Part shown: one piece after another, positions 1-64,000 of the stretch
Numbering within the stretch: the stretch's first letter is position 1
Layout of the letters: every line of letters begins with the position of its first letter
Source of the DNA: Candidatus Gastranaerophilales bacterium
GTDB taxonomy: Bacteria; Cyanobacteriota; Vampirovibrionia; Gastranaerophilales; Gastranaerophilaceae
Assembly (NCBI GenBank): GCA_947624645.1
Contig: CANQLG010000009.1
Span: 1 to 64,000 of the forward strand
Reading direction: 5' to 3'
DNA length: 64,000 nucleotides
The notes under the pieces: generated by a model
The model's input: the letters and a program-made list of their open reading frames with translations, nothing else
Databases searched by the model: none
Told to the model about the DNA's origin: nothing
Made by a program: the position numbers and the translations under genes

Positions 1-249
1 AATTAAATTATTATATCCGCTTGCAGATACCAGTACCATTGAAACGGATATGATAAATATAACTTTATAAAAAGGTAAAAAACCTTTATTTTTAAGAATA
101 TCGGTATATTCTTTTGAAGCTACAATTATAAAAATCAATAAAAGTGCTAAAAGAAACTTACCGCCTGCCAATATACAAGCAAAAGCAAGCGCCCCCATTA
201 TAAAGCCGGTAACGACTCTGTTTTTTACCAGTGCATTTAATACTGCCAC
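1..249 (-). CDS. cdsA: Phosphatidate cytidylyltransferase, N-terminal part (runs off window)
   Basis: I translated the open frame downstream of frr. It gives 83 codons and is still open at the window edge. The start is a GTG whose G is the last base of the frr TAG stop (TAGTG overlap), so the two genes are probably translationally coupled. The peptide has a short basic start (KNRVVTGF) and then two hydrophobic segments rich in Leu, Ile and Gly around an SKEYTDI turn. This resembles the N-terminus of CdsA, which makes CDP-diacylglycerol from phosphatidate and CTP in the inner membrane. Gene order pyrH-frr-cdsA is common in bacteria and supports the call. The C-terminal CdsA signature lies outside the window, so the identification rests on context and a partial sequence. 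Confidence 0.7.
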   Translation of the reverse strand, partial: MAVLNALVKNRVVTGFIMGALAFACILAGGKFLLALLLIFIIVASKEYTDILKNKGFLPFYKVIFIISVSMVLVSASGYNNLI

Positions 250-809
250 TATACTGTTAGAACCTCTTTTTCTTTTTCTGCCGATAAGTCATCAGAAATT
301 TTTATATATTTGTCGGTAATTTTTTGAATTTTATCCTGATTATCTTTTACCATATCTTCAGAAAGGTTTTCTGATTTTTCAAGTTTTTTAAGTTCATCAG
401 TCATATCGCGTCTGATGTTTCTTATGGCAATTTTAGTATCTTCGCAAACTTTTTTAACATCTTTACAGATTTCTTTTCTTTTATCCGTAGTTAAAGGCGG
501 AAATGCCAGTCTTAAAACAATTCCGTCAGAGTTGGGATTAATACCTAAATCTGCTTTTACAAGCGCTTTTTCTATTTCTTTTATAATTGTTTTATCATAA
601 GGAGTAATTACAAGTGTAGTACCGTCTTGAACGCTTACCTGTGATAATTGTCTTAAAGGTGTAGGAGTACCGTAATATTCAACCAAAACCTTATCGAGAA
701 TCATCGGATTAGCTCTGCCCGTACGAATAGAAGCAAATTCTTTTTTCATTTGATTTATTGCTTTTTCCATTTTTTCCGTACCCGAATTATACATTGCGTC
801 AACTGACAT
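249..809 (-). CDS. frr: Ribosome recycling factor
   Basis: At 186 residues this is the usual RRF length. It carries the family landmarks: KEFASIRTGRANPMILDKV near the N-terminus, VEYYGTPTPLRQLSQVSV, and the basic helix RKEICKDVKKVCEDTKIAIR with IRRD. RRF works with EF-G (fusA, 53702) to split post-termination ribosomes in the cytoplasm. It lies 3 nt downstream of pyrH and overlaps the cdsA start by one base, so it is the middle gene of a pyrH-frr-cdsA operon. The chosen start (MSVDAMYNSG) is normal for the family; an in-frame Met at residue 6 is a less likely alternative. Confidence 0.97.
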   Translation of the reverse strand: MSVDAMYNSGTEKMEKAINQMKKEFASIRTGRANPMILDKVLVEYYGTPTPLRQLSQVSVQDGTTLVITPYDKTIIKEIEKALVKADLGINPNSDGIVLRLAFPPLTTDKRKEICKDVKKVCEDTKIAIRNIRRDMTDELKKLEKSENLSEDMVKDNQDKIQKITDKYIKISDDLSAEKEKEVLTV

Positions 810-812
810 TTT

Positions 813-1538
813 TTAACCTCCTACATAAGTTCCTATATTTTCACCTTTTAATATTTTAATAATGCTGCCTTTTGCGGCAAAATCAAATACCACAATGGGT
901 ATAGAATTTTGTTTACATAGAGCGCATGATGCGGTATCCATAACTTTAAGCCCTTTAATGATAATATCATCATAAGTAATAGAACTGTATTTTTTGGCAT
1001 TAGGGTTGATTCTTGGGTCATCAGAGTATACCCCGTCCACACCGTTTTTAGCCATTAGCATGACTTGAGCTCCAAGTTCCGATGCTCTTAATGCTGCTGC
1101 CGTATCTGTTGTAAAAAACGGATTCCCCGTTCCTGCCGCAAATATTACCACTCTTGATTTTTCTAAGTGTCTTATAGCTTTAAATCTTATATAAGGTTCT
1201 GCTATTTTATCCATATCTATTGCACTTTGGACTCTGCATTGTACATCGATTTTTCTTAATGCACTTTGAAGTGCGATAGCATTCATAACTGTTGCAAGCA
1301 TCCCGATATAGTCGCCCGTTGCCTGATCCATTCCGTATTTAGCGGAATTTTTAACGCCTCTGAATATATTACCTCCACCGACAACAATAGCGACCTGAGC
1401 TCCTGCATCATATGCCGTTTTAATTTCCTGAGCTATCATTTCCAAAGGATGATGGTCAATTCCAAACTCTTGGCTGCCTAAAAGCGCTTCCCCCGACAAC
1501 TTCAAAAGTATCCTTTTATATTTCAAATTCTCTTCCAT
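813..1538 (-). CDS. pyrH: UMP kinase
   Basis: This 241-residue protein of the amino-acid kinase fold phosphorylates UMP to UDP in pyrimidine nucleotide synthesis. Visible motifs are [14 protein letters not shown] at residues 8-21 (phosphate-binding Lys/Gly loop), [10 protein letters not shown] around residue 55, GMLATVMNA, and [17 protein letters not shown] in the C-terminal half. Length and motif order match bacterial PyrH. It opens the pyrH-frr-cdsA group and is separated from the upstream MATE gene by 66 nt. Bacterial PyrH enzymes are usually allosterically controlled by GTP and UTP; nothing here shows control at the DNA level. Confidence 0.97.
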
Positions 1539-1604
1539 ATTAACCCGTTCAAAAAACTATTAAAACCATAATTTTATTATAACTTACGCAGCTAAAATTG
1601 TATA

Positions 1605-2924
1605 TTATTTGTTTATTTTGTTAAACTTGTATCTTGCGGCAGCCGCCTGTACAAATCCCATAACACATAAAGATATTGCAAGTGAAAGCCAGTATCCTCT
1701 CAGAGATAAATGATATTTACCGACAAATAATATAGCTGCCGGCATGCCGACTAACCAATATCCCGTTAATACTGCCGCCGAAACAAATTTGGTCATTTTA
1801 AATCCCTTTAAAATGCCTCCCGATACCACCTGAAAACCGTCAAATACTTGATACATTGCGGCAATACTTACTAACGGAATCGCTATTTTTAAAACTTCTT
1901 TGTCTGATGTAAACAGCTTTATCAATTGTTCGGGAAATAAAGCAAGAATGATTCCCGCAAAAGCCATAAAACCTACGCCCATTATTAACCCCGAATATGC
2001 ATATTTTTTTATTTCTATCGGTTTTTCCGCTCCGAAAAAATATGATACTTTTACGGCTACTGCCGTTGATATAGCTAAAGGCACCATAAATGACGCTGAA
2101 GATATTGTTACAAGTATATTATGTACGGCTGCCAATATCCCTGCTTCTCGGCCGACAAGTATTGTTATAATATTAAACGCTAAAAATTCCAATAAAAATG
2201 CGGCACCAATTGGTGAACCGACTTTTATTAATTGTTTCATATATGAAAAATCCAATCGGGATTTAAAATCAATAAACCTAAAAATATATATAAACATTAC
2301 AACAGCTGTTAACATCCTGACCAATAATGTGGCAATTGCGGCACCTTTTACACCCATTGCAGGAAATATAGAACACCCAAACACGAACAATACATCAAAT
2401 ATTAAATTTACAACTACTGTCAACAACAGTAAAATATTAGGAAAATTTACGATTTCATATGCTTGCAGAAACTGTTTTATTGCATCAAATAAATATACCC
2501 CGAATATGGAAAATGATACAATACTTATATACTGCTGAATATACGGCACAAGTTTTTCTTCAAACCCCATATACGGAACCATAAACTTTGTCATATAGCA
2601 CAAAAATGTAAATAAACACGCTAAAAATAAAGAAAACACCAAACTTGAAAACAAGTATTTTTTTATCCCCTGTTTAGCACCTCTCATATTCGATAATATT
2701 ATTGAAATAGCGGTCGTAATACCCAGTCCGAAGAAAAAAATTGTAAACAGTATCGAATTTGCAATACTGATTGCAGCTAGTGCATCTATACTGTATTTTG
2801 CAACAACCAATATATCGGTGGCGCCGATTAGAGTATAACCTAAATGCCCGATTAAAATTGGAAATGCAAGTATTATAAGTTCTGAAAAATAATGTTTATA
2901 TGTATTAAGAAGGTTTATTTTCAT
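1605..2924 (-). CDS. MATE-family (MOP superfamily) membrane transporter
   Basis: The protein has about 440 residues and a dozen hydrophobic segments in the two-bundle MATE arrangement. It begins with the family opening ELIILAFPILIGHLGYTLIGATDILVV and contains IFFFGLGITTAISIILSN plus a second-half repeat beginning VGSPIGAAFLLEF. A longer frame reaches 2981, but the ATG at 2924 places translation directly before the MATE core, with a weak GA-rich ribosome site just upstream and a 20-nt overlap with the radical SAM gene. MATE proteins export cationic compounds by Na+ or H+ antiport; related MOP proteins flip polysaccharide lipids. Placement after a glycosyltransferase and a radical SAM enzyme leaves a glycan or natural-product export role possible; substrate is unknown. 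Confidence 0.88.
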   Translation of the reverse strand: MKINLLNTYKHYFSELIILAFPILIGHLGYTLIGATDILVVAKYSIDALAAISIANSILFTIFFFGLGITTAISIILSNMRGAKQGIKKYLFSSLVFSLFLACLFTFLCYMTKFMVPYMGFEEKLVPYIQQYISIVSFSIFGVYLFDAIKQFLQAYEIVNFPNILLLLTVVVNLIFDVLFVFGCSIFPAMGVKGAAIATLLVRMLTAVVMFIYIFRFIDFKSRLDFSYMKQLIKVGSPIGAAFLLEFLAFNIITILVGREAGILAAVHNILVTISSASFMVPLAISTAVAVKVSYFFGAEKPIEIKKYAYSGLIMGVGFMAFAGIILALFPEQLIKLFTSDKEVLKIAIPLVSIAAMYQVFDGFQVVSGGILKGFKMTKFVSAAVLTGYWLVGMPAAILFVGKYHLSLRGYWLSLAISLCVMGFVQAAAARYKFNKINK

Positions 2925-3954
2925 TATCTCTGAGTTTAATATATTCTTCCTTGTGTATTCGCATATCGTTTGCTCTGTCATAAAACTCTACAAACTGCAT
3001 ATTAAGTTCTTTTGTTTTATTTTCGGCATATTCCAACAGTTCATATAAATAATCGGGGATTTTATACTTATTATTTATATACCACCCACCCTCAACATCA
3101 AGAACAACACTGTTGATTCCTGCTTTGACAGTATAATCGAAAAATTTATCAATCTCTTCTTTATTATCATTAAAAGACGGATAGATTATGTATTTTGTTT
3201 TAACTTTATATTTATTCTCCGTTTGAGCCTGAGCATATTTTGCAAGGTTTTCCCAGACTTTATTAAAATGATTTACCCGCTTAATATTTTCGTATGTTTC
3301 AGGACATCCCGAGTCAACTGAAACGACAACGGTAAGTTTTCCCTCTCGAACACCTCGTTCGATTGCTTGAGAATACTTAACTCCTGATGAATGTACTCTT
3401 ATATTGTCACATCCGCAATCTAAAAGCATATTAACCATCGGTTCAAATTCAGGCAATAATGCAGGTTCTCCGCCTCCAAAACCTATTTCTCCTCCGCCTC
3501 TGATTTTTCCCATATCTGCAAGTTTTTTTATTACGGGATACATATTATAATTTTTTCTTGCATTAAAATAATCCGACTGTTCATTTGTAAAACAGTACTT
3601 ACACTTGCAATTACATTGAGTCCAGTGGTTAAATACCATATAATTTATATAATCTTCATCATCCCATTCTCTCTCTTTTAAGAAAAAACACCCCTTACAT
3701 CTGTCTAAAGTTATGCCTTTTTTATTAAGCTCACGCATTTTGCGTTTTTCTTTAAAAAACTTATTCCAATCAATCATTTCACCTTTATAATTATCAATCA
3801 GAATTTGTCTTCCGCCGCCCTCGTGACAATTAAAACAGCACATCTTTATATCTTCATAATCAACGTTAAACCCATGCTGAATATACTCGCAGCTAAGATA
3901 CTTAACATGTTTATTTTCTTTTTTTTGAAACATTGATTTTAATTTATCAAACAC
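2905..3954 (-). CDS. Radical SAM protein with extra N-terminal cysteine motifs
   Basis: The [4Fe-4S]/SAM motif CX3CX2C is formed by C114, C118 and C121 in QCNCKCKYCF, and GFGGGEPALL at about 158-167 is the SAM-binding GGEP loop. Unusually, further cysteines lie before it: CCFNCHEGGG at 39-48 and CKGCFFLKE at 86-94, which could ligate an auxiliary cluster. The protein is 349 residues. It starts with GTG overlapping the TAG stop of the upstream glycosyltransferase (TAGTG), and its end overlaps the MATE gene, so the three are likely co-translated. Some radical SAM enzymes with auxiliary clusters modify peptides or sugars; the substrate here cannot be read from sequence, and no precursor peptide gene was recognised nearby. 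Confidence 0.85.
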   Translation of the reverse strand: MFDKLKSMFQKKENKHVKYLSCEYIQHGFNVDYEDIKMCCFNCHEGGGRQILIDNYKGEMIDWNKFFKEKRKMRELNKKGITLDRCKGCFFLKEREWDDEDYINYMVFNHWTQCNCKCKYCFTNEQSDYFNARKNYNMYPVIKKLADMGKIRGGGEIGFGGGEPALLPEFEPMVNMLLDCGCDNIRVHSSGVKYSQAIERGVREGKLTVVVSVDSGCPETYENIKRVNHFNKVWENLAKYAQAQTENKYKVKTKYIIYPSFNDNKEEIDKFFDYTVKAGINSVVLDVEGGWYINNKYKIPDYLYELLEYAENKTKELNMQFVEFYDRANDMRIHKEEYIKLRDNENKPS

Positions 3955-4727
3955 TATTTATTTTCCTTTAATTTGTATTCCCACCACTTGCAGCCTACAA
4001 TAAATTTATATAAGCCAAACATTAATACGCAGATTATAAAACCACGAATCCCGTTTTTATATCCGCCTTTAAAAAAGAATTTTTCAAAAATTATCCATAA
4101 ACTTTTCCATGTATGATAACAAAAATTGATATTTTTATTCTTTTGTTTTAATTTTTCAATTTCCCAATCTGTATAAGTATCAATGATTTTAAGCCAACCC
4201 GATACAGTTCTGTTTTGAATATGTATAATAGCCAAATTTTTATCTTTTTTGGTTAATTTTAAAGTTTCGCCCTCTGTTACATAAGCTACACCATGGACAT
4301 AAGGAGGATAGACTACCAAATCACGTTTAAAGAATCTTGTAATTATATCGGGATATAATACCTCTAACGGTTCACCCCACCCGTAGGTTACTCTCGGCAT
4401 TGCAAGTGCCGTATAATTTTTTTCATTTTTAATAAATTCATACAAATAGTTTTTCAATTCTTCGCTTACAACTTCATCCGAATCTAAAACCAATACCCAC
4501 TCGTTTGAAGCATTTGAGATTGCGAAATGTCTTGCAGGATCAGCAAAACCTACATTTTCATGCATTACTATTTTGCAATTATATTCTTTTGCAATTTCAA
4601 GTGTCTTATCTGTTGAATACATATCACATACAACTATTTCATCAAAATTTTTTACCGATTCAAGGCACTCTTTAAATGTCTTTTCGCAATTATATGTATT
4701 TATTACAACAGAAATTTTATTCTCCAT
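3954..4727 (-). CDS. Family 2 glycosyltransferase (WaaE/KdtX-like)
   Basis: The 257-residue protein opens with the GT-A signature ISVVINTYNCEKTFKECLES and has the metal/nucleotide-binding acidic motif LVLDSDEVV (DSD at residues 82-84). The C-terminal third is basic with a hydrophobic patch (GFIICVLMFGLYKFIVGCKWWEY), suggesting membrane association. The sequence style, including FADPARHFAISNA and GWLKIIDTYTDWE, resembles WaaE-type transferases that add sugars to lipopolysaccharide core. A GAGG ribosome site precedes the ATG. It is 9 nt downstream of the aminotransferase gene and overlaps the radical SAM gene by one base. A surface-glycan role is inference. Confidence 0.88.
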   Translation of the reverse strand: MENKISVVINTYNCEKTFKECLESVKNFDEIVVCDMYSTDKTLEIAKEYNCKIVMHENVGFADPARHFAISNASNEWVLVLDSDEVVSEELKNYLYEFIKNEKNYTALAMPRVTYGWGEPLEVLYPDIITRFFKRDLVVYPPYVHGVAYVTEGETLKLTKKDKNLAIIHIQNRTVSGWLKIIDTYTDWEIEKLKQKNKNINFCYHTWKSLWIIFEKFFFKGGYKNGIRGFIICVLMFGLYKFIVGCKWWEYKLKENK

Positions 4728-4736
4728 ACGGAACCT

Positions 4737-5981
4737 CTATTCAAAATAAAAACCGTCTTCTTTTAAACGCTTTATTACTTCATGCATCTGCTCTTCCGAT
4801 GCAACAATAGACATTCTGAACCAACCCTCGCCGTTATTGCCGAAACCGTTACCCGGAACCAGCACAACACCGGAAGTTTTTAATACGTCATCGGTAAATT
4901 CTTTTGACGTTTTATATTTTGGAGGAATAGGAAGCCACAGATAAAACGTAGCTTTTGGCGGATTAATTTTATCCATCGGCCAGCCAAGTTCTTTAAATCC
5001 GTCTACTACAATTTTTTGTTTTCTTTCAAACCTCTTATTTGCCTCAACTATATATTCATCACCCTCTTTAGAATTTAATATATCCGAAGCAGCCTTTTGA
5101 ATAGGCTTATATATACCCGTATCTATCGTTGACTTAAGTTTTCCCAATATTCCGACCGCATCGGAATTTCCGCATACCCAGCCTATTCTCCATCCCGTCA
5201 TAGAGTATGGTTTTGAAAAACTGTAAAATTCAACAGCCACATCTTTTGCATTTTCAATCTCAAATACACTATGAGCTTTTGGTGCATTCTCAAATGTTAA
5301 ATCAATATATGCGGCATCAGATATTAAAAGAATATGATGTTTTTTGCAAAAATTTACCGCTTTTTGCAAATATTCTTTTGTACAAACTGCCCCCAAAGGA
5401 TTATTCGGGTAGTTTATCACTAATGCTTTAACTTTATTTTTATCATACCCGTCTTTTTCAAGATTATTCATTGCTTCATCCAAGTCAGGCATATAATTAT
5501 TTTCGGGAGTTAAGGGTATACCATAACCAAATCCGCCCGAAACTTTTACCATTTCTTTATATGAAGCATACCCCGGGTCAGGTATTAATACAATATCTCT
5601 GTCTTTCATGTCGGTTTTAGGGTTTATCAAAGCTCTTATTAAGTTTGCAATACCCTCTTTAGAGCCGATTAAAGCACATATTTCAGATTTCGCATCAAAA
5701 TCAACGCCCGTACGTTTTTTCATATTTTTAGCAATTTCGTCCAACAAATATGATTCACCTTTTACAAGCGTGTATGTATGCATCCCGTCTGTTGATGCAT
5801 ACTCTTTTATTTTATCCGTAACCAATTGCGGAGGCTTTTCAACAGGAGCACCCATTGCCAGAGAAATCGGTGCACGTCCTTTTGCCGTTAATTCAGGAGC
5901 CAGCCTCGCCGTTTCCATTTTTATTTGTATCATTATATATGTTTCTAAAGACTGTACGTAATCGTTAAATAGTTCTTTCAT
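4737..5981 (-). CDS. PLP-dependent class I/II aminotransferase, LL-diaminopimelate type
   Basis: At 414 residues this is a fold-type I aminotransferase. It shows the PLP lysine motif FYSFSKPYSMTGWRIGW, the phosphate-cup Tyr/Asn motifs PDPGYASYKEM and INYPNNPLGAVC, the aspartate pair LISDAAYIDL, and the C-terminal substrate arginine in GWFRMSIV. Overall it resembles DapL-like enzymes, which convert tetrahydrodipicolinate and glutamate to LL-diaminopimelate for lysine and peptidoglycan, as in cyanobacteria and chlamydiae. Other aspartate/alanine aminotransferases share these motifs, so substrate is uncertain. A GGAG ribosome site precedes the ATG, and the gene sits 16 nt after folE2 in the long minus-strand run. 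Confidence 0.85.
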   Translation of the reverse strand: MKELFNDYVQSLETYIMIQIKMETARLAPELTAKGRAPISLAMGAPVEKPPQLVTDKIKEYASTDGMHTYTLVKGESYLLDEIAKNMKKRTGVDFDAKSEICALIGSKEGIANLIRALINPKTDMKDRDIVLIPDPGYASYKEMVKVSGGFGYGIPLTPENNYMPDLDEAMNNLEKDGYDKNKVKALVINYPNNPLGAVCTKEYLQKAVNFCKKHHILLISDAAYIDLTFENAPKAHSVFEIENAKDVAVEFYSFSKPYSMTGWRIGWVCGNSDAVGILGKLKSTIDTGIYKPIQKAASDILNSKEGDEYIVEANKRFERKQKIVVDGFKELGWPMDKINPPKATFYLWLPIPPKYKTSKEFTDDVLKTSGVVLVPGNGFGNNGEGWFRMSIVASEEQMHEVIKRLKEDGFYFE

Positions 5982-5997
5982 TGTTTATCTCCAAATC

Positions 5998-6792
5998 TTA
6001 TTTTTCTTGTGTTTGCTTTGCCCACGCATTATGATTATGTATACTCTCCTGCGCTTCAACTTCTACATCATAAAATGTCACTTTTTCATCTTCATTTAAA
6101 ATGCAAATAACATCTCTTAAAACATCCTCAACAAATTTAGGATTTTCATAGGCTGCTTCCGTTACGTATTTTTCATCGCATCTTTTCAATATTGAATATA
6201 CTTGGCTTGAACCGCAGCTTTCCACCTTTTCAACCAAATCTTCTATCCAGATTATATCATTTTCTTTATAACTGACTTTTACTTTTACCATTGTTCTTTG
6301 ATTATGAGCGGAATATTTTGAAATTTCTTTTGAACAAGGACATAAAGTAGTTATAGGCACCTTTACTCCGAGAATAAATTTATAATCATCCCCATTTAAA
6401 TCTCCCTGAAAAGAACAATCGTAACCGACGGGAAATTCCATCTCACTTATCGGGGCTTTTTTATTTATAAAATACTTAAATTCAAATTTAACATGTGCGC
6501 ACTCGGACTCAAGCTTATTTTTTACATCATATAAAAGTCCTTTTATATCAACACCCAAAAGGTTTCGTCTGGAATAATCACTTAAAACCTCTATAAATCT
6601 TGACATATGAGTACCCCTGTAATTATGAGGCAAAGTAACACTTAAACGTGCTTTTGCAGATACAACTTGACTATCCGCATTCTTTCTTTCTATTAATAGC
6701 GGTACTTCAACACCGTTTACACCGACGTTTTGAATCTCAATTCCTCTTTTATCATTTTGATTTTGAATATCTTTAAGAGTACTGCTATTCAT
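5998..6792 (-). CDS. folE2: GTP cyclohydrolase I type IB (FolE2)
   Basis: The protein has the FolE2 hallmark VPITTLCPCSKEISKYSAHNQR with the metal-binding cysteine, followed by the T-fold strand MVKVKVSY. FolE2 opens GTP to 7,8-dihydroneopterin triphosphate for folate, queuosine or biopterin synthesis and tolerates several divalent metals, unlike zinc-only FolE. A longer frame extends to 6822, but its first ten residues overlap the upstream gene. The ATG at 6792 (MNSSTLKDIQ) gives an 8-nt overlap and a normal length of 264 residues. No zinc-responsive (Zur) site was recognised upstream, because the gene is internal to an operon. Confidence 0.95.
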   Translation of the reverse strand: MNSSTLKDIQNQNDKRGIEIQNVGVNGVEVPLLIERKNADSQVVSAKARLSVTLPHNYRGTHMSRFIEVLSDYSRRNLLGVDIKGLLYDVKNKLESECAHVKFEFKYFINKKAPISEMEFPVGYDCSFQGDLNGDDYKFILGVKVPITTLCPCSKEISKYSAHNQRTMVKVKVSYKENDIIWIEDLVEKVESCGSSQVYSILKRCDEKYVTEAAYENPKFVEDVLRDVICILNEDEKVTFYDVEVEAQESIHNHNAWAKQTQEK

Positions 6793-7126
6793 TTTCTTCC
6801 TGTTCCAAGGAAGACATATCATTGTTTTCCATAGCCAATAAAAGCTTTAATGCTGCTATTCTTTGAGTTTTAGCCGGTGCTTCCCTTAATAATTCAATGG
6901 CTCTTAACATTACAGGATCAGTATCATACCATCTGTTACCGTTTTTTGAAAATTCCTTTGTCAGCCCGTATATCCTTTCAATTACATCTTGAGCGACCTG
7001 CTCCTGCAAGGATATAATAAAATCAGCCGCCGCTGTCTTTTTATCTTCGGGCTGTAATTTTAAAAGTTCTAACGCTTCTTTTAATATCGGGTCATTATCA
7101 TACCATCTTCTAAACTTTTCAGGCAT
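6785..7126 (-). CDS. Small protein made of two RWYD-DP repeats, function unknown
   Basis: This 113-residue protein consists of two copies of a roughly 40-residue helical unit. Copy 1 begins RRWYDNDPILKEALELL (about residue 6) and copy 2 begins NRWYDTDPVMLRAIELL (about residue 65); both continue with an alanine-rich helix ending in FIISLQ or LLLAME. The invariant core is RWYD-x-DP followed by a hydrophobic AxELL helix. I do not recognise a named family. It lies 9 nt downstream of tmk and overlaps folE2 by 8 nt, so it is transcribed with nucleotide and translation genes. No signal peptide or membrane segment is visible, so it is presumably cytoplasmic and perhaps an adaptor. Confidence 0.8.
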   Translation of the reverse strand: MPEKFRRWYDNDPILKEALELLKLQPEDKKTAAADFIISLQEQVAQDVIERIYGLTKEFSKNGNRWYDTDPVMLRAIELLREAPAKTQRIAALKLLLAMENNDMSSLEQEENE

Positions 7127-7135
7127 GTGCTCTCC

Positions 7136-7756
7136 TTATACTTTTTGTAACAAATCCATTATAATATTTTTTGTATCTTCAAACACAGTTTCTATTGAAT
7201 TATTTGCATTTATTAACTTAATTCTTTGCGGATTTTCCTTTTGAAGTTCCAAGTAACCGTTACGAACCTTTGTATGAAATTCAATGCCTGCCGATTCCAT
7301 TCGGTCTTTATCGGAACCGACTCTTGCCAGAGCGGTTTTGGTCGAAACATCATATAACAATGTTAAATCGGGAACTATTTCATTCACCGCAATTTTATTT
7401 AAAGATTTTAAAAGTTCAATATCCTGATTACGTCCGTAACCTTGGTATGCAATGGTAGAATCGGTATGCCTGTCGCATAAGACAATTTTACCTTCGATTA
7501 ATGCGGGTTTTATAAAAGTTTCAACATGCTGCGCTCTATCCGCAAGGAAAAGAAACATCTCGCACCTGTCAGCAACGGGTTCTGATGCGTGAAGAAGTAT
7601 TTCTCGTATTTTTTTCCCTGTTTCAAGTGCCCCCGGTTCTCTTGTAACAACAACATCATATCCTTTGTTTTCCAAAAAAGTTTTTACTTTATTTAATTGT
7701 GTCGTTTTACCCGAACCGTCGGCACCTTCAAAAGTTATAAATAACCCTTTTTTCAT
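7136..7756 (-). CDS. tmk: Thymidylate kinase
   Basis: TMP kinase phosphorylates dTMP to dTDP. The P-loop GLFITFEGADGSGKTTQ is at the N-terminus, with the DR(H/Y) motif in VLCDRHTDSTIAYQGYGR and the TREPG substrate motif VVTREPGALETG. I chose ATG 7756, whose A is also the last base of the serS TAA stop (TAATG overlap). A frame extending five codons further would start inside serS. The resulting 206 residues is normal for the family. Confidence 0.96.
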   Translation of the reverse strand: MKKGLFITFEGADGSGKTTQLNKVKTFLENKGYDVVVTREPGALETGKKIREILLHASEPVADRCEMFLFLADRAQHVETFIKPALIEGKIVLCDRHTDSTIAYQGYGRNQDIELLKSLNKIAVNEIVPDLTLLYDVSTKTALARVGSDKDRMESAGIEFHTKVRNGYLELQKENPQRIKLINANNSIETVFEDTKNIIMDLLQKV

Positions 7757-9021
7757 TACAGAATATCCCATCCCGTATATTTTCTCAAAACTTTAGGGAT
7801 TGTAACCGAGCCGTCCTCATTTTGGAAGTTTTCAAGTATTGCAGCGAATGTTCTTCCGACAGCCAACCCTGAACCATTCAATGTGTGAACAAAAACAGGT
7901 TTGCCCGTTTCTTTTGAACGGTAACGTATATTGGCTCTGCGTGCTTGGAAATCGCCAAAGTTAGAGCAGCTGGATATTTCTTTATATGTTCCGTATGATG
8001 GAAGCCATACTTCTAAGTCATAGCATTTTCTTGCGGAAAAACCTATATCTCCCGTTGAAAGAGCTACTCGTCTATATGGCAATTCCAATAATTCAAGTAC
8101 TCGTTCCGCATTTCTTGTAAGTTTTTCGTGTTCTTCAACACTGGTTTCGGGGGTTGTAAGTTTTACAAGTTCTACTTTATTAAACTGATGCTGACGGATT
8201 AAGCCTCTTGTATCTTTGCCGGCAGAGCCTGCTTCTCGTCTGAAACAAGGTGTATATGCCGTCATATATTTGGGCAAATCTTCTTCGTTTAATATTTCAC
8301 CCGAATAAATATTGGTGACAGGTACTTCTGCCGTTGGAATAAGATACAAATCTTCATCAACACATTTATACATATCCTGAGCAAATTTCGGTAATTGTCC
8401 CGTTCCTGTCATAGCTGCCGCATTAACCATTACGGGCGGAAGTATTTCTTCATAACCATGCTCTTGTGTATGAGTATCCAAGAAAAAGTTTATAATAGCA
8501 CGTTCAAGCTGTGCGCCTTTACCTCTGTACAATGAAAATCTTGATTGAGCAAGCTTTACACCACGCTCAAAATCAACAATATCTTTTGCTACACATATAT
8601 CCCAGTGTGCTTTTTGTTCAAAGTTTACTTTTCTAACCTCGCCTACTCTTTTAATTTCGACGTTATCATTTTCAGATAGTCCTATTGGTGTTGTTTCATC
8701 AGGAATGTTCGGGGTAGACAGCAACAGATTTCTTTGGTCGGAATCAAGTTGTTGTTCTTGTTCTTCCAATGATTTTATTTCTTCACCCATTTGCTTAACT
8801 TGAGCCTGTATTTCATCGGTATTTTTGCCTTGTTTTTTCATTATACCGATTTCTTGTGACATATTTTTTCGTTTAGCTCGCAATTCGTCAGCTTGAGCTT
8901 GAACTTTTCTCCTTTTTGTATCAATTTCTATTATCCCGTCTATTGATAAATCGGGGTTTCTTCTTTTTAACAATTCGTTAACTTTATCGGGATTTTCCCT
9001 AATCATTCTGATATCTAACAT
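7756..9021 (-). CDS. serS: Seryl-tRNA synthetase
   Basis: This class II synthetase of 421 residues has the expected N-terminal antiparallel coiled coil at about residues 25-105 (charged heptad-like stretch including RRKVQAQADELRAKRKNMS). It also has motif 2 FRREAGSAGKDTRGLIRQHQF, and motif 3 is in NGSGLAVGRTFAAILENFQ. It charges tRNA-Ser with serine in the cytoplasm. A GAGG ribosome site lies upstream of the ATG. As the first gene of the minus-strand run, its promoter should lie in 9022-9098, the interval shared with the divergent formyltransferase gene. Confidence 0.97.
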   Translation of the reverse strand: MLDIRMIRENPDKVNELLKRRNPDLSIDGIIEIDTKRRKVQAQADELRAKRKNMSQEIGIMKKQGKNTDEIQAQVKQMGEEIKSLEEQEQQLDSDQRNLLLSTPNIPDETTPIGLSENDNVEIKRVGEVRKVNFEQKAHWDICVAKDIVDFERGVKLAQSRFSLYRGKGAQLERAIINFFLDTHTQEHGYEEILPPVMVNAAAMTGTGQLPKFAQDMYKCVDEDLYLIPTAEVPVTNIYSGEILNEEDLPKYMTAYTPCFRREAGSAGKDTRGLIRQHQFNKVELVKLTTPETSVEEHEKLTRNAERVLELLELPYRRVALSTGDIGFSARKCYDLEVWLPSYGTYKEISSCSNFGDFQARRANIRYRSKETGKPVFVHTLNGSGLAVGRTFAAILENFQNEDGSVTIPKVLRKYTGWDIL

Positions 9022-9085
9022 ATTTACACCTCGTATTACCTTAATTATTCTATAAAAAAAACATTTAAATTAAAAGCAATTTTTT

Positions 9086-9094
9086 TGGTATAAT
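9086..9094 (+). promoter_or_regulatory. Extended -10 promoter TGGTATAAT
   Basis: The sequence TGG followed by a perfect TATAAT occurs at 9086-9094 with no convincing -35 box. It predicts transcription starting near 9101. That falls at or after the first candidate ATG (9099), so translation more likely starts at the ATG at 9111. The same nine bases occur upstream of the R3H ATPase gene (57771-57779). Confidence 0.55.
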
Positions 9095-9110
9095 AACTAT
9101 GGAAAAAAGT

Positions 9111-10058
9111 ATGTCGGATAAAAAGTATAAAAAGAAAATATTGTTTGTCGGAATGCCTGATATGGCGCTTGTATGCCTCAGGAAACTTGCTTCTAACGGA
9201 ATTAATATAGTTGGAGTTATTCCTCCTGCTAAAGATGACCCTACAAATAAATTAATGGTTCAAACAGCGCAAGACCTCGGGTTTGAAGTTATCGATTATA
9301 ATATCAGCCTGAGTGATAAAGGGTTTTTGCAAAGAGTTAAAAATTTGGAAGCAGATTTGGGGGTTGTGGCTTCTTTTAATAAAAAGCTGCCTAAAGAACT
9401 CCTGCAATTGACAAAAGACGGCTTTATTAATTTGCATCCTTCAAAATTGCCCGATTATAGAGGTGCAAATCCGTATTCTCACGTTATTATTAACGGTGAA
9501 GAAGAATCTGCCATTACTCTTCACTATATGGATGAAAATTTTGATACCGGAGATATTATTTCGCAATACAGATTTGGAATAGACCTTAATGAAACAATGG
9601 GAACCCTGTTTTACAGAACTAACCAAATGTGCGCATCAATGCTGTATGAAGCGCTTGATTATTACGAAACACATGAATTTCCAAGAAATCCGCAGCCCAA
9701 AGGCGGTGCTTACAGAACTGCCGAAACTCTTTCTTATGAAAAAAAGAATATTTTCATTGATTGGTCTAAGTCTGCTGAAGAAATAGAAAGATTTATAAGG
9801 GCGCTTAATCCTTTTATTGGGGCTTTAACATGCTATAAAGGTACTATTTTAAGGATAAATTCCGCTTATGTCATTTCAAAACATCATAATTTAACACCAG
9901 GAAGCATATATGATACAAAAAACGCTTTAAAAATAGCTTGCGGTCAAGATATACTTGAAATTGATTCATTGCAATACGGCGGATTCTTTATTTCATCGGG
10001 ACGAGATTTTGTTGAACGGCTCAATCCAAAAAAGGGAGAAATATTACAAAGTGAATAA
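9111..10058 (+). CDS. Formyltransferase-fold protein (methionyl-tRNA formyltransferase-like)
   Basis: The N-terminal domain has the formyltransferase active-site triad in FINLHPSKLPDYRGANP (the Asn and His of N-L-H) and DENFDTGDII (the Asp of FDTGD). The family transfers a formyl group from 10-formyltetrahydrofolate to methionyl-tRNA, or to amino-sugars in ArnA-like enzymes. The HPSKLPDYRG variant and the divergent C-terminal domain leave it unclear whether this is the cell's Fmt or a specialised formyltransferase. An ATG at 9099 is in frame, but the extended -10 at 9086-9094 argues for the ATG at 9111, preceded by GGA at 9101-9103. It is followed with an 8-nt overlap by the TIM-barrel gene, suggesting a joint function. 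Confidence 0.82.
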   Translation: MSDKKYKKKILFVGMPDMALVCLRKLASNGINIVGVIPPAKDDPTNKLMVQTAQDLGFEVIDYNISLSDKGFLQRVKNLEADLGVVASFNKKLPKELLQLTKDGFINLHPSKLPDYRGANPYSHVIINGEEESAITLHYMDENFDTGDIISQYRFGIDLNETMGTLFYRTNQMCASMLYEALDYYETHEFPRNPQPKGGAYRTAETLSYEKKNIFIDWSKSAEEIERFIRALNPFIGALTCYKGTILRINSAYVISKHHNLTPGSIYDTKNALKIACGQDILEIDSLQYGGFFISSGRDFVERLNPKKGEILQSE

Positions 10059-10875
10059 ACTTAATTTTGTTACGGCAGGACTTCCTTTGGCTTCCGAAAA
10101 TAAAGGGTACAAAATAGGGCTTGAAATACTTTCAAATATGAACCTTGACGGACTTGAGATTGAGTTCGTTCATGGTGTCAGAATGACTGATATAAATAAG
10201 GAACTTGTTAAAAATTTTGCCAAAAATAATGCTGTTACCTGTCATGGGCCGTATTACATTAATTTAAACTCCCAAGAAAGTGAAAAAATTGACGCAAGTA
10301 TTACAAGAATTTTAGAAACCGCTCGAATGGGAAATCAACTGGGGGCATACAGCATAACCTTTCACGCCGCATTTTATATGGGGCTTCATCCTGATGATGT
10401 TTATAAAACAGTTTATAATTCAATGGAAAAAATTTGCACCGTTTTAGATGAAGAAAATAATAATATTTGGGTACGACCCGAAACAACGGGAAAAGGCACT
10501 CAATGGGGTACTTTAGAAGAAATTGTTAAATTATCAAAAGAATTTAAACAAGTATTGCCCTGCATTGATTTTGCTCATATACACGCCCGTTCCAACGGAG
10601 AATTTAATACTTACGACGATTTTTGCAAAATGATTGAATACAGCGCTAAAGAGTTAGGTCAAGATGTTCTAAATAATATGCACATGCACATTGCAGGTAT
10701 TGAATACGGTGTAAAGGGCGAAAAAAATCATTTGATTTTTGAAGATAGTGATATGAATTATAAGGACTTTTTAAAAGCACTGAAAAAATTTGACGTAAAA
10801 GGCGTTTTAGTTTGTGAAAGTCCGAATATAGAAACTGATACAAAACTTTTAAAAGATTATTATTTGAGCTTGTAA
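10051..10875 (+). CDS. Endonuclease IV / xylose isomerase-like TIM barrel protein
   Basis: The 274-residue product shows a row of metal-ligand-like motifs in endonuclease IV order: CHGPYYINL, TFHAAFYMG, RPETTGKGTQWGTLEE, CIDFAHIHAR, MHMHIAGIEYG and VLVCESPN. True Nfo enzymes cut at abasic sites using three metal ions. The motifs here are divergent, so a sugar isomerase or another AP-endonuclease-2 family member remains possible. The start is a GTG at 10051 with GGGAG at 10034-10038, overlapping the formyltransferase stop by 8 nt. A longer ATG frame from 9955 would lie entirely inside the previous gene and is not supported. The next gene begins one base after its stop. Confidence 0.8.
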   Translation: MNKLNFVTAGLPLASENKGYKIGLEILSNMNLDGLEIEFVHGVRMTDINKELVKNFAKNNAVTCHGPYYINLNSQESEKIDASITRILETARMGNQLGAYSITFHAAFYMGLHPDDVYKTVYNSMEKICTVLDEENNNIWVRPETTGKGTQWGTLEEIVKLSKEFKQVLPCIDFAHIHARSNGEFNTYDDFCKMIEYSAKELGQDVLNNMHMHIAGIEYGVKGEKNHLIFEDSDMNYKDFLKALKKFDVKGVLVCESPNIETDTKLLKDYYLSL

Positions 10876-10876
10876 T

Positions 10877-11347
10877 ATGGATATTTTTTACAGCAAATGT
10901 GAAAAAACAAAAAATTCTCAACACAATATAGGGCGTGCTATTGTCCAATATGCGGCAAAAAATTTTTATCAAATTGAAAATAGTGAAATTCAAATAGTCA
11001 ATAATAAACCCAAATTTAAAAATTCCGATATTGAATTTAGTATTTCACACTCATTGGAAATGGTAGCGGTATGTTTTGACAAATCACCCGTGGGAATGGA
11101 TATTGAAAAAGTGCGGCCGAAAGATTTTAAACCAATAGCACAAAGAATGAATTTTGACTTAAAAATCGGCTCTTTAGATGAGTTTTATGAGCTATGGACT
11201 TTATATGAAGCCGTATATAAGCTTCAACAAACTGCAAAAAGCAAATATACCACCAATATTAATGAATATAAAATATCAGTTGCTTCAAGCGAAACAACTG
11301 ATATTAAACAAAATATCAAATTTTACGATGTTACTTCTTTGATATAA
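10877..11347 (+). CDS. Sfp-type 4'-phosphopantetheinyl transferase (short, divergent)
   Basis: The 156-residue protein has the two family motifs. FSISHSLEMVAVCFDKSPVGMDIEKV supplies the Mg-binding Asp of GMDIE, and FYELWTLYEAVYKL corresponds to WTxKEAxxK. The first lysine of that motif is Tyr here. The enzyme moves phosphopantetheine from CoA to a carrier-protein serine, activating fatty acid, polyketide or peptide synthases. It is shorter than Sfp (usually over 200 residues), lacking much of both ends. It starts one base after the TIM-barrel gene and its last 17 nt overlap the convergent parvulin gene. Activity is plausible but the altered motif lowers certainty; no carrier protein gene is in the window. 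Confidence 0.8.
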   Translation: MDIFYSKCEKTKNSQHNIGRAIVQYAAKNFYQIENSEIQIVNNKPKFKNSDIEFSISHSLEMVAVCFDKSPVGMDIEKVRPKDFKPIAQRMNFDLKIGSLDEFYELWTLYEAVYKLQQTAKSKYTTNINEYKISVASSETTDIKQNIKFYDVTSLI

Positions 11348-11720
11348 CATAAATTAAGTGCCAGCCGAATTGGGTTTTAACCGGTTCTGAAACCTGACCT
11401 GACGGCATTTCGAAAGCTACTTTTTCAAATTCGGGAACCATATCGCCTCTGCCAAACCAGCCAAGAACACCTCCTGCTTTACCTGATGGGCATTTTGAAT
11501 ATTTTTTTGCGGCAGCCGTAAAATTATTGAATAAAGCTGCTCTATCTTGAGCACCCGTAACTATTTCATTTCTGATATCAACAGCTTCTTGCTCGGTCGG
11601 TACCAGTATGTGTGCTGCTTCAACTTGAGTATAGTTTGCGGCTTGTGCTTTTTGTGTAAATATCACCGAACCTATAACCAATACAAAACCTAAAAGTAAT
11701 AATGAAAATATTTTCTTCAT
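11331..11720 (-). CDS. Exported parvulin-type peptidyl-prolyl isomerase
   Basis: A signal peptide (basic MKK, hydrophobic FSLLLLGFVLVIGSVIF, AQA cleavage site near residue 27) leads a single rotamase domain. That domain has VEAAHILVPTEQEA, KKYSKCPSGKAGGVLGWFGRGDMVPEFE and the C-terminal FGWHLIYV. Parvulins such as PpiC, PrsA and SurA speed proline isomerisation during protein folding. The stand-alone exported form suggests work on periplasmic or surface proteins. At 129 residues it is complete. It converges with the phosphopantetheinyl transferase gene, overlapping it by 17 nt. Confidence 0.92.
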   Translation of the reverse strand: MKKIFSLLLLGFVLVIGSVIFTQKAQAANYTQVEAAHILVPTEQEAVDIRNEIVTGAQDRAALFNNFTAAAKKYSKCPSGKAGGVLGWFGRGDMVPEFEKVAFEMPSGQVSEPVKTQFGWHLIYVISKK

Positions 11721-11797
11721 AAAAAACTCCTCTTTTTTTTACAAGAAAATATAACCATAAACATTATTATTTTTCCATAAGTAAGATATCGAATTTT

Positions 11798-12301
11798 TTA
11801 TTTATGTATGTTTATAAACTGATTTTCTCGTGTGATAGCTACCATGCCGGAGCGAACTATTTCTTTTATACCCAAAGGTTTTAAAAGTGAAATAAACGCC
11901 ATAACCTGCCTGTTATCTCCCGTGTATTCAAGTGTATAAATATCGGGTGAGACATCAATAATTTTAGCCCCGAAAATTTCCGAGATTCTTAAAATTTCGT
12001 TTCTGGCATCGTCTTTTGCCGTTACTTTACACAATATTAATTCTCTATCAATACATTTATCGGCAGATTTAGGCAGTTCTACCACCTTAATTGTATTAAT
12101 TAACCTGTTCAATTGTTTACAAATTTGTTCTATGACAATATCATCACCCGACGTAACAATTGTTATACGTGAAAATACATTATCGATAGTAGAAGCCACT
12201 GTTAAACTCTCTATATTATAACCTCTGGATGAGAATAAATCACATACCGAAGAAAGAATCCCCGCTTCATTTTTAACCAATATAGAAATTGTATGTTTCA
12301 T
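11798..12301 (-). CDS. ilvN: Acetolactate synthase small (regulatory) subunit
   Basis: The protein is 167 residues. It carries an N-terminal ACT domain (ISILVKNEAGILSSVCDLFSSRGYNIESL) and the C-terminal ALS-type regulatory domain. The small subunit stimulates the catalytic subunit and confers valine feedback inhibition. It lies 11 nt downstream of ilvB with a GGGGA ribosome site, so the two form an operon. The length fits the IlvH/IlvN class; the symbol choice between ilvN and ilvH is arbitrary. Confidence 0.96.
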   Translation of the reverse strand: MKHTISILVKNEAGILSSVCDLFSSRGYNIESLTVASTIDNVFSRITIVTSGDDIVIEQICKQLNRLINTIKVVELPKSADKCIDRELILCKVTAKDDARNEILRISEIFGAKIIDVSPDIYTLEYTGDNRQVMAFISLLKPLGIKEIVRSGMVAITRENQFINIHK

Positions 12302-12312
12302 AAAAATTTCCC

Positions 12313-14043
12313 CTATATTGCCTGTTGGCTGGATAGTATAACTTCATTTAAAGGTTTACCCGCAAGCACCCAAGGATAAACCATTTCAAACGGTTCAACA
12401 ACAAAATCCATTATAACAGGACCATCGTAAGCAATTGCTTTATCTAAAGCTTCATCTATTTGATTTTCCTGAGTTATTCTTAACCCCAAGACGCCGTATG
12501 CTTGAGCCAGTTTAACATAATCTGGCGATGTTATATGAGTTTGAGAATAATGTTTATCAAATAATTTTTCCTGCCATTGGCGCACCATGCCTAAGTATCC
12601 GTTATTAATAACAGCTATTTTTACCGGAATTTTATAATCTACGCAGGTCATAAGTTCTTGTATATTCATTTGAATACTGCCGTCACCTGCAATATTAAAT
12701 ACAAGCCTGTCGGGAGCGGCAATTTGAGCACCCATTGCTGCCGGAAAACCAAAGCCCATTGTGCCTAATCCCCCTGAGGTTATTAATTGACGAGGTTTTG
12801 TAAATTTATACAATTGTGCGGTCCACATCTGATGCTGCCCGACTTCGGTTGCTATTATTGCATTTTTATCTTTTGTTTTTTCGTATATTCTTTCTATTAC
12901 GCATTGAGGGCTCATTTTACCGTTTTCAACAGCTTTCATTGCCCGTTTTTCTTTCCAAAGTTGTATTTCTTTAATCCAAGCTTGCCGCATTTCTTTATTA
13001 AAATTATATTTCCCCGTATTAAATTCATTAAGCATAACGTTTAATACATTTTTAGCATCACCTACTATCGGAATATCAACATGTACATTTTTACTTATGG
13101 AGCAAGGGTCAATATCAACATGTATAACTTTGGCATTTTTACAAAAGCTCTTTAAATAGCCTGTAATTCTGTCATTAAATCTTGTTCCGACAGCAAATAA
13201 TACATCACAATTGCTAACCGCTAAATTTGCCCAATAATTACCATGCATACCGAGCATTCCGAGAGAAAGTTCATTATCCTGAGGATATGTACCAATGCCC
13301 ATAAGTGTTGTGGCAATCGGAATATTCAATTTTTTAGCGAGTTCTGTAATTTCAGCACTTGCCTCGGAATGAATAACACCTCCGCCAGATATAATAACAG
13401 GGCGTTGTGCTTCACATAACAATTTTAATGCACGTCTGCATTGTATTGGGTGTCCTTCATAGTTGGGATTATATCCCGGGAGATTAATCTTATCGGGATA
13501 TTCAAAATCCGTTTTTGCCGTCAAAACATCTTTAGGCAATGAAACTACAACAGGACCCGGTTTGCCTGTTTTGGCTATGTGAAAAGATTCTTTTATAACC
13601 CTTGGTAAATCAGAAATATTTTTAACCAAATAATTATGCTTACAGCAAGTACGTGTCATACCTACAATATCAGCTTCCTGAAAAGCATCGTTACCGATGA
13701 GTTTAGAATCAACCTGACCAGTAAAAACTACCAGAGGATAGCTGTCATAATAAGCATTAGCGATTCCCGTAACAGTATTACAAGCCCCGGGACCCGATGT
13801 TACAAGGACAACCCCGGGTTTTCCCGTAACTCTGGCATATCCCTCAGCAGCATGAACAGCAGCCTGCTCATGCCTCACCAAATAATGCTTTATATAATCA
13901 CAATTATATAATTCATCATATATATGTAATATTACCCCTCCGGGATAACCGAATATTTTATCTACGCCCTCTTTTTTCAGACATTCCAAAAACATTCTCG
14001 CACCGGTCATCTTTTCGGTATTACTTATTTGTTCAGTAGTCAT
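12313..14043 (-). CDS. ilvB: Acetolactate synthase large (catalytic) subunit
   Basis: This thiamine diphosphate enzyme joins two pyruvates, or pyruvate and 2-oxobutyrate, at the start of valine, leucine and isoleucine synthesis. The catalytic Glu sits in VRHEQAAVHAAEGYARVTG, FAD/central-domain motifs include GMLGMHG, and the ThDP-binding motif is the GDGS...NN stretch in the C-terminal third (FNIAGDGSIQMNIQEL). A TTG at 14055 extends the frame by four codons. The ATG at 14043 has GGAG five bases upstream and is preferred, giving 576 residues. It is divergent from ilvC and followed by ilvN. Confidence 0.96.
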   Translation of the reverse strand: MTTEQISNTEKMTGARMFLECLKKEGVDKIFGYPGGVILHIYDELYNCDYIKHYLVRHEQAAVHAAEGYARVTGKPGVVLVTSGPGACNTVTGIANAYYDSYPLVVFTGQVDSKLIGNDAFQEADIVGMTRTCCKHNYLVKNISDLPRVIKESFHIAKTGKPGPVVVSLPKDVLTAKTDFEYPDKINLPGYNPNYEGHPIQCRRALKLLCEAQRPVIISGGGVIHSEASAEITELAKKLNIPIATTLMGIGTYPQDNELSLGMLGMHGNYWANLAVSNCDVLFAVGTRFNDRITGYLKSFCKNAKVIHVDIDPCSISKNVHVDIPIVGDAKNVLNVMLNEFNTGKYNFNKEMRQAWIKEIQLWKEKRAMKAVENGKMSPQCVIERIYEKTKDKNAIIATEVGQHQMWTAQLYKFTKPRQLITSGGLGTMGFGFPAAMGAQIAAPDRLVFNIAGDGSIQMNIQELMTCVDYKIPVKIAVINNGYLGMVRQWQEKLFDKHYSQTHITSPDYVKLAQAYGVLGLRITQENQIDEALDKAIAYDGPVIMDFVVEPFEMVYPWVLAGKPLNEVILSSQQAI

Positions 14044-14103
14044 AAACTGCTCCAAGTTTTATAATAAAGTCTTATTAGTAAAATTTTAACACAAATTAAA
14101 TTA

Positions 14104-14131
14104 TTGACTAAGATTTTTTAAGTTTTACACT
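14104..14131 (+). promoter_or_regulatory. Candidate ilvC promoter, TTGACT-16-TACACT
   Basis: A near-consensus -35 (TTGACT, 14104-14109) and a moderate -10 (TACACT, 14126-14131) are separated by 16 nt, about 40 nt before the ilvC start. The 134-nt interval between ilvB and ilvC must hold both divergent promoters. No leader peptide or attenuator hairpin was seen. Confidence 0.5.
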
Positions 14132-14153
14132 AAAATAAGAGCATTTTTAATAA

Positions 14154-15176
<1,023 letters not shown>

Positions 15177-15195
15177 CAATAAACAATAAATAAAA

Positions 15196-15226
15196 GGGAG
15201 GCTGCATTTAGCAGCCTCCCTTTTTT
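15196..15226 (+). terminator. Intrinsic terminator of ilvC
   Basis: A perfect 10-bp GC-rich stem (gggaggctgc / gcagcctccc) with a five-base loop (attta) is followed by six T residues. A run of A on the 5' side could let it also act on the opposite strand, stopping transcription that runs on from ppdK. Confidence 0.93.
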
Positions 15227-15471
15227 ATTAAATAATACAAGTTGTTATTTTAATTGCTTTTTATTGTTGTTGTGTTAAAACCCAACATTTTTCTCAATAT
15301 TTTCTTTATCATCACTCATCATCAAATTCCTAACTGTTTTATCTGCTGCAAGAACATAAAGGAGCAATATTTTATATTACATCTTTTTCCGATAATTGTA
15401 TTCAGACCAATGAATTAGTAAAAAACAACAGAATTTCCTCACAAATATGCTGTTATTAGTCATAATATTGA

Positions 15472-15512
15472 GAGAAGTGGGACACAAATTGTGTCCCGCT
15501 TCTCACTTTTTT
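15472..15512 (+). terminator. Second strong hairpin with a plus-strand T-tract
   Basis: A 15-bp stem (15472-15486 with 15490-15504) has a three-base loop; its one non-Watson-Crick position is a U-G pair on the plus strand, and actttttt follows. Orientation favours plus-strand transcripts, yet no plus-strand gene lies between this hairpin and the ilvC terminator. On the minus strand the same position is a C-A mismatch and no T-tract follows, so it suits ppdK less well. Confidence 0.7.
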
Positions 15513-15524
15513 GTATTCTTATTT

Positions 15525-18173
15525 TTATTTTGATTGTTCTACAACAGCTTGTGCTGCGGCTAATCTTGCCTGTGGAATTCTGAACGGAGAACAAGATACA
15601 TAATCTAATCCTATCTTATTGCAGAATTTAACACTGTCAGGGTCGCCGCCATGTTCACCGCAAACACCGCCTACAAGTTTTGAGTTAACCTTTTTACCTT
15701 TTTCCATTGACATTTCAATTAACTGACCTACACCTTTTGTATCTAATGTTGCAAAAGGATTAGACGGTAATATTTTTTGTTCTACATATCTGTTTAAGAA
15801 CTTACCTTCAGCATCATCTCTTGAGTAGCCGAATGTCATTTGAGTTAAATCGTTTGTACCAAATGAGAAGAATTCCGCATACTCAGCTATCTCATCAGCC
15901 GTTAAAGCAGCACGAGGAATTTCTATCATAGTACCAAATTTATATTCAACTTCAACTCCTTTTTCAGCCATAACTTCTTTTGCTACACGAACAAGAATTT
16001 CTTTAGCAACTTTAAGTTCGTTAACATGCCCGATTAAAGGAATCATAACCCAAGGTTGAACGTTATGACCTTCTTTTTTAAGGTCACAGCAAGCTTCAAA
16101 TATAGCTCTTACCTGCATTTCGTTAATTTCGGGATATGTTAAACCGAGTCTGCATCCTCTTAATCCCATCATCGGGTTAGATTCCGATAACCCTTCAACT
16201 ACATGCAATAATTCTTCTTTTTCTTTTGCGTCTTTGCCTTGAGCCTTTAATGTTGCAACTTCCGCTATTAAAGATTCTTTATCAGGCAGAAATTCATGTA
16301 ACGGTGGGTCTAAAAGTCTTACCGTTAACGGTTTATCACCCAATGCTTTGAACATTGCATAGAAGTCTGAATACTGCATTGGTAATAACTTATCTAATGC
16401 TTCTTTTCTTGCTTCAGGGGTTCCTGCAATAATCATTTTTTGTACCCAAGGAAGCCTATCGGGATCCATAAACATATGTTCCGTTCTGCATAATCCGACA
16501 CCCTCAGCACCGAATTTTAAAGCATTTTCAATATCTTTTGGCGTATCTGCGTTAGCTTCAACATGTAGTTTTTTGATTTCATTTACCCAAGTAAAGAATT
16601 TATTCCAATTGTCATCAATTTTTGCTTCAACCAGTTTAACAGCACCGGCCATAACAAGCCCCTTACCGCCGTCTAATGAAATAACATCATTTTTGTGGTA
16701 AACGGTTCCATCTGCACCTGTTAATGTTTCATTTGCTAAATCAATTTTAATATCTTCGCAGCCTGAAACGCAAGGTTTACCCATACCTTTTGCAACAACA
16801 GCAGCATGGGATGTAGCTCCGCCTCTTAAGGTTAATACACCTTGAGAAACTGCCATTCCGTGAATATCATCAGGGCATGTTTCTATACGTACAAGAATAA
16901 CTTTTTCGCCTGCTTCACCACGTTTTGCTGCTTCTTCAGTATCAAATACGATTTTACCGACCGCAGCACCCGGGGATGCATTTACACCGGTTGAAATCTT
17001 TTTAGCCTCTTCCATTGCTTTTGTATCAAAGCATGGCAGTAATATTTGATTTACGCTGTACGGGTCAACCAGTTGTATTGCTCTTTCTTTTGTTATTATG
17101 CCTTCTTCATGCATTTCAACGGCTATTCTTACTGCTGCAGCTGCTGTTCTTTTACCGTTTCTTGTTTGCAGAATGTATAATTTACCTTTTTCAATCGTAA
17201 ATTCCATATCCTGAACATCTTTATAGCCAAGTTCAAGTTTCTTTGCTATATCAACATACTGTTTATACAAATCAGGCATTTCTGTTTCAAGCATTGCAAT
17301 AGGTTTTGGAGTCCTTATACCTGCTACAACATCTTCACCCTGTGCGTTTGTTAAATATTCACCGTAGAATTTATTTTCGCCGGTTGCCGGGTTTCTTGTG
17401 AATGAAACACCTGTTGCACAGTCATCACCCATATTTCCGAATACCATTGTTTGTACATTTACTGCGGTACCATAGTTATGGTCTATTTTATTCATATTTC
17501 TGTATGCAACGGCTCTTGGAATGTTCCAGCTTCTGAATACGGCTTCAATAGCTTCTTGAAGCTGAACATAAGGATCTTGCGGAAATTCTTTTCCCGTTAC
17601 TTCTTTTATAACTTTTTTATAAATCGGTATCAATGATTTCCAGCCTTCAGCACTAATTTGTGTATCTGATTTAACGTTTTCACGTTCTTTTACTTTTTCT
17701 ACTTCGGATTCAAAATATTTTTGTCTGTCCATTTCCCAAGCAACGGAACCAAACATTGTTAAAAATCTTCTGTAACTGTCATAGCAGAATCTGGGATTAT
17801 TTGTTAATTTAACCATAGCTTCTACTGTTTCATCATTCAAACCGAGGTTTAATATTGTTTCCATCATCCCCGGCATTGATATTCTTGCACCTGAACGAAC
17901 CGAAACAAGCAGCGGATTTGTTTTATCCCCAAATTTTTTACCTGCTTGTTGTTCAACTGTTTTTAATTTTTCTTTGACTTCATCCATTAAACCTTGGGGC
18001 ATTTTATTCCCGTTATTAATATAATCCATACAAGTTTCTGTTGTTATTGTTAATCCCGGAGGAACAGGCAATCCCAAATTTGTCATTTCTGCCAAATTTG
18101 CTCCCTTACCTCCAAGCAGATTACGCATTGTTGCGTTTCCTTCCTTGAATAACCATACTCTCTTCTCTGTCAT
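15525..18173 (-). CDS. ppdK: Pyruvate, phosphate dikinase
   Basis: At 882 residues this is a full-length PPDK, which interconverts pyruvate, ATP and phosphate with PEP, AMP and pyrophosphate. Domains run in order: an ATP-grasp nucleotide-binding domain (LLGGKGANLAEMTNLGLPVPPG at the start), the swivelling phosphohistidine domain (LRGGATSHAAVVAKGMGKPCVSG), and the PEP/pyruvate TIM barrel (GVGLCRTEHMF, SFGTNDLTQMTFG, GGVCGEHGG). The enzyme can serve glycolysis in anaerobes using pyrophosphate, or gluconeogenesis. An AAGGAG ribosome site precedes the ATG. A 64-nt gap separates it from the upstream pilin-like gene, so it may be an independent unit. Confidence 0.97.
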   Translation of the reverse strand: MTEKRVWLFKEGNATMRNLLGGKGANLAEMTNLGLPVPPGLTITTETCMDYINNGNKMPQGLMDEVKEKLKTVEQQAGKKFGDKTNPLLVSVRSGARISMPGMMETILNLGLNDETVEAMVKLTNNPRFCYDSYRRFLTMFGSVAWEMDRQKYFESEVEKVKERENVKSDTQISAEGWKSLIPIYKKVIKEVTGKEFPQDPYVQLQEAIEAVFRSWNIPRAVAYRNMNKIDHNYGTAVNVQTMVFGNMGDDCATGVSFTRNPATGENKFYGEYLTNAQGEDVVAGIRTPKPIAMLETEMPDLYKQYVDIAKKLELGYKDVQDMEFTIEKGKLYILQTRNGKRTAAAAVRIAVEMHEEGIITKERAIQLVDPYSVNQILLPCFDTKAMEEAKKISTGVNASPGAAVGKIVFDTEEAAKRGEAGEKVILVRIETCPDDIHGMAVSQGVLTLRGGATSHAAVVAKGMGKPCVSGCEDIKIDLANETLTGADGTVYHKNDVISLDGGKGLVMAGAVKLVEAKIDDNWNKFFTWVNEIKKLHVEANADTPKDIENALKFGAEGVGLCRTEHMFMDPDRLPWVQKMIIAGTPEARKEALDKLLPMQYSDFYAMFKALGDKPLTVRLLDPPLHEFLPDKESLIAEVATLKAQGKDAKEKEELLHVVEGLSESNPMMGLRGCRLGLTYPEINEMQVRAIFEACCDLKKEGHNVQPWVMIPLIGHVNELKVAKEILVRVAKEVMAEKGVEVEYKFGTMIEIPRAALTADEIAEYAEFFSFGTNDLTQMTFGYSRDDAEGKFLNRYVEQKILPSNPFATLDTKGVGQLIEMSMEKGKKVNSKLVGGVCGEHGGDPDSVKFCNKIGLDYVSCSPFRIPQARLAAAQAVVEQSK

Positions 18174-18237
18174 TAATTTTCTCCTTATTTATTCTGAGTT
18201 ACTTATTTTTTATCATAAACATGTCATTTACTCAAAT

Positions 18238-18873
18238 TTAAAACCGTCCGCCCGATAGGTAGTATCGGCTGCAATATAATCCGCTGCCTATGGGTGAACA
18301 ATTCATTTTTAATTTGGCATGACTTCGGTTATTGCCTAATGCTTCAACCTTATTTTTATATATGCTTATAAAAAATATATCCTGTCCTATTCTGTTTGGC
18401 TTTTCAGTTCCGTTTATATCCGTAAACATAAAATATAACGGCTGATTTTCGCTGATAATTTTTACATCATTTTGTTTTAACGATATCAGCATTCCCGTTT
18501 TATCAGTTATAAATTTATCAAAATAAAACTTATAATCCTTTTTTATCGGACTTGAATTCATTTTTTTGTATTTATATTTTTTCAGACTGATAAAATATTC
18601 GTCTTTAAAATTAAAATAAGGCTTTATGCGCTCCAATATAAAGTCTTCATTAACTATTTTACCTGCTTCTTCATTTGACGGAACGATGGAGCCCTCATGA
18701 ATATTTACCAATTCAAAACAATAGTTGAGTTTTTCGTACTCGGACTTCCATTTGGCAATTCTTTGAGCTTGTTCAATATTTATCAAGTTGAACGGCACAG
18801 CTATCAGTATTATTAATATTATTATCAAAAACACAGAAATTACATTAAACAAACTGAAAGAAAGATTTTTCAC
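18238..18873 (-). CDS. Pilin-like membrane-anchored protein with degenerate N-terminus
   Basis: One hydrophobic N-terminal helix (SVFLIIILIILIAVPF, about residues 13-28) is followed by an amphipathic stretch (EQAQRIAKWKSEYEKL) and a soluble domain. The domain has a calcium-loop-like segment DINGTEKPNRIGQDIFF and a C-terminal CSPIGSGLYC cysteine pair. This layout resembles type II secretion or type IV pseudopilins. The prepilin peptidase site is poor, though: the usual G-F-T-L-x-E is replaced by SFSLFN, lacking the glycine and the Glu at +5. It overlaps the PHP gene by 4 nt (ATGA). It may be a minor pilin that escapes processing or a pilin-derived membrane protein; homology is inferred from pattern only. 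Confidence 0.65.
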   Translation of the reverse strand: MKNLSFSLFNVISVFLIIILIILIAVPFNLINIEQAQRIAKWKSEYEKLNYCFELVNIHEGSIVPSNEEAGKIVNEDFILERIKPYFNFKDEYFISLKKYKYKKMNSSPIKKDYKFYFDKFITDKTGMLISLKQNDVKIISENQPLYFMFTDINGTEKPNRIGQDIFFISIYKNKVEALGNNRSHAKLKMNCSPIGSGLYCSRYYLSGGRF

Positions 18874-19715
18874 TCTGCAAGTTCCCTTCTGCGCTTCTCT
18901 TTCATAAGTTCATCATAAATCCATTCGGGTACAAAATTTTTGCCCATAATTATATTTCCGTTATTCGGGTTAGGGGCATGAAAATCCGACCCGCCGGTTA
19001 TTATCAGCCCGTATTTTTCTGCCAAAGTTGAAAAATATTCGATAATAGCAGGCGAATGTTTTCTGTGATATGCTTCTAAACCTCTTAGTCCGAAGTTCAT
19101 CATTTCTTTTGCCAATTGGTCAGCTATATCAACATCAAACGGATGCGCAAAAACAGGAATACCGCCCGCATCATATATTACTTCTACCGCATCAAAAGGT
19201 GATACCGTCTTTCTTTGAACATAAACAGGCGAATTATCATTAATATATTTGTTATAAGCATCAATAACACTTAAAGTGCCGCCTGCATTTGTTATTGCCT
19301 TTGCCAGATGGGGTCTGCCTATACTCCCGCCTTCCGCTACCTGTTTTGTTATACTGTCCAGAGTTATTTTTATTCCCTCTTTTTTAGCAAGCAAAGCTAT
19401 AATTTCCTTTGTTTGCTTAACTCTGGCCTGTTGCTGGGTTTTTATTAATTTTTGAAAATCATTATTTGATAAATCCATAAAATATCCCAAAATATGAACT
19501 TCATACCCTTTATAAAGGGTATTAATCTCAACTCCCGGTAATATTTCTATTGATTTATCTTTTGCATATTCTCGGGCTATTTTGTAGGAAAGCACATTAT
19601 CGTGATCGGTAATTGCAATCGCACCAAGCCCCGCATCTATCGCAGTGTCGACAATTTTCTCAGGAGAAAATGCGCCATCGGAATACGATGTGTGGATATG
19701 TAAATCGACTTTCAC
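18870..19715 (-). CDS. PHP-domain phosphoesterase (TrpH/YciV-like)
   Basis: The metal-binding PHP motifs are all visible: VDLHIHTSYSDG at residues 3-14, AIAITDHDN, LPGVEIN, FAHPFD and TGGSDFHAP. At 281 residues it fits the YciV/RNase AM family, which removes 5' nucleotides from RNA or hydrolyses 3',5'-bisphosphonucleotides. It sits 4 nt downstream of ymdB, itself downstream of RNase Y, which fits an RNA-processing role. It overlaps the pilin-like gene by 4 nt. Confidence 0.9.
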   Translation of the reverse strand: MKVDLHIHTSYSDGAFSPEKIVDTAIDAGLGAIAITDHDNVLSYKIAREYAKDKSIEILPGVEINTLYKGYEVHILGYFMDLSNNDFQKLIKTQQQARVKQTKEIIALLAKKEGIKITLDSITKQVAEGGSIGRPHLAKAITNAGGTLSVIDAYNKYINDNSPVYVQRKTVSPFDAVEVIYDAGGIPVFAHPFDVDIADQLAKEMMNFGLRGLEAYHRKHSPAIIEYFSTLAEKYGLIITGGSDFHAPNPNNGNIIMGKNFVPEWIYDELMKEKRRRELAE

Positions 19716-19719
19716 TTCC

Positions 19720-20544
19720 TTATCCTTTCATAATCTTTTTTTCCTCACTAATATTTATTTCTTCATTAATTCTTTTTACGGATAAGGCTCTGCCTGTTAA
19801 AACATCAACGGTTATACAAACTCCGTTTATTTGACAGTATCCTGTATCTGAGACATCCAGTCTGTCGGGGATGGCACTTATTAACCTGTTTACGGATGCT
19901 TCATATTCCATGCCTATTACACCGTTTGCATCTCCGCAAAATCCCGCATCGGTTATGTATGCACAGCAGTTTTCATATATTTTTTCATCCGCCGTTTGAA
20001 CATGTGTATGGGTTCCAAATATTCCCGTAACGCCTTTTTGTGCATAATATTTTGCCATACAAATCTTTTCCGCTGTGGCTTCCGCATGCACATCCATTAT
20101 TATTATGTTTGTTTCTTTTTTTATTTTGTCTATCGTTTCATTCAAAATTTGCCAAGGTGAATCATACATCCCCATAAATGTTCTGCCTAAAACATTTATA
20201 ACTCCTACTTTTACTCCGTTTGCATCAAAGATCCCATATCCTGTTCCTTTTGTATTTTCGGGGTAATTTATAGGGCGGATAAGACGGTCTGCCTCGTCTA
20301 TATACTCAAAAATTTCACGTTTATCCCATATATGATTACCTGAAGTAAAACAATTTATTCCGTAAGACAAAAGCTCATTATAATTTTTTTTTGTCAGCCC
20401 GAACCCGTGTGAAGCATTTTCAGCATTTGCTATGATAAAGTCCGGTTTTTGCCGCATATTTGCGATATATTCTTTCACGGCACGGCGGCCGGGTCTGCCG
20501 ACTATATCACCAAAAAAAATTATTTTTATTGTCTTTCGGGTCAC
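19720..20544 (-). CDS. ymdB: YmdB/TIGR00282-family metallophosphoesterase
   Basis: The dinuclear-metal motifs FFGDIVGRPGRRAV, ANAENASHGFGLT, TSGNHIWDKRE and GTHTHVQTADE match the YmdB family. Bacillus YmdB is a 2',3'-cAMP phosphodiesterase that affects biofilm decisions and interacts genetically with RNase Y. The start is GTG at 20544 with only a weak GGA ribosome site. Adjacency to rny, 24 nt upstream, reproduces the Bacillus rny-ymdB pair and strengthens the call. Confidence 0.93.
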   Translation of the reverse strand: MTRKTIKIIFFGDIVGRPGRRAVKEYIANMRQKPDFIIANAENASHGFGLTKKNYNELLSYGINCFTSGNHIWDKREIFEYIDEADRLIRPINYPENTKGTGYGIFDANGVKVGVINVLGRTFMGMYDSPWQILNETIDKIKKETNIIIMDVHAEATAEKICMAKYYAQKGVTGIFGTHTHVQTADEKIYENCCAYITDAGFCGDANGVIGMEYEASVNRLISAIPDRLDVSDTGYCQINGVCITVDVLTGRALSVKRINEEINISEEKKIMKG

Positions 20545-20568
20545 GGATATAATTCCATCTTGTAATTA

Positions 20569-22113
20569 TTATTTTGCTATTTCTGTCGTTCTTATTTCTC
20601 TGACTACTGTTACTCTTATTTGACCCGGATAATCAAGTTCTTCTTCAATACGTTTTGCAATATCTCTTGCCAGTCTTGTGCTTGCCAGATCATCAAACTT
20701 ATCAGGTTGAACAATTACCCTGATTTCTCTGCCTGCCTGTACCGCAAAAGATTGTTTTATTCCGTCATAGCTTAATGCTATTTCTTCAAGTTTTTGCAAT
20801 CTTTTAATATAAATTTCAAGTGTATCACGTCTTGAACCGGGTCTGCCTGCCGAAATGGCATCAGCCAATTTCACCAGTACGGCTTCTATTGTATTTGCCG
20901 TAACATCATCGTGGTGTGCTTCTATTGCGTGTATGATTTCCTCACGTTCTCCGTATTTACGGGCAAGTTCAACACCAAGCTCTATATGGGTTCCTTCTTG
21001 TGTTTGGTCAACAGCTTTTCCGATATCATGCAATAATCCCGCACGTTTTGCTATTTTAACATTTGCTCCGATTTCCGCCGCAAGCATGCCTGCTATTTGT
21101 CCGACTTCTAACGAATGGAGCAAAACATTCTGTCCGTAGCTTGTTCTGTAATAAAGTCTGCCTAACGTCTTTATCAATTCTTTATTGAGGTTCATAATGC
21201 CCATTTCCATGGCTGCATTTTCACCTTCTTGTTTAATTTTTTGTTCTATCTCGACACGGGCTTTTTCTACCATTTCTTCAATACGAACAGGGTGAATACG
21301 GCCGTCTGCTACCAATTTTTCAAGTGCTAACTTAGCTATTTCTCTTCTTACAGGGTCAAAACATGAAAGTACAACTGCTTCAGGAGTATCATCAATTATC
21401 AAATCAACTCCTGTAAGTGTTTCAAGTGTTCTGATATTTCTTCCTTCCCTGCCTATTATACGCCCTTTCATTTCATCTGACGGCAAACTAACCGATGTTA
21501 CGGTTGATTCTATTACCTGGTCTATTGCACATCTTTGCATTACCGTGGTTAGAATTTCTTTTGCTTTTTCATCAGAAACTTCTCTTATGTGGTTTTCATT
21601 TTCTCTTATTAAATTATTGGCTTCCTGCTGTAAATCAACTTTTAATTGTTCAAGCAGTAAATTTTTTGCTTCATCAATAGTTAAACCCGATATCCTTTCA
21701 AGTTCCTGCAATTGCTTTTGCATAACATCAGCGAGATAATCTTCCTTATCCGTAATTTCATCAATTTTTCGCTGTAATTCGGTATCTTTTTTAGTAATTT
21801 CATGCTCTTTAGTTTCAAGCTGTTCTTCTTTTTTCAAAAGTTTTGACTCAAGTTTTGAAAGTTCTTGTCGTCTTTCTTTTGCTTCTTCCTGAAATTTTTC
21901 AATATCTTTTTGAACAGCTTCTTTAGCTGCTATCATTGCTTCTTTTTGATACAGACTGTTCTTTTCTTCCATATCTTTTAAAAGTTGTTCTTTTTCACGT
22001 TTTCCTTTTCTGGAATCACGCCAAAAAAGCAAGCACGCTAAGAATAAAAACGCAAAAAGTATAATTAAAGTATTATTATCTATTTTCCTATACCTCGTTC
22101 TTTCTAAATGCAC
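20569..22113 (-). CDS. rny: Ribonuclease Y
   Basis: The 514-residue protein has a single membrane anchor at about 14-31 and a long charged coiled coil at about 35-190. A KH domain follows with [17 protein letters not shown] (about 215-231), and an HD phosphohydrolase domain has [10 protein letters not shown] at about 360-369 and EAHHDDV near 400. RNase Y is a membrane-bound endoribonuclease that initiates mRNA decay in bacteria. The only in-frame start giving the anchor is a GTG at 22113 without a clear Shine-Dalgarno. It heads the rny-ymdB-PHP-pilin-like operon. Confidence 0.96.
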
Positions 22114-22272
22114 TATTTATGTGCACTTAAGCTATATTAAATTTATAAATTTTTTATATTAATTCATAAAATTATAATTTATATTCTATTACCTATGGTA
22201 GTAATTTTATCATACAAAATTAGTTTTTAACAACTCTTTTTTGATAATGATAAACTTTTTTAAATTTTTTAC

Positions 22273-22301
22273 TGGACAATGAAAAATTTTTATATTATAG
22301 T
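22273..22301 (+). promoter_or_regulatory. Candidate tRNA-Leu promoter, TGGACA-17-TATAGT
   Basis: A -35-like TGGACA (22273-22278) and -10-like TATAGT (22296-22301) with 17-nt spacing place the transcription start near 22308, about seven bases before the mature tRNA. A tRNA operon of one gene is implied. Confidence 0.6.
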
Positions 22302-22314
22302 ACAGATTGAACAA

Positions 22315-22400
22315 GCCTTGGTGGCGGAAGTGGTAGACGCGTTGGACTTAAAATCCAATCAGGCTCACCCCTGGTGCCGGTTCAAGTCCGGCTCAAGGCA
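22315..22400 (+). tRNA. tRNA-Leu (anticodon UAA)
   Basis: The gene is 86 nt with a full cloverleaf and the long variable arm of a class II tRNA. The 7-bp acceptor stem (gccttgg with tcaaggc) has one G-U pair. The anticodon stem ttgga/tccaa closes loop cttaaaa with TAA at 22349-22351, and the T-arm contains ggttcaagtcc. The discriminator is A and CCA is not encoded. It reads UUA, expected to be the main leucine codon in an AT-rich genome. A terminator follows at 22407. Confidence 0.96.
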
Positions 22401-22406
22401 AGTTTT

Positions 22407-22431
22407 ACACTCCTTATTAGGAGTGTTTTTT
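22407..22431 (+). terminator. Terminator after tRNA-Leu
   Basis: An 8-bp perfect stem (acactcct / aggagtgt) with loop tatt is followed directly by a T-run. It begins six bases after the tRNA. Confidence 0.85.
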
Positions 22432-22452
22432 ATAAATATAAAATTTGAGTAT

Positions 22453-22480
22453 AAAAAACCTGCAAAATTGCAGGTTTTTT
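22453..22480 (-). terminator. Symmetrical terminator downstream of the autotransporter gene
   Basis: The stem aaaaaacctgcaa / ttgcaggtttttt closes a very small AT loop. T-runs follow on both strands, so it can stop the minus-strand autotransporter transcript as well as leftover plus-strand transcription. Confidence 0.85.
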
Positions 22481-22499
22481 CTTTAGATTAATTAAATAG

Positions 22500-25400
22500 T
22501 TATATTGTCCATCTTCCGCCAAATTGTAACCCAATACCGTTTCTGCCGCCACTCGTACAATATGCTTGACCATATCCTACAAAGCGTTCACCATATAATT
22601 TTCTAAGTCCTAAGCCATACTTAAAGAAAGGTTTAACACTTAATTCAGGTAAAGCAGCGTCGCTTGCAACATAGTCTGTTTTATCAAATAAATTCCAAAC
22701 AATACTCAATCCCGTATATGGCTGCCAACCTTTACCAACATTACCGATAAATTTTAATCCGGGTTCAAGCTGCAATGCATTTAATGCAGAGGGTTTAATT
22801 TTGACACCGCCTGAAGTTGTATAAGATTCAGTATTAACAAATGTATAAGACATTAACCAACTGGGCTGTACAATAAATTTACCGTCAGCAAATTCAATAT
22901 TGTACCCTGTTTTAGAAGCGACCCCTGTTCTAAACAAGCCAAATGAATCATCTCCATAGTTTGTAGAAGCCTCTGCTAAGTTAGCACCTGCATTTGCGGT
23001 TAAACCGGTAAAGAAATTATTTTTATATAATGTACCTGATAGCCCCAAGGTACCGCCATTTTGGTATATACTAATACCGTCAAAAGCTTGGTGAGAACCA
23101 TTATATCCCGCATAGAGTCCCCACATACCGTCCCAGCCGTTACCAAGGTCATATAATTGAGTTTCGCCGCCGATATATGAACCCCAAGCTACGTTAGATA
23201 CTTTTGGTCCGCGTTTTAATCTTACATTTTCAAATGTTGCATAAGGTCTTGCCCATATTGCCGTATTGTCATACTGAGTTAAAGTTTTATCATAAATTGC
23301 ACTTGTGTCTGTTTCGGCAGCTGCATATTTATTTTTAAACTTCATTGATTGACGCATGCTTTTAGACATAATCATATACATATCCATATTACGGAATGCT
23401 TCATCGTAACTGTCTAATTGAGTAAGATATCCGCCCAACTGAGCTGCAACAGGGGCTGTCATAACAGAATGGTTAAAATATTCATATGTATCACCTGCCG
23501 GAGAATATGATATACCGTTTTCATTACTTTGAGCGTTAATCCATCTCAACGGAGTTAATTTTGTATATGATTTTTGTGGTAATTCCAATTGGACTTCATC
23601 ACCTAAACCAAGAGCATTTTTAATATCAGCCGAAGTCATAGTATCCGAACTTAACACAGTATCAGGTAAGAAATTAAAGTCTTCAATTCCTACGGTGCCT
23701 GAAAGGTCATCAGCCGCAGAAAATCTGTCAGTTGTTCTGTTTTTAGAACTTATGTCAAATTTTAGTTTTGAGCCGTTACCGATTTTAACTTTTTCTCCGT
23801 AGTTATTTATTTGTCCGTCCAGAGAATCCAATGTTGCATTTTTAACATTGACTAAGGTCCCCTCTCCTAAAGAACTTCCTTCCGCTAAATGTAAAGTACC
23901 GTTAGAAACTTCCATATTGGCATTTTTTATTTCGGAGTTAAAAGTGACTTTACCGGCACCATCCAAAGTTACATTATACTGTTTTGCCCCTGAAATACCA
24001 TCAGAAATTGTAATATTTTTATTTTCTCCCGCATTAAGATTCAAAGTGCCGACACTGCCGGAAGTTGATTTATTATCCATATAGATATCGCCGCCATCTT
24101 CAGCGGAATTACCTGCAAAAACTATATCACTGTCTTTTGCAATAACGCTGACATTGCCGTTAGCCCAAATAGCACCGCCTTTACTTCCTGCTTTATTATT
24201 AACAAAGCTTGTATCAGTAATATTTGTATCAACATAAGAAGCAATAGCACCGCCATTTTTAGCAGCATTGTTACCGCTAAATGTACTGCCTGAAATTTTT
24301 AAAGAAGAATTTGTTCCTGATGCGTTTGATCGTGTTGCAATAGCACCGCCGACCGTATCAGATAAGTTATTAATAAAATCAGACTTCGTTATTTCCGCTT
24401 GTGAGCTGCTGCCGACAAATATAGCACCTCCGCCTTCTTTATCATTAATATAATCAGGATGTTCTTCTGTAAAGACTGTACCTGTTGTTTTGTTACCTTT
24501 AAATAGCGAATTATTAACGGTGGTTTTGCCTCCTGACCATATTGCACCGCCTTCTGCTTCTGCGGTATTATTTTCAAACACCAAACTGTCAAGTTCTAAA
24601 ATATTGCCAGTCGATGCTCCCGTCCAAATAGCTCCGCCTTGTCCTCCCATAGGAGCTGCATCTTTTGTCTTTTTTTCCGCAGCATAGTTATTATTAAAGT
24701 TTGAATTAGTTACAATTGTTGTTGTATCAGAGCCTGATGCTGCAATTGCACCGCCGACCATAGATTTATTTTTTGTAAATTGAGACTTATCAACCGTTAA
24801 TGTACGTGCTGCCGGTTTTGTTATATTATAAATTGCGCCGCCTTTATTGTCCGAGGAATTATCCTCAAATAAAGAATTTTCAACATTTACATCAGCATAG
24901 GCATATAAAGCGCCTCCGTCAGTTTTTGCACTATTTTTATAAAATACGGAATCTTTAATTCCCAGTTTACTTGTATGAGCATAAACGGCACCGCCCGAAT
25001 CTGCCGAGTTATTTAAAAACGTAGCTTTTGTCAGTTGATTTTCAATTTTATCGCTATAATTAAATATAGCACCGCCTCTATCTGCCGCAGTGTTGCCGTC
25101 AAATACCGCATTTTCACCTATGTTCATACCTTTTGTATTATATATAGCACCGCCCATTGACTCTGCAGTGGTTACCTTATTATTTTTAAATACGGAATTT
25201 GCTCCCAGTGTTAAATCACCGCCATAATTAAATATAGCACCGCCTCTATCTGTCGCAGTGTTGCCATCAAATACCGCATTTTCACCTATATTTAATGTTT
25301 GTGTATTATATATAGCACCGCCATATGAACTTGAAGCTGTTGTCTTATTATTTATAAATATGGAATTTGCTCCCAGTGTTAAGTCAGCGCCATAATTGCA

Positions 25401-26804
25401 TATAGCACCGCCCATTAGACCTGCAGAGTTACTTTCAAATAAAGCATTTTCACCTATTGTGATTTCGCCTGCATAGTTATATATAGCGCCACCATATGAT
25501 TGGTCAGAAGTAGCCTTATTATTTATAAATACTGAATTTGCACCTATTGTCACATCTTTGATGTTATATATTGCACCGCTCATTGCAGTTGCAGTATTAC
25601 TTTCAAATCTTGCTTTTTCTCCGATTGTTAAATTTACGGTATTGTATATTGCACCGCCATAACCAAGTATTTGCTCAGTACCTGTCGTATTATTTAGGAA
25701 TATCGCATTATCACCTATTTCAACAATAGAACTTTCCGAGCCCGAGTCTAAAAGTGAAATAGCACCGCCATATACAGTGGATATTTCAGCATCTGTTGTT
25801 TCAGTACCTGCTTTATTCCCTTCAAATAAGGCATTATCTCCTATTTTAAGGCTTGATGTTTGCTCTTCCAGATTATACATACTTATGGCACCACCTGTGT
25901 TCTCTGCAATATTACCTTTAAAGGTTGCGTTATCACCAATCGTTGCCTTATTTCTTTGAGAAAGAGATAATCCTCCGCCTACCATTGATTTATTATTTTC
26001 AAAAGTTACACCGTTTCCGATTTGGACTTTATTTTCTCTGGCATCTCTACCTTCTGATTCAATAGCGCCACCATATTGTGTATTTTCGGGTTCATCACCG
26101 TCTATGGCTGTATTATTTCTGAAAGTTACATTATCCCCTATTGTTAAGCTGCTGCCGGCATTATAAATAGCACCTCCGTCATATTTCGCAGCAGAGTTAT
26201 TTTCAAAGGTAGAGCCTGATTCAACGGTTAAGTTACCTCCATTATATAAAGCACCGCCGCGAGTTTCTGCTTTATTTTCTTTAAAGGTACCGCCGATATT
26301 CATTTCTCCTGCATTTGTTATAGTTCCATCGTCATCCAATTTACCTGCATTGTAGGCTGCACCGCCATAATTTGCCGCATTATTTTCAAAAGTGCCCTCT
26401 GCGGTTAAACTTTTACCCTCATAATTATAAACAGCACCGCCATGTTCTTTAGCAGAGTTATTTTTAAACTTTGAATTGGCTACAATCGTCAATCTGCCGT
26501 TATTATATACGGCTCCGCCATTCTTTTCCGCTTTATTTTCCGTAAATTCTCCGCCGACTGTCATATCTCCTGCATTATAAACAGCACCTCCGTTATTAGA
26601 AGCCTCATTTTGAGTGAATGTACTTTCGGTTACGCTGCTTGTTTTATTTTCGTGCGTATATAATGCTCCGCCGTCTTGGTCATTCCTATTTGAATAATTT
26701 TGATTGGTTGTTGACTCTACATCTTCATCATGATTCGCATATACTTGAATTTGAAGTGCCAAGCATGCTAATAAGACAGCAAAAAGAACACTTCTCTTTT
26801 TCAT
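22500..26804 (-). CDS. Pmp-like autotransporter adhesin with C-terminal beta-barrel
   Basis: This 1434-residue protein begins with a signal peptide (MKKRSVLFAVLLACLALQIQVYA, cleavage near residue 23). A passenger to about residue 900 contains over two dozen GGA(I/V/L) motifs and many FxxN motifs, the signature of chlamydial polymorphic membrane proteins and of right-handed beta-helices. A linker then leads to a roughly 280-residue autotransporter barrel (from about AIWARPYATFENV, including GGETQLYDLGNGW) ending in GLQFGGRWTI. The terminal residue is Ile rather than the usual Phe/Trp. An AGGAG ribosome site and a good promoter lie upstream. It is probably a surface-exposed adhesin or cleaved surface protein. 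DNA repeats inside the passenger suggest length variation by recombination. Confidence 0.93.
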   Translation of the reverse strand: MKKRSVLFAVLLACLALQIQVYANHDEDVESTTNQNYSNRNDQDGGALYTHENKTSSVTESTFTQNEASNNGGAVYNAGDMTVGGEFTENKAEKNGGAVYNNGRLTIVANSKFKNNSAKEHGGAVYNYEGKSLTAEGTFENNAANYGGAAYNAGKLDDDGTITNAGEMNIGGTFKENKAETRGGALYNGGNLTVESGSTFENNSAAKYDGGAIYNAGSSLTIGDNVTFRNNTAIDGDEPENTQYGGAIESEGRDARENKVQIGNGVTFENNKSMVGGGLSLSQRNKATIGDNATFKGNIAENTGGAISMYNLEEQTSSLKIGDNALFEGNKAGTETTDAEISTVYGGAISLLDSGSESSIVEIGDNAIFLNNTTGTEQILGYGGAIYNTVNLTIGEKARFESNTATAMSGAIYNIKDVTIGANSVFINNKATSDQSYGGAIYNYAGEITIGENALFESNSAGLMGGAICNYGADLTLGANSIFINNKTTASSSYGGAIYNTQTLNIGENAVFDGNTATDRGGAIFNYGGDLTLGANSVFKNNKVTTAESMGGAIYNTKGMNIGENAVFDGNTAADRGGAIFNYSDKIENQLTKATFLNNSADSGGAVYAHTSKLGIKDSVFYKNSAKTDGGALYAYADVNVENSLFEDNSSDNKGGAIYNITKPAARTLTVDKSQFTKNKSMVGGAIAASGSDTTTIVTNSNFNNNYAAEKKTKDAAPMGGQGGAIWTGASTGNILELDSLVFENNTAEAEGGAIWSGGKTTVNNSLFKGNKTTGTVFTEEHPDYINDKEGGGAIFVGSSSQAEITKSDFINNLSDTVGGAIATRSNASGTNSSLKISGSTFSGNNAAKNGGAIASYVDTNITDTSFVNNKAGSKGGAIWANGNVSVIAKDSDIVFAGNSAEDGGDIYMDNKSTSGSVGTLNLNAGENKNITISDGISGAKQYNVTLDGAGKVTFNSEIKNANMEVSNGTLHLAEGSSLGEGTLVNVKNATLDSLDGQINNYGEKVKIGNGSKLKFDISSKNRTTDRFSAADDLSGTVGIEDFNFLPDTVLSSDTMTSADIKNALGLGDEVQLELPQKSYTKLTPLRWINAQSNENGISYSPAGDTYEYFNHSVMTAPVAAQLGGYLTQLDSYDEAFRNMDMYMIMSKSMRQSMKFKNKYAAAETDTSAIYDKTLTQYDNTAIWARPYATFENVRLKRGPKVSNVAWGSYIGGETQLYDLGNGWDGMWGLYAGYNGSHQAFDGISIYQNGGTLGLSGTLYKNNFFTGLTANAGANLAEASTNYGDDSFGLFRTGVASKTGYNIEFADGKFIVQPSWLMSYTFVNTESYTTSGGVKIKPSALNALQLEPGLKFIGNVGKGWQPYTGLSIVWNLFDKTDYVASDAALPELSVKPFFKYGLGLRKLYGERFVGYGQAYCTSGGRNGIGLQFGGRWTI
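25071..25406 (-). repeat. 168-bp direct repeat inside the autotransporter passenger
   Basis: The stretch starting at 25071 recurs nearly identically from 25239, a 168-bp (56-codon) period. Each copy encodes GENAVFDGNTA-x-DRGGAIFNY followed by a LGANSVFKNNK unit and GGAIYNT. Conservation at DNA level, stronger than between other passenger repeats, indicates a recent internal duplication. The second boundary is approximate. Confidence 0.7.
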
Positions 26805-26844
26805 ATGTTACTTCTCCTATTTATCTCCAGAATACTTCAGCCAA

Positions 26845-26873
26845 ATTCTATTATTAAAAACTTTGAAAGTCAA
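26845..26873 (-). promoter_or_regulatory. Promoter of the autotransporter gene, TTGACT-17-TAGAAT
   Basis: Read on the minus strand, TTGACT (26868-26873) and TAGAAT (26845-26850) are separated by exactly 17 nt. Transcription would start near 26838, leaving a leader of about 34 nt that contains the AGGAG ribosome site. This is one of the best sigma-70-like promoters in the window. Confidence 0.7.
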
Positions 26874-26950
26874 TAGCATAACCTATTGCGCTATATATAA
26901 AATTCCAAAACAACGAGAACAATTAGCTTTTTAGAGTATTGTTTAACATT

Positions 26951-27919
26951 TTAACTGGATTCGCATAAAAAACATCTTACACTATGGCCATTAGATATTT
27001 CATAAAATTCAGGGTGTTTGATTTTACATTTATCCATAACATAAGGACATCTCGTATGGAATTTACAACCGTTCGGAGGATTTTGAGGTGAGGGGATATC
27101 TCCCGAAATTATTATTTTTTGCGGCTTATCTTTATTTATTAAAGGGAGTGCATTCAACAATGCTTGGGTATAAGGATGTTTATGATTGGAAAATAATTCT
27201 TCTTTTGGCGCTATTTCGACTATTTCGCCTAAGTACATTACGGCAACTCTATCTGATATATATTTTATTATGCTTAAATCATGGGAAATAAAGAGCATAG
27301 TTAAGTTTAGTTCATTTTTAAGTTTTATCAGAAGATTTACAATTTGAGCTTGTATACTCACATCAAGCGCACTTACAGGCTCATCGGCAACTACAAACTC
27401 AGGATTTAATATTATTGCTCTTGCTATTGCAATCCTTTGTCGCTGTCCGCCAGAAAATTCATGCGGATATCTTGATAATACTTCCTCGTTTAAACCAATC
27501 AGTTGAATTATTCGCTTTATTTTATTATCGATTTCTGTTTTATCTTTAATTTTATTAATAATAAACGGCTCTTTCAGAATATCATATATTTTCATTCGGG
27601 GGTCTAAACTCATGTATGGATTCTGAAATATAAGCTGTGCCTTTTTTCTGAAGTCGTTTAATTCTTTTTTTGATTTGTTTAAAATATTTTCACCGTTAAA
27701 TATAACCTCTCCCGAAGTAGGATTCAATAATTTTAATATACAGTTTCCTAATGTCGATTTCCCGCTTCCAGATTCACCAACAAGCCCTAATATCTCATTT
27801 TCGTATATATTTATACTTACATTGTTAAGAGCATACACATATCCTTTTATATTGCCCAAGAGCCCATCAGTCACGGGATAATGCATATTCAAATTTTTTA
27901 CTTCAAAAAGACTTCTCAT
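26951..27919 (-). CDS. Oligopeptide/dipeptide ABC transporter ATP-binding protein (OppF/DppF-like)
   Basis: At 322 residues it has Walker A GLVGESGSGKSTLGN, Q-loop LIFQNPYMSLDPRM, signature EFSGGQRQRIAIARA, Walker B FVVADEPVSALDVS and the switch His in LFISHDL. The C-terminal Opp/Dpp extension has HPYTQALLNALP and a cysteine cluster CKFHTRCPYVMDKC, which in relatives binds an Fe-S cluster. It would energise peptide import. No permease, partner ATPase or binding protein lies next to it. It follows an LD-carboxypeptidase gene by 11 nt, which hints at murein peptide recycling. Confidence 0.93.
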   Translation of the reverse strand: MRSLFEVKNLNMHYPVTDGLLGNIKGYVYALNNVSINIYENEILGLVGESGSGKSTLGNCILKLLNPTSGEVIFNGENILNKSKKELNDFRKKAQLIFQNPYMSLDPRMKIYDILKEPFIINKIKDKTEIDNKIKRIIQLIGLNEEVLSRYPHEFSGGQRQRIAIARAIILNPEFVVADEPVSALDVSIQAQIVNLLIKLKNELNLTMLFISHDLSIIKYISDRVAVMYLGEIVEIAPKEELFSNHKHPYTQALLNALPLINKDKPQKIIISGDIPSPQNPPNGCKFHTRCPYVMDKCKIKHPEFYEISNGHSVRCFLCESS

Positions 27920-27930
27920 ATTTTATACCT

Positions 27931-28845
27931 TTATTCGCCGATATATTCGTCTGACAAGGTAATAATCCCGTTATCCGCATCAAGTTCAGCCGCCGCCCCG
28001 ATTGGAATCGTATCTTTTACTTTATCATGAGTAATTTTAAACCCGTCACACATCGGTATATTTAAGTTTAAAGCAAATTCCTGAATTACTTCATTCAATG
28101 TTTTTTTATCTTCTATGTTCAGAAAATCCCCCAATGCAATACCTTTCACGTTTTTACGGATTTTTTCCGTATTAAAAAGCTGGGTAAGCATTTTATCTAT
28201 TTTATAAATGGGTTCATTTAAATCTTCAAGAAATAATATTAAATCACTGTTAGGAACAAAATCTGTTCCGCACAATGATACCAATGAAGCAAGATTACCG
28301 CCGAATAATTTTCCTTGAGCCTTGCCTATATTAAATACGGTACTGTTTTGAGCTTTATAACAATTTGTTTTTCCCTCTAATGTACAAAAAAATGAATTTT
28401 GGGTATACTCATCAACAATCTCTCCGAAATCTCCGTTTGCCATAGGACTGTGAAATGTAATAAGCCCTGTATTTGCATATATCATATTTAATAAAATTGT
28501 TATATCGGAATATCCCGCAAAAATTTTAGGATGATTCTTTATCAATTTCCAATCAATATAATTAATTAATTTTAATGTTCCAAAACCGCCTCTTGCACAC
28601 AGTATCGCATCTATTTCATCGGATAAAAAAGCGTTATGAAATTCTGATAAACACTCCTCCGTATTTATACCTGCCATATATCTGTGAGATGTTTTGCAGC
28701 TGTCTGAAATTACAACGTTATATCCTTTTTCTTCAAAGAAATATTTTGCTTTTTCAATCCTTTCATATTCTTTAATTTTTCCGGATACTCCTAAAATTGC
28801 TATTGTATTACCTTTTTGTAATTTTTTCGGTTTAATTATTTTCAT
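27931..28845 (-). CDS. LD-carboxypeptidase / S66 family serine peptidase
   Basis: The S66 catalytic elements are present: the nucleophile elbow FAGYSDIT, the preceding CARGGFGTLKLI, LFGGNLASLVSLCGT and FLEDLNEPIYKIDKML. LdcA-type enzymes remove the terminal D-Ala from murein tetrapeptides in the cytoplasm; MccF relatives cleave microcin-type conjugates. The protein is about 304 residues. The ATG at 28845 is preferred over a GTG nine bases upstream, although neither has a clear Shine-Dalgarno. It is the first gene of a pair with the oligopeptide ATPase and is divergent from dnaX. Confidence 0.9.
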   Translation of the reverse strand: MKIIKPKKLQKGNTIAILGVSGKIKEYERIEKAKYFFEEKGYNVVISDSCKTSHRYMAGINTEECLSEFHNAFLSDEIDAILCARGGFGTLKLINYIDWKLIKNHPKIFAGYSDITILLNMIYANTGLITFHSPMANGDFGEIVDEYTQNSFFCTLEGKTNCYKAQNSTVFNIGKAQGKLFGGNLASLVSLCGTDFVPNSDLILFLEDLNEPIYKIDKMLTQLFNTEKIRKNVKGIALGDFLNIEDKKTLNEVIQEFALNLNIPMCDGFKITHDKVKDTIPIGAAAELDADNGIITLSDEYIGE

Positions 28846-28912
28846 AATAGACACTTTTTTATTTTAATAATATATAATTGATTATATTAGCAAATATTTT
28901 TGGAGCAATCAA

Positions 28913-30712
28913 TTGGATAGTAAGTATATACCCCTTTACCGTAAATATAGACCCCAAACATTCCATGACCTGATTGGTCAGGAGAATATTGTACATGCGT
29001 TGAGTAATGCAATAAAATTAAACAGAATATCGCATGCATATTTATTATGCGGGCCAAGAGGCACAGGCAAAACATCTTCAGCCAGAATACTTGCTAAATC
29101 ACTAAATTGTAAAGAAGGCCCCACTTTAACCCCTTGCGGAAAATGCCCCGCTTGCCTTGATATTATGAATTCCGTTCCCGTTGATGTTATTGAAATTGAT
29201 GCTGCAAGCAACAGAAGCGTTGAGGATACTCAGGCTATTTTAGAAAAAATCCAATATGTTCCCGTCAACGGAAGATATAAAATATATGTTATAGATGAAG
29301 TTCATATGCTTTCTAATCACGCATTTAATGCACTTTTAAAAACTTTGGAAGAACCGCCGGAAAATGTTATCTTTATACTGGCAACAACAGAACCGCATAA
29401 AGTTTTGGATACAATAATTTCTCGCTGTCAAAGATTTGATTTCAGACGTATTACTACCGATGATATTGTCAAAAGGCTTGAATATATTTCCGAACAAGAA
29501 AATATAAATATTTCAAAAGAAGCTCTTTTTACCATAGCAAAAAATGCTCAAGGCGGAATGCGTGATGCTCTTGCACTTTTAGACCAAATTAGTGTTTTAG
29601 GCGCAAACAAAAAAATTGATACATCAGACATTAACGAACTTTTAGGCAAAATTTCCTATGATACACTTTCATTAATTACTAACGAAATAATTGAATCCGA
29701 TTGTTCAAAATCAATACAATTAATTGATGATATTTATTCGAAAGGTAATGAACCCGTACAAATTGTTACTAATTTAATTCAATATTTCAGAGATATGATG
29801 ATTGTTAAAAACTGCTCTGATAAAGAATTAGTATATACCCTGACTCAAATTAACGAAGTTAATTATAACAGAACAAAAACCCAAGCTCAAAGTTTTACGG
29901 TATCCGAAATTATTCAAATAATAGACAGATTATCATATTATGCAACACAAATTAAGGACACAACAAATAAATATTTATGGCTGGAGCTTTGCATAATAGA
30001 CCTGACAAATTATAAAAATCTGCCGAGTGCGGAAAATCTGCAAAAACGAATAGAACAGCTTGAAGCACAAATTTCGGGTGTAAAACCTGTTATTAAACAG
30101 GAAATAAATATTGAACCAATAGCAAAATCCGCTCCTCAAAAACAAAAAGAGCAGGATAGACCTATTGAAAAACCACAAAAAGAAGAAATTGTGCGTTCCG
30201 AAGAAACCGTAAAACCAGAAAAAATTGAGACTGTTCCATCTCAGAGTACAACTTCAGATATTCATAAATTATGGGTATCTATTCTCCAAAGCATAGAAAG
30301 TCCCCCAAACAGAGCTTTTTTCTCAAATTTAGCACGCCCCGTTGAAATTTCCGATAAAAAAATAGTTATCGCTTTTTCTAAAGAAATGTTTGTAAAACAG
30401 GCTTCTGAAGGGTCTAAACATCAGGCTGTTGTTGAAGCTGTGTCTAAATATATGAATATACAAAATCCTGATATTGAAATTATTTTAGGCGATAAGGCTG
30501 ATTTTACAAAAAATACAGTTCCTCAAGTTCCGGCTAATCCCATAAAACAAAAACAAGAAGAAGAACAAGATATTAAAAAACAAGAGGAAGAAGAATATCA
30601 GACATATAAAGAAGTAAAAGCGGAAGAAGAAAAAAATCCCCCCGTTAATATTGATACTTCTAGCCAAGCTGCTATGGTAAAAGAACTTTTTGACGGGAAA
30701 TTTATAAGCTAA
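28913..30712 (+). CDS. dnaX: DNA polymerase III subunit gamma/tau
   Basis: This clamp-loader ATPase has Walker [18 protein letters not shown] (about 44-60), a zinc-binding set C66, C75, C78 and C81, Walker [11 protein letters not shown], and sensor 1 [13 protein letters not shown] Lys/Glu/Pro-rich linker (about 390-460) precedes a tau-like C-terminal domain with [11 protein letters not shown], and the protein ends in a strongly charged tail. The start is TTG at 28913, with GGAG at 28902-28905 seven bases away; no better ATG exists. No programmed-frameshift slippery site was evident. It converges on smpB with a 4-nt overlap. Confidence 0.95.
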
Positions 30713-31161
30713 ATACTTTTTTTCAAATTTCTTTGAATATCTCTGTTTTGGGCTTTTTTAGCCAAGTCTTCACGTTTGTCATATAATTTTTTGCCCTTTG
30801 CAAGTGCTATCTCTACTTTTGCCCAGCCGTTTTCAAGATAAATTTCCAACGGAACTATCGCATAACCGTCTTTTTTTATTCTTCCCGTTATTTTATCAAT
30901 TTCTTTTTTATTTAATAATAATTTTCTGGTTCGTTTTTCTTCGTGATTATATCTGTTGCCCTGTTCATAAAGACTTATATGACAGTTATATAAGTATACT
31001 TCACCGTTATCAAGTTTTACAAAACTGTCTTTAAGATTAACCGCACTTTTTCTTACCGATTTAATTTCAGTACCCGTAAGCACCATACCCGCATTGTATT
31101 TATCAAAGATATGATACTCATGAAATGCTTTTTTATTTGTTGATATAATCTTTCTGCCCAT
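30709..31161 (-). CDS. smpB: SsrA-binding protein SmpB
   Basis: At 150 residues it has the full SmpB pattern: [32 protein letters not shown] at the N-terminus, the RNA-binding barrel with YLYNCHIS, and the basic C-terminal tail [21 protein letters not shown]. SmpB brings tmRNA to stalled ribosomes for trans-translation. No tmRNA gene was recognised beside it. Its end overlaps the convergent dnaX stop by 4 nt. Confidence 0.97.
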
Positions 31162-31190
31162 AAATTAATTATATCACTAACCGTTTTCAA

Positions 31191-31496
31191 TCAAAAATCT
31201 ATGTTTTGATATTTTTTCAACATATTATAATAATGGTCAATTTTCTTTTCCTTTACAATTCTTATCATTCGTTTTTCCGCTTTAATATAATACGGCGGAT
31301 CTATTATTCCTGTTGAGATTTCATAATCTTTATACAATTTAATAAGAACTTCTTTAATGGTATAAATTTTTTCATTTTCCGGCGTTAAAATACTATCGGT
31401 AAAATTGTTAAATGTTTCAATAAGCCTTATCAAAAAGGTTTTTTGCTCTGTTTTTTCACAGCTTGAAGCGACAAGACGCAAGTGTCTTTCTTTCAT
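31191..31496 (-). CDS. Hypothetical protein divergent from an XRE regulator
   Basis: I do not recognise this 101-residue, Lys-, Ile- and Tyr-rich, probably helical protein, which ends in KKIDHYYNMLKKYQNIDF. The frame stays open to 31559, but AAGGAG nine bases before the ATG at 31496 (MKERHLRLV) fixes the start. There is no signal peptide or membrane segment. It is transcribed divergently from the XRE regulator gene, across an interval with inverted repeats, so it may be controlled by that regulator. Confidence 0.7.
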   Translation of the reverse strand: MKERHLRLVASSCEKTEQKTFLIRLIETFNNFTDSILTPENEKIYTIKEVLIKLYKDYEISTGIIDPPYYIKAEKRMIRIVKEKKIDHYYNMLKKYQNIDF

Positions 31497-31599
31497 ACTT
31501 TCCCACTCCTTATTCCTAGTATATTGTAATTTCTTAATATTTATACTAAATTCATGCAAAAAAATGTAATTTATAGTATAATAATATTGTTGGAAATTA

Positions 31600-31649
31600 C
31601 GTTATTTAAAAATTTATAATTTTATATTACATTATGATGTAAAATAACG
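31600..31649. promoter_or_regulatory. Inverted repeats between the divergent pair, possible operator
   Basis: Two nested dyads occur upstream of the XRE gene. TTACAT-tatg-ATGTAA is a perfect 6+6 palindrome at 31627-31642. CGTTATTT (31600-31607) is matched by AAATAACG (31642-31649). A TATAAT at 31577-31582 and a further ATGTAA half-site near 31564 lie in the same interval. This fits autoregulation by the helix-turn-helix protein, as inference. Confidence 0.5.
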
Positions 31650-31697
31650 CAATAGCTAACAAAAAATTGTGTAACAAAAGTTCAAGTAGGAAAAATT

Positions 31698-32120
31698 ATG
31701 AGCATAGGAAAAAGAATTAAAGAACTTAGAGTAGCATTGCATATGACAGCTATTGAAATGGGTAAAGAACTGGATATGCCCGTAAGAACATTGGGAAGCT
31801 ATGAACGCAATGAGGCTCAACCCGGTTCTAAATTTATTGTGAAGTTAATAGAGCAATATCATGTAAATGCGAATTGGCTTCTATCAGGAAAAGGTACCAT
31901 GTTTATCTCAGGTAAAAATGAGATAGACATAAATTATCTTGTAGACTTAAGAGACAGGCTTAATCTCACTAATGATGAAGTTAACGGGCTTATTGATTTG
32001 TTGGATTGCGAAGCAAGCAGAGATATGGTGCTTAAGTTTATAGAAATAAAACGCGGCAATCGTGAAGCTTTAGACAGTCTTATCTGCAATTTACAAGGAA
32101 TAAAGGCTGTTTACAGCTAA
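31698..32120 (+). CDS. XRE/CI-like helix-turn-helix transcriptional regulator
   Basis: The N-terminal 60 residues form a Cro/CI HTH: IGKRIKELRVALHMTAIEMGKEL, then PVRTLGSYERNEAQPGSKFIVKLIEQY and WLLSGKGTMF, typical of phage-repressor-type proteins. The remaining 75 residues are helical and lack the LexA/CI self-cleavage peptidase, so it is a short repressor. Its 3' end overlaps the convergent helicase gene by 4 nt. No phage genes are nearby. Candidate operators lie upstream. Confidence 0.9.
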   Translation: MSIGKRIKELRVALHMTAIEMGKELDMPVRTLGSYERNEAQPGSKFIVKLIEQYHVNANWLLSGKGTMFISGKNEIDINYLVDLRDRLNLTNDEVNGLIDLLDCEASRDMVLKFIEIKRGNREALDSLICNLQGIKAVYS

Positions 32121-34411
32121 TCGGCATCAACAGGTTCTTTTAATATACATTCGATAGCTATTTTTGCGTTAGTTTTCAGTTCTTCCGATATATTAGGCAG
32201 AATTGTTAACTGACGTAATATATCTACCGTGCGTTTAAATACCCGTACTATATCTCCCTCGGAAGAGTCTGCCTGTTTTGCTATATCCTCCCAGGGGGTA
32301 TTTTGTATCCACTGTTCTATTAACGGAGAATAAAATGAATTAATATACATCTCGGTATTTATATCGTACTCACGCTGAAGTATTGCTATTTTCTTCCTTA
32401 TTTCCTTTATTTTATTAAGAGCCTTTCTTGTATTTTTGCTTATAGGCTGATTGGGATATACATCGGACCTTAAATCCTCCGTAACTGTCGCACATATAAC
32501 GGAAGCCAATTCATACGGTTCAAGTTCATCAAGTATCCCTTTTTGTATTATTTCCGATAAATATAATTCATTTTCAGCTCTAATCATTGAACATGTTATA
32601 CCTTTTTGGGTCGGAACTCCGTTTGCTATATAGTCTGTTTTTTCAAGAATTTCTTTATGGGCAAGAAATTTATTCCAATATATATCCTTTTGTTTTTCAA
32701 TATTTTTTGAAGTTTCTTTATAACGTTTCTCGTATCTTTTTATAATCTCAAGATTCTTCATGTGTTTTTTGTAGCCCCTGCATATCTCACATTGATATTT
32801 TTCCATCGCTTCTCTTAATTCACGAGTTTTATTTGTATATTCAATAACTTCGGGGGCATCTTTTTGACCCTTTTGTTTTGCCTGTTTTAACAGGGTTTTT
32901 GTCAATTTTCTGTACGTTATATATTTATCTTTTATATGATTAAACTCAATTAAATCTTCACTTGTCAGATTAAACGGACACTTTTCACTTTTCAGTTTTG
33001 CCAATGTTTGTTCTATACTTATCTGCTGCATTATTATTGGTTTTAATCTGTCATTGGAGGAAAAATACCCAAAACTCTTTAATATCAGTTCTTTTGCTTG
33101 TTCTAATTCTAAATTTTGCAGCAGATTTAATACCATTGAATAACTTGGCGAAAATTGGCTCTCTAACGGGTTTGAAGAGCTTTTCACCAGTTCAGCCACT
33201 TCTTCGGGTGATTGAAATTGCGTGCCCATTACAACTACATACCCGATTTTATCCATACCTCGTCTGCCCGCTCTGCCTGACATCTGCAAAAATTCATTTG
33301 CGCTTAACATCCTGTGTCCCGAATCCGTCCGCTTGCTTATTGCCGATATTACCGTCGTTCTTGCAGGCATGTTTATTCCGGCTGCCAATGTTTCAGTGGC
33401 AAATACTACTTTTATTAACCCTTTTTGAAAAAGTTGTTCCACCAATAATTTCCATGCCGGCAATAATCCCGCATGGTGCGATGCAACGCCGTTATACAAA
33501 TATTCAAGATTTTTATTATTTTCTAAATACTGATGCTCTTTTAAAAACTCATGGATTTCTTTTCTTATTTGTTTTGCTTCTTCATCTGTTATTAATCTTA
33601 AATCTGCACATTTTTCCATATTTTCATCACATTTTTTTCTTGAAAACGTAAAAAATATAGCGGGAAGCATTTCTTTTTTTTGCAATACAAGTATTACATC
33701 TTTAACGTTATTACGTTTTTTTGCCTGACGTGAATAATAATTCATTCTTTTTTCAGGCTTAATTTTTCGATTTATCTTACCATCAGGAGTCAATAGGGGT
33801 AATATTTCCGTTGGTTTTGATGAATCAAAATAGAAATGTCTTAAAGGTACAGGTCTAAAATCAGTATAAATATGCTCGGTTTTTGAATGAACAGTATTAA
33901 TCCATTCACATAGCTCTTTTGAATTGGCTATTGTTGCACTTAGAGCAATTATTTGAATATTGGACGGGCAGTAAATTATGCTTTCTTCCCATACTGTTCC
34001 TCTTTGTTCATCATTCATATAATGAACTTCATCAAGTACGACATATTTTACATCACGCAAATTGTCTTTTAATGACCCGAAGTTTGTATTATACAGCATA
34101 TTTCTAAATACTTCGGTTGTCATAACGACAATAGGCGCTTCACGATTTATGGAAGTATCGCCAGTTAATAATCCTACATTACCTTCACCGTATTTTCTGC
34201 CGAAATCATAAAATTTTTGATTGGATAATGCTTTTAAAGGTGTTGTATAAAAGAGTCTTGTATTTTCTTCCAACGCTTTATGTATTGCATGTTCTGCTAT
34301 ACAAGTTTTACCTGCACCCGTCGGCGCACATACTACAACACTTGTACCGTTATCTATACATGCTACCGCTTCCTTTTGAAAATCATCCAGTTCAAAATCA
34401 AATTTATACAA
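32117..34411 (-). CDS. Ski2/Mtr4-like superfamily 2 RNA helicase with DSHCT-type C-terminus
   Basis: The 764-residue protein has ordered SF2 motifs: Q-like FELDDFQKEAV, motif I VVCAPTGAGKTCIAEHA, II VVLDEVHYMND, III IALSATIAN, V FATETLAAGINMPARTTV and VI QMSGRAGRRGMD. A long basic helical insert follows, and the C-terminal DSHCT-like block includes ELASVICATVTEDLR and GDIVRVFKRTVDILRQL. Ski2-like helicases feed RNA to exonucleases in eukaryotes; bacterial members occur in Cyanobacteria and Actinobacteria, with roles in RNA metabolism that are less well known. It is the last gene of the ffh-nucleotidyltransferase-DAHP synthase operon, 3 nt after the synthase. Confidence 0.92.
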   Translation of the reverse strand: MYKFDFELDDFQKEAVACIDNGTSVVVCAPTGAGKTCIAEHAIHKALEENTRLFYTTPLKALSNQKFYDFGRKYGEGNVGLLTGDTSINREAPIVVMTTEVFRNMLYNTNFGSLKDNLRDVKYVVLDEVHYMNDEQRGTVWEESIIYCPSNIQIIALSATIANSKELCEWINTVHSKTEHIYTDFRPVPLRHFYFDSSKPTEILPLLTPDGKINRKIKPEKRMNYYSRQAKKRNNVKDVILVLQKKEMLPAIFFTFSRKKCDENMEKCADLRLITDEEAKQIRKEIHEFLKEHQYLENNKNLEYLYNGVASHHAGLLPAWKLLVEQLFQKGLIKVVFATETLAAGINMPARTTVISAISKRTDSGHRMLSANEFLQMSGRAGRRGMDKIGYVVVMGTQFQSPEEVAELVKSSSNPLESQFSPSYSMVLNLLQNLELEQAKELILKSFGYFSSNDRLKPIIMQQISIEQTLAKLKSEKCPFNLTSEDLIEFNHIKDKYITYRKLTKTLLKQAKQKGQKDAPEVIEYTNKTRELREAMEKYQCEICRGYKKHMKNLEIIKRYEKRYKETSKNIEKQKDIYWNKFLAHKEILEKTDYIANGVPTQKGITCSMIRAENELYLSEIIQKGILDELEPYELASVICATVTEDLRSDVYPNQPISKNTRKALNKIKEIRKKIAILQREYDINTEMYINSFYSPLIEQWIQNTPWEDIAKQADSSEGDIVRVFKRTVDILRQLTILPNISEELKTNAKIAIECILKEPVDAD

Positions 34412-34414
34412 TTT

Positions 34415-35461
34415 TTACACCATACTCATTGAATGTTTATTATCGTAGTCAATTCTTCCGATTAATTTGTTAAGCCGTTTCGCAACATCTTTAAACATAG
34501 GAATACTAAGACTTTGAGCGCCGTCGGATGATGCATTTTCTGGATCATGATGGACTTCCATCATTACTCCGTGAGCACCTACTATTAATCCTGCCTTTGC
34601 CATAGGCTCTATCAAATATCTTCTGCCCGTACCATGGCTTGGATCAACTATTATCGGCAGATGTGAATATTTCTTTATTACAGGTATTGCTGATATATCA
34701 AGTGTATTTCTCGTTGAATTATTATCTACGCCCTTTATACCACGCTCACACAGTATTACTTTATCATTACCGTTATACATAATATGTTCCGCAGCAAGTA
34801 AAAATTCCCTTATTGTCGCAGCAGGACCTCGTTTCAATATTACCGGCTTATCACATTTACCAACCGCCTTTAATAATTTGAAATTTTGCATATTTCTTGC
34901 ACCGATTTGTATTACGTCGGCATATTGGCATACCATATCCAAATCTAACGTATCCATTAATTCCGTTACAATCAAAAGTCCTGTTTTTTCTCTCGCAATA
35001 GCAAGATATTCAAGTGCTTTTTCTTCTAATCCCTGAAAATCATACGGTGATGTTCTTGGTTTAAATGCTCCGCCTCTTAAAAAATTGCATCCCATTTCTT
35101 TTACGGCTTCAGCTACTCTTAACAGCCCGTCTAAATCCTGTTCTACACAGCAAGGACCTGCTATAATTACAGGTTTTTCCAATCCGCCTATCCTTACCCC
35201 GTTTGAAAATTCTATTACTGTGTCTTCTTGTCTTCCTTCTCTCGATGCAAGTTTATATGGTTCTTGTATTAATTTTACACTTCGTACCCCATCGTATGAT
35301 TGGAATGAGTGTGGATCTATTATCCTTTTATCTCCTATTGCAGCAATGACCGTCATTACATCGCCCTTATTTAATACAGTTTTAAACCCTTTATTATGAA
35401 GTGCATTTACTACCGTTTGTATCTGACCTTGCGTTGCTGAAGGTTCCATTATTATAATCAT
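34415..35461 (-). CDS. aroF: 3-deoxy-7-phosphoheptulonate (DAHP) synthase, type I beta, copy 1
   Basis: A small N-terminal ferredoxin-like regulatory domain (about residues 1-70) precedes the TIM barrel. Barrel motifs are IIAGPCCVEQ, FLRGGAFKPRTSPYDFQG, QIGARNMQNF, LKRGPAATIREFL, LCERGIKG and IVDPSHGTGRR. The enzyme condenses PEP and erythrose 4-phosphate to open the shikimate pathway. A close paralog lies at 44547-45560. This copy has longer insertions and an extended C-terminus after VAKRLNKLIG. It lies 15 nt downstream of the nucleotidyltransferase gene. Confidence 0.95.
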   Translation of the reverse strand: MIIIMEPSATQGQIQTVVNALHNKGFKTVLNKGDVMTVIAAIGDKRIIDPHSFQSYDGVRSVKLIQEPYKLASREGRQEDTVIEFSNGVRIGGLEKPVIIAGPCCVEQDLDGLLRVAEAVKEMGCNFLRGGAFKPRTSPYDFQGLEEKALEYLAIAREKTGLLIVTELMDTLDLDMVCQYADVIQIGARNMQNFKLLKAVGKCDKPVILKRGPAATIREFLLAAEHIMYNGNDKVILCERGIKGVDNNSTRNTLDISAIPVIKKYSHLPIIVDPSHGTGRRYLIEPMAKAGLIVGAHGVMMEVHHDPENASSDGAQSLSIPMFKDVAKRLNKLIGRIDYDNKHSMSMV

Positions 35462-35476
35462 TCTGCTTTTTATCTC

Positions 35477-36457
35477 CTATACCGATACTTCTACTTTTTC
35501 CTGCGTTATTATTTCATCTCTAACCGAATTTGATACAATTGTATCAGAAAGAATTATTGAATTTTCTATTGTTACATTATCTTTTACCTGTATATTATCC
35601 CATAAGACCGAATTTTTTATTGTACAATTTTTGCCGAAAACACAGTTTAATCCTACGGAATTACAGCCGATAAATTCAGTGTTATAAGGATTTTCCGAAA
35701 CATATAAACCGTTATTGCTTTGTCTTATATATGGCAAATGCACTTTTACCTTATGACTTATAATATCAATGTTGGATTGCTTATATTGTTCTATTGAGCC
35801 TATATCTGACCAATAACCTTTATGTATATATGTATTTATTTTTTCACCCTCACTAAGCAGTAAAGGGAAAACATTTTTTGCAAAGTCATAAAAAGTATTT
35901 TGCGGAATATACTTAAAGATTTCATAACTAAAAATATATATTCCCGTATTGGCCAGATTAGACTTAGCATCCGTTATAGAGGGTTTTTCCTGAAAACTGA
36001 ATACATATCCGTTTTTATCCGGTACAATTATTCCGTATTTTGAAACTTCTTTTTGCTCAACTTCTTTTACAACGATGGTAGCTGTCGCATGAGAATTTTT
36101 ATGAGATAAATAAGCATCATTAATATCTATATCAGACAATCCGTCACCTGACATTACGATAAAATCTTCATTTTCATTAAAGAAGAATTGGCATTTTTTT
36201 ACCCCGCCTGCTGTTCCTGACAATTCATTTTCCGTTATAAAAGTTATATTAGTATTTTTATAGTGTGATTTTATTTGTTCCGCTTTATAAAAAGTATTGG
36301 CAATAATATCGTTTATTCCGAAAGATTTTAAATGATTAACCAATATATCCATAGCAGGTATATTAGCCAACGGCACAAGCGGTTTAGGTACAAAATTTGA
36401 TAGTGCGCCCAACCTTGACCCGACTCCTGCTGCCATTATCATTGCTTTTTTTAACAT
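35477..36457 (-). CDS. Sugar nucleotidyltransferase (mannose-1-phosphate guanylyltransferase-like)
   Basis: The N-terminal nucleotide-binding signature MIMAAGVGSRLGALSNFVPKP is followed by VMSGDGLSDID (metal aspartates), FQEKP and GYWSDIGSIEQY. The C-terminal third carries left-handed beta-helix hexapeptides (IGCNSVGLNCVFGKNCTIKNSVLW), as in GDP-mannose or glucose-1-phosphate nucleotidyltransferases. The 326-residue enzyme should activate a sugar-1-phosphate for surface glycan synthesis; base and sugar specificity cannot be read here. It lies between ffh (18 nt upstream) and the DAHP synthase. Confidence 0.88.
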   Translation of the reverse strand: MLKKAMIMAAGVGSRLGALSNFVPKPLVPLANIPAMDILVNHLKSFGINDIIANTFYKAEQIKSHYKNTNITFITENELSGTAGGVKKCQFFFNENEDFIVMSGDGLSDIDINDAYLSHKNSHATATIVVKEVEQKEVSKYGIIVPDKNGYVFSFQEKPSITDAKSNLANTGIYIFSYEIFKYIPQNTFYDFAKNVFPLLLSEGEKINTYIHKGYWSDIGSIEQYKQSNIDIISHKVKVHLPYIRQSNNGLYVSENPYNTEFIGCNSVGLNCVFGKNCTIKNSVLWDNIQVKDNVTIENSIILSDTIVSNSVRDEIITQEKVEVSV

Positions 36458-36475
36458 ATTACCACCTTTTTATTT

Positions 36476-37840
36476 TTATTTTAAAGGAAATCTGTTACCT
36501 ATATTTTTAGGGATTTTTAATTTACCCTTTTTTACCTTCTGCTTGATATCCGAAAATCCTTTCATCATTTTGCGCATTTGGTCAAATTGCGAAATTATTT
36601 GATTTACTTCGTGAATGGGAATTCCTGACCCTGATGAAATTCTGCGTTTTCTTGATGTGGATATTAATGAAGGGTTAGCTCTCTCTTCAGGCGTCATACT
36701 TGAAATAAATGCTTCTATCCGCTTCATTTGTTTTTCACCTTCATTGGCAATAGTTTCCTTTGCGTCACGATTCAATCCCGGGATAGGAAGCATCCCTAAA
36801 ATATTATCAATGGAACCAAACATTTTCATTTGTTTTTGCATTTTTAGAAAATCATTATATGAAAATTCAGCCTTTTCCATCTTTTTTTCAAGTTCTTTAG
36901 CCTGTTTTTCATCAAAAACTTCCTGTGCTTTTTCTACCAATGATACGATATCACCCATCCCTAGGATTCTATCAGCCATTCGCTCCGGATAAAAATCATT
37001 AAGTGCGTCAAGTTTTTCGCCAGTACCCGTTAATTTTATAGGTTTACCTGCCGAATGCACCACACTTAATGCAGCACCGCCTCTTGAATCTCCGTCAAGT
37101 TTTGTTAATATTACACCTGTTATATCAAGCTGAGTATTAAAGTTTTCGGCTACGCTGACAGCTTGCTGACCAAGCATAGAGTCTATTACCAACAGTTTTT
37201 CCTGCGGTTTAAATGCCCTGTCTATTAACAGAAGCTCTGCCATCATCTCATTATCTATTTGCAGTCTGCCTGCCGTATCTATTATTACGACATTAAATCC
37301 GTTCTCTTTTGCATAATTTATTGCATCACCTGTTATTTTTTGTACATCGGTTGAATTTTCAACGGCATAAACGGGTGTTTGTATTTGTTCGCCAAGAGTT
37401 TTTAATTGAGTGATTGCGGCGGGTCTATATACATCTGCCGCAACAAGCAACGGGTTTTTACCTTCTTTTTTCAATTTAATCGCTAATTTGGCAGAAGATG
37501 TCGTTTTACCTGAACCTTGAAGTCCAAGCATCATTATTATTGACGGATGACCCGACAAATCCAAGGGGCTGTTTTCTTTACCCAAAATATTTACAAGTTC
37601 ATCGTGAACTATTTTTATCAATTGCTGCGAGGGGTTTACACCCTTTAATACTTCTTCACCAAGCGCTTTTTCTTTCAATGATGTCATAAAAATCTTGACT
37701 GATTTTAAGCTGACATCCGCTTCTAACAATGCACGCCTGACTTCTCTCAGGGCTTCCGTCATATTTTCTTCCGTAAGTACGGCATTCCCTGAGGCTTTTT
37801 TTATTATTTCCTGTAATTTATCCGATAAATTATCAAACAT
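36476..37840 (-). CDS. ffh: Signal recognition particle protein Ffh
   Basis: The 454-residue protein has the N domain, the G domain with P-loop MLGLQGSGKTTSSAKLA, ADVYRPAAITQL, VIIDTAGRLQIDNEM and TKLDGDSRGGAALS, and a methionine-rich M domain (FLKMQKQMKMFGS, QFDQMRKMMKG, with the RNA-binding SRKRRISSGSGIP). It targets nascent membrane proteins to the SecYEG translocon with FtsY. The SRP RNA gene is not adjacent. It leads a four-gene minus-strand operon. Confidence 0.97.
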   Translation of the reverse strand: MFDNLSDKLQEIIKKASGNAVLTEENMTEALREVRRALLEADVSLKSVKIFMTSLKEKALGEEVLKGVNPSQQLIKIVHDELVNILGKENSPLDLSGHPSIIMMLGLQGSGKTTSSAKLAIKLKKEGKNPLLVAADVYRPAAITQLKTLGEQIQTPVYAVENSTDVQKITGDAINYAKENGFNVVIIDTAGRLQIDNEMMAELLLIDRAFKPQEKLLVIDSMLGQQAVSVAENFNTQLDITGVILTKLDGDSRGGAALSVVHSAGKPIKLTGTGEKLDALNDFYPERMADRILGMGDIVSLVEKAQEVFDEKQAKELEKKMEKAEFSYNDFLKMQKQMKMFGSIDNILGMLPIPGLNRDAKETIANEGEKQMKRIEAFISSMTPEERANPSLISTSRKRRISSGSGIPIHEVNQIISQFDQMRKMMKGFSDIKQKVKKGKLKIPKNIGNRFPLK

Positions 37841-37897
37841 AACAATAAAATTTTACTATAAACATATATCCGAAAACCTTACTGTTACAAAATTGTT

Positions 37898-38047
37898 TCA
37901 CTTCGTTAAGTTTCTGAGTTTATTGTTTTTTATATAGTTCGCTATTGAACTCTGATGCTGCATCATCATCGCCATCAAAGTGTTTATCCTATTAATATTA
38001 CGTTCAAAATTTTGCTTACTTGCCTTGACCCATAAAAAAAAGCACAT
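37898..38047 (-). CDS. Possible small gene or gene remnant, doubtful
   Basis: An open frame of 49 codons begins with an ATG inside the upstream terminator hairpin and ends in TGA at 37898. Its central part, KASKQNFERNINRINTL, then an MMMQHQSS stretch and NYIKNNKLRNL, looks protein-like. A shorter version from the ATG at 37975 (25 residues) has AGG upstream. It could be the decayed 3' end of a lost gene, a tiny protein, or chance. Confidence 0.25.
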   Translation of the reverse strand: MCFFLWVKASKQNFERNINRINTLMAMMMQHQSSIANYIKNNKLRNLTK

Positions 38048-38063
38048 AAAATGTGCTTTTTTA
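38034..38063 (-). terminator. Terminator after the 139-residue hypothetical gene
   Basis: A stem of A-rich bases plus agcacat / atgtgct closes an AAA loop, with T-runs on both sides, so it works in either direction. It lies 25 nt past the stop codon at 38088. Confidence 0.85.
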
Positions 38064-38087
38064 TTTCTTATTGCTTATTTTTAAACA

Positions 38088-38507
38088 TTATACTTGTTTT
38101 TTCCTTAGCCAGAATCCTTCGGTATCTTTCGGAACTATTCTTGTAAATCCTAATATATTTTGTCTGAATTCATATCCTTCGGGAACTGTTTTTGTTCCGT
38201 TTTTTAAACCAAAAATATTATGTATTGCATTGTAGCCTGTACCATTAGTCTTAGGACGAATTTTCATATTATCGGGAAGCTTTCCGGTTTCATTAATTTG
38301 AGCAATTTGTTCTTTTGTTAATCTGTTGAACCAAATTCTTAAAACATTAACCTTTGTTTTTCCATTTTTTGTTTGCTTAAATGCACAAGTGTCCGATTCA
38401 ATTTCTTTTGGTTTTGGCATTTGCTCCGTACGTTGTACTGATGCATTTGAATTCCCAGGTTGTACATTAAAATTGTCAAATAGAGAACCGTTAAAACCTA
38501 CACTCAT
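38088..38507 (-). CDS. Hypothetical protein
   Basis: The 139-residue protein has no recognised domain. It starts MSVGFNGSLFDNFNVQPGN, has a low-complexity polar N-terminal third, and then a basic segment with VLRIWFNRLTKEQIAQIN and a C-terminal VPEGYEFRQNILGFTRIVP. No signal peptide or membrane helix is visible. AAAGGAG precedes the ATG and a strong terminator follows, so it is a genuine single-gene unit. Function is unknown. Confidence 0.72.
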   Translation of the reverse strand: MSVGFNGSLFDNFNVQPGNSNASVQRTEQMPKPKEIESDTCAFKQTKNGKTKVNVLRIWFNRLTKEQIAQINETGKLPDNMKIRPKTNGTGYNAIHNIFGLKNGTKTVPEGYEFRQNILGFTRIVPKDTEGFWLRKKQV

Positions 38508-38634
38508 TATTATTCACTCCTTTTTACTAACTTTATGTTACTTATAAAAGTGCAATCAAGATAAAAAATTGCCTAATATTATATTAATGTAACAAAAATT
38601 TAACTTATTTAAGTTTTTATCGGACACAATTTGA

Positions 38635-38662
38635 TTGAAAAAAATTATTAAAGTGCTACTCT
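38635..38662 (+). promoter_or_regulatory. Candidate gshB-gshA promoter, TTGAAA-16-TACTCT
   Basis: A TTGAAA box (38635-38640) is followed after 16 nt by TACTCT (38657-38662), which is preceded by TGC as in an extended -10. It ends 22 nt before the gshB start. Confidence 0.4.
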
Positions 38663-38684
38663 TAAAACTGTAAGCGAGGCAACT

Positions 38685-39674
38685 ATGTCAAGAAATATTC
38701 TGTTTATTATAGATGATTCCGAATTAAAATATTTTGAATTTAATGATTTAGTAACTGATTTTTGGTTAATTAAAGAATTTTTAAAAAGAGGAGATAATGT
38801 ATCCGTTGCGTTAAAACAAGACTTATTCGTGCAAAATGCAGCAGGCTGTGTACTATCAAGAGATACTTATCTTAAAGAAGAAAATATTTTTTATAAAAAA
38901 GAACAAAATAAAAAAAATATAAATGATTATCAGGCAGTATTTTTTAGACCTGATCCGCCAGTTGATATCAATTATATTAATGCTTGCAATGTTTTTGATT
39001 ATATTGACAGAACAAAAACCATATTAATAAATGACCCGAAAGAAATAAAAAACTTTAACGAAAAATTACACATAAATTATTTCCCCGAATTTGTACCTGA
39101 GAATATAGTTTCAAGTTCACCCGAATTAATAATGGATTTCATCGAGAGAAATAATGAAGCCATATTAAAACCGCTGAACAGATGCTTTGGAAGCGGAGTT
39201 TATTATATGAATAGTCAGGATAAAAACCTTTTAACCATTATCAATAATATGACAGAGGAAGGTAAAAATTCCGTTATGGTTCAAAAATATCTGCCCGAAG
39301 CTAAAGACGGAGATAAAAGAGTTTTAATTATTAATGGAGAAGTAATGGATGAATGCATTCAAAAGCTCCCCGGGGATCATAATTTTAAATTTTCCATTCA
39401 CTCGGATAAATTTTTTAAAACGACTCAATTATCTTCCGCAGAAAAAAATATGGCGCAAATAATTGGTTCCGAATTAGCCGAAAAGGGATTGTTTCTTATC
39501 GGTTTAGATGTTATTAGTGAAAAAGTAATAGAGATTAATGTTACAAGCCCATGCTTTTTTATAAGAGAAATTAACCAACACTTAGGTGTACATTTTGAAG
39601 AAAAAATTATGGCTTGTTTGGAAAAATTAATTGAAAATCATTTTTCAAAAGAAAGGGTATATGCTTTTAACTAA
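38685..39674 (+). CDS. gshB: Glutathione synthetase
   Basis: At 329 residues it has the prokaryotic GshB layout. An N-terminal substrate domain (LFIIDDSELKYFEFNDLVTDF, then VFFRPDPPVD) is followed by an ATP-grasp domain with ILKPLNRCFGSGVYYM, VQKYLPEAKDGDKRVLIINGE and IGLDVISEKVIEINVTSP. It joins gamma-glutamylcysteine and glycine. It overlaps gshA by 14 nt, giving a complete two-step glutathione pathway. That is unusual for a strict anaerobe but normal in cyanobacterial relatives. Confidence 0.95.
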   Translation: MSRNILFIIDDSELKYFEFNDLVTDFWLIKEFLKRGDNVSVALKQDLFVQNAAGCVLSRDTYLKEENIFYKKEQNKKNINDYQAVFFRPDPPVDINYINACNVFDYIDRTKTILINDPKEIKNFNEKLHINYFPEFVPENIVSSSPELIMDFIERNNEAILKPLNRCFGSGVYYMNSQDKNLLTIINNMTEEGKNSVMVQKYLPEAKDGDKRVLIINGEVMDECIQKLPGDHNFKFSIHSDKFFKTTQLSSAEKNMAQIIGSELAEKGLFLIGLDVISEKVIEINVTSPCFFIREINQHLGVHFEEKIMACLEKLIENHFSKERVYAFN

Positions 39675-40944
39675 TAAGGCATCTGAAATAATAACTGATA
39701 AAGTTCAATTGGAAAAAATTTTTTGTGAGGGGGCTAAAACTTCTCAAACAATCGGTGTTGAGTCGGAAAAACTCCTTATTTATAAAAAGAATAAAAGAGC
39801 TGTCACTTATGAAGATGTAGTAAAAATTTTAGAATCTTTTGACGGATGGCAGAAAATATATGATGATAATCATTTGATAGGTTTAAAAGGCTCATACGGC
39901 AATATATCGCTTGAACCCGGAGCACAGGTGGAAATAAGCCTTATCCCTTTTGATAATCTTGAAGATATTAATACAAAATTAGCTGAATTTTATGCACGCT
40001 TATCCGAATATGCAGAAACTCTCGGAGCGGAAGTTTTAAACTGCGGTATACATCCCGTATCTGTTTTTGATGATATTAATATTATTCCAAAAAAACGATA
40101 CGAATATATGACTAAATACTTACCCTCTAAAGGCTTAACACCTTTTATAATGATGAGAGAAACAGCAGGGATACAGGTTAATTTTGATTATGAAAATGAA
40201 CAAGATGCAACAGAAAAGCTCTCCATTGCTCTTAAAATGAGTCCTATTATATCCGCTGTTTATTCAAATTCTCCAATCAGAGCGAATAAATTAACCGGAT
40301 ACAAATCATATCGGGCAAACTCTTGGCTTAATGTCGATGAATCCCGCTGCGGGTATATAAGCAGAAAGCTTTTTGAAAAAAACGTTCAATTTACATTTAA
40401 AGACTATGTTGAAACGCTTCTAGATATTCCCATGATATTTATACAAAGAGGAAGCTGTTATTTTGAATGCAACCTTACATTTAGAGAATTTATGCAAAAA
40501 GGTTATTTGGGATTAAAACCTGTTATGGCGGACTGGGAAAACCATATAAGTCTTTATTTTCCTGATGTAAGACTTAAGAGCTATATTGAAATCCGAAATC
40601 ATGATGCTCAAAATACAGCCATGACATTTTCAGTCCCTGCTTTTTGGAAAGGTATTATATATAATCAAAATGCATTAGAAGAAATTAATAACATACTGGC
40701 AAAGTACAGCTATGAAGATTTTATTCAGCTCAGAAAAGATGCTCCGATTCAGGCAATAAATGCAAAACTTGGCAATATGCCCGTTATTGATTTGATAAAA
40801 GAATTTTTTGATATTTCATCCGTAAGCTTAAAACAAAACAAACTTAATGAAGAAAAATATTTAGAGCCTGTTTATCAATATATATCAGAAAAAAAAGTTC
40901 CCGCTGATAATTTAATTGATAACTTTATAAACCAAAGACCTTAA
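39661..40944 (+). CDS. gshA: Glutamate-cysteine ligase (GCS2 family)
   Basis: The 427-residue enzyme shows GCS2-type features: TIGVESEKLLIY at the N-terminus, GSYGNISLEPGAQVEISL, IMMRETAGIQVNFDYENEQD, LTFREFM and YIEIRNHDAQ. It makes gamma-glutamylcysteine from glutamate and cysteine. A longer frame begins at 39631, but the ATG at 39661 has AAAGGG just upstream and gives a 14-nt overlap with gshB. Its last 33 nt overlap the convergent pyrimidine-nucleoside phosphorylase gene. Confidence 0.93.
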   Translation: MLLTNKASEIITDKVQLEKIFCEGAKTSQTIGVESEKLLIYKKNKRAVTYEDVVKILESFDGWQKIYDDNHLIGLKGSYGNISLEPGAQVEISLIPFDNLEDINTKLAEFYARLSEYAETLGAEVLNCGIHPVSVFDDINIIPKKRYEYMTKYLPSKGLTPFIMMRETAGIQVNFDYENEQDATEKLSIALKMSPIISAVYSNSPIRANKLTGYKSYRANSWLNVDESRCGYISRKLFEKNVQFTFKDYVETLLDIPMIFIQRGSCYFECNLTFREFMQKGYLGLKPVMADWENHISLYFPDVRLKSYIEIRNHDAQNTAMTFSVPAFWKGIIYNQNALEEINNILAKYSYEDFIQLRKDAPIQAINAKLGNMPVIDLIKEFFDISSVSLKQNKLNEEKYLEPVYQYISEKKVPADNLIDNFINQRP

Positions 40945-42204
40945 ATGAGTTCTTTTATCCGAAAAATTAAATGCACTTAAAACCATATTTGCAGCATCAT
41001 TGATAGCACTTTCATTATTGGTGAATAAAACAGCAATTGTATCTCCTGTTTTTACTTCTTCAGAATACTTTTTAGCAAGATAAATTCCAGCACTATAATC
41101 TATTTTATCCGATTTCTTTTCCCTTCCCGCGCCAAGATTTTTGCATGCTTTTGCTATTTTTAAAGCATCAATATTTTTAACATAACCTGTTTCAGGCGAT
41201 TTTATTTCGTATTTTATTTTTGCCTGAGGTAATAGGGAATAATCATCTATTATTCTTTCATCACCATTTTGTGCTTTAATAATCTCTTTAAATTTTTCAA
41301 GTGCTTTTCCGCTTGAAATAAGCTGTTCTATATATTGAACATTTTCAAATCTGCCTGCTTTTTCAAGCGCTTTTTTTACAAGCGCAAACGTGATTTCTTT
41401 TAAATCACTTTCCATATTGCCTTTTAGAAATTCCATAACTTCTATTATTTCAATTGAATTACCGACAGCTCTTCCTAAAGGCTGATTCATTGAACTTATA
41501 ACGGCACATATGTTTCGGCACAATCGATTACCCACTTCAACCATAATTTCCGATAAATTTTGTGCTTCTTCCGGAGTCTTCAAAAATGCGCCCGTACCGT
41601 ATTTGACATCTAAAACAATATGGTTTGCCCCTGATGCTATCTTCTTTGATACTACCGATGATGCTATTAATGGTATTATGTCTACCGTTGACGTAACATC
41701 TCTTAAGGCATACAGTTTTCCGTCTGCCGGAACTAATGATAATGTTTGTGCGGCTATTGCCGTTTTATTTGTTTTTACAAGCTCTTTAAACTCTTCAATT
41801 GATAAATCCGTTCTAAAATTAGGGATAGATTCTAATTTGTCAATAGTTCCTCCTGTATGACCCAATCCCCGTCCAGAAAGTTTTGCCGTATACATTCCGG
41901 CAGCCGCCATTATAGGAAGGAACAATAAAGTTACCTTGTCACCTACTCCGCCCGTTGAGTGTTTATCAATTATATTATATGAAATTCCGCTTAAATCAAG
42001 AGTTTCTCCAGACTCTACCATATATTTTGTCAGCCATGTAGTTTCATCAATATTCATGCCTTGAAAATATATTGCCATTAAAAGCGCACTTGATTGATAA
42101 TCCTCAATAGACCCATCCATTATTCCTTTAACAAAAAATTTTATTTCTTCTTCGCTTAAAGCACTTCCTTTTTTCTTTTTTTCTATTATTTCCGTAATTT
42201 TCAT
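40912..42204 (-). CDS. Pyrimidine-nucleoside / thymidine phosphorylase
   Basis: The phosphate-binding signature IIDKHSTGGVGDKVTLLFLP is at about 80-99, with SGRGLGHTGGTIDKLESIPNF and DVKYGTGAFLKT further on. At 430 residues it matches the Pdp/DeoA family, which splits pyrimidine nucleosides to base and (deoxy)ribose-1-phosphate. The ATG at 42204 with GGGGG seven bases upstream is preferred over a TTG four codons earlier. It is preceded by the terminator of the Skp-like gene. Confidence 0.94.
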   Translation of the reverse strand: MKITEIIEKKKKGSALSEEEIKFFVKGIMDGSIEDYQSSALLMAIYFQGMNIDETTWLTKYMVESGETLDLSGISYNIIDKHSTGGVGDKVTLLFLPIMAAAGMYTAKLSGRGLGHTGGTIDKLESIPNFRTDLSIEEFKELVKTNKTAIAAQTLSLVPADGKLYALRDVTSTVDIIPLIASSVVSKKIASGANHIVLDVKYGTGAFLKTPEEAQNLSEIMVEVGNRLCRNICAVISSMNQPLGRAVGNSIEIIEVMEFLKGNMESDLKEITFALVKKALEKAGRFENVQYIEQLISSGKALEKFKEIIKAQNGDERIIDDYSLLPQAKIKYEIKSPETGYVKNIDALKIAKACKNLGAGREKKSDKIDYSAGIYLAKKYSEEVKTGDTIAVLFTNNESAINDAANMVLSAFNFSDKRTHLRSLVYKVIN

Positions 42205-42228
42205 ATAAACCCCCAAATGTATAAAACA

Positions 42229-42269
42229 TAAAAGAAGCCTTTTAATTATTAATTCTCGGGCTTCTTTTA
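42229..42269 (-). terminator. Terminator between the first Skp-like gene and the phosphorylase
   Basis: An 11-bp perfect stem (42229-42239 with 42259-42269) with a 19-nt AT-rich loop ends in a T-rich stretch on the minus strand. It lies 18 nt past the Skp-like stop codon. Confidence 0.75.
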
Positions 42270-42287
42270 TTTGCTTTTCTTAATATA

Positions 42288-42740
42288 TTATTTTTTCTGT
42301 GTATTTAAGTATTGAATAATATCGTTAGTAACATCAACACCACCGGCATATACAACGCCGTAATCAAGAATTACGTCAAGCTTTTTTGCTGCTGCTATCG
42401 CTTTGCATGCTGCCATTACGTTATCTCTTATTATTTTTTCTTTTTGATTTTTTAAATCATATATTCTGTCTTCTTTTGTTCTAAACTCTTTTTGAACCTG
42501 GTCTTCAAAAGTTTTCTTTTGTAGGGGAGATTCTATCGCTTTATACTGCTTTTCTTTATCAATAGCATACTGTTGAAGTTCAGTCAGTTTATTATCAATA
42601 TCTTTATAAGAATTACGAGCAAATGAATAATCCGTCAGTACTTTTTGAAAATCGGCATATCCTATCGTTGCAGCGTTTGCAGTTAGATTTACTGCCAGCA
42701 TTATTAACATTGTTGTTAATATAAATTTAATCTTTTTCAT
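42288..42740 (-). CDS. Skp/OmpH-like periplasmic chaperone, copy 1
   Basis: A signal peptide (MKKIKFILTTMLIMLAVNLTANA, cleavage near residue 23) is followed by the OmpH start IGYADFQKVLTDY. A long charged coiled coil at about 45-115 comes next, then the conserved end VVYAGGVDVTNDIIQYL. Skp-type trimers hold unfolded outer-membrane proteins in the periplasm, which fits the autotransporter in this genome. It lies 72 nt downstream of a multi-pass membrane protein gene and is followed by its own terminator. A second copy is at 47220-47687. Confidence 0.88.
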   Translation of the reverse strand: MKKIKFILTTMLIMLAVNLTANAATIGYADFQKVLTDYSFARNSYKDIDNKLTELQQYAIDKEKQYKAIESPLQKKTFEDQVQKEFRTKEDRIYDLKNQKEKIIRDNVMAACKAIAAAKKLDVILDYGVVYAGGVDVTNDIIQYLNTQKK

Positions 42741-42812
42741 TATTTCCTCCTATATGGTTAATTCTATCAAATGATTTTCATAATTACAAGATAAACTATT
42801 TTTAATAAATTT

Positions 42813-44405
42813 TCAATTTCCCAATACAAAATTATCATCCAGTAATTTTTGAAAATTTAAATCTTTTAATTCTCGGTCCGTGAATTTGCCACCATTATTA
42901 TAAAATTTATTCAGTGCTTCTTTGTCAACTATATATCCCTTTCGTTCAAATTCATCTGTTTTATATATTTTTTGGAAATAAGCGGATTGCAATTCTTTAT
43001 ATTTATACTCTTTTTTCTTGGTAAAAGGATTTATTGCAGTAACGGAAGTAAGTACAATGTTTTTATGTGCAGGTGTACGAATTACGGGTACTTCATCCTT
43101 TAATATATAGTATCTCATTATTTTTTCATTAATATACAGATGCTTTTTATATGATAACCATAAATTGGCATAATGACTCAATGAACCATGAAACATTAAT
43201 ATCATATACAATAGACTTATACCTAATCCTACAAAGAAACAAGTTATCACATAAATAACATTGTCTTGATATTTTTTAATTTTCACCACTAAATAACTTA
43301 AATACATAAATGCGGGAATTAAAGTAACTAACTCATATAAAAGTAATACATCCGATCTTTTAATCCAAAAATTATTACTCATTGTTTTTCCGCATAAAAT
43401 TAATGAATACATAACAACTAAAACAGATATTTGTAAAAACAAAGGAAGAATAACCTTATGTAATTCATTTCTTTTTTTAGCTATACAAAATGAAGTCACA
43501 AATAATACAAAAAATATAATCCAAAAATACACATCATAACCAAAACAAATTTCTAAATAGGATTTTGAAAACTCAATTATAGGAATTTTACTAATATTAA
43601 CCGTTTCCAGTCCTCTTTGATTAACAATAATTTTATACCCTGCCGATGTGACATACATTGACAAAATACTTATAAAACATATCATCGGAATATAAAAATT
43701 CTTATCAATATTAAACTTTCTAATGTTAAGCCGAAAAAGAGAAATAATAATATTATAAAAAATAATAAATACATATAAAGCTGCTATACAGTATATTAGA
43801 ATTTCAATATTACAACCGGATATAATTGCACTTATAGAAGCAACTAATAAACTAAAATAATTATTTTTCCTTGATTTAAGTAATAAATTTTTGAAAAGGA
43901 AATTAATAAATAAACAAAAGAAAGTAAAAGTAAAAATATATCTGTAAAAATTATTAGAATTAACTATAACACTGGAAGAAAAATGTTCAATATTAAAAAT
44001 AAAAAAAGAAAAAATAAATAAACAAACAGACAAAAAAATAGGTTTAGATTTTCTGAAAAAAACAGAAAACGATGAACAAGATATTAAGCATAAGAATAAA
44101 AAAATACCTTTAATAGCTCCTTGAGGCACTCCAATAAACGCAGCCGGATGTATACCTATAAGATTAGGTAATCCGAAGCAGAAAAATTTAGTAAGAAATA
44201 ATGCTGTATAGCCACCTCCGTGGATTTTAAAAGCATCCTTAAAAAGTGAATCAAAAATTCCTTCACCTATATAATAGTTCCCGAAAAAATAGTTATCTCC
44301 GTCGAAACAAATATTTTTTGTTAAATAAGCCATAGAAAAAACACAAATCAAAAAAATAAAAAATAAAATTATATAAAAAGATTTATTGCGCTTAAGTTTT
44401 TGCAT
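42813..44405 (-). CDS. Multi-pass membrane protein, family member 1 (possible GT-C-like transferase)
   Basis: The protein is 530 residues, with about ten hydrophobic helices and a roughly 120-residue hydrophilic C-terminal domain. Motifs shared with the proteins at 45553 and 55970 are FDGDNYFFG (34-42), HGGGY (62-66), GIHPAAF (84-90), NFYRY, NQRGLETVN, MYSLILCGKT, EKIMRYYIL and the C-terminal FYNNGGKF. An acidic pair or triplet just after the first membrane helix, in a periplasmic loop, is typical of GT-C glycosyltransferases; here it is DGD. GT-C assignment is inference and I do not recognise a named family. GGAG precedes the ATG. Confidence 0.82.
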   Translation of the reverse strand: MQKLKRNKSFYIILFFIFLICVFSMAYLTKNICFDGDNYFFGNYYIGEGIFDSLFKDAFKIHGGGYTALFLTKFFCFGLPNLIGIHPAAFIGVPQGAIKGIFLFLCLISCSSFSVFFRKSKPIFLSVCLFIFSFFIFNIEHFSSSVIVNSNNFYRYIFTFTFFCLFINFLFKNLLLKSRKNNYFSLLVASISAIISGCNIEILIYCIAALYVFIIFYNIIISLFRLNIRKFNIDKNFYIPMICFISILSMYVTSAGYKIIVNQRGLETVNISKIPIIEFSKSYLEICFGYDVYFWIIFFVLFVTSFCIAKKRNELHKVILPLFLQISVLVVMYSLILCGKTMSNNFWIKRSDVLLLYELVTLIPAFMYLSYLVVKIKKYQDNVIYVITCFFVGLGISLLYMILMFHGSLSHYANLWLSYKKHLYINEKIMRYYILKDEVPVIRTPAHKNIVLTSVTAINPFTKKKEYKYKELQSAYFQKIYKTDEFERKGYIVDKEALNKFYNNGGKFTDRELKDLNFQKLLDDNFVLGN

Positions 44406-44493
44406 CGGAAGCTCCTTGATAAGTTAAAATATAACCTAGTATAGTAACATTTTCAATATGCCACTCATAAATTTTCACTCTAACAATATTAAG

Positions 44494-44522
44494 TTTAAAA
44501 ATATTTTAAACTGTAATATAAT
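44494..44522 (+). promoter_or_regulatory. Candidate promoter of the second DAHP synthase, TTTAAA-17-TATAAT
   Basis: A perfect TATAAT at 44517-44522 follows a TTTAAA box at 44494-44499 with 17-nt spacing, 24 nt before the start codon. Confidence 0.5.
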
Positions 44523-44546
44523 CTTTTGTAAAGAGAAGGAAAATGT

Positions 44547-45560
44547 ATGTTAATAGTAATGCACCCGCACGTAAGTGAAGAAAAGATACAACATGTAATA
44601 GACTATATAAAGCAAAAAGGATTTGATGCCCACGTATCAACAGGAGAAGACCATACAGTAATAGGCGCAGTCGGCAGAAAAGTCATAGATAAAAGAGACA
44701 TAGAGCTTTTAGACGGAGTAAAAGAAGTAATAAGAATATCATCTCCATATAAGCTTGTCAGTCGAGTCTTTAAACCTGATGACACGATAATAGAGATTAA
44801 CGGTATTAAAATAGGCGGCGGAAATATCGGAATGATAGCGGGCCCTTGCAGCGTGGAAAGCTTTGAACAAGTTGATGCTACGGCTGAAAAATTAAAAGAA
44901 TACGGTGTAAAAATATTAAGAGGCGGTGCTTTTAAGCCCAGAACCTCTCCATACTCATTTCAAGGTTTAGGTGAAGAAGGACTTAAAATTTTAAGAAAAG
45001 TAGCTGATAAATATAACATGATAGTTACTTCCGAAGTAATGGAAGTTAATCAAATTCCGTTATTTTTAAAATATGTGGATATTTTGCAGGTCGGCGCAAG
45101 AAATATGCAGAATTTTAATCTGTTAACCAGTTTAGGTGAAATAAGGAAACCCGTATTATTAAAACGAGGTCTCAGTGCAACAATAGAAGAGTGGTTAATG
45201 TCAGCCGAATATATAATGGCAGGCGGAAACAGAGAAGTTATATTATGCGAAAGAGGCATAAGAACTTTTGAACATATGACAAGAAATACTTTGGATATTT
45301 CAGCTATTCCCGTTGTTCAAAAAATAAGCCATCTGCCTATTATGGTAGATCCGAGCCATGCAACCGGATTAAGAGATAAAGTTGCCCCAATGAGCAAGGC
45401 AGCTATTGCGGCAGGTGCTGACGGACTTATTATTGAAGTACACAATTCACCCGATACAGCTTTATGTGACGGAGCTCAGTCATTATATCCCGAACAATTC
45501 GGAGAATTATATACAGAACTTAAAGCCTTAGCTAATGTTATTCATAAATCTTTCAGTTAA
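44547..45560 (+). CDS. aroF: 3-deoxy-7-phosphoheptulonate (DAHP) synthase, type I beta, copy 2
   Basis: At 337 residues it has the same domain plan as the copy at 34415: a ferredoxin-like N-domain beginning MLIVMHPHVSEEKIQHV, then a barrel with MIAGPCSVES, LRGGAFKPRTSPYSFQG, QVGARNMQNF, LKRGLSATIEEWL and VDPSHATGLRD. IAGPCSVES here is the canonical form, while copy 1 has CCVE. AAGGA lies six bases before the ATG. It stands alone on the plus strand between two minus-strand membrane protein genes and converges on the second of these with an 8-nt overlap. The two copies probably differ in feedback control. Confidence 0.95.
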   Translation: MLIVMHPHVSEEKIQHVIDYIKQKGFDAHVSTGEDHTVIGAVGRKVIDKRDIELLDGVKEVIRISSPYKLVSRVFKPDDTIIEINGIKIGGGNIGMIAGPCSVESFEQVDATAEKLKEYGVKILRGGAFKPRTSPYSFQGLGEEGLKILRKVADKYNMIVTSEVMEVNQIPLFLKYVDILQVGARNMQNFNLLTSLGEIRKPVLLKRGLSATIEEWLMSAEYIMAGGNREVILCERGIRTFEHMTRNTLDISAIPVVQKISHLPIMVDPSHATGLRDKVAPMSKAAIAAGADGLIIEVHNSPDTALCDGAQSLYPEQFGELYTELKALANVIHKSFS

Positions 45561-47154
45561 TTTTTTGTTCTTTATTTAATACAAAATTTTCATCGAAAAG
45601 TCTTGAAAACATTATATCGGACATCTCGTCACTGCTGAATTTACCTCCGTCATTATAAAAATCCATTAGGGCATTATCTCCTATGCAAAATTCCAAATTT
45701 TTTATATCCTGTTTATAAATCAGGGCATAATTAGTAAGTAATCTGCTATCTTTATAACATTTTTTTTCAAAATCATTATAAACCCATACATTAAAATAAT
45801 ATTTATCAGGATTTACCATATATGTCGGTATTGTAGGTACCTTACCTTGTAAAAAATAAAATCTTAATATTTTTTCAGCCATATAATTCATTGTTCTTAA
45901 TTGGCACATGAATTTATTACTTATATAATAGTTTTCACTCATTTTCACGGAAATAACAGCTAAAATAATTCCACTAATAATAAATAAACCCAAAACAGTT
46001 CTTATTATTTTTAAATTTTTTAATAAATAACTTATGTTTATTGCAAAAGGTATAATAATCAACATTTTATACAAAAATACTATATTTCTGTGAGTAACAT
46101 AAAATTTACTGCTTTCAATTATACTCATATCACCGTTTTTTCCGCATAATACCAATGAAAACATTACAAGCAAAATCGAAATTTCAAATATTAAAGAGAA
46201 TGTTAGCTTCTTCAATTCGCCTTTTTTTATTCCCATATAAAAACAAATAACAGTGATTGCCAGAAATAAAATCCAATATATTATTTCATTTAAAAAACAT
46301 ATTTTAAAAAAATAAATTAAAAATTCGTTAACAATGTCCGGTTGTAAATTTAATATTGATAAACCTCTTTGGTTAAATGCCACATCTTTAAACCCCCAAG
46401 ATGTAGTAAACATCAATGTTCCGATAAACAACGATAAAACAGGAAAATAAAAATTTTTATTCAAAATATATTTTAAAGAAGTTTTTTTAAAAATAATGTT
46501 ATAGATAATTATTAAGGTACTTATACAGCAGGAACTAAAAAATAAAATTTCACTTGACGTGCCAATAACATAGCCGCATAAACATATTCCGAACAGCTTA
46601 AATTTACTGACTTTTTTAGAATCGACAACAATATTTTTTAATATAAAATGCCAAAATATGCAAAAGAATAATAAAGAAAAAAAGTATCTGTAATAATTAT
46701 AATTTATACCCAATACCCAAGAATCACTTGAGAAAACACTATAAAAAAAATATGCGGTAACAAAAAAATAAAAAGCTATGTATATTTTGAGATATCTAAA
46801 ATATACAGTTGAAAATTTTGATAATAACATTAATATTATAAAACTAAATATCCCTTTAATTATACTTTCAATATCCACTATAAAATCTGAAGGATTAATA
46901 TGCATTAAATTAGGTAACCCAAAAGATAAGAATTTACATAAAAATATTCCTATATAACCGCCTCCATGGCTCATTCTTTCTTTACCAAAAAGGCAATCAA
47001 ATATATTTTCTCCGATATCATAAGTACAAAAAAATAAATCATCATTCCAAAAAGTTGAATTTCTTGAAAAATATTTAACAAGAAAAATGATTATTAATGA
47101 AATGATTATAACAGTAAAAGTATAAAAGCTTGAATTTTTCCAACTCTTTATCAT
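45553..47154 (-). CDS. Multi-pass membrane protein, family member 2 (possible GT-C-like transferase)
   Basis: This 533-residue relative of the proteins at 42813 and 55970 has FWNDDLFF (35-42), HGGGY (63-67), HINPSDF (85-91), NYYRYFFSLLFF, NQRGLSILN, MFSLVLCGKN, EKILRFYFLQGKVP and the C-terminal FYNDGGKF. It has about ten membrane helices with a hydrophilic C-terminus. A TTG four codons upstream is in frame, but the ATG at 47154 has GGGAA eight bases before it. That ribosome site directly abuts the T-run of the terminator of the upstream Skp-like gene, so expression must come from read-through or a very compact promoter. Specific activity is unknown. Confidence 0.82.
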   Translation of the reverse strand: MIKSWKNSSFYTFTVIIISLIIIFLVKYFSRNSTFWNDDLFFCTYDIGENIFDCLFGKERMSHGGGYIGIFLCKFLSFGLPNLMHINPSDFIVDIESIIKGIFSFIILMLLSKFSTVYFRYLKIYIAFYFFVTAYFFYSVFSSDSWVLGINYNYYRYFFSLLFFCIFWHFILKNIVVDSKKVSKFKLFGICLCGYVIGTSSEILFFSSCCISTLIIIYNIIFKKTSLKYILNKNFYFPVLSLFIGTLMFTTSWGFKDVAFNQRGLSILNLQPDIVNEFLIYFFKICFLNEIIYWILFLAITVICFYMGIKKGELKKLTFSLIFEISILLVMFSLVLCGKNGDMSIIESSKFYVTHRNIVFLYKMLIIIPFAINISYLLKNLKIIRTVLGLFIISGIILAVISVKMSENYYISNKFMCQLRTMNYMAEKILRFYFLQGKVPTIPTYMVNPDKYYFNVWVYNDFEKKCYKDSRLLTNYALIYKQDIKNLEFCIGDNALMDFYNDGGKFSSDEMSDIMFSRLFDENFVLNKEQKIN

Positions 47155-47167
47155 ATATATTCCCAAA

Positions 47168-47203
47168 AAAATAAGTCATCATTTATTTATGATGACTTAT
47201 TTT
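47168..47203 (-). terminator. Terminator after the second Skp-like gene, abutting the next ribosome site
   Basis: A 15-bp perfect stem (47168-47182 with 47189-47203) with a six-base loop leads into a run of seven T on the minus strand, and GGGAA of the next gene's ribosome site follows at once. Confidence 0.85.
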
Positions 47204-47219
47204 AGCATATAACATAAAA

Positions 47220-47687
47220 TTATTTAACTTGTTTACTTATTTCATCAGAAATATCAGTACCACCTGATAATACTGCACCTTTTGCAAGTACCAAATTATA
47301 ACCGCTGGCTTTTGCTTTTGCATCAATAATTGAAGAAATATTTCTATCAATTGAAAGTAATTTTGTTTCATAATCTTTTGCAATAGCTTGTCTTTTTGCC
47401 TGAAATTCTTTATTATATTTAGCCTCTAAAGCTTTCTTTTTAGCGGCATCTTTTTCTTTATCAATAGCAGCTTTAGCTGTTTCAATAAATTTTGCCAATT
47501 CCTGACCTTTTTTAGCTTGTTCCGTTTTTAAAGTTTTAACCTGTGATGACGATGCAACAACTTTTTGTACATCAACAACAGCTACTTTAAAATTAGCCGG
47601 TACATCTGAAATTGCATAGTTTCCTGCTGTTAAACCTAGTGCAAAAGCAGCAAAAGCTATTGTTAAAATTTTTACATTAGTTTTCAT
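47220..47687 (-). CDS. Skp/OmpH-like periplasmic chaperone, copy 2
   Basis: The 155-residue protein has an N-terminal signal (MKTNVKILTIAFAAFALGLTAG) and the OmpH opening VAVVDVQKVVASSSQVKTLK. A long Lys/Ala/Glu coiled coil follows, then the family end LAKGAVLSGGTDISDEISKQV. It is more alanine-rich than copy 1 at 42288 but ends with the same GG(V/T)D(V/I) pattern. GGAG precedes the ATG. A terminator lies 17 nt past its stop. It should act in the periplasm on outer-membrane proteins. Confidence 0.9.
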   Translation of the reverse strand: MKTNVKILTIAFAAFALGLTAGNYAISDVPANFKVAVVDVQKVVASSSQVKTLKTEQAKKGQELAKFIETAKAAIDKEKDAAKKKALEAKYNKEFQAKRQAIAKDYETKLLSIDRNISSIIDAKAKASGYNLVLAKGAVLSGGTDISDEISKQVK

Positions 47688-47756
47688 AACATTTCTCCTT
47701 TTAATGGCTTGATTATATCATTTTTTTTAAATTTTTTCAAATTATCCGCATGGTTA

Positions 47757-48815
47757 TTATTCTTTTTCAAAAACTCTTTTTATTGAATCGACAAAGTTCG
47801 GTTTTAAAATACCTTTTTCGGTAATAATACCTGTTATAAGCTCGTTTGGAGTAACATCAAACCCGGGATTAATAATATTAACATCTTTAGCACATATCCA
47901 ATCACCGTTAATATGAGTTACTTCTTCATGGTTTCTTTCTTCTATGGGAATTTCTTTACCTGATTTAATAGAAATATCAATAGTTGATAATGGTGCAGCT
48001 ATATAAAAAGGTACGTTATGGTATTTAGCAGCAATAGCAACGGTATAAGTACCAATTTTATTTGCAGTATCACCATTTGCAGCGATTCTGTCCGCCCCGA
48101 CTACCACCATATTAATCATGCCTTTTGACATAAAATACGAACACATTCCGTCGGTAATTAATGTTGTCGGAATACCGTCTTGAGTCAGTTCCCAAGTGGT
48201 AAGTCTTGCTCCTTGTTGACGGGGACGTGTTTCATCTGCAAATACTTTTATTGTAGGGTCTTTGGCGAATGCACTTCTTATAACACCAAGAGCAGTACCG
48301 TAGCCTACCGTTGCCAATGCCCCTGCATTACAGTGAGTCAATATTGTTGCACCTTTAGGAACTACTTCAGCTCCGTAATCACCCATTTTTTTATTTATTT
48401 CTATATCTTCATTTTCAAGTTTTATTCCGTTTTTAATCAAAGCATTTGTTATATCTTCAATACTGCCTTGAATTTCATTAGCAAGTTTTATTTGCTTATC
48501 AACAGCCCACATCAAATTAACTGCCGTTGGTCTTGAAGATTTAAGATATTGTGCTTTTTGGTTAAGTTTTTTTAAAAATTCTTCTTTATTTTTTTCTGTT
48601 TTAGATAGCTCTATTGCACCGAGTGCAACCCCATGTGCGCCTGCTATACCTATCGCCGGTGCTCCCCTTACTATCATATCTTTTATTGCATAATACATTT
48701 CTTCTGCCGTTTTTACATCAACCAACTTAAATTCTTTCGGCAAAATTGTCTGATCAATCATTCTTGAACAATTATTTATCCACTCAATTGTTTTTATTTT
48801 TGATTCAAATGTCAT
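47757..48815 (-). CDS. mtnA: Methylthioribose-1-phosphate isomerase
   Basis: This eIF2B-like fold enzyme of 352 residues has VRGAPAIGIAGAHGVALG, LTHCNAGALATVGYGTALG (catalytic Cys), FADETRPRQQGARLT, and VVGADRIAANGDTANKIGTY (catalytic Asp). It isomerises 5-methylthioribose-1-phosphate to the ribulose form in methionine salvage; some relatives act on ribose-1,5-bisphosphate or 5-deoxyribose-1-phosphate. No other salvage gene is in the window. GAGGT precedes the ATG, and the gene follows a small membrane protein gene by 5 nt. Confidence 0.94.
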   Translation of the reverse strand: MTFESKIKTIEWINNCSRMIDQTILPKEFKLVDVKTAEEMYYAIKDMIVRGAPAIGIAGAHGVALGAIELSKTEKNKEEFLKKLNQKAQYLKSSRPTAVNLMWAVDKQIKLANEIQGSIEDITNALIKNGIKLENEDIEINKKMGDYGAEVVPKGATILTHCNAGALATVGYGTALGVIRSAFAKDPTIKVFADETRPRQQGARLTTWELTQDGIPTTLITDGMCSYFMSKGMINMVVVGADRIAANGDTANKIGTYTVAIAAKYHNVPFYIAAPLSTIDISIKSGKEIPIEERNHEEVTHINGDWICAKDVNIINPGFDVTPNELITGIITEKGILKPNFVDSIKRVFEKE

Positions 48816-48820
48816 AATAA

Positions 48821-49264
48821 TTACCTCTGTTTTTTTACTTTAATATACTGATAAAAATATGCGGTTAAAAATCCTGAAAATGCATTTAACAAAGCACTTA
48901 AAAGTGATGTTAATACTACCATCGGAATTAAAAACCCAAAATTTACAAATAATACTTTTATCCATAAAAATGATTGTATTTTAAATATTAATTGAAGAAT
49001 AAATGCAATAGGAAAATATAAACATGAAAAACCTAAAAACCCGACTGCGCCTGAAATTGCACCTATTATTAAACTTTGTTCAATTTCAATATCCTTTATA
49101 ATGCTCAATTTTTTCAGATAAATAATTATAAATGGAGCAACCAAAAACATTATGCTAAAATACGCAAATTTTATTAATGCCGGTATCAAAGGAATTATAC
49201 CTAATATTGCCCCCAAAATAAATGAGAAAAAACATATAATTTTTATTGTAGATTTATCAACCAT
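48821..49264 (-). CDS. Small integral membrane protein, unknown function
   Basis: The 147-residue protein is very hydrophobic with four likely membrane helices (including ICFFSFILGAILGIIPLIPA and FGFLIPMVVLTSLLSALLNA) and a basic C-terminal tail YIKVKKQR. No known domain was recognised. It overlaps the ruvC stop by 8 nt and precedes mtnA by 5 nt, so it is co-transcribed with both. Repeated GAISGAVGFLGF-like glycine segments suggest tight helix packing. Confidence 0.8.
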   Translation of the reverse strand: MVDKSTIKIICFFSFILGAILGIIPLIPALIKFAYFSIMFLVAPFIIIYLKKLSIIKDIEIEQSLIIGAISGAVGFLGFSCLYFPIAFILQLIFKIQSFLWIKVLFVNFGFLIPMVVLTSLLSALLNAFSGFLTAYFYQYIKVKKQR

Positions 49265-49742
49265 TATCAGTTCCTTTTACATTGCGTATACAGCATAATG
49301 CAATTGCAATAGAATCAACAGTATCATCCAGTTTTGGCAGTTTATTGTATTTTATACTAAGTGCAACAATTTTAGCAACTTCATCTTTTGTAGCTCTGCC
49401 ATAGCCTGTAATCATTTGTTTTACCTCTATCGGGGTATACTCGTATATGGGTATTTTATTTTTTTCTAATACAGATAAAATAACACCCCTTGCTTCAGCT
49501 ACCGGAATAACCGTTTTTTGATTTTTAAAATAAAAAAGCTTTTCAATACTTGCAGCTTCGGGTTTATATTTTTCAATTATCGTTAACATATCTGTTTCAA
49601 TTTCATAAAGCCGTTTTGAGTCTGTTTTATTTTTATCGGTTTGGATGGAACCCGATGCAGTTAAAACAAACTCGTCTTTAACCGTGTCTAAAATTGAATA
49701 GCCTACAATAGCAAGCCCCGGATCTATACCTAATACTCTCAT
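49257..49742 (-). CDS. ruvC: Holliday junction resolvase RuvC
   Basis: At 161 residues it has the RNase H-like active-site acids in order: D7 in MRVLGIDPG, E67 in AASIEKLFYF, and the DTVDSIAIAL pair near 140-143. KQMITGYGRATKDEV is the conserved DNA-contact segment. RuvC cuts four-way junctions with RuvAB. It is the first gene of the ruvC-membrane protein-mtnA group. Confidence 0.96.
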   Translation of the reverse strand: MRVLGIDPGLAIVGYSILDTVKDEFVLTASGSIQTDKNKTDSKRLYEIETDMLTIIEKYKPEAASIEKLFYFKNQKTVIPVAEARGVILSVLEKNKIPIYEYTPIEVKQMITGYGRATKDEVAKIVALSIKYNKLPKLDDTVDSIAIALCCIRNVKGTDNG

Positions 49743-49864
49743 TCTTTAATTATAAATTAAAACAATTTAAAAACTAATTTTTAAGATTTGTTAAATTATA
49801 AATCAAATCAGGCACTTTTAAAGTTTTATGAGTTTAAAGAAATTATAAGGAATAAGGAATAACA

Positions 49865-50863
49865 ATGATAATAAACAAACTACCCCAAACAATTTATGGA
49901 ATGAGAAATACAAAAATCCCTGCGGGAAGAACAACAAAATTCACTGCCCCCGCAGGTGATGTTGTTGTTTTTAGCAGTAAAAGCAAGAATCCAAAAAAAA
50001 GCGAAAATTTAAGTCCAAATGTTTCAAAAGCAATAGAACTTGCGGATAAATTAAGCCAAATTCCGATTGAAACTCCTTTGAGTATTGATTTAATGTCAAA
50101 AATAATTGCTCAAAATACTCCGGAAATTGAAATCCAACCGATAAGTGAACTTCACAATATAATTGAAGATGCAGCAAATTACGGAGCATTTTATACAGGA
50201 AATTTAACGGAAAATTTTAATATTGCAAATGAAGTTATATATCTCAACACTTCAAGAGCTGATTTAAGCAATATCCACAGACTATCCGTTATTAAAGATA
50301 TGGCACATGAATACACACATGCCATACAAATGAGAGATGGTAAATCAATAGAATTTTTAAAATCCGCAACAAATAATAACTATGAATATGCAAAAGCAAT
50401 TCAAGGATTGGGGGATTTGACATTTAAACCTATTGACACTGAACTTCAAGCTTATGCAGTATTAAAAGTTTTTAATAATCCTAATGATATAATGTCAAAT
50501 CATAAATACGGATTTTTCTTCCCAAGAGAACAAGAAGTATCAAAACGAGATGTTCTTGACAGTTTGGGATTAAAAAACGAAAAAGAATTCAAAGAACTGG
50601 TAAATAAACATTTCAATAATACATTTGACCAAATTTATAATATGGCAACATCCGACCCTCTTGTTTCAAGTATGATACCCGAAAAGAATTATAATAAGCT
50701 TAAAAAGCGAGTAAAAGCGTACTGTCAAATGAGCGCTATAAAGGAAAAAGAAGCATATACAAGCGAATGTATTGTTTCAAAAAAATACCTGAAAACCGAT
50801 AAATCAATCAATTTGGATATAATACCAAAATTTTACTCAATGGTAGCAGATGCTTTAAACTAG
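49865..50863 (+). CDS. Predicted zinc metallopeptidase-like protein (HExxH), function unknown
   Basis: Residues 147-153 read AHEYTHA, a canonical HExxH zinc motif at 148-152, within IKDMAHEYTHAIQM. A downstream ELQAYAVL (Glu at about 193) is placed as the third ligand in gluzincin-type enzymes. No signal peptide or membrane helix is visible; the N-terminus is polar and starts MIINKLPQTIYGMRNTK. At 332 residues it matches no family I can name. It has its own plus-strand unit between ruvC and asnS. It could be an intracellular protease, an effector-like protein, or an inactive relative. Confidence 0.75.
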   Translation: MIINKLPQTIYGMRNTKIPAGRTTKFTAPAGDVVVFSSKSKNPKKSENLSPNVSKAIELADKLSQIPIETPLSIDLMSKIIAQNTPEIEIQPISELHNIIEDAANYGAFYTGNLTENFNIANEVIYLNTSRADLSNIHRLSVIKDMAHEYTHAIQMRDGKSIEFLKSATNNNYEYAKAIQGLGDLTFKPIDTELQAYAVLKVFNNPNDIMSNHKYGFFFPREQEVSKRDVLDSLGLKNEKEFKELVNKHFNNTFDQIYNMATSDPLVSSMIPEKNYNKLKKRVKAYCQMSAIKEKEAYTSECIVSKKYLKTDKSINLDIIPKFYSMVADALN

Positions 50864-50865
50864 AA

Positions 50866-52149
50866 TTAAGGTCTTATTCTATCCATTAATCTTGGGAACG
50901 GAATTGTTTCACGGACATGAGATAAGCCGCATATCCAAGCAACAGTTCTTTCTATACCAAGCCCAAAACCGGCATGCGGAACGGAACCGTATTTTCTCAA
51001 ATCCAAGTACCAATCAAATACTTCTTCGGGCAAACCTTGTTCTTTAATTTTAGCTAACAATTTTTCAAGGTCTTCTTCTCTTTGACCTCCGCCAATCATC
51101 TCGCCGTAGCCTTCAGGTGCTATAACATCAACGCAGGCAGCTTTATTGCCGTCTTGTTTCATATAAAACGCTTTAACAGCCATCGGGTAGTGGTGAATCA
51201 TAACTGGTCTATCAAATTCTTCAGAGATTAAAGTTTCCTCATCTCCGCCAAAATCTTCACCCCATGGAGTATTGTTGCCTTTTTTATGAAGAATTTCAAT
51301 AGCTTCATCATAAGAAATCCTCGGAAAAGGACGTTTTATGTTTTCAAGTTTTGTAATATCACGCTCAAGTGTTTCCAAATCCGCTCTATTATGTTCAACA
51401 ACTTGCTGAACAATATATTCAACAAATTCCTCAGCTAAATCCATATCATCATAGATATCAGCGAAAGCAATTTCGGGTTCTACCATCCAAAATTCCGTCA
51501 AATGGCGGCGTGTTTTGGATTTTTCAGCTCTAAAGGTAGGTCCGAAGCAGTATGCTTTACCTACTGCCATTGCGGCAGCTTCCATATATAATTGACCGGA
51601 CTGGGTCAAATATGCTTTTGTATCAAAATAATCGGTTTCGAAAAGATTTGTTGTACCCTCGCAGGCATTAGGAGTAAATATCGGTGCATCTACCAAAGTA
51701 AACCCGTGTGAATCGAAGAAATCACGAATAGATTTTATAATTCTGTGACGGACATTTAAAATTGCTTTTTGTTTTAAAGAACGCAGCCACAAATGGCGAT
51801 GCTCCATCAAAAAGTGAGTACCATGCTCTTTAGGAGTTATAGGGTAATCATTCGCAATTGAAATAACTTTGACATCTGTTGCATCAAGTTCATATCCTAT
51901 TTTGGAACGGTCATGTTTTTTTACTGTTCCCGTTATTTCAACAGAACTTTCCTGCGGAATTCTGTCTGCCAAATCAAAAACTTCATCTGAAACATTGCCT
52001 TTAAATACAACAGCTTGTATCTCGGCAGTACCGTCTCTCAATTGCAAAAAATGAAGTTTTCCGCTTGAACGCTTATTATAAAGCCAGCCTTGAAGTGTAA
52101 CTTCTTTACCTTCATAGTCTTTTATATCTCGTATCCAAATTTTTTTCAT
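50866..52149 (-). CDS. asnS: Asparaginyl-tRNA synthetase
   Basis: The 427-residue class IIb synthetase has an N-terminal OB fold ([24 protein letters not shown]) and motif 2 in [21 protein letters not shown] with VEPEIAF. Motif 3 [16 protein letters not shown] lies near the end. The FWMVEPE signature and [11 protein letters not shown] ending separate AsnRS from AspRS; aspS is present separately at 61085. GGGG precedes the ATG. It ends 2 nt from the convergent peptidase-like gene. Confidence 0.96.
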
Positions 52150-52217
52150 ATTAACCCCTTAAAAAAATACCTAGCGGGTTAATAATAACATAATTTGAAT
52201 GTAATTGAAATCAAAAA

Positions 52218-52439
52218 TTAAATTTTGCTGATAATTAGTTGAATGGCTTCACATGTTTCTTTATCAATTGTCGATCTTAATATTCTGTTTATTGAATCAG
52301 CAGGCATTTCTTCTTCAACTTCATTATTTAATCTGACATTCTTATCTTTTTCAATAAATTTTTGAATTGCATCAATTGTATCCTTTGTATCTCCCAAAAT
52401 ATTTTTGTATCTGGATAAAGCTGCTTTAAATTCAGACAT
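52218..52439 (-). CDS. Small hypothetical protein (73 residues)
   Basis: AAGGAG seven bases before the ATG at 52439 defines the start (MSEFKAALSRYKNILGD), though the frame is open for another 14 codons. The product is acidic and helical, with NRILRSTIDKETCEAIQLI near the end. No signal, membrane segment or known domain was seen. The good ribosome site makes it a credible gene lying downstream of the SGNH-like gene. Confidence 0.7.
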   Translation of the reverse strand: MSEFKAALSRYKNILGDTKDTIDAIQKFIEKDKNVRLNNEVEEEMPADSINRILRSTIDKETCEAIQLIISKI

Positions 52440-52549
52440 GTAAACTCTCCTTATAAAACCGAACTTTTTTGTTATCGGCATATTAAAAAAAAACTTTAGT
52501 GTTTATTCATTATTTTTAATATTTTTTACAAGGACAATTTATATAAAAA

Positions 52550-53566
52550 TCAATTTTTAAATAAATTAACATCATTCTTTTTTAATTTTTTTACCAGCTC
52601 CGTATATATAAAATCCCAAGCCAACTTATTTGGATGTCCGTCAGGTAAAAAATACTTTCTATCTGTTATATCGTCAGGTAAATCAGTTCTTGTATCAAAA
52701 ATAATAAAGCCTTCTTCTTCAAGTTCTTTCCACCTCGGAGTTGTATACACGTAATTATATTCACCATTTTCATAATTTTTGTTTAAACATTCCGCACATT
52801 GAGGATGTTTTATTATTATATATTTAATCTTTGGATAATGTGCCATTAATTTTGCTCTGGAATCCATAAAGAACAATTTTATTAAATCAAAATTTTTATC
52901 ATTATTTTCTACACTAATATCTTTAGAATAAACTTTATCCATGTGATAAGACTTAAATAAATCAAATCTGTTTAGAATATGATAAAAAGATTTTTTTTCA
53001 ACAAGATGACCATTCTCTATTCCCCAATTAATATAAGAGCTTTCATAAGCATATTTTGATCGATAAATTCTAGAAAGCTGATCCGGAATAAAAATATATA
53101 TAACATATTTTGGGGGTGTGGAGGTGGAATCAATATTTTTATATAATTCAGAACTATTAACCAAATAAAACATTTCTGAAATACCACGACCACCAATACC
53201 AAAATCATAAATAACACTATCAGTCAAATTTGCTAATAATTTCGCACTTATTTTTGAACCTTCAGCAAAAGAACAACCAAAAATTAATATTGAAGATTTA
53301 GGTTCAGAAGTAATATCAGGATACTCAACATTATCAAATAAATTTAACTTTTTAATATATTTAGAAATATGCTCACATTTTATACTATACTTATAATTTT
53401 TCATACATTCTTTATAATTTGCAAAATATCCTAATTTTTTAGTTTCTTCAACTTCCTTCTTGCAATACCTAGAATAAAAATTATATTTTCTTATATAATC
53501 AGCAATTAAAAATATAGAACCTATAAGTATTATATTTACTAAAATGATTGTTAAAAATTTTTTCAT
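52550..53566 (-). CDS. Membrane-anchored SGNH/GDSL-like hydrolase or acyltransferase
   Basis: One N-terminal membrane helix (TIILVNIILIGSIFLIAD) is followed by a domain with SGNH-type blocks: LIFGCSFAEGS with the candidate serine nucleophile (block I), DFGIGGRGISEMF (block II Gly), and C-terminal DGHPNKLAWDFI carrying the Asp-x-His pair (block V). Such anchored SGNH proteins often add or remove acetyl groups on cell-surface polysaccharides; that role is inference. The gene lacks a clear Shine-Dalgarno before the ATG at 53566. Cysteines in CAECL and CKKE may form disulphides outside the cytoplasm. Confidence 0.75.
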   Translation of the reverse strand: MKKFLTIILVNIILIGSIFLIADYIRKYNFYSRYCKKEVEETKKLGYFANYKECMKNYKYSIKCEHISKYIKKLNLFDNVEYPDITSEPKSSILIFGCSFAEGSKISAKLLANLTDSVIYDFGIGGRGISEMFYLVNSSELYKNIDSTSTPPKYVIYIFIPDQLSRIYRSKYAYESSYINWGIENGHLVEKKSFYHILNRFDLFKSYHMDKVYSKDISVENNDKNFDLIKLFFMDSRAKLMAHYPKIKYIIIKHPQCAECLNKNYENGEYNYVYTTPRWKELEEEGFIIFDTRTDLPDDITDRKYFLPDGHPNKLAWDFIYTELVKKLKKNDVNLFKN

Positions 53567-53701
53567 AAATAAATGTTATATTAAATAATCAACAAAAGCA
53601 AATAAATTATCTTTAAAAAATTTTATTTTTATGTAAATATTAATAATAGCGAAAGCTAAGAATAAATTTTTATTAGTAGAGATAATAAAGGAAAAAGAAA
53701 A

Positions 53702-55786
53702 ATGGCAAGACAAGTTCCCTTAGAGAGAGTAAGAAACTTCGGTATTGCTGCTCACATCGACGCAGGTAAAACCACAACAACCGAACGTATCTTATTCTAT
53801 ACAGGAAAAACCCATAAAATCGGCGAAGTACACGATGGTGCTGCCGTTACCGACTTTATGGATCAGGAAAGAGAAAGAGGTATTACAATTCAATCCGCAG
53901 CAGTTACTGCAATGTGGAAAAATCACCAGTTCAACATCATCGATACCCCCGGGCACGTTGACTTCACTATTGAGGTTGAACGTTCACTCCGTGTATTAGA
54001 CGGTGTTGTTGCTGTATTCTGCGCAGTAGGCGGTGTTCAATCTCAATCAGAAACAGTTTGGAGACAAGCTAACAGATACGAAGTACCGAGAATGGTATTC
54101 GTTAACAAAATGGACAGAACAGGCGCTAACTTCTACAGAGTTGTTGACCAAATTAAAAACAGATTGAACGCAAACGCCGTTCCAATCCAATTACCGATTG
54201 GCGCAGAAGATAAATTTACTGGTTTAATCGACCTTATGCGCATGAAGGCTGAAATCTATACCAATGACCTTGGCACGGATATAAGAGAAGAAGAAGTTCC
54301 GGCTGATATGCTTGAAAAAGCAAAAGAATACAGAGCTGCAATGGTAGAAGCAATTTCCGAATTTGATGATGATTTAATGATGAAATTTATGGAAGGCGAA
54401 GAACCTACCGTTGAAGAACTTAAAAAAGTTTTAAGAAAAGCTGTATGCGAGAATAAAATAGTTCCTGTTACCTGCGGTACAGCATTCAAGAATAAAGGTG
54501 TTCAGTTGCTTCTTGATGCCGTTATGGATTATATGCCTTCACCCGTTGATGTAAAAGCTATTGAAGGCGAACTTGAAGACGGAACAAAAGTTGAAAGACA
54601 CTCATCAGAAGCAGAACCATTCTCAGCATTGGCATTCAAAATTATGACTGACCCGTATGTAGGACGTTTAACGTTCTTGAGAGTTTATTCAGGTAAATTA
54701 ACCGCTGGTTCTTACGTTTTAAATGCCACAAACGGAAATAAAGAACGTATTTCTCGTTTAGTACAAATGTACGCTGACCAAAGAAACGAAATAACCGAAG
54801 TATACGCAGGCGATATCTGTGCCGCAGTCGGTTTGAAAGATACAACAACAGGTGATACTCTTTGTGATGAAAATGCACCTATTATATTAGAAAAAATGGA
54901 ATTCCCTGATCCCGTTATCTCGGTTGCTATTGAACCAAAAACAAAAGCAGATCAAGATAAAATGGGTATCGCACTTCAAAAACTTGCTGAAGAAGATCCC
55001 TCATTCAGAGTTAAATCAGATACAGAAACAGGACAAACCATTATTTCAGGTATGGGCGAACTTCACTTGGATATCATTGTTGACCGTTTATTGAGAGAAT
55101 TTAAAGTTGATGCTAATGTTGGTAAACCTCAGGTTGCATACCGTGAAACTATTTTAGGAAATGCCGATCAAGACTCTAAATTTATTCGTCAGTCAGGCGG
55201 TAAAGGTCAATACGGACATGTTAAAATCAGAATTTCTCCTGCTGGCGAAAACGAAGGATTCGTATTTGAAAATAAAATCGTCGGCGGTGCTATTCCGAAA
55301 GAATATATTGAACCTGCAAGAAAAGGTATGGAAGAAGCTCTTGAAGGCGGCATACTGGCAGGATATCCTATGATAGACGTTAAAGTTGAACTTTATGACG
55401 GTTCTTACCACGAAGTTGATTCATCTGAAATGGCATTCAAAATCGCAGGTTCCATGGCTATTAAAGACGGTTGCAAAAAAGCAAGACCTTGTATCTTAGA
55501 ACCTATGATGAAAGTTGAAATTGAAATTCCTGATGAATATACAGGTACTATTATCGGTGATATTTCAAGAAGAAGAGGACGTGTTGAGGGTCAAGAGCCT
55601 CTAGGTAATACCGGTAACGTAATTATCAGATGTACCGTTCCTTTAGGTAACATGTTCGGTTATGCTACGGACTTACGTTCTAATACTCAAGGACGCGGCA
55701 CATTCTCAATGGAATTCTTGAAATACGAACAAGTGCCAACGAACGTACAGGAAGAAATTATTTCTAAAGCCGGCGCGAACGCGTAG
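53702..55786 (+). CDS. fusA: Elongation factor G
   Basis: The 694-residue GTPase has G1 [22 protein letters not shown]2 [10 protein letters not shown]3 [16 protein letters not shown]4 VNKMDR, and domain IV with [17 protein letters not shown]. Domain V carries [24 protein letters not shown] drives translocation and, with RRF (frr at 249), ribosome recycling. AAAGGA precedes the ATG. The usual rpsL-rpsG-fusA neighbours are absent, so fusA stands alone here. Its last codons (GANA) and stop lie at the edge of a GC-rich block unlike the rest of the window. Confidence 0.97.
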
Positions 55787-55923
55787 CGGATTTTGCGTAG
55801 AGTGTAGCGAAGCAAAACTCGAATAAGTGAGGGGCGAAACGACGACAGAAAAGCGAAGGAGTGACAGCCCCGAGAGAAAGCAAAATCCAAGACGCAAACT
55901 TTAGAACGGTTCTAGAGTTGGGC
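55771..55923 (+). repeat. GC-rich structured block at the 3' end of fusA
   Basis: Right at the fusA stop codon the composition jumps to GC-rich for about 150 nt. Nested inverted repeats are visible: ggattttgc (55788-55796) with gcaaaatcc (55880-55888), CTCG (55818-55821) with CGAG (55871-55874), and GGGGC (55831-55835) with GCCCC (55867-55871). Alternative partners exist (TTTTGC with GCAAAA at 55812-55817; TTGCGT with ACGCAA at 55892-55897). It contains no convincing gene. It could be a mobile palindromic repeat or the 3' UTR structure of fusA mRNA. Boundaries are approximate. Confidence 0.6.
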
Positions 55924-55939
55924 TCAAATATAATAAACT

Positions 55940-55968
55940 AAAAGACGGAGTACTTAACTCCGTCTTTT
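55940..55968 (+). terminator. Terminator between fusA and the convergent membrane protein gene
   Basis: A perfect 12-bp stem (aaaagacggagt / actccgtctttt) with a five-base loop carries A/T flanks that give T-runs on both strands. It serves fusA and probably the convergent gene ending at 55970. Confidence 0.9.
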
Positions 55969-55969
55969 A

Positions 55970-57673
55970 CTAAAATAAGTTATAACTATTAATAATTTCA
56001 TTATTTACATCTTCAACTGAGAATTTTTTATTTAAAATAAAATCTTTATCATACAATCGCGTAAATACAGGATTTTTTAATTCAAATTCATAAAACATTC
56101 CACCATCTGTATAAAATTGCTTAATAGCATTATCAGATATATTAAAACCTGTTTTTTTTGCAATATCCTCTTTAAAGATTGTATCATAATGTTCAGGCAG
56201 ATCACTGTCTATATAGTATGTATCTTCCTGATCTTCAATATTTTCTACCCATTTTGCCACAAAATTATCTTTAACAAGATATTTAGGAATTTGGGGACGT
56301 TTATTTTGTATATAATAAAATCTTAACAACTTTTCACCTATATAAAATGATTTTTTGTATTCTTTAGATCTATAACTTAAAAATTTAAAGTTATCTAAAT
56401 ATGCATTAATTTCATCAATATTGAAAAACATTAAATATAAAGAAATAATAAATATTAAAGAAATACTTGGAAGTACATATTTTTTAAATTTTGTTCTATA
56501 ACAGAACATATATATTTTATTTGTAATATAACTAACAATCATTAAGAACGGAAAAAGAATTAACATTCTGTAAAGAAACTTTAACTTATTATGAAATAGC
56601 CAAAAGTCTATATTGCCACCACTCTCACATGTCTTACCTAAAAAAATTAATGAATACATGGAAATTAAAATTGAAAGATATAAAATTAACGGAATAATTA
56701 TTTTTTTTACTTCTTTACATTTAATTGCAACAATCAGCCCGATTAAAATAAATAATATTAATACTAAATGTAAAATCAAATTATCTTTAATATATAAATT
56801 CCAAAAATCAATAGTAAATTCTTTTAAAAAAGAAGTTACATTATATATATCATAATTGCCTAAACCTCTATCATCTGCTACGCCTTTAAAACTGTCAGAA
56901 TTAATAAATAAAATCATTGCAGTAAAAAAGAAACCACTTGGAATAAAAAAGTTTAAATCCAAGTTAAAAATATTTTTTAAGAAAAATTTATTATTATTTA
57001 ACTTTTCAAGTATAAAAAATACTATATTATATATAATTATAAAGCCAATTAAACAAGAAATACAAATAAAATTACATTCAACACTTGCTCCTGCACCATA
57101 AGCACATATACAAGCAAAGATTAACTGTTTATAGTTAATACTGCTTTTATAAATCATATGTTTGAAGATAAAACATAAATAAAATCCTATAAATAACATT
57201 GATAAAAAGTATCTGTAATACATATAATTAATTTTTAAAAGTAAAGGCTCTACAACAATACAAGCATATAAAAAATAACAAATACAAAAAATTATTGTAC
57301 TGATTTTTAACATTTTTGATTTTTTATAAAAATTTGTAAATTTTGCAATTATCAAAATTGTAAAAAAGCCAAAAATACCATTAATAAAACCTAAAGGAAA
57401 TTTCAAAATATCTTCGGGATGTATATTAAGAGCAACCGGAATGGTAAAAGAGAATAATCTTAAAATAAAAAGCCCCAAATACCCCCCTCCGTGAGATGAA
57501 TCAAAATCCAATGCACTAAACATATTTTCATTTAATCTATAAGCAGCAAAAAAATAATCATCATCCCATAATGTATTATATTTCTGCATAAAAGCAATTA
57601 TAAAAACAAAACTTACAAATAATAAAAAGATTAAACAACCGTATAATTTATTATTTTTCAAAATTTTAAACAT
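55970..57673 (-). CDS. Multi-pass membrane protein, family member 3 (possible GT-C-like transferase)
   Basis: This 567-residue third member has LWDDDYFF (35-42), HGGGY (61-65), NIHPEDIL (83-90), NYMYYRYFLSML, DDRGLGNYD, MYSLIFLGKT, EKLLRFYYIQNKRP and the C-terminal FYTDGGMF. It has about ten membrane helices, a hydrophilic C-terminal domain, and a roughly 15-residue tail missing in members 1 and 2. GGAG precedes the ATG. It converges on fusA across a shared terminator, and the R3H ATPase promoter lies behind it. The WDDD triplet after the first helix is the most GT-C-like acidic motif of the three. Confidence 0.82.
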   Translation of the reverse strand: MFKILKNNKLYGCLIFLLFVSFVFIIAFMQKYNTLWDDDYFFAAYRLNENMFSALDFDSSHGGGYLGLFILRLFSFTIPVALNIHPEDILKFPLGFINGIFGFFTILIIAKFTNFYKKSKMLKISTIIFCICYFLYACIVVEPLLLKINYMYYRYFLSMLFIGFYLCFIFKHMIYKSSINYKQLIFACICAYGAGASVECNFICISCLIGFIIIYNIVFFILEKLNNNKFFLKNIFNLDLNFFIPSGFFFTAMILFINSDSFKGVADDRGLGNYDIYNVTSFLKEFTIDFWNLYIKDNLILHLVLILFILIGLIVAIKCKEVKKIIIPLILYLSILISMYSLIFLGKTCESGGNIDFWLFHNKLKFLYRMLILFPFLMIVSYITNKIYMFCYRTKFKKYVLPSISLIFIISLYLMFFNIDEINAYLDNFKFLSYRSKEYKKSFYIGEKLLRFYYIQNKRPQIPKYLVKDNFVAKWVENIEDQEDTYYIDSDLPEHYDTIFKEDIAKKTGFNISDNAIKQFYTDGGMFYEFELKNPVFTRLYDKDFILNKKFSVEDVNNEIINSYNLF

Positions 57674-57770
57674 CCATTCTCCTTTTAAATAAACATAATT
57701 TTAATATTTTAATAAAACTATTTATATTGCTACAAATATAGTAATATAATGTGGAAAAGTTTGTAAAAAG

Positions 57771-57779
57771 TGGTATAAT
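57771..57779 (+). promoter_or_regulatory. Extended -10 promoter TGGTATAAT of the R3H ATPase gene
   Basis: A perfect extended -10 element is present without a clear -35. Transcription would start near 57786, producing a leader of about 94 nt with a strong hairpin. Confidence 0.6.
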
Positions 57780-57795
57780 ATAATTGTAGACAGCC

Positions 57796-57834
57796 CCAAT
57801 TATAGGGCAGGAGAAAAAAGGGTCCTATAATTGG
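57796..57834 (+). promoter_or_regulatory. Leader hairpin of the R3H ATPase gene
   Basis: A perfect 11-bp inverted repeat (CCAATTATAGG at 57796-57806, CCTATAATTGG at 57824-57834) encloses a 17-nt purine-rich loop with AGGAG. No T-run follows, so it is not an ordinary terminator. It lies between the promoter and the ribosome site AAGGGA (57871-57876), and could be a protein-binding or RNA-stability element. Confidence 0.6.
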
Positions 57835-57879
57835 TACAAGCAAAAATCACCTGAGCGCGTACATCAGCGAAAGGGATAT

Positions 57880-59478
57880 ATGGACAAGATACAATTTCAT
57901 AATGACCTAAAAAGGTTAATTGAAATTTTACCGCCCAAAATTGTAGAAGCACTAAAGCCGTACAATTTAGATGATGCCATTGAATTGGTGCTTGATTTAG
58001 GCAGGGTTGGAGAAATACGTTATTCGGATAAAAGGACAGATTTTATCGGCAGTGATATTATAACCGAAGAGGAAATTGAATATATCACATCAAGAATACA
58101 GCCGTTTACAAGTGATAACCGTTCGGGTATAGCAGGCACTCTGCACAGAATTAGTGCAATAAGAAACAGACAAGGCAAAGTTGTCGGATTAACATGCCGT
58201 ATAGGGCGTGTTGTTACAGGAACTATTGCTTGCATAAAAGATTTCGTATTACAAAATAAAAGTATACTGTTTTTGGGACGTCCCGGGGTCGGCAAAACTA
58301 CTAAATTGAGAGAAATATCAAGGTTAGTGGCTGATGAACTCGGCAAAAGAGTAGTTGTAGTTGATACATCAAACGAAATCGCAGGCGACGGAGATACTCC
58401 TCACCCTGCAATAGGCCGTGCCAGAAGAATGCAGGTTACACAGCCCATTTATCAAAAAGATATCATGATTGAAGCGGTTGAAAACCATACTCCCGAAGTT
58501 ATTGTTGTTGATGAAATCGGTACCGAAGAAGAAGCTCAAGCCGCAAGAACAATAGCTGAGCGTGGTGTTATGCTTATTGCTACCGCTCACGGTAATACAT
58601 TAGATAACTTAATTAAAAACCCGACATTATCTGACTTAGTCGGAGGTGTAAGCTCGGTTACTTTAGGGGACGATGAAGCAAAACGCAGAGGCTCGCAAAA
58701 AACCGTGCTTGAACGGGAAAAACAGCCTACTTTTGATATTGTTATTGAAATTATAGACAGAAATACTCTTGCTGTTTATAAAAATACGGCAGAAGCCGTT
58801 GACTATATTCTTAGAGGCTGGCCAATACGTCCTGAAATAAGAAAAGTTGACCAAGTATACGATAATAAACCTAAAGAAGAGAAAAACATTGCCGAAGAAA
58901 AGATTAAAGAAGAAGAAGAAAATCTTGCAAGCCAAAAATTAAAGTTCAGTTTTTCAAGGCAGGAATACGTTAAACAGGTTAAAGATTTTAAAAAGATTTA
59001 TATTTATGCGGTTTCAAGAACCGTTTTGGATAAAGTTCTTGAACGGTTAAATTTGCAGGCTGAAATAACAAGAAATATTGAAGATGCGGATATCGTTATA
59101 GTTCATAAAGCTTTTGCCAAAGGCGGTACAAAAATTTTAAGCATTGCAAACGACTATAAACTGCCTATATACTATGTTCGTTCAAATTCCATGTCACAGG
59201 TACAAAAAGTTGTGAAAGAAGCTTTGCATATTACGGACAGTGAAACACTTCAAGGATATTATGATGATGCCGAAAGAGCTTTAGATGAAGCAAAAGCCGC
59301 AATACAAAAAATTCTTGAAGGTGCCGATAATATTGAGCTTCAACCTCAAAATCAGCAAATAAGGAAATTGCAGCATGAACTTGTCGAACAGCATAATTTA
59401 TCAAGTGAAAGCGTTGGTGAGGGCAGTGAACGCAGATTAAGAATTGTCGGCGGCAGTGATTTTAAAAACGCAGGATAG
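57880..59478 (+). CDS. R3H-domain AAA ATPase (SpoIIIAA/Ycf45-like)
   Basis: The N-terminal half is a ring ATPase with Walker A LFLGRPGVGKTTKLREIS (about 129-146), VVVVDTSNEIAGDGD, Walker B EVIVVDEIGTEEEA and IATAHGNTLDNLIKNPTL. A Glu/Lys-rich linker (about 325-350) leads to a domain with YAVSRTVLDKVLERL, and the C-terminal part resembles an R3H nucleic-acid-binding module (KLQHELVEQHNLSSESVG). Ycf45 proteins of this layout are typical of Cyanobacteria and plastids; function is poorly known, presumably nucleic-acid binding. The stop overlaps the convergent DUF1796-like gene by 17 nt. Confidence 0.9.
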   Translation: MDKIQFHNDLKRLIEILPPKIVEALKPYNLDDAIELVLDLGRVGEIRYSDKRTDFIGSDIITEEEIEYITSRIQPFTSDNRSGIAGTLHRISAIRNRQGKVVGLTCRIGRVVTGTIACIKDFVLQNKSILFLGRPGVGKTTKLREISRLVADELGKRVVVVDTSNEIAGDGDTPHPAIGRARRMQVTQPIYQKDIMIEAVENHTPEVIVVDEIGTEEEAQAARTIAERGVMLIATAHGNTLDNLIKNPTLSDLVGGVSSVTLGDDEAKRRGSQKTVLEREKQPTFDIVIEIIDRNTLAVYKNTAEAVDYILRGWPIRPEIRKVDQVYDNKPKEEKNIAEEKIKEEEENLASQKLKFSFSRQEYVKQVKDFKKIYIYAVSRTVLDKVLERLNLQAEITRNIEDADIVIVHKAFAKGGTKILSIANDYKLPIYYVRSNSMSQVQKVVKEALHITDSETLQGYYDDAERALDEAKAAIQKILEGADNIELQPQNQQIRKLQHELVEQHNLSSESVGEGSERRLRIVGGSDFKNAG

Positions 59479-60094
59479 AATCCTTGCATATTTCAGCTAT
59501 TTGTTTTTCAAATGCTTTACCTTGCTTGGAATTATAATATTCCTTTTTCCACCAATTCAACTTATAGTCTTTAATCGGGTAAGGAATCTTTTTTAAAATA
59601 ACATCTTCAAGCTCAAATTCTTTTTCCATTATATTTTCGGTATCAATTACAATAAATTTAAACGGGTTTGAATTTCTTATACGTTTTAGTTCATTGTATT
59701 GTTTGATAACATCTTCGCTATCGCCCAAAATTTGAAAAAATATTACGGGTTCAGGATTTATAATTACTTTCTTAAAATTTTCTATTCTTTTGGAATATTT
59801 TTCTATAATTTTGAATTTATCGTCTTTTCCGCAGTCTTTATCATGAGAAAAATAAATACAGTTTGGAGCCTTAATCCAATATTGTCCGTTAAATTCAAGA
59901 TTATTAAAAAATTCATTAAAATCCGTTTGCAGAATTTTGGTTATTTCAGGAATGCCAAAAACAGCCAAGTCGAAAGGATAAGAGAGTTCGCCGAAAATCT
60001 TTTTAGGTTTTAATTTCCATCTTGTAAGAATTGTTCGGGGCATACAATTTTGCCCTAATGGAATGATATTTACTTTTTTCTTTGAACTGTTCAT
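59462..60094 (-). CDS. DUF1796-like protein (putative papain-like cysteine peptidase)
   Basis: The N-terminus reads NIIPLGQNCMPRTILTRW, then ELSYPFDLAVFGI, matching the SLGxxC...PFDW pattern of DUF1796 proteins with the candidate catalytic Cys at residue 17. A TTG at 60151 could extend the frame by 19 codons, but those overlap the putative promoter region and the ATG at 60094 fits the family start. Neither has a clear Shine-Dalgarno. The 210-residue protein has no signal. Relatives are often encoded in capsule or glycan loci. It converges on the R3H ATPase gene and is divergent from yitT. Confidence 0.72.
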   Translation of the reverse strand: MNSSKKKVNIIPLGQNCMPRTILTRWKLKPKKIFGELSYPFDLAVFGIPEITKILQTDFNEFFNNLEFNGQYWIKAPNCIYFSHDKDCGKDDKFKIIEKYSKRIENFKKVIINPEPVIFFQILGDSEDVIKQYNELKRIRNSNPFKFIVIDTENIMEKEFELEDVILKKIPYPIKDYKLNWWKKEYYNSKQGKAFEKQIAEICKDSILRF

Positions 60095-60160
60095 AAATAA
60101 ATAATAATAAAATCTGAAAAAATTATCAATTTTATTGTATAATTTTGGCAAGAGGTAGAA

Positions 60161-61012
60161 ATGAGAGCATATTTAAAAGATTATTTCTTTTTAACAATAG
60201 GGGCATTAATATACGCATTTGCGATTGAAGCTTTTTTGGTGCCATCGGGACTTATCGACGGCGGTGTTACGGGTATTTCCATGATTTTAAACAGAATAAC
60301 CAATTTGCAATTGGGTATATTTATCTTTGGAATTAATCTGCCGTTTGTTATTTTGGCTATACAAAAGCTTGGATTAAGATTTGTTTTAGCTACTTTTTAT
60401 TCAATATTAATATTTGCATGCGGTGTAACATTGTTTTCACAAATGTTCCATGGTCACTGTATAATTGAGAATTTAGAATTATTTTTAGCGGCGGTATTCG
60501 GCGGATTAATTTTAGGAGTTGGTGTAGGTCTTATTATAAGAAACGGGGCTTCCGTTGACGGAACGGAGATTTTGTCCATCTATGTTACAAAAAAAATCAG
60601 CTTTTCCGTCGGTGAAATAATAATGTTTATTAACGTATTTATTTTTACTGTTGCAGGATTTATTTTTGGCTGGCAGCAAGCTTTATATTCAATAATTACA
60701 TACTTTATCGCTTATAAAACAATGGATGTGGTTATTGAAGGGTTAAATGAGTCTAAATCTGTTTTTGTTATTACCGATTATTCACAAGAAATCGGCAAAG
60801 ACATTATGGATAAAATGGACGTAAGTGTTACATATATTGACGCTCAAGGCGGATATTCAGGTTTAAATAAAAGAATAGTTTACTGTGTACTTTCAAGACT
60901 TCAAATACCGAAGCTTAAAGAAATTACCAAAAATATTGACCCAAAAGCTTTTATAGCTATTGAAAATGTTTATGAGGTTGAGGGCGTAAGGGTTAAAAAG
61001 AAAAAAATATAA
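60161..61012 (+). CDS. YitT-family membrane protein
   Basis: The 283-residue protein has five to six membrane helices with family features FLVPSGLIDGGVTGISMIL, GLIIRNGASVDGTEILSIY and VGEIIMFINVFIF. A C-terminal cytoplasmic DUF2179 domain contains YIDAQGGYSGLNKRIVYCVL. YitT proteins are widespread with no established substrate. GAGG precedes the ATG. A 72-nt gap separates it from aspS, possibly in one transcript. Confidence 0.92.
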   Translation: MRAYLKDYFFLTIGALIYAFAIEAFLVPSGLIDGGVTGISMILNRITNLQLGIFIFGINLPFVILAIQKLGLRFVLATFYSILIFACGVTLFSQMFHGHCIIENLELFLAAVFGGLILGVGVGLIIRNGASVDGTEILSIYVTKKISFSVGEIIMFINVFIFTVAGFIFGWQQALYSIITYFIAYKTMDVVIEGLNESKSVFVITDYSQEIGKDIMDKMDVSVTYIDAQGGYSGLNKRIVYCVLSRLQIPKLKEITKNIDPKAFIAIENVYEVEGVRVKKKKI

Positions 61013-61084
61013 TTTATTTTGAAAATCATGTATTTTTGAGTTAAATTTAAATAATAATTGAGAGATGATAGGAAATAATATAAT

Positions 61085-62863
61085 ATGCTGACAACAACAT
61101 CAATGAAAACGCATGGATGCGGTGAAATTACAAGAAATGAAACTGATAAAGAAGTTACAATAGCAGGCTGGGTTAATGCAGTCAGAGATTTAGGCGGAAT
61201 TATTTTTGTTGAAGTAAGAGATAAAACGGGTGTTTTTCAGCTTGTTTCAGATCCAAAGAAAAACCCTGAAGTTTATGATATATTCCAAAAATTAAAAGAC
61301 GAATATGTTATAAAAGCAACAGGTACGGTATCCGTAAGACCGCCTGAAACATATAATGAAAATCTCCCGACAGGTGAAATAGAAGTATATCCTAAATCAA
61401 TAGAAATACTTTCAACAGCACAAGTTTTACCGTTCCCGTTGAATGATGAAAATGTTAATGAAGATTTAAGATTAAAATACCGTTATCTTGATATAAGACA
61501 AGAAAAGGTTTTAAATTGTTTAAAATTAAGACATAAAATAGTTAAAACCATTCGCAATTATTTGGATGAAAATAATTTTATGGAGGTAGAAACTCCTATA
61601 TTAATAAAGACAACACCTGAGGGGGCAAGAGATTATTTAGTACCCAGCAGAGTTCAGCCGGGGAAATTTTATGCACTTCCCCAGTCGCCTCAAATTTTTA
61701 AACAATTATTAATGGTTGGCGGGATAGAAAGATACTATCAGATAGCAAAATGCTTCCGTGATGAAGATTTAAGAGCTGACAGACAGCCCGAATTTACTCA
61801 GGTAGATATTGAGATGTCTTTTGTTCAACAGGAAGATATTATGAAGATGGTTGAGGGGCTTTTACGTCAAGTTTTCAGACTCGTTGATTACGAAATACCC
61901 GAAAAAATCCCAGTTATGACTTATAAAGAAGCCATGGATAAATACGGTTCAGATAGACCCGATTTAAGATTCGGTTTAGAATTGTTTGATATCGGCGATA
62001 TTTTAATGGAATCAAATTTTGAAATAATAAAAGATACGCTAAAACAAGGCGGTATAGTTAGAGCAATAAAAATTCCCGGAATCGCAAATTATTCAAGAAA
62101 AGAAATAGATGATTTAACTAAACTTGCAATATCATACGGAGCTAAAGCATTAGCAAACATAATGTATTTAGAAGACGGAACCGCAAAATCTCCCGTACTT
62201 AAATTTTTAACGGAAGAACAAGCACAGCAAATTAAAGAAAGAGCTAACGCTCAAGCCGGTGATGTTGTATTCTTTGTCGCTGATAAACCTAAAGTAACCT
62301 ATGATGTTATGGGCAGATTCAGACTATATTTTGGAGAAAGACTCGGATTAATAGATAAAGACGCACATGCGCTTTTATGGGTAGTTGATTTCCCTATGTT
62401 TGAATACTCGGAAGAAGACCAAAGATATGTATCCGTTCATCATCCGTTTACAATGCCAAATTTAGAAGACATAGATAAAATGGAATCAGACCCGGCTAAT
62501 TGCAGATCTATTGCTTACGATATTGTATATAACGGAAACGAGCTTGGAGGGGGTTCCGTAAGAATCCATACTTCTGAAATACAACAGAGAGTATTTAAAG
62601 CATTAGGATTATCCGATGAAGAAACAAATGAAAAATTCGGATTTATGATAAACGCATTTAAATACGGTACACCGCCTCATGCCGGTCTGGCTCTCGGGTT
62701 AGACAGAGTTGTAGCTCTATTGGCAAAAACTAACTCTATCAGAGACGTTATTGCATTCCCTAAAAACTCGGCTGCTAAATGTCTTATGACGGATGCGCCG
62801 GCGAGAGCTACCGAAGAACAACTTAGAGAACTTCATTTAAGACTTACTACTAAAGTTAACTGA
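61085..62863 (+). CDS. aspS: Aspartyl-tRNA synthetase
   Basis: The 592-residue bacterial-type class IIb enzyme has an N-terminal OB fold (VTIAGWVNAVRDLGGIIFVEVRD), motif 2 KCFRDEDLRADRQPEFTQVDIE, and a GAD insertion domain at about 290-430. Motif 3 is in HAGLALGLDRVVALLA. The presence of asnS argues that asparaginyl-tRNA is made directly, but whether AspRS is discriminating cannot be judged by eye. dnaA follows after 19 nt. Confidence 0.97.
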   Translation: MLTTTSMKTHGCGEITRNETDKEVTIAGWVNAVRDLGGIIFVEVRDKTGVFQLVSDPKKNPEVYDIFQKLKDEYVIKATGTVSVRPPETYNENLPTGEIEVYPKSIEILSTAQVLPFPLNDENVNEDLRLKYRYLDIRQEKVLNCLKLRHKIVKTIRNYLDENNFMEVETPILIKTTPEGARDYLVPSRVQPGKFYALPQSPQIFKQLLMVGGIERYYQIAKCFRDEDLRADRQPEFTQVDIEMSFVQQEDIMKMVEGLLRQVFRLVDYEIPEKIPVMTYKEAMDKYGSDRPDLRFGLELFDIGDILMESNFEIIKDTLKQGGIVRAIKIPGIANYSRKEIDDLTKLAISYGAKALANIMYLEDGTAKSPVLKFLTEEQAQQIKERANAQAGDVVFFVADKPKVTYDVMGRFRLYFGERLGLIDKDAHALLWVVDFPMFEYSEEDQRYVSVHHPFTMPNLEDIDKMESDPANCRSIAYDIVYNGNELGGGSVRIHTSEIQQRVFKALGLSDEETNEKFGFMINAFKYGTPPHAGLALGLDRVVALLAKTNSIRDVIAFPKNSAAKCLMTDAPARATEEQLRELHLRLTTKVN

Positions 62864-62882
62864 TAATAAATAATTTAAGGCA

Positions 62883-64000
62883 ATGGAAGACGAATTAATC
62901 AGACAAATTTGGCAAGATACTCTTGCAATATTAAAGGACACCATGCTTCATACTACTTATGAAACGTGGGTATTGCCTTTAGTTCCTCATTCGTTTGACG
63001 ATAACTGCTTTTGTACTTTAACCGGACAAAGTCTTGCCGTACAAATTCTGCAAAAAAATCATAAAGATATTTCAAAAGCACTTTCTCAAGTTTGTAATAA
63101 AGAAGTAAATTTTAAAATATTATATGATGAAAATCTTCATAAACAGCTTGAAAAAGAAAAACAAAAAGCTAAAAAAGAAGAACAAAAAGAGTTCATAAAA
63201 AATCTTGAGAACAGAATAACAGCTTCAAAATATGACGGTTTAAAACAAATGCAATCGGATTGCAAATTAAACTTAAAGTACAAGTTTGACAATTTTGTGG
63301 TCGGAGCAAATAATAAATTTGCACATGCCGTTGCAGTTGCCGTTGCTAAAGACCCCGGTAAACAATATAATCCGTTATTTATATACGGAGGCTCGGGATT
63401 GGGTAAAACTCATCTGCTTCAAGCTATCGGGCATGATATTTTATTTCATAAACCTAAATTAAAAGTTAAATACATTAAAGCTGAAGAATTTATTAATGAT
63501 TTGGTTAATTCACTTGCTAAAGGAATGGATAAAGCCGGTGACAAAAATAAGAAAATGAATGAGTTTAGAAATAAATACAGAAATGTTGATGTACTGTTAA
63601 TAGATGATGTTCAGTTGATTGAAGGTAAAGCCAGAACTGAAGAAGAAATGTTTAACACTTTTGAAGCACTTCATAATTCAGGCAAACAAATAGTATTTAC
63701 ATCCGATCGTTCACCCGAAAAATTTGAAAATACCCCCGACCGATTAAAAACAAGATTTCAAATGGGATTATTAGCAGATATCCAAGTACCTGATATCGAA
63801 ACAAGAATGGCTATTTTAACTAAACTGGCTGAAGATAATAATATTCAAATGCCATCTTGCGTTATTGAGTTTTTAGCTTCCGTATACAATAAAAACGTTC
63901 GTGAATTGGAGGGTGCTTTCAACACTATCAGTGCATATACATCTATAAATGAAATCCCTATTACTATCGATAATGTAAAAAAAATCATAAGATACAGTGA
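62883..64000 (+). CDS. dnaA: Chromosomal replication initiator DnaA (C-terminus outside the window)
   Basis: I translated this frame myself; it is open for 372 codons to the window edge. The N-terminal domain I (LIRQIWQDTLAILKD, then TYETWVLPL) is followed by a basic Lys/Glu linker. The AAA+ domain has FDNFVVGANNKFAHAVAVAV, Walker A YGGSGLGKTHLLQAIGH, Walker B VLLIDDVQLIEGK, FTSDRSPEKF and the sensor 2-region VRELEGAFN. The DNA-binding domain IV is beyond the end. The start ATG at 62883 has only AAGG close upstream. DnaA opens oriC; no DnaA-box cluster was seen within the window. Confidence 0.93.
   Translation, partial: MEDELIRQIWQDTLAILKDTMLHTTYETWVLPLVPHSFDDNCFCTLTGQSLAVQILQKNHKDISKALSQVCNKEVNFKILYDENLHKQLEKEKQKAKKEEQKEFIKNLENRITASKYDGLKQMQSDCKLNLKYKFDNFVVGANNKFAHAVAVAVAKDPGKQYNPLFIYGGSGLGKTHLLQAIGHDILFHKPKLKVKYIKAEEFINDLVNSLAKGMDKAGDKNKKMNEFRNKYRNVDVLLIDDVQLIEGKARTEEEMFNTFEALHNSGKQIVFTSDRSPEKFENTPDRLKTRFQMGLLADIQVPDIETRMAILTKLAEDNNIQMPSCVIEFLASVYNKNVRELEGAFNTISAYTSINEIPITIDNVKKIIRYS

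Follow-up and report, generated by a model that had tools for sequence, protein, structure and literature searches.

Radical SAM enzymes usually number one or two per pathway, and those of the SPASM/twitch type with a known function are mostly peptide maturases. A first family of related architecture is NF033640 (N_Twi_rSAM), in which an auxiliary cluster domain precedes the radical SAM domain, as is predicted for the enzyme described here (rSAM1). A second precedent is the wgk (tryglysin) operon of Streptococcus, in which a SPASM radical SAM enzyme is encoded together with a protein predicted to be a transporter (PMC8092268). The locus under study resembles wgkB/wgkD in bringing together a radical SAM enzyme, here putatively of SPASM/twitch type, and a transporter in one operon, WgkD being a MATE protein according to NCBIfam. 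However, the wgk operon also encodes an RRE protein and a precursor of 21 residues, no counterpart of either being found here, and the MATE protein of this locus reaches 86 of 510 bits against the WgkD model and a higher score, 158 bits, against a NorM-family model. The titles and abstract openings of the open-access papers listed in literature searches describe neither radical SAM-MATE fusions nor dozens of radical SAM paralogues per genome.

Gene order at the locus and in relatives

The window, that is, the whole stretch of 64,000 nt of DNA that was analysed, contains three overlapping minus-strand open reading frames (Table 1), which the earlier note had assigned to a glycosyltransferase (GT), a radical SAM enzyme and a MATE transporter. 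These assignments are upheld: the GT scores 80.3 bits against PF00535 (cut-off 23.3), rSAM1 matches PF04055 at 1e-15, over the cut-off for the radical SAM superfamily, and the transporter scores 160.4 bits against PF01554 (cut-off 24.9) and 222.4 bits against TIGR00797 (cut-off 147.4). At the first junction, as claimed, one base is common to the GT stop and the rSAM1 start (TAGTG). The 20-nt overlap described between rSAM1 and MATE, instead, is found when the transporter is read from the internal ATG at 2924, and becomes 77 nt from its first ATG (2981). Comparison with locus L077 shows purifying selection on each of the three genes (dN/dS 0.049 for rSAM1, 0.065 for MATE and 0.103 for GT), the dN/dS of rSAM1 ranging from 0.03 to 0.05. 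The upstream aminotransferase scores under the NCBIfam cut-offs for LL-DAP aminotransferase.

Table 1. Three-gene set and locus markers in the window
Feature	Position	Strand	Remarks
Presumably frr (ribosome recycling factor)	249..809	-	Downstream locus marker
pyrH (UMP kinase)	813..1538	-	Downstream locus marker
MATE-family transporter; longest ORF 458 aa	1605..2981	-	PF01554; likely start 2924 (439 aa)
rSAM1 (radical SAM enzyme), 349 aa	2905..3954	-	PF04055; uncharacterised
GT2 (family 2 glycosyltransferase), 257 aa	3954..4727	-	PF00535; optional neighbour in relatives
LL-diaminopimelate aminotransferase-like (class I/II aminotransferase)	4737..5981	-	Upstream locus marker

In other genomes, rSAM1 is followed by MATE in all 31 informative named relatives (Ca. 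Gastranaerophilales), directly in 23 and via a fusion ORF of a second radical SAM paralogue (rSAM2) with MATE in 8; across these loci identity is 81-94% for rSAM1 as against 57-87% for MATE. By comparison, of 29 loci 4 have an orthologue of the GT directly upstream of rSAM1 and 3 have a different GT2 gene (the G genomes and L loci referred to here overlap, and their counts are not independent). The GT-rSAM1-MATE order recurs in L077 and L096, and a GT followed by rSAM1 and the rSAM2-MATE fusion in L095 and L106, two near-identical loci; in the genomes read from g35 and g29, the rSAM1 locus showed no GT. In other words, what is conserved is the pair of radical SAM and MATE and not the trio. The scattered, unlinked orthologues that the earlier note had named as speaking against its view are indeed found for the GT, but the pair stays linked within this genus. 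That GT, radical SAM and MATE constitute a fixed, self-contained pathway for a modified glycan, an idea drawing on the overlapping frames of the window and on the four loci just mentioned, is rendered very improbable by the rarity of the GT orthologue, and as a conserved set the trio is largely refuted. The proposal of joint production and of a link between enzyme and exporter is supported for radical SAM and MATE, in view of the 23 neighbours, the 8 fusions and the g35 arrangement described below. On the whole, the earlier observation on the three-gene set is partly confirmed and its interpretation partly supported.

The fusion ORFs carry rSAM2 and MATE in one frame of 758-782 aa, and on one such protein Pfam called both the radical SAM and the MatE domains. 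The AlphaFold model of the fusion is poor (pLDDT 69.2, pTM 0.52) and was left unused, no interface between the two parts being visible at this low confidence. A supposed 835-aa fusion in G075 was ruled out and left uncounted, as stop codons separate the two genes in the DNA. Plasmids were discarded as carriers of the fusion, since in none of 147 records does a single place span 80% of the query, and the best 8 of 147 match the MATE part. In the taxonomic family, with about nine places scored per genome, 111 of 117 genomes match the fusion profile among the matches listed, most of them through MATE only.

A different view is that MATE is an independent transporter alongside which the radical SAM gene has merely settled, so that the linkage is positional. 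MATE is in fact widespread without radical SAM neighbours, and in G069, which belongs to another genus, rSAM1 occupies the same locus without MATE and is followed by an alpha/beta hydrolase. Moreover, MATE is kept where copies of the rSAM1 type (A-type, see below) are missing. Specifically, in G007 the aminotransferase and MATE are present with a hisH-like gene but no rSAM1, and in G032 MATE sits at another site; as both genomes keep the transporter with no A-type copy detected, MATE has its own role. Nevertheless, position alone hardly explains the eight fusion loci and the order rSAM1-rSAM3-rSAM2-MATE, which is present in all three genomes read of genus g35 (with an alpha/beta hydrolase after it in two), a genus whose member G137 carries no radical SAM at the aminotransferase locus. 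A purely positional linkage is therefore regarded as unlikely.

The rSAM1 enzyme and its paralogues

The genome, of about 2 Mb and belonging to a gut bacterium with cyanobacterial affinities, holds some 46 related copies, with rSAM1 among 37 A-type paralogues and nine B-type copies besides. Dozens of radical SAM paralogues per genome lay beyond the reach of the earlier note, which dealt with a single window.

The CX3CX2C motif of rSAM1 (C114/C118/C121) is invariant in 45 of the 45 own-genome copies examined, and so are the N-terminal C22, C39, C86 and C89; one A-type copy cut at a sequence boundary is left out of this count and included in a larger one of 122 copies. In the latter, the seven cysteines are kept in 118 copies (and in 37 of 37 A-type copies of this genome), the exceptions being two B-type copies with other spacing, one shifted alignment and one Gly in place of a CX3CX2C cysteine. 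Two extra cysteine clusters had been proposed earlier, C39/C40/C43 and C86/C89. All these residues are present, but C22 had been overlooked, and C40 (32/45 own-genome copies) and C43 (4/45) are non-conserved. As the conserved set is C22/C39/C86/C89, it speaks for one N-terminal site and not for two clusters; judged from sequence, these cysteines would form a single SPASM/twitch-like set, a putative auxiliary site before the barrel.

In rSAM1 there is no match to the SPASM domain PF13186 at E <= 0.01; two of two B-type copies tested have it at their N-terminus, at residues 7-73 (1e-14 and 7e-13). All three B-type copies tested match NF033640 over nearly their full length with 49-57 bits (cut-off 170), and of two A-type paralogues tested one gives a barrel-only match (25 bits) and one none. 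For rSAM1 itself, NF033640 is absent among the best 25 of 26 NCBIfam matches (the best at 59 bits; cut-off 170). Alignment of the N-terminal profiles of A-type and B-type is weak (P 0.017, probability 2.7%) and extends over the first half only (C22, C39), two controls giving P 0.27 and 0.71; the C-terminal halves compare at P 0.00023.

In the AlphaFold model of rSAM1 (pLDDT 82.6, pTM 0.82), strands 28-31 and 36-38 and a helix at 63-78 are predicted between the N-terminal cysteines. Among the folds listed by a structure search with the whole protein, the barrel resembles SuiB, PflA, SkfB and BlsE, and the best VIA-align Z values are 13.6-14.9 over 214-241 residues at 13-18% identity (BlsE, DesII, SuiB, SkfB), in alignments that cover mainly the barrel and barely probe the N-terminal site. 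The barrel fold is in common with enzymes acting on sugars or nucleosides (BlsE, DesII) as well as with peptide maturases (SuiB, SkfB).

The barrel also bears on whether rSAM1 could be a viperin-like antiviral enzyme, as the PADLOC pVip models match at 1.7e-15 and the NCBIfam viperin model at 3.6e-13. These matches are confined to the shared barrel (residues 104-263), the NCBIfam score is 49.3 bits against a cut-off of 180, and MoaA scores higher (59.1 bits); moreover, viperin is not known to have an N-terminal auxiliary site of the rSAM1 kind. An antiviral function of this type is extremely unlikely and, the match being barrel-only and below cut-off, was dropped. A phage or plasmid location of rSAM1 was likewise rejected, with no match in phages or plasmids and its alignment unmatched in viral contigs.

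Candidate substrates

One possibility is that rSAM1 and its paralogues are peptide or protein maturases acting in trans, with MATE exporting a peptide after processing, in the manner of the RaS-RiPP operons of streptococci. In this direction point the nearest folds, which include SuiB and SkfB, the SPASM/twitch enzymes with known functions, which are mostly peptide maturases, and the enzyme-transporter pairing of the wgk operon; in addition, a separate enzyme for each target would account for dozens of distinct conserved paralogues, and two g35 genomes have, upstream of the cassette, two related long proteins, with a CHAP domain in the one tested per pair. However, the gaps adjoining GT, rSAM1 and MATE in the window are all 66 nt or less, and the earlier statement that no precursor peptide is seen there holds. 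A search for small ORFs was made around 132 radical SAM genes elsewhere, where 190 of 259 gaps measure at most 60 nt, and covered 89 ORFs of 20-69 aa in gaps of more than 60 nt, a set outside which lie the window's own locus and L076-L107. It returned one weak candidate pair, away from this locus (17 residues, 65%, E 4e-6); it is situated where two further conserved paralogues (L062, L130) diverge and may be conserved regulatory DNA; a second pair (E 1.4e-4) joins unrelated loci and was discarded. Furthermore, Pfam gave no RRE/PqqD match in seven proteins (rSAM1, two A-type, two B-type, one double and one fusion protein), a search that divergent RREs can escape. No precursor peptide for rSAM1 is established within the ORF sizes and gaps examined, and maturation of peptides or proteins in trans is somewhat unlikely.

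Hints of glycan chemistry are few and consist of raw counts: in 8 of 29 loci a GT2, GT4 or GT9 gene separates rSAM1 from the aminotransferase, of 9 loci from genomes without A-type copies 2 have dTDP-rhamnose genes next to MATE, and some radical SAM genes of this genome have as immediate neighbours a PIG-L deacetylase gene and a phosphoglucomutase-like one. The GT neighbour may hint at this kind of chemistry.

The explanation that we favour, tentatively and with chances somewhat short of even, is that radical tailoring is coupled to transport by MATE of cell-envelope or exported molecules. Specifically, rSAM1 would carry a SPASM/twitch-type auxiliary iron-sulphur site ahead of its radical SAM barrel and would carry out, in the cytoplasm, a radical modification of a building block destined for the cell envelope or for export, more probably a precursor of a glycan or small molecule than a peptide encoded nearby. 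The modified product would then pass to the MATE transporter of this operon, the GT being an optional decorating enzyme. Since a sister radical SAM is fused to MATE in some relatives, hand-over at the membrane is plausible, and the fused ORFs suggest that tailoring by radical chemistry is tied directly to transport across the membrane.

Distribution of the paralogues

In a tree of 121 rows, the closest neighbour of 30 of 36 own-genome rows comes from a different genome; the tree is without the boundary-cut copy, includes two B-type rows and leaves out some copies of G013 (39 rows vs 43 matches listed) and G137 (28 vs 38). The A-type paralogues are mostly old and separately retained. Most of the paralogues have no transporter as a neighbour.

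A sample of the taxonomic family covering 41 genera shows A-type copies in 3 of them among the matches listed. Weaker matches to A1, an A-type protein, are found in other genera (1e-13 to 1e-28, two of them covering residues 19-260), and G080 of genus g40 has one full-length B-type match. Within the same genus, a search with one A-type protein detected no A-type copy in G007 and G032, draft genomes 95 and 96% complete, and G018 (83% complete) has neither an rSAM1 nor a MATE match. G007 sits inside a clade that has A-type copies (SH-aLRT 99). The A-type copies thus appear to have been lost as a set, as judged from two draft genomes and for A-type copies only, and such a loss indicates that they probably serve one trait.

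A broader scenario, somewhat unlikely in its entirety, is that one gut Gastranaerophilales lineage maintains about 40 parallel radical SAM enzymes with an N-terminal auxiliary cluster, most of them old and separately conserved, which would be gained or lost together and act on one kind of exported or envelope product, the radical SAM-MATE fusion coupling chemistry to transport. Dozens of intact, mostly old paralogues, set against close relatives with none detected, offer a natural gain/loss comparison for finding the substrate. An orthodox radical SAM with a C-terminal SPASM is present in 5 of 5 genomes having A-type copies and in 0 of 3 lacking them, and a ketopantoate reductase-like neighbour tracks A-type presence and absence only loosely.

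Conservation of the radical SAM-MATE pair

The conserved unit in the genus is the pair formed by a radical SAM gene and a MATE transporter gene, and not the trio that these genes form in the window with a family 2 glycosyltransferase (GT) gene. The earlier note had described the three as a set with overlapping frames. In the window sequence the GT gene and the radical SAM gene, rSAM1, do have one common base, in TAGTG, and the overlap between MATE and rSAM1 is of 20 nt, as claimed, with the internal ATG at 2924, but of 77 nt when counted from the first ATG. L077 also has the whole trio; in comparison with it, dN/dS values of 0.049 (radical SAM), 0.065 (MATE) and 0.103 (GT) show all three window genes to be under purifying selection.

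Genes of the window locus and the orthodox radical SAM gene
Feature	Coordinates	Strand	Remark
GT2	3954-4727	minus	ORF in window
Radical SAM (rSAM1)	2905-3954	minus	ORF in window
MATE	1605-2981	minus	ORF in window
LL-diaminopimelate aminotransferase-like gene	4737-5981		flanks GT/radical SAM/MATE genes, one side
pyrH	813-1538		flanks GT/radical SAM/MATE genes, other side
Orthodox radical SAM, C-terminal SPASM, and counterparts	L067:8104-9078 (G000:C22)		adjoins A-type gene

Named relatives provided 32 loci, assigned to Candidatus Gastranaerophilales from isolate names (rabbit, ruminant and bird gut), 31 of which are informative for the downstream neighbour, since L105 ends within the radical SAM gene. 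In all 31, MATE comes next after radical SAM, as a separate adjacent gene in 23 and as part of a fused ORF in eight (L089, L094, L095, L097, L101, L102, L106, L107). The fused ORFs, of 758-782 aa, are alignable over their length; their radical SAM half is a second paralogue (rSAM2), distinct from rSAM1, and Pfam finds both radical SAM and MatE in the one fused ORF searched. Conservation holds for the pair but not for the glycosyltransferase: a GT orthologue lies directly upstream of rSAM1 in only four of the 29 loci with the aminotransferase in view (L077, L095, L096, L106) and further away in one (L087), and other GT2 genes are directly upstream in three (L076, L092, L097). In 22 of the 29 relatives (L076-L107) the slot that separates the aminotransferase-like gene from rSAM1, filled by GT2 in the window, holds a hisH-like ORF, identified from one ORF tested. 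Across the genus, 30 of 34 other genomes searched have an rSAM1 orthologue (79-94% identity; partial in G010 and G012); the search gave no match in G007, G018 and G032 and, among the matches listed, paralogues only in G031.

Cysteines, age and loss of the radical SAM paralogues

The genome of the window holds rSAM1-like (A-type) copies at 37 places at E under 1e-25, rSAM1 included, the other copies being 25-47% identical, and a profile search adds nine B-type copies, with a SPASM domain (PF13186) ahead of the barrel in both of those tested. C22, C39, C86, C89 and the CX3CX2C motif are invariant in 45 copies (36 A-type and nine B-type). The earlier note had grouped C40 and C43 with C39 in a cluster, which the paralogues do not bear out, C40 being kept in 32/45 copies and C43 in 4/45. 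All seven cysteines are kept in 118 of 122 copies across seven genomes and in 37/37 A-type copies here, a count that takes in one copy cut by a boundary and absent from the 45. The A-type N-terminus may descend from SPASM, but Pfam makes no SPASM call on that of the window protein, and the profile comparison of A-type with B-type N-termini is weak, with half of the region covered. In the AlphaFold model of rSAM1 (pLDDT 82.6), two strands (28-31 and 36-38) and one helix (63-78) are predicted between the cysteines, a layout that would suit a twitch-like fold; structure searches with the model gave matches mainly to the barrel.

One array (L060/L061, G000:C23:10884-25681) carries 14 radical SAM genes (11 A-type, three B-type) on both strands in less than 15 kb, with a PIG-L deacetylase adjoining; within a few kb lies a radical SAM gene whose SPASM domain is C-terminal. 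A 644-aa ORF of G137 (L157:2978-4912) joins two tandem A-type domains in a radical SAM-radical SAM fusion, and an EamA-type transporter (L065:7802-8665, G000:C38) adjoins two A-type genes, a second transporter type near the family. A short conserved stretch (L062:15404-15541 and L130:3857-3953; 17 codons, 65% identical if an ORF) sits between two divergent conserved paralogues and may be either a tiny ORF or regulatory DNA.

When 121 copies are placed in a tree, the nearest row is in another genome for 30/36 of this genome's own rows, 33/39 in G013, 24/28 in G137 and 10/10 in G069; most paralogues are old and separately kept, not a recent burst. A search covering A-type copies alone found none in G007 or G032 (95 and 96% complete). 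In the housekeeping tree G007 falls within a 17-row clade (SH-aLRT 99) whose other members all have rSAM1, and its locus reads aminotransferase, hisH-like, MATE, with the radical SAM gene missing. An orthodox radical SAM, its SPASM domain C-terminal, is a candidate core partner: it is present in 5/5 genomes with A-type copies and was found in none of the three without (G007, G032, G058), and it adjoins an A-type gene in this genome (G000) and in G013, G025 and G137. Less regular is the pattern of a ketopantoate reductase-like gene, strong in three, weak in one and absent in one of the five, and absent in all three without A-type copies.

Other genera and MATE on its own

In genus g35 three radical SAM genes precede MATE, in the order rSAM1, rSAM3, rSAM2, in all three genomes read (L108, L109, L110), with an alpha/beta hydrolase after MATE in L108 and L109; an rSAM2-MATE fusion in L110 was ruled out by stops between the two genes. 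Immediately upstream of this operon, L109:2684-6574 and L110:11700-15370 encode paired related long proteins, with a CHAP domain in the one tested per pair. L108:2217-3197 (G161) has glycine at the second cysteine of CX3CX2C, either a sequencing error or an inactive copy. In G069 (genus g29), rSAM1 is 60% identical and at the window's locus, in the order aminotransferase, hisH-like, rSAM1, alpha/beta hydrolase, pyrH-like, frr-like (the last two named by eye), and MATE is at another locus (L111), away from rSAM1. The aminotransferase of G137 (genus g35) is at a separate locus (L180) without radical SAM, and L113 has a MATE-hydrolase pair without radical SAM (genes named by eye).

The profile of the fused ORF matches 111/117 genomes of the taxonomic family, most via rows covering the MATE part, and rows covering the radical SAM part come, among the matches listed, from nine genomes in 3/41 genera; MATE is thus wider in the family than its link to the enzyme. 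In a phylum sample, whose matches include no g29 or g35 genome, the rSAM1/rSAM2 profile (E 1e-12) matches 18/292 genomes, six strongly, all of this genus; the remaining twelve have E-values between 1e-13 and 1e-28, including two whose matches span residues 19-260.

Proposed function and nearest known systems

Functional coupling of radical SAM and MATE, in which the former would act as a radical tailoring enzyme and pass its product to the latter, is supported by the fused ORFs and by the operon found in another genus. As MATE widely occurs independently, the enzyme may modify something that MATE already handles, or may have been added to it. The constituent families are already known; among the open-access papers that literature searches listed, none dealt with the expansion or with radical SAM-MATE fusions. 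The nearest model, NF033640, is absent among the matches listed for rSAM1 in the NCBIfam search, and the B-type copies tested fall below its cut-off. The nearest described radical SAM-transporter pairing is that of wgkB with wgkD, a system that includes a precursor peptide (PMC8092268).

A substrate peptide encoded next to the enzyme is unlikely, because the gaps next to the three window genes are all ≤66 nt, in agreement with the earlier note, which saw no precursor peptide, and because 190/259 gaps beside 132 radical SAM genes elsewhere measure no more than 60 nt, the small ORFs there giving a single weak candidate pair. A glycan or small-molecule substrate is weakly favoured by the neighbouring genes. 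Specifically, GT2, GT4 or GT9 genes lie between the aminotransferase and rSAM1 in 8/29 loci; dTDP-rhamnose genes adjoin MATE in two (L112, L176) of the nine MATE loci from genomes without A-type copies (L112-L117, L119, L176, L178); a PIG-L deacetylase gene directly adjoins radical SAM genes, as does a phosphoglucomutase-like gene; and a DegT-type aminotransferase lies ~8 kb from the radical SAM array.
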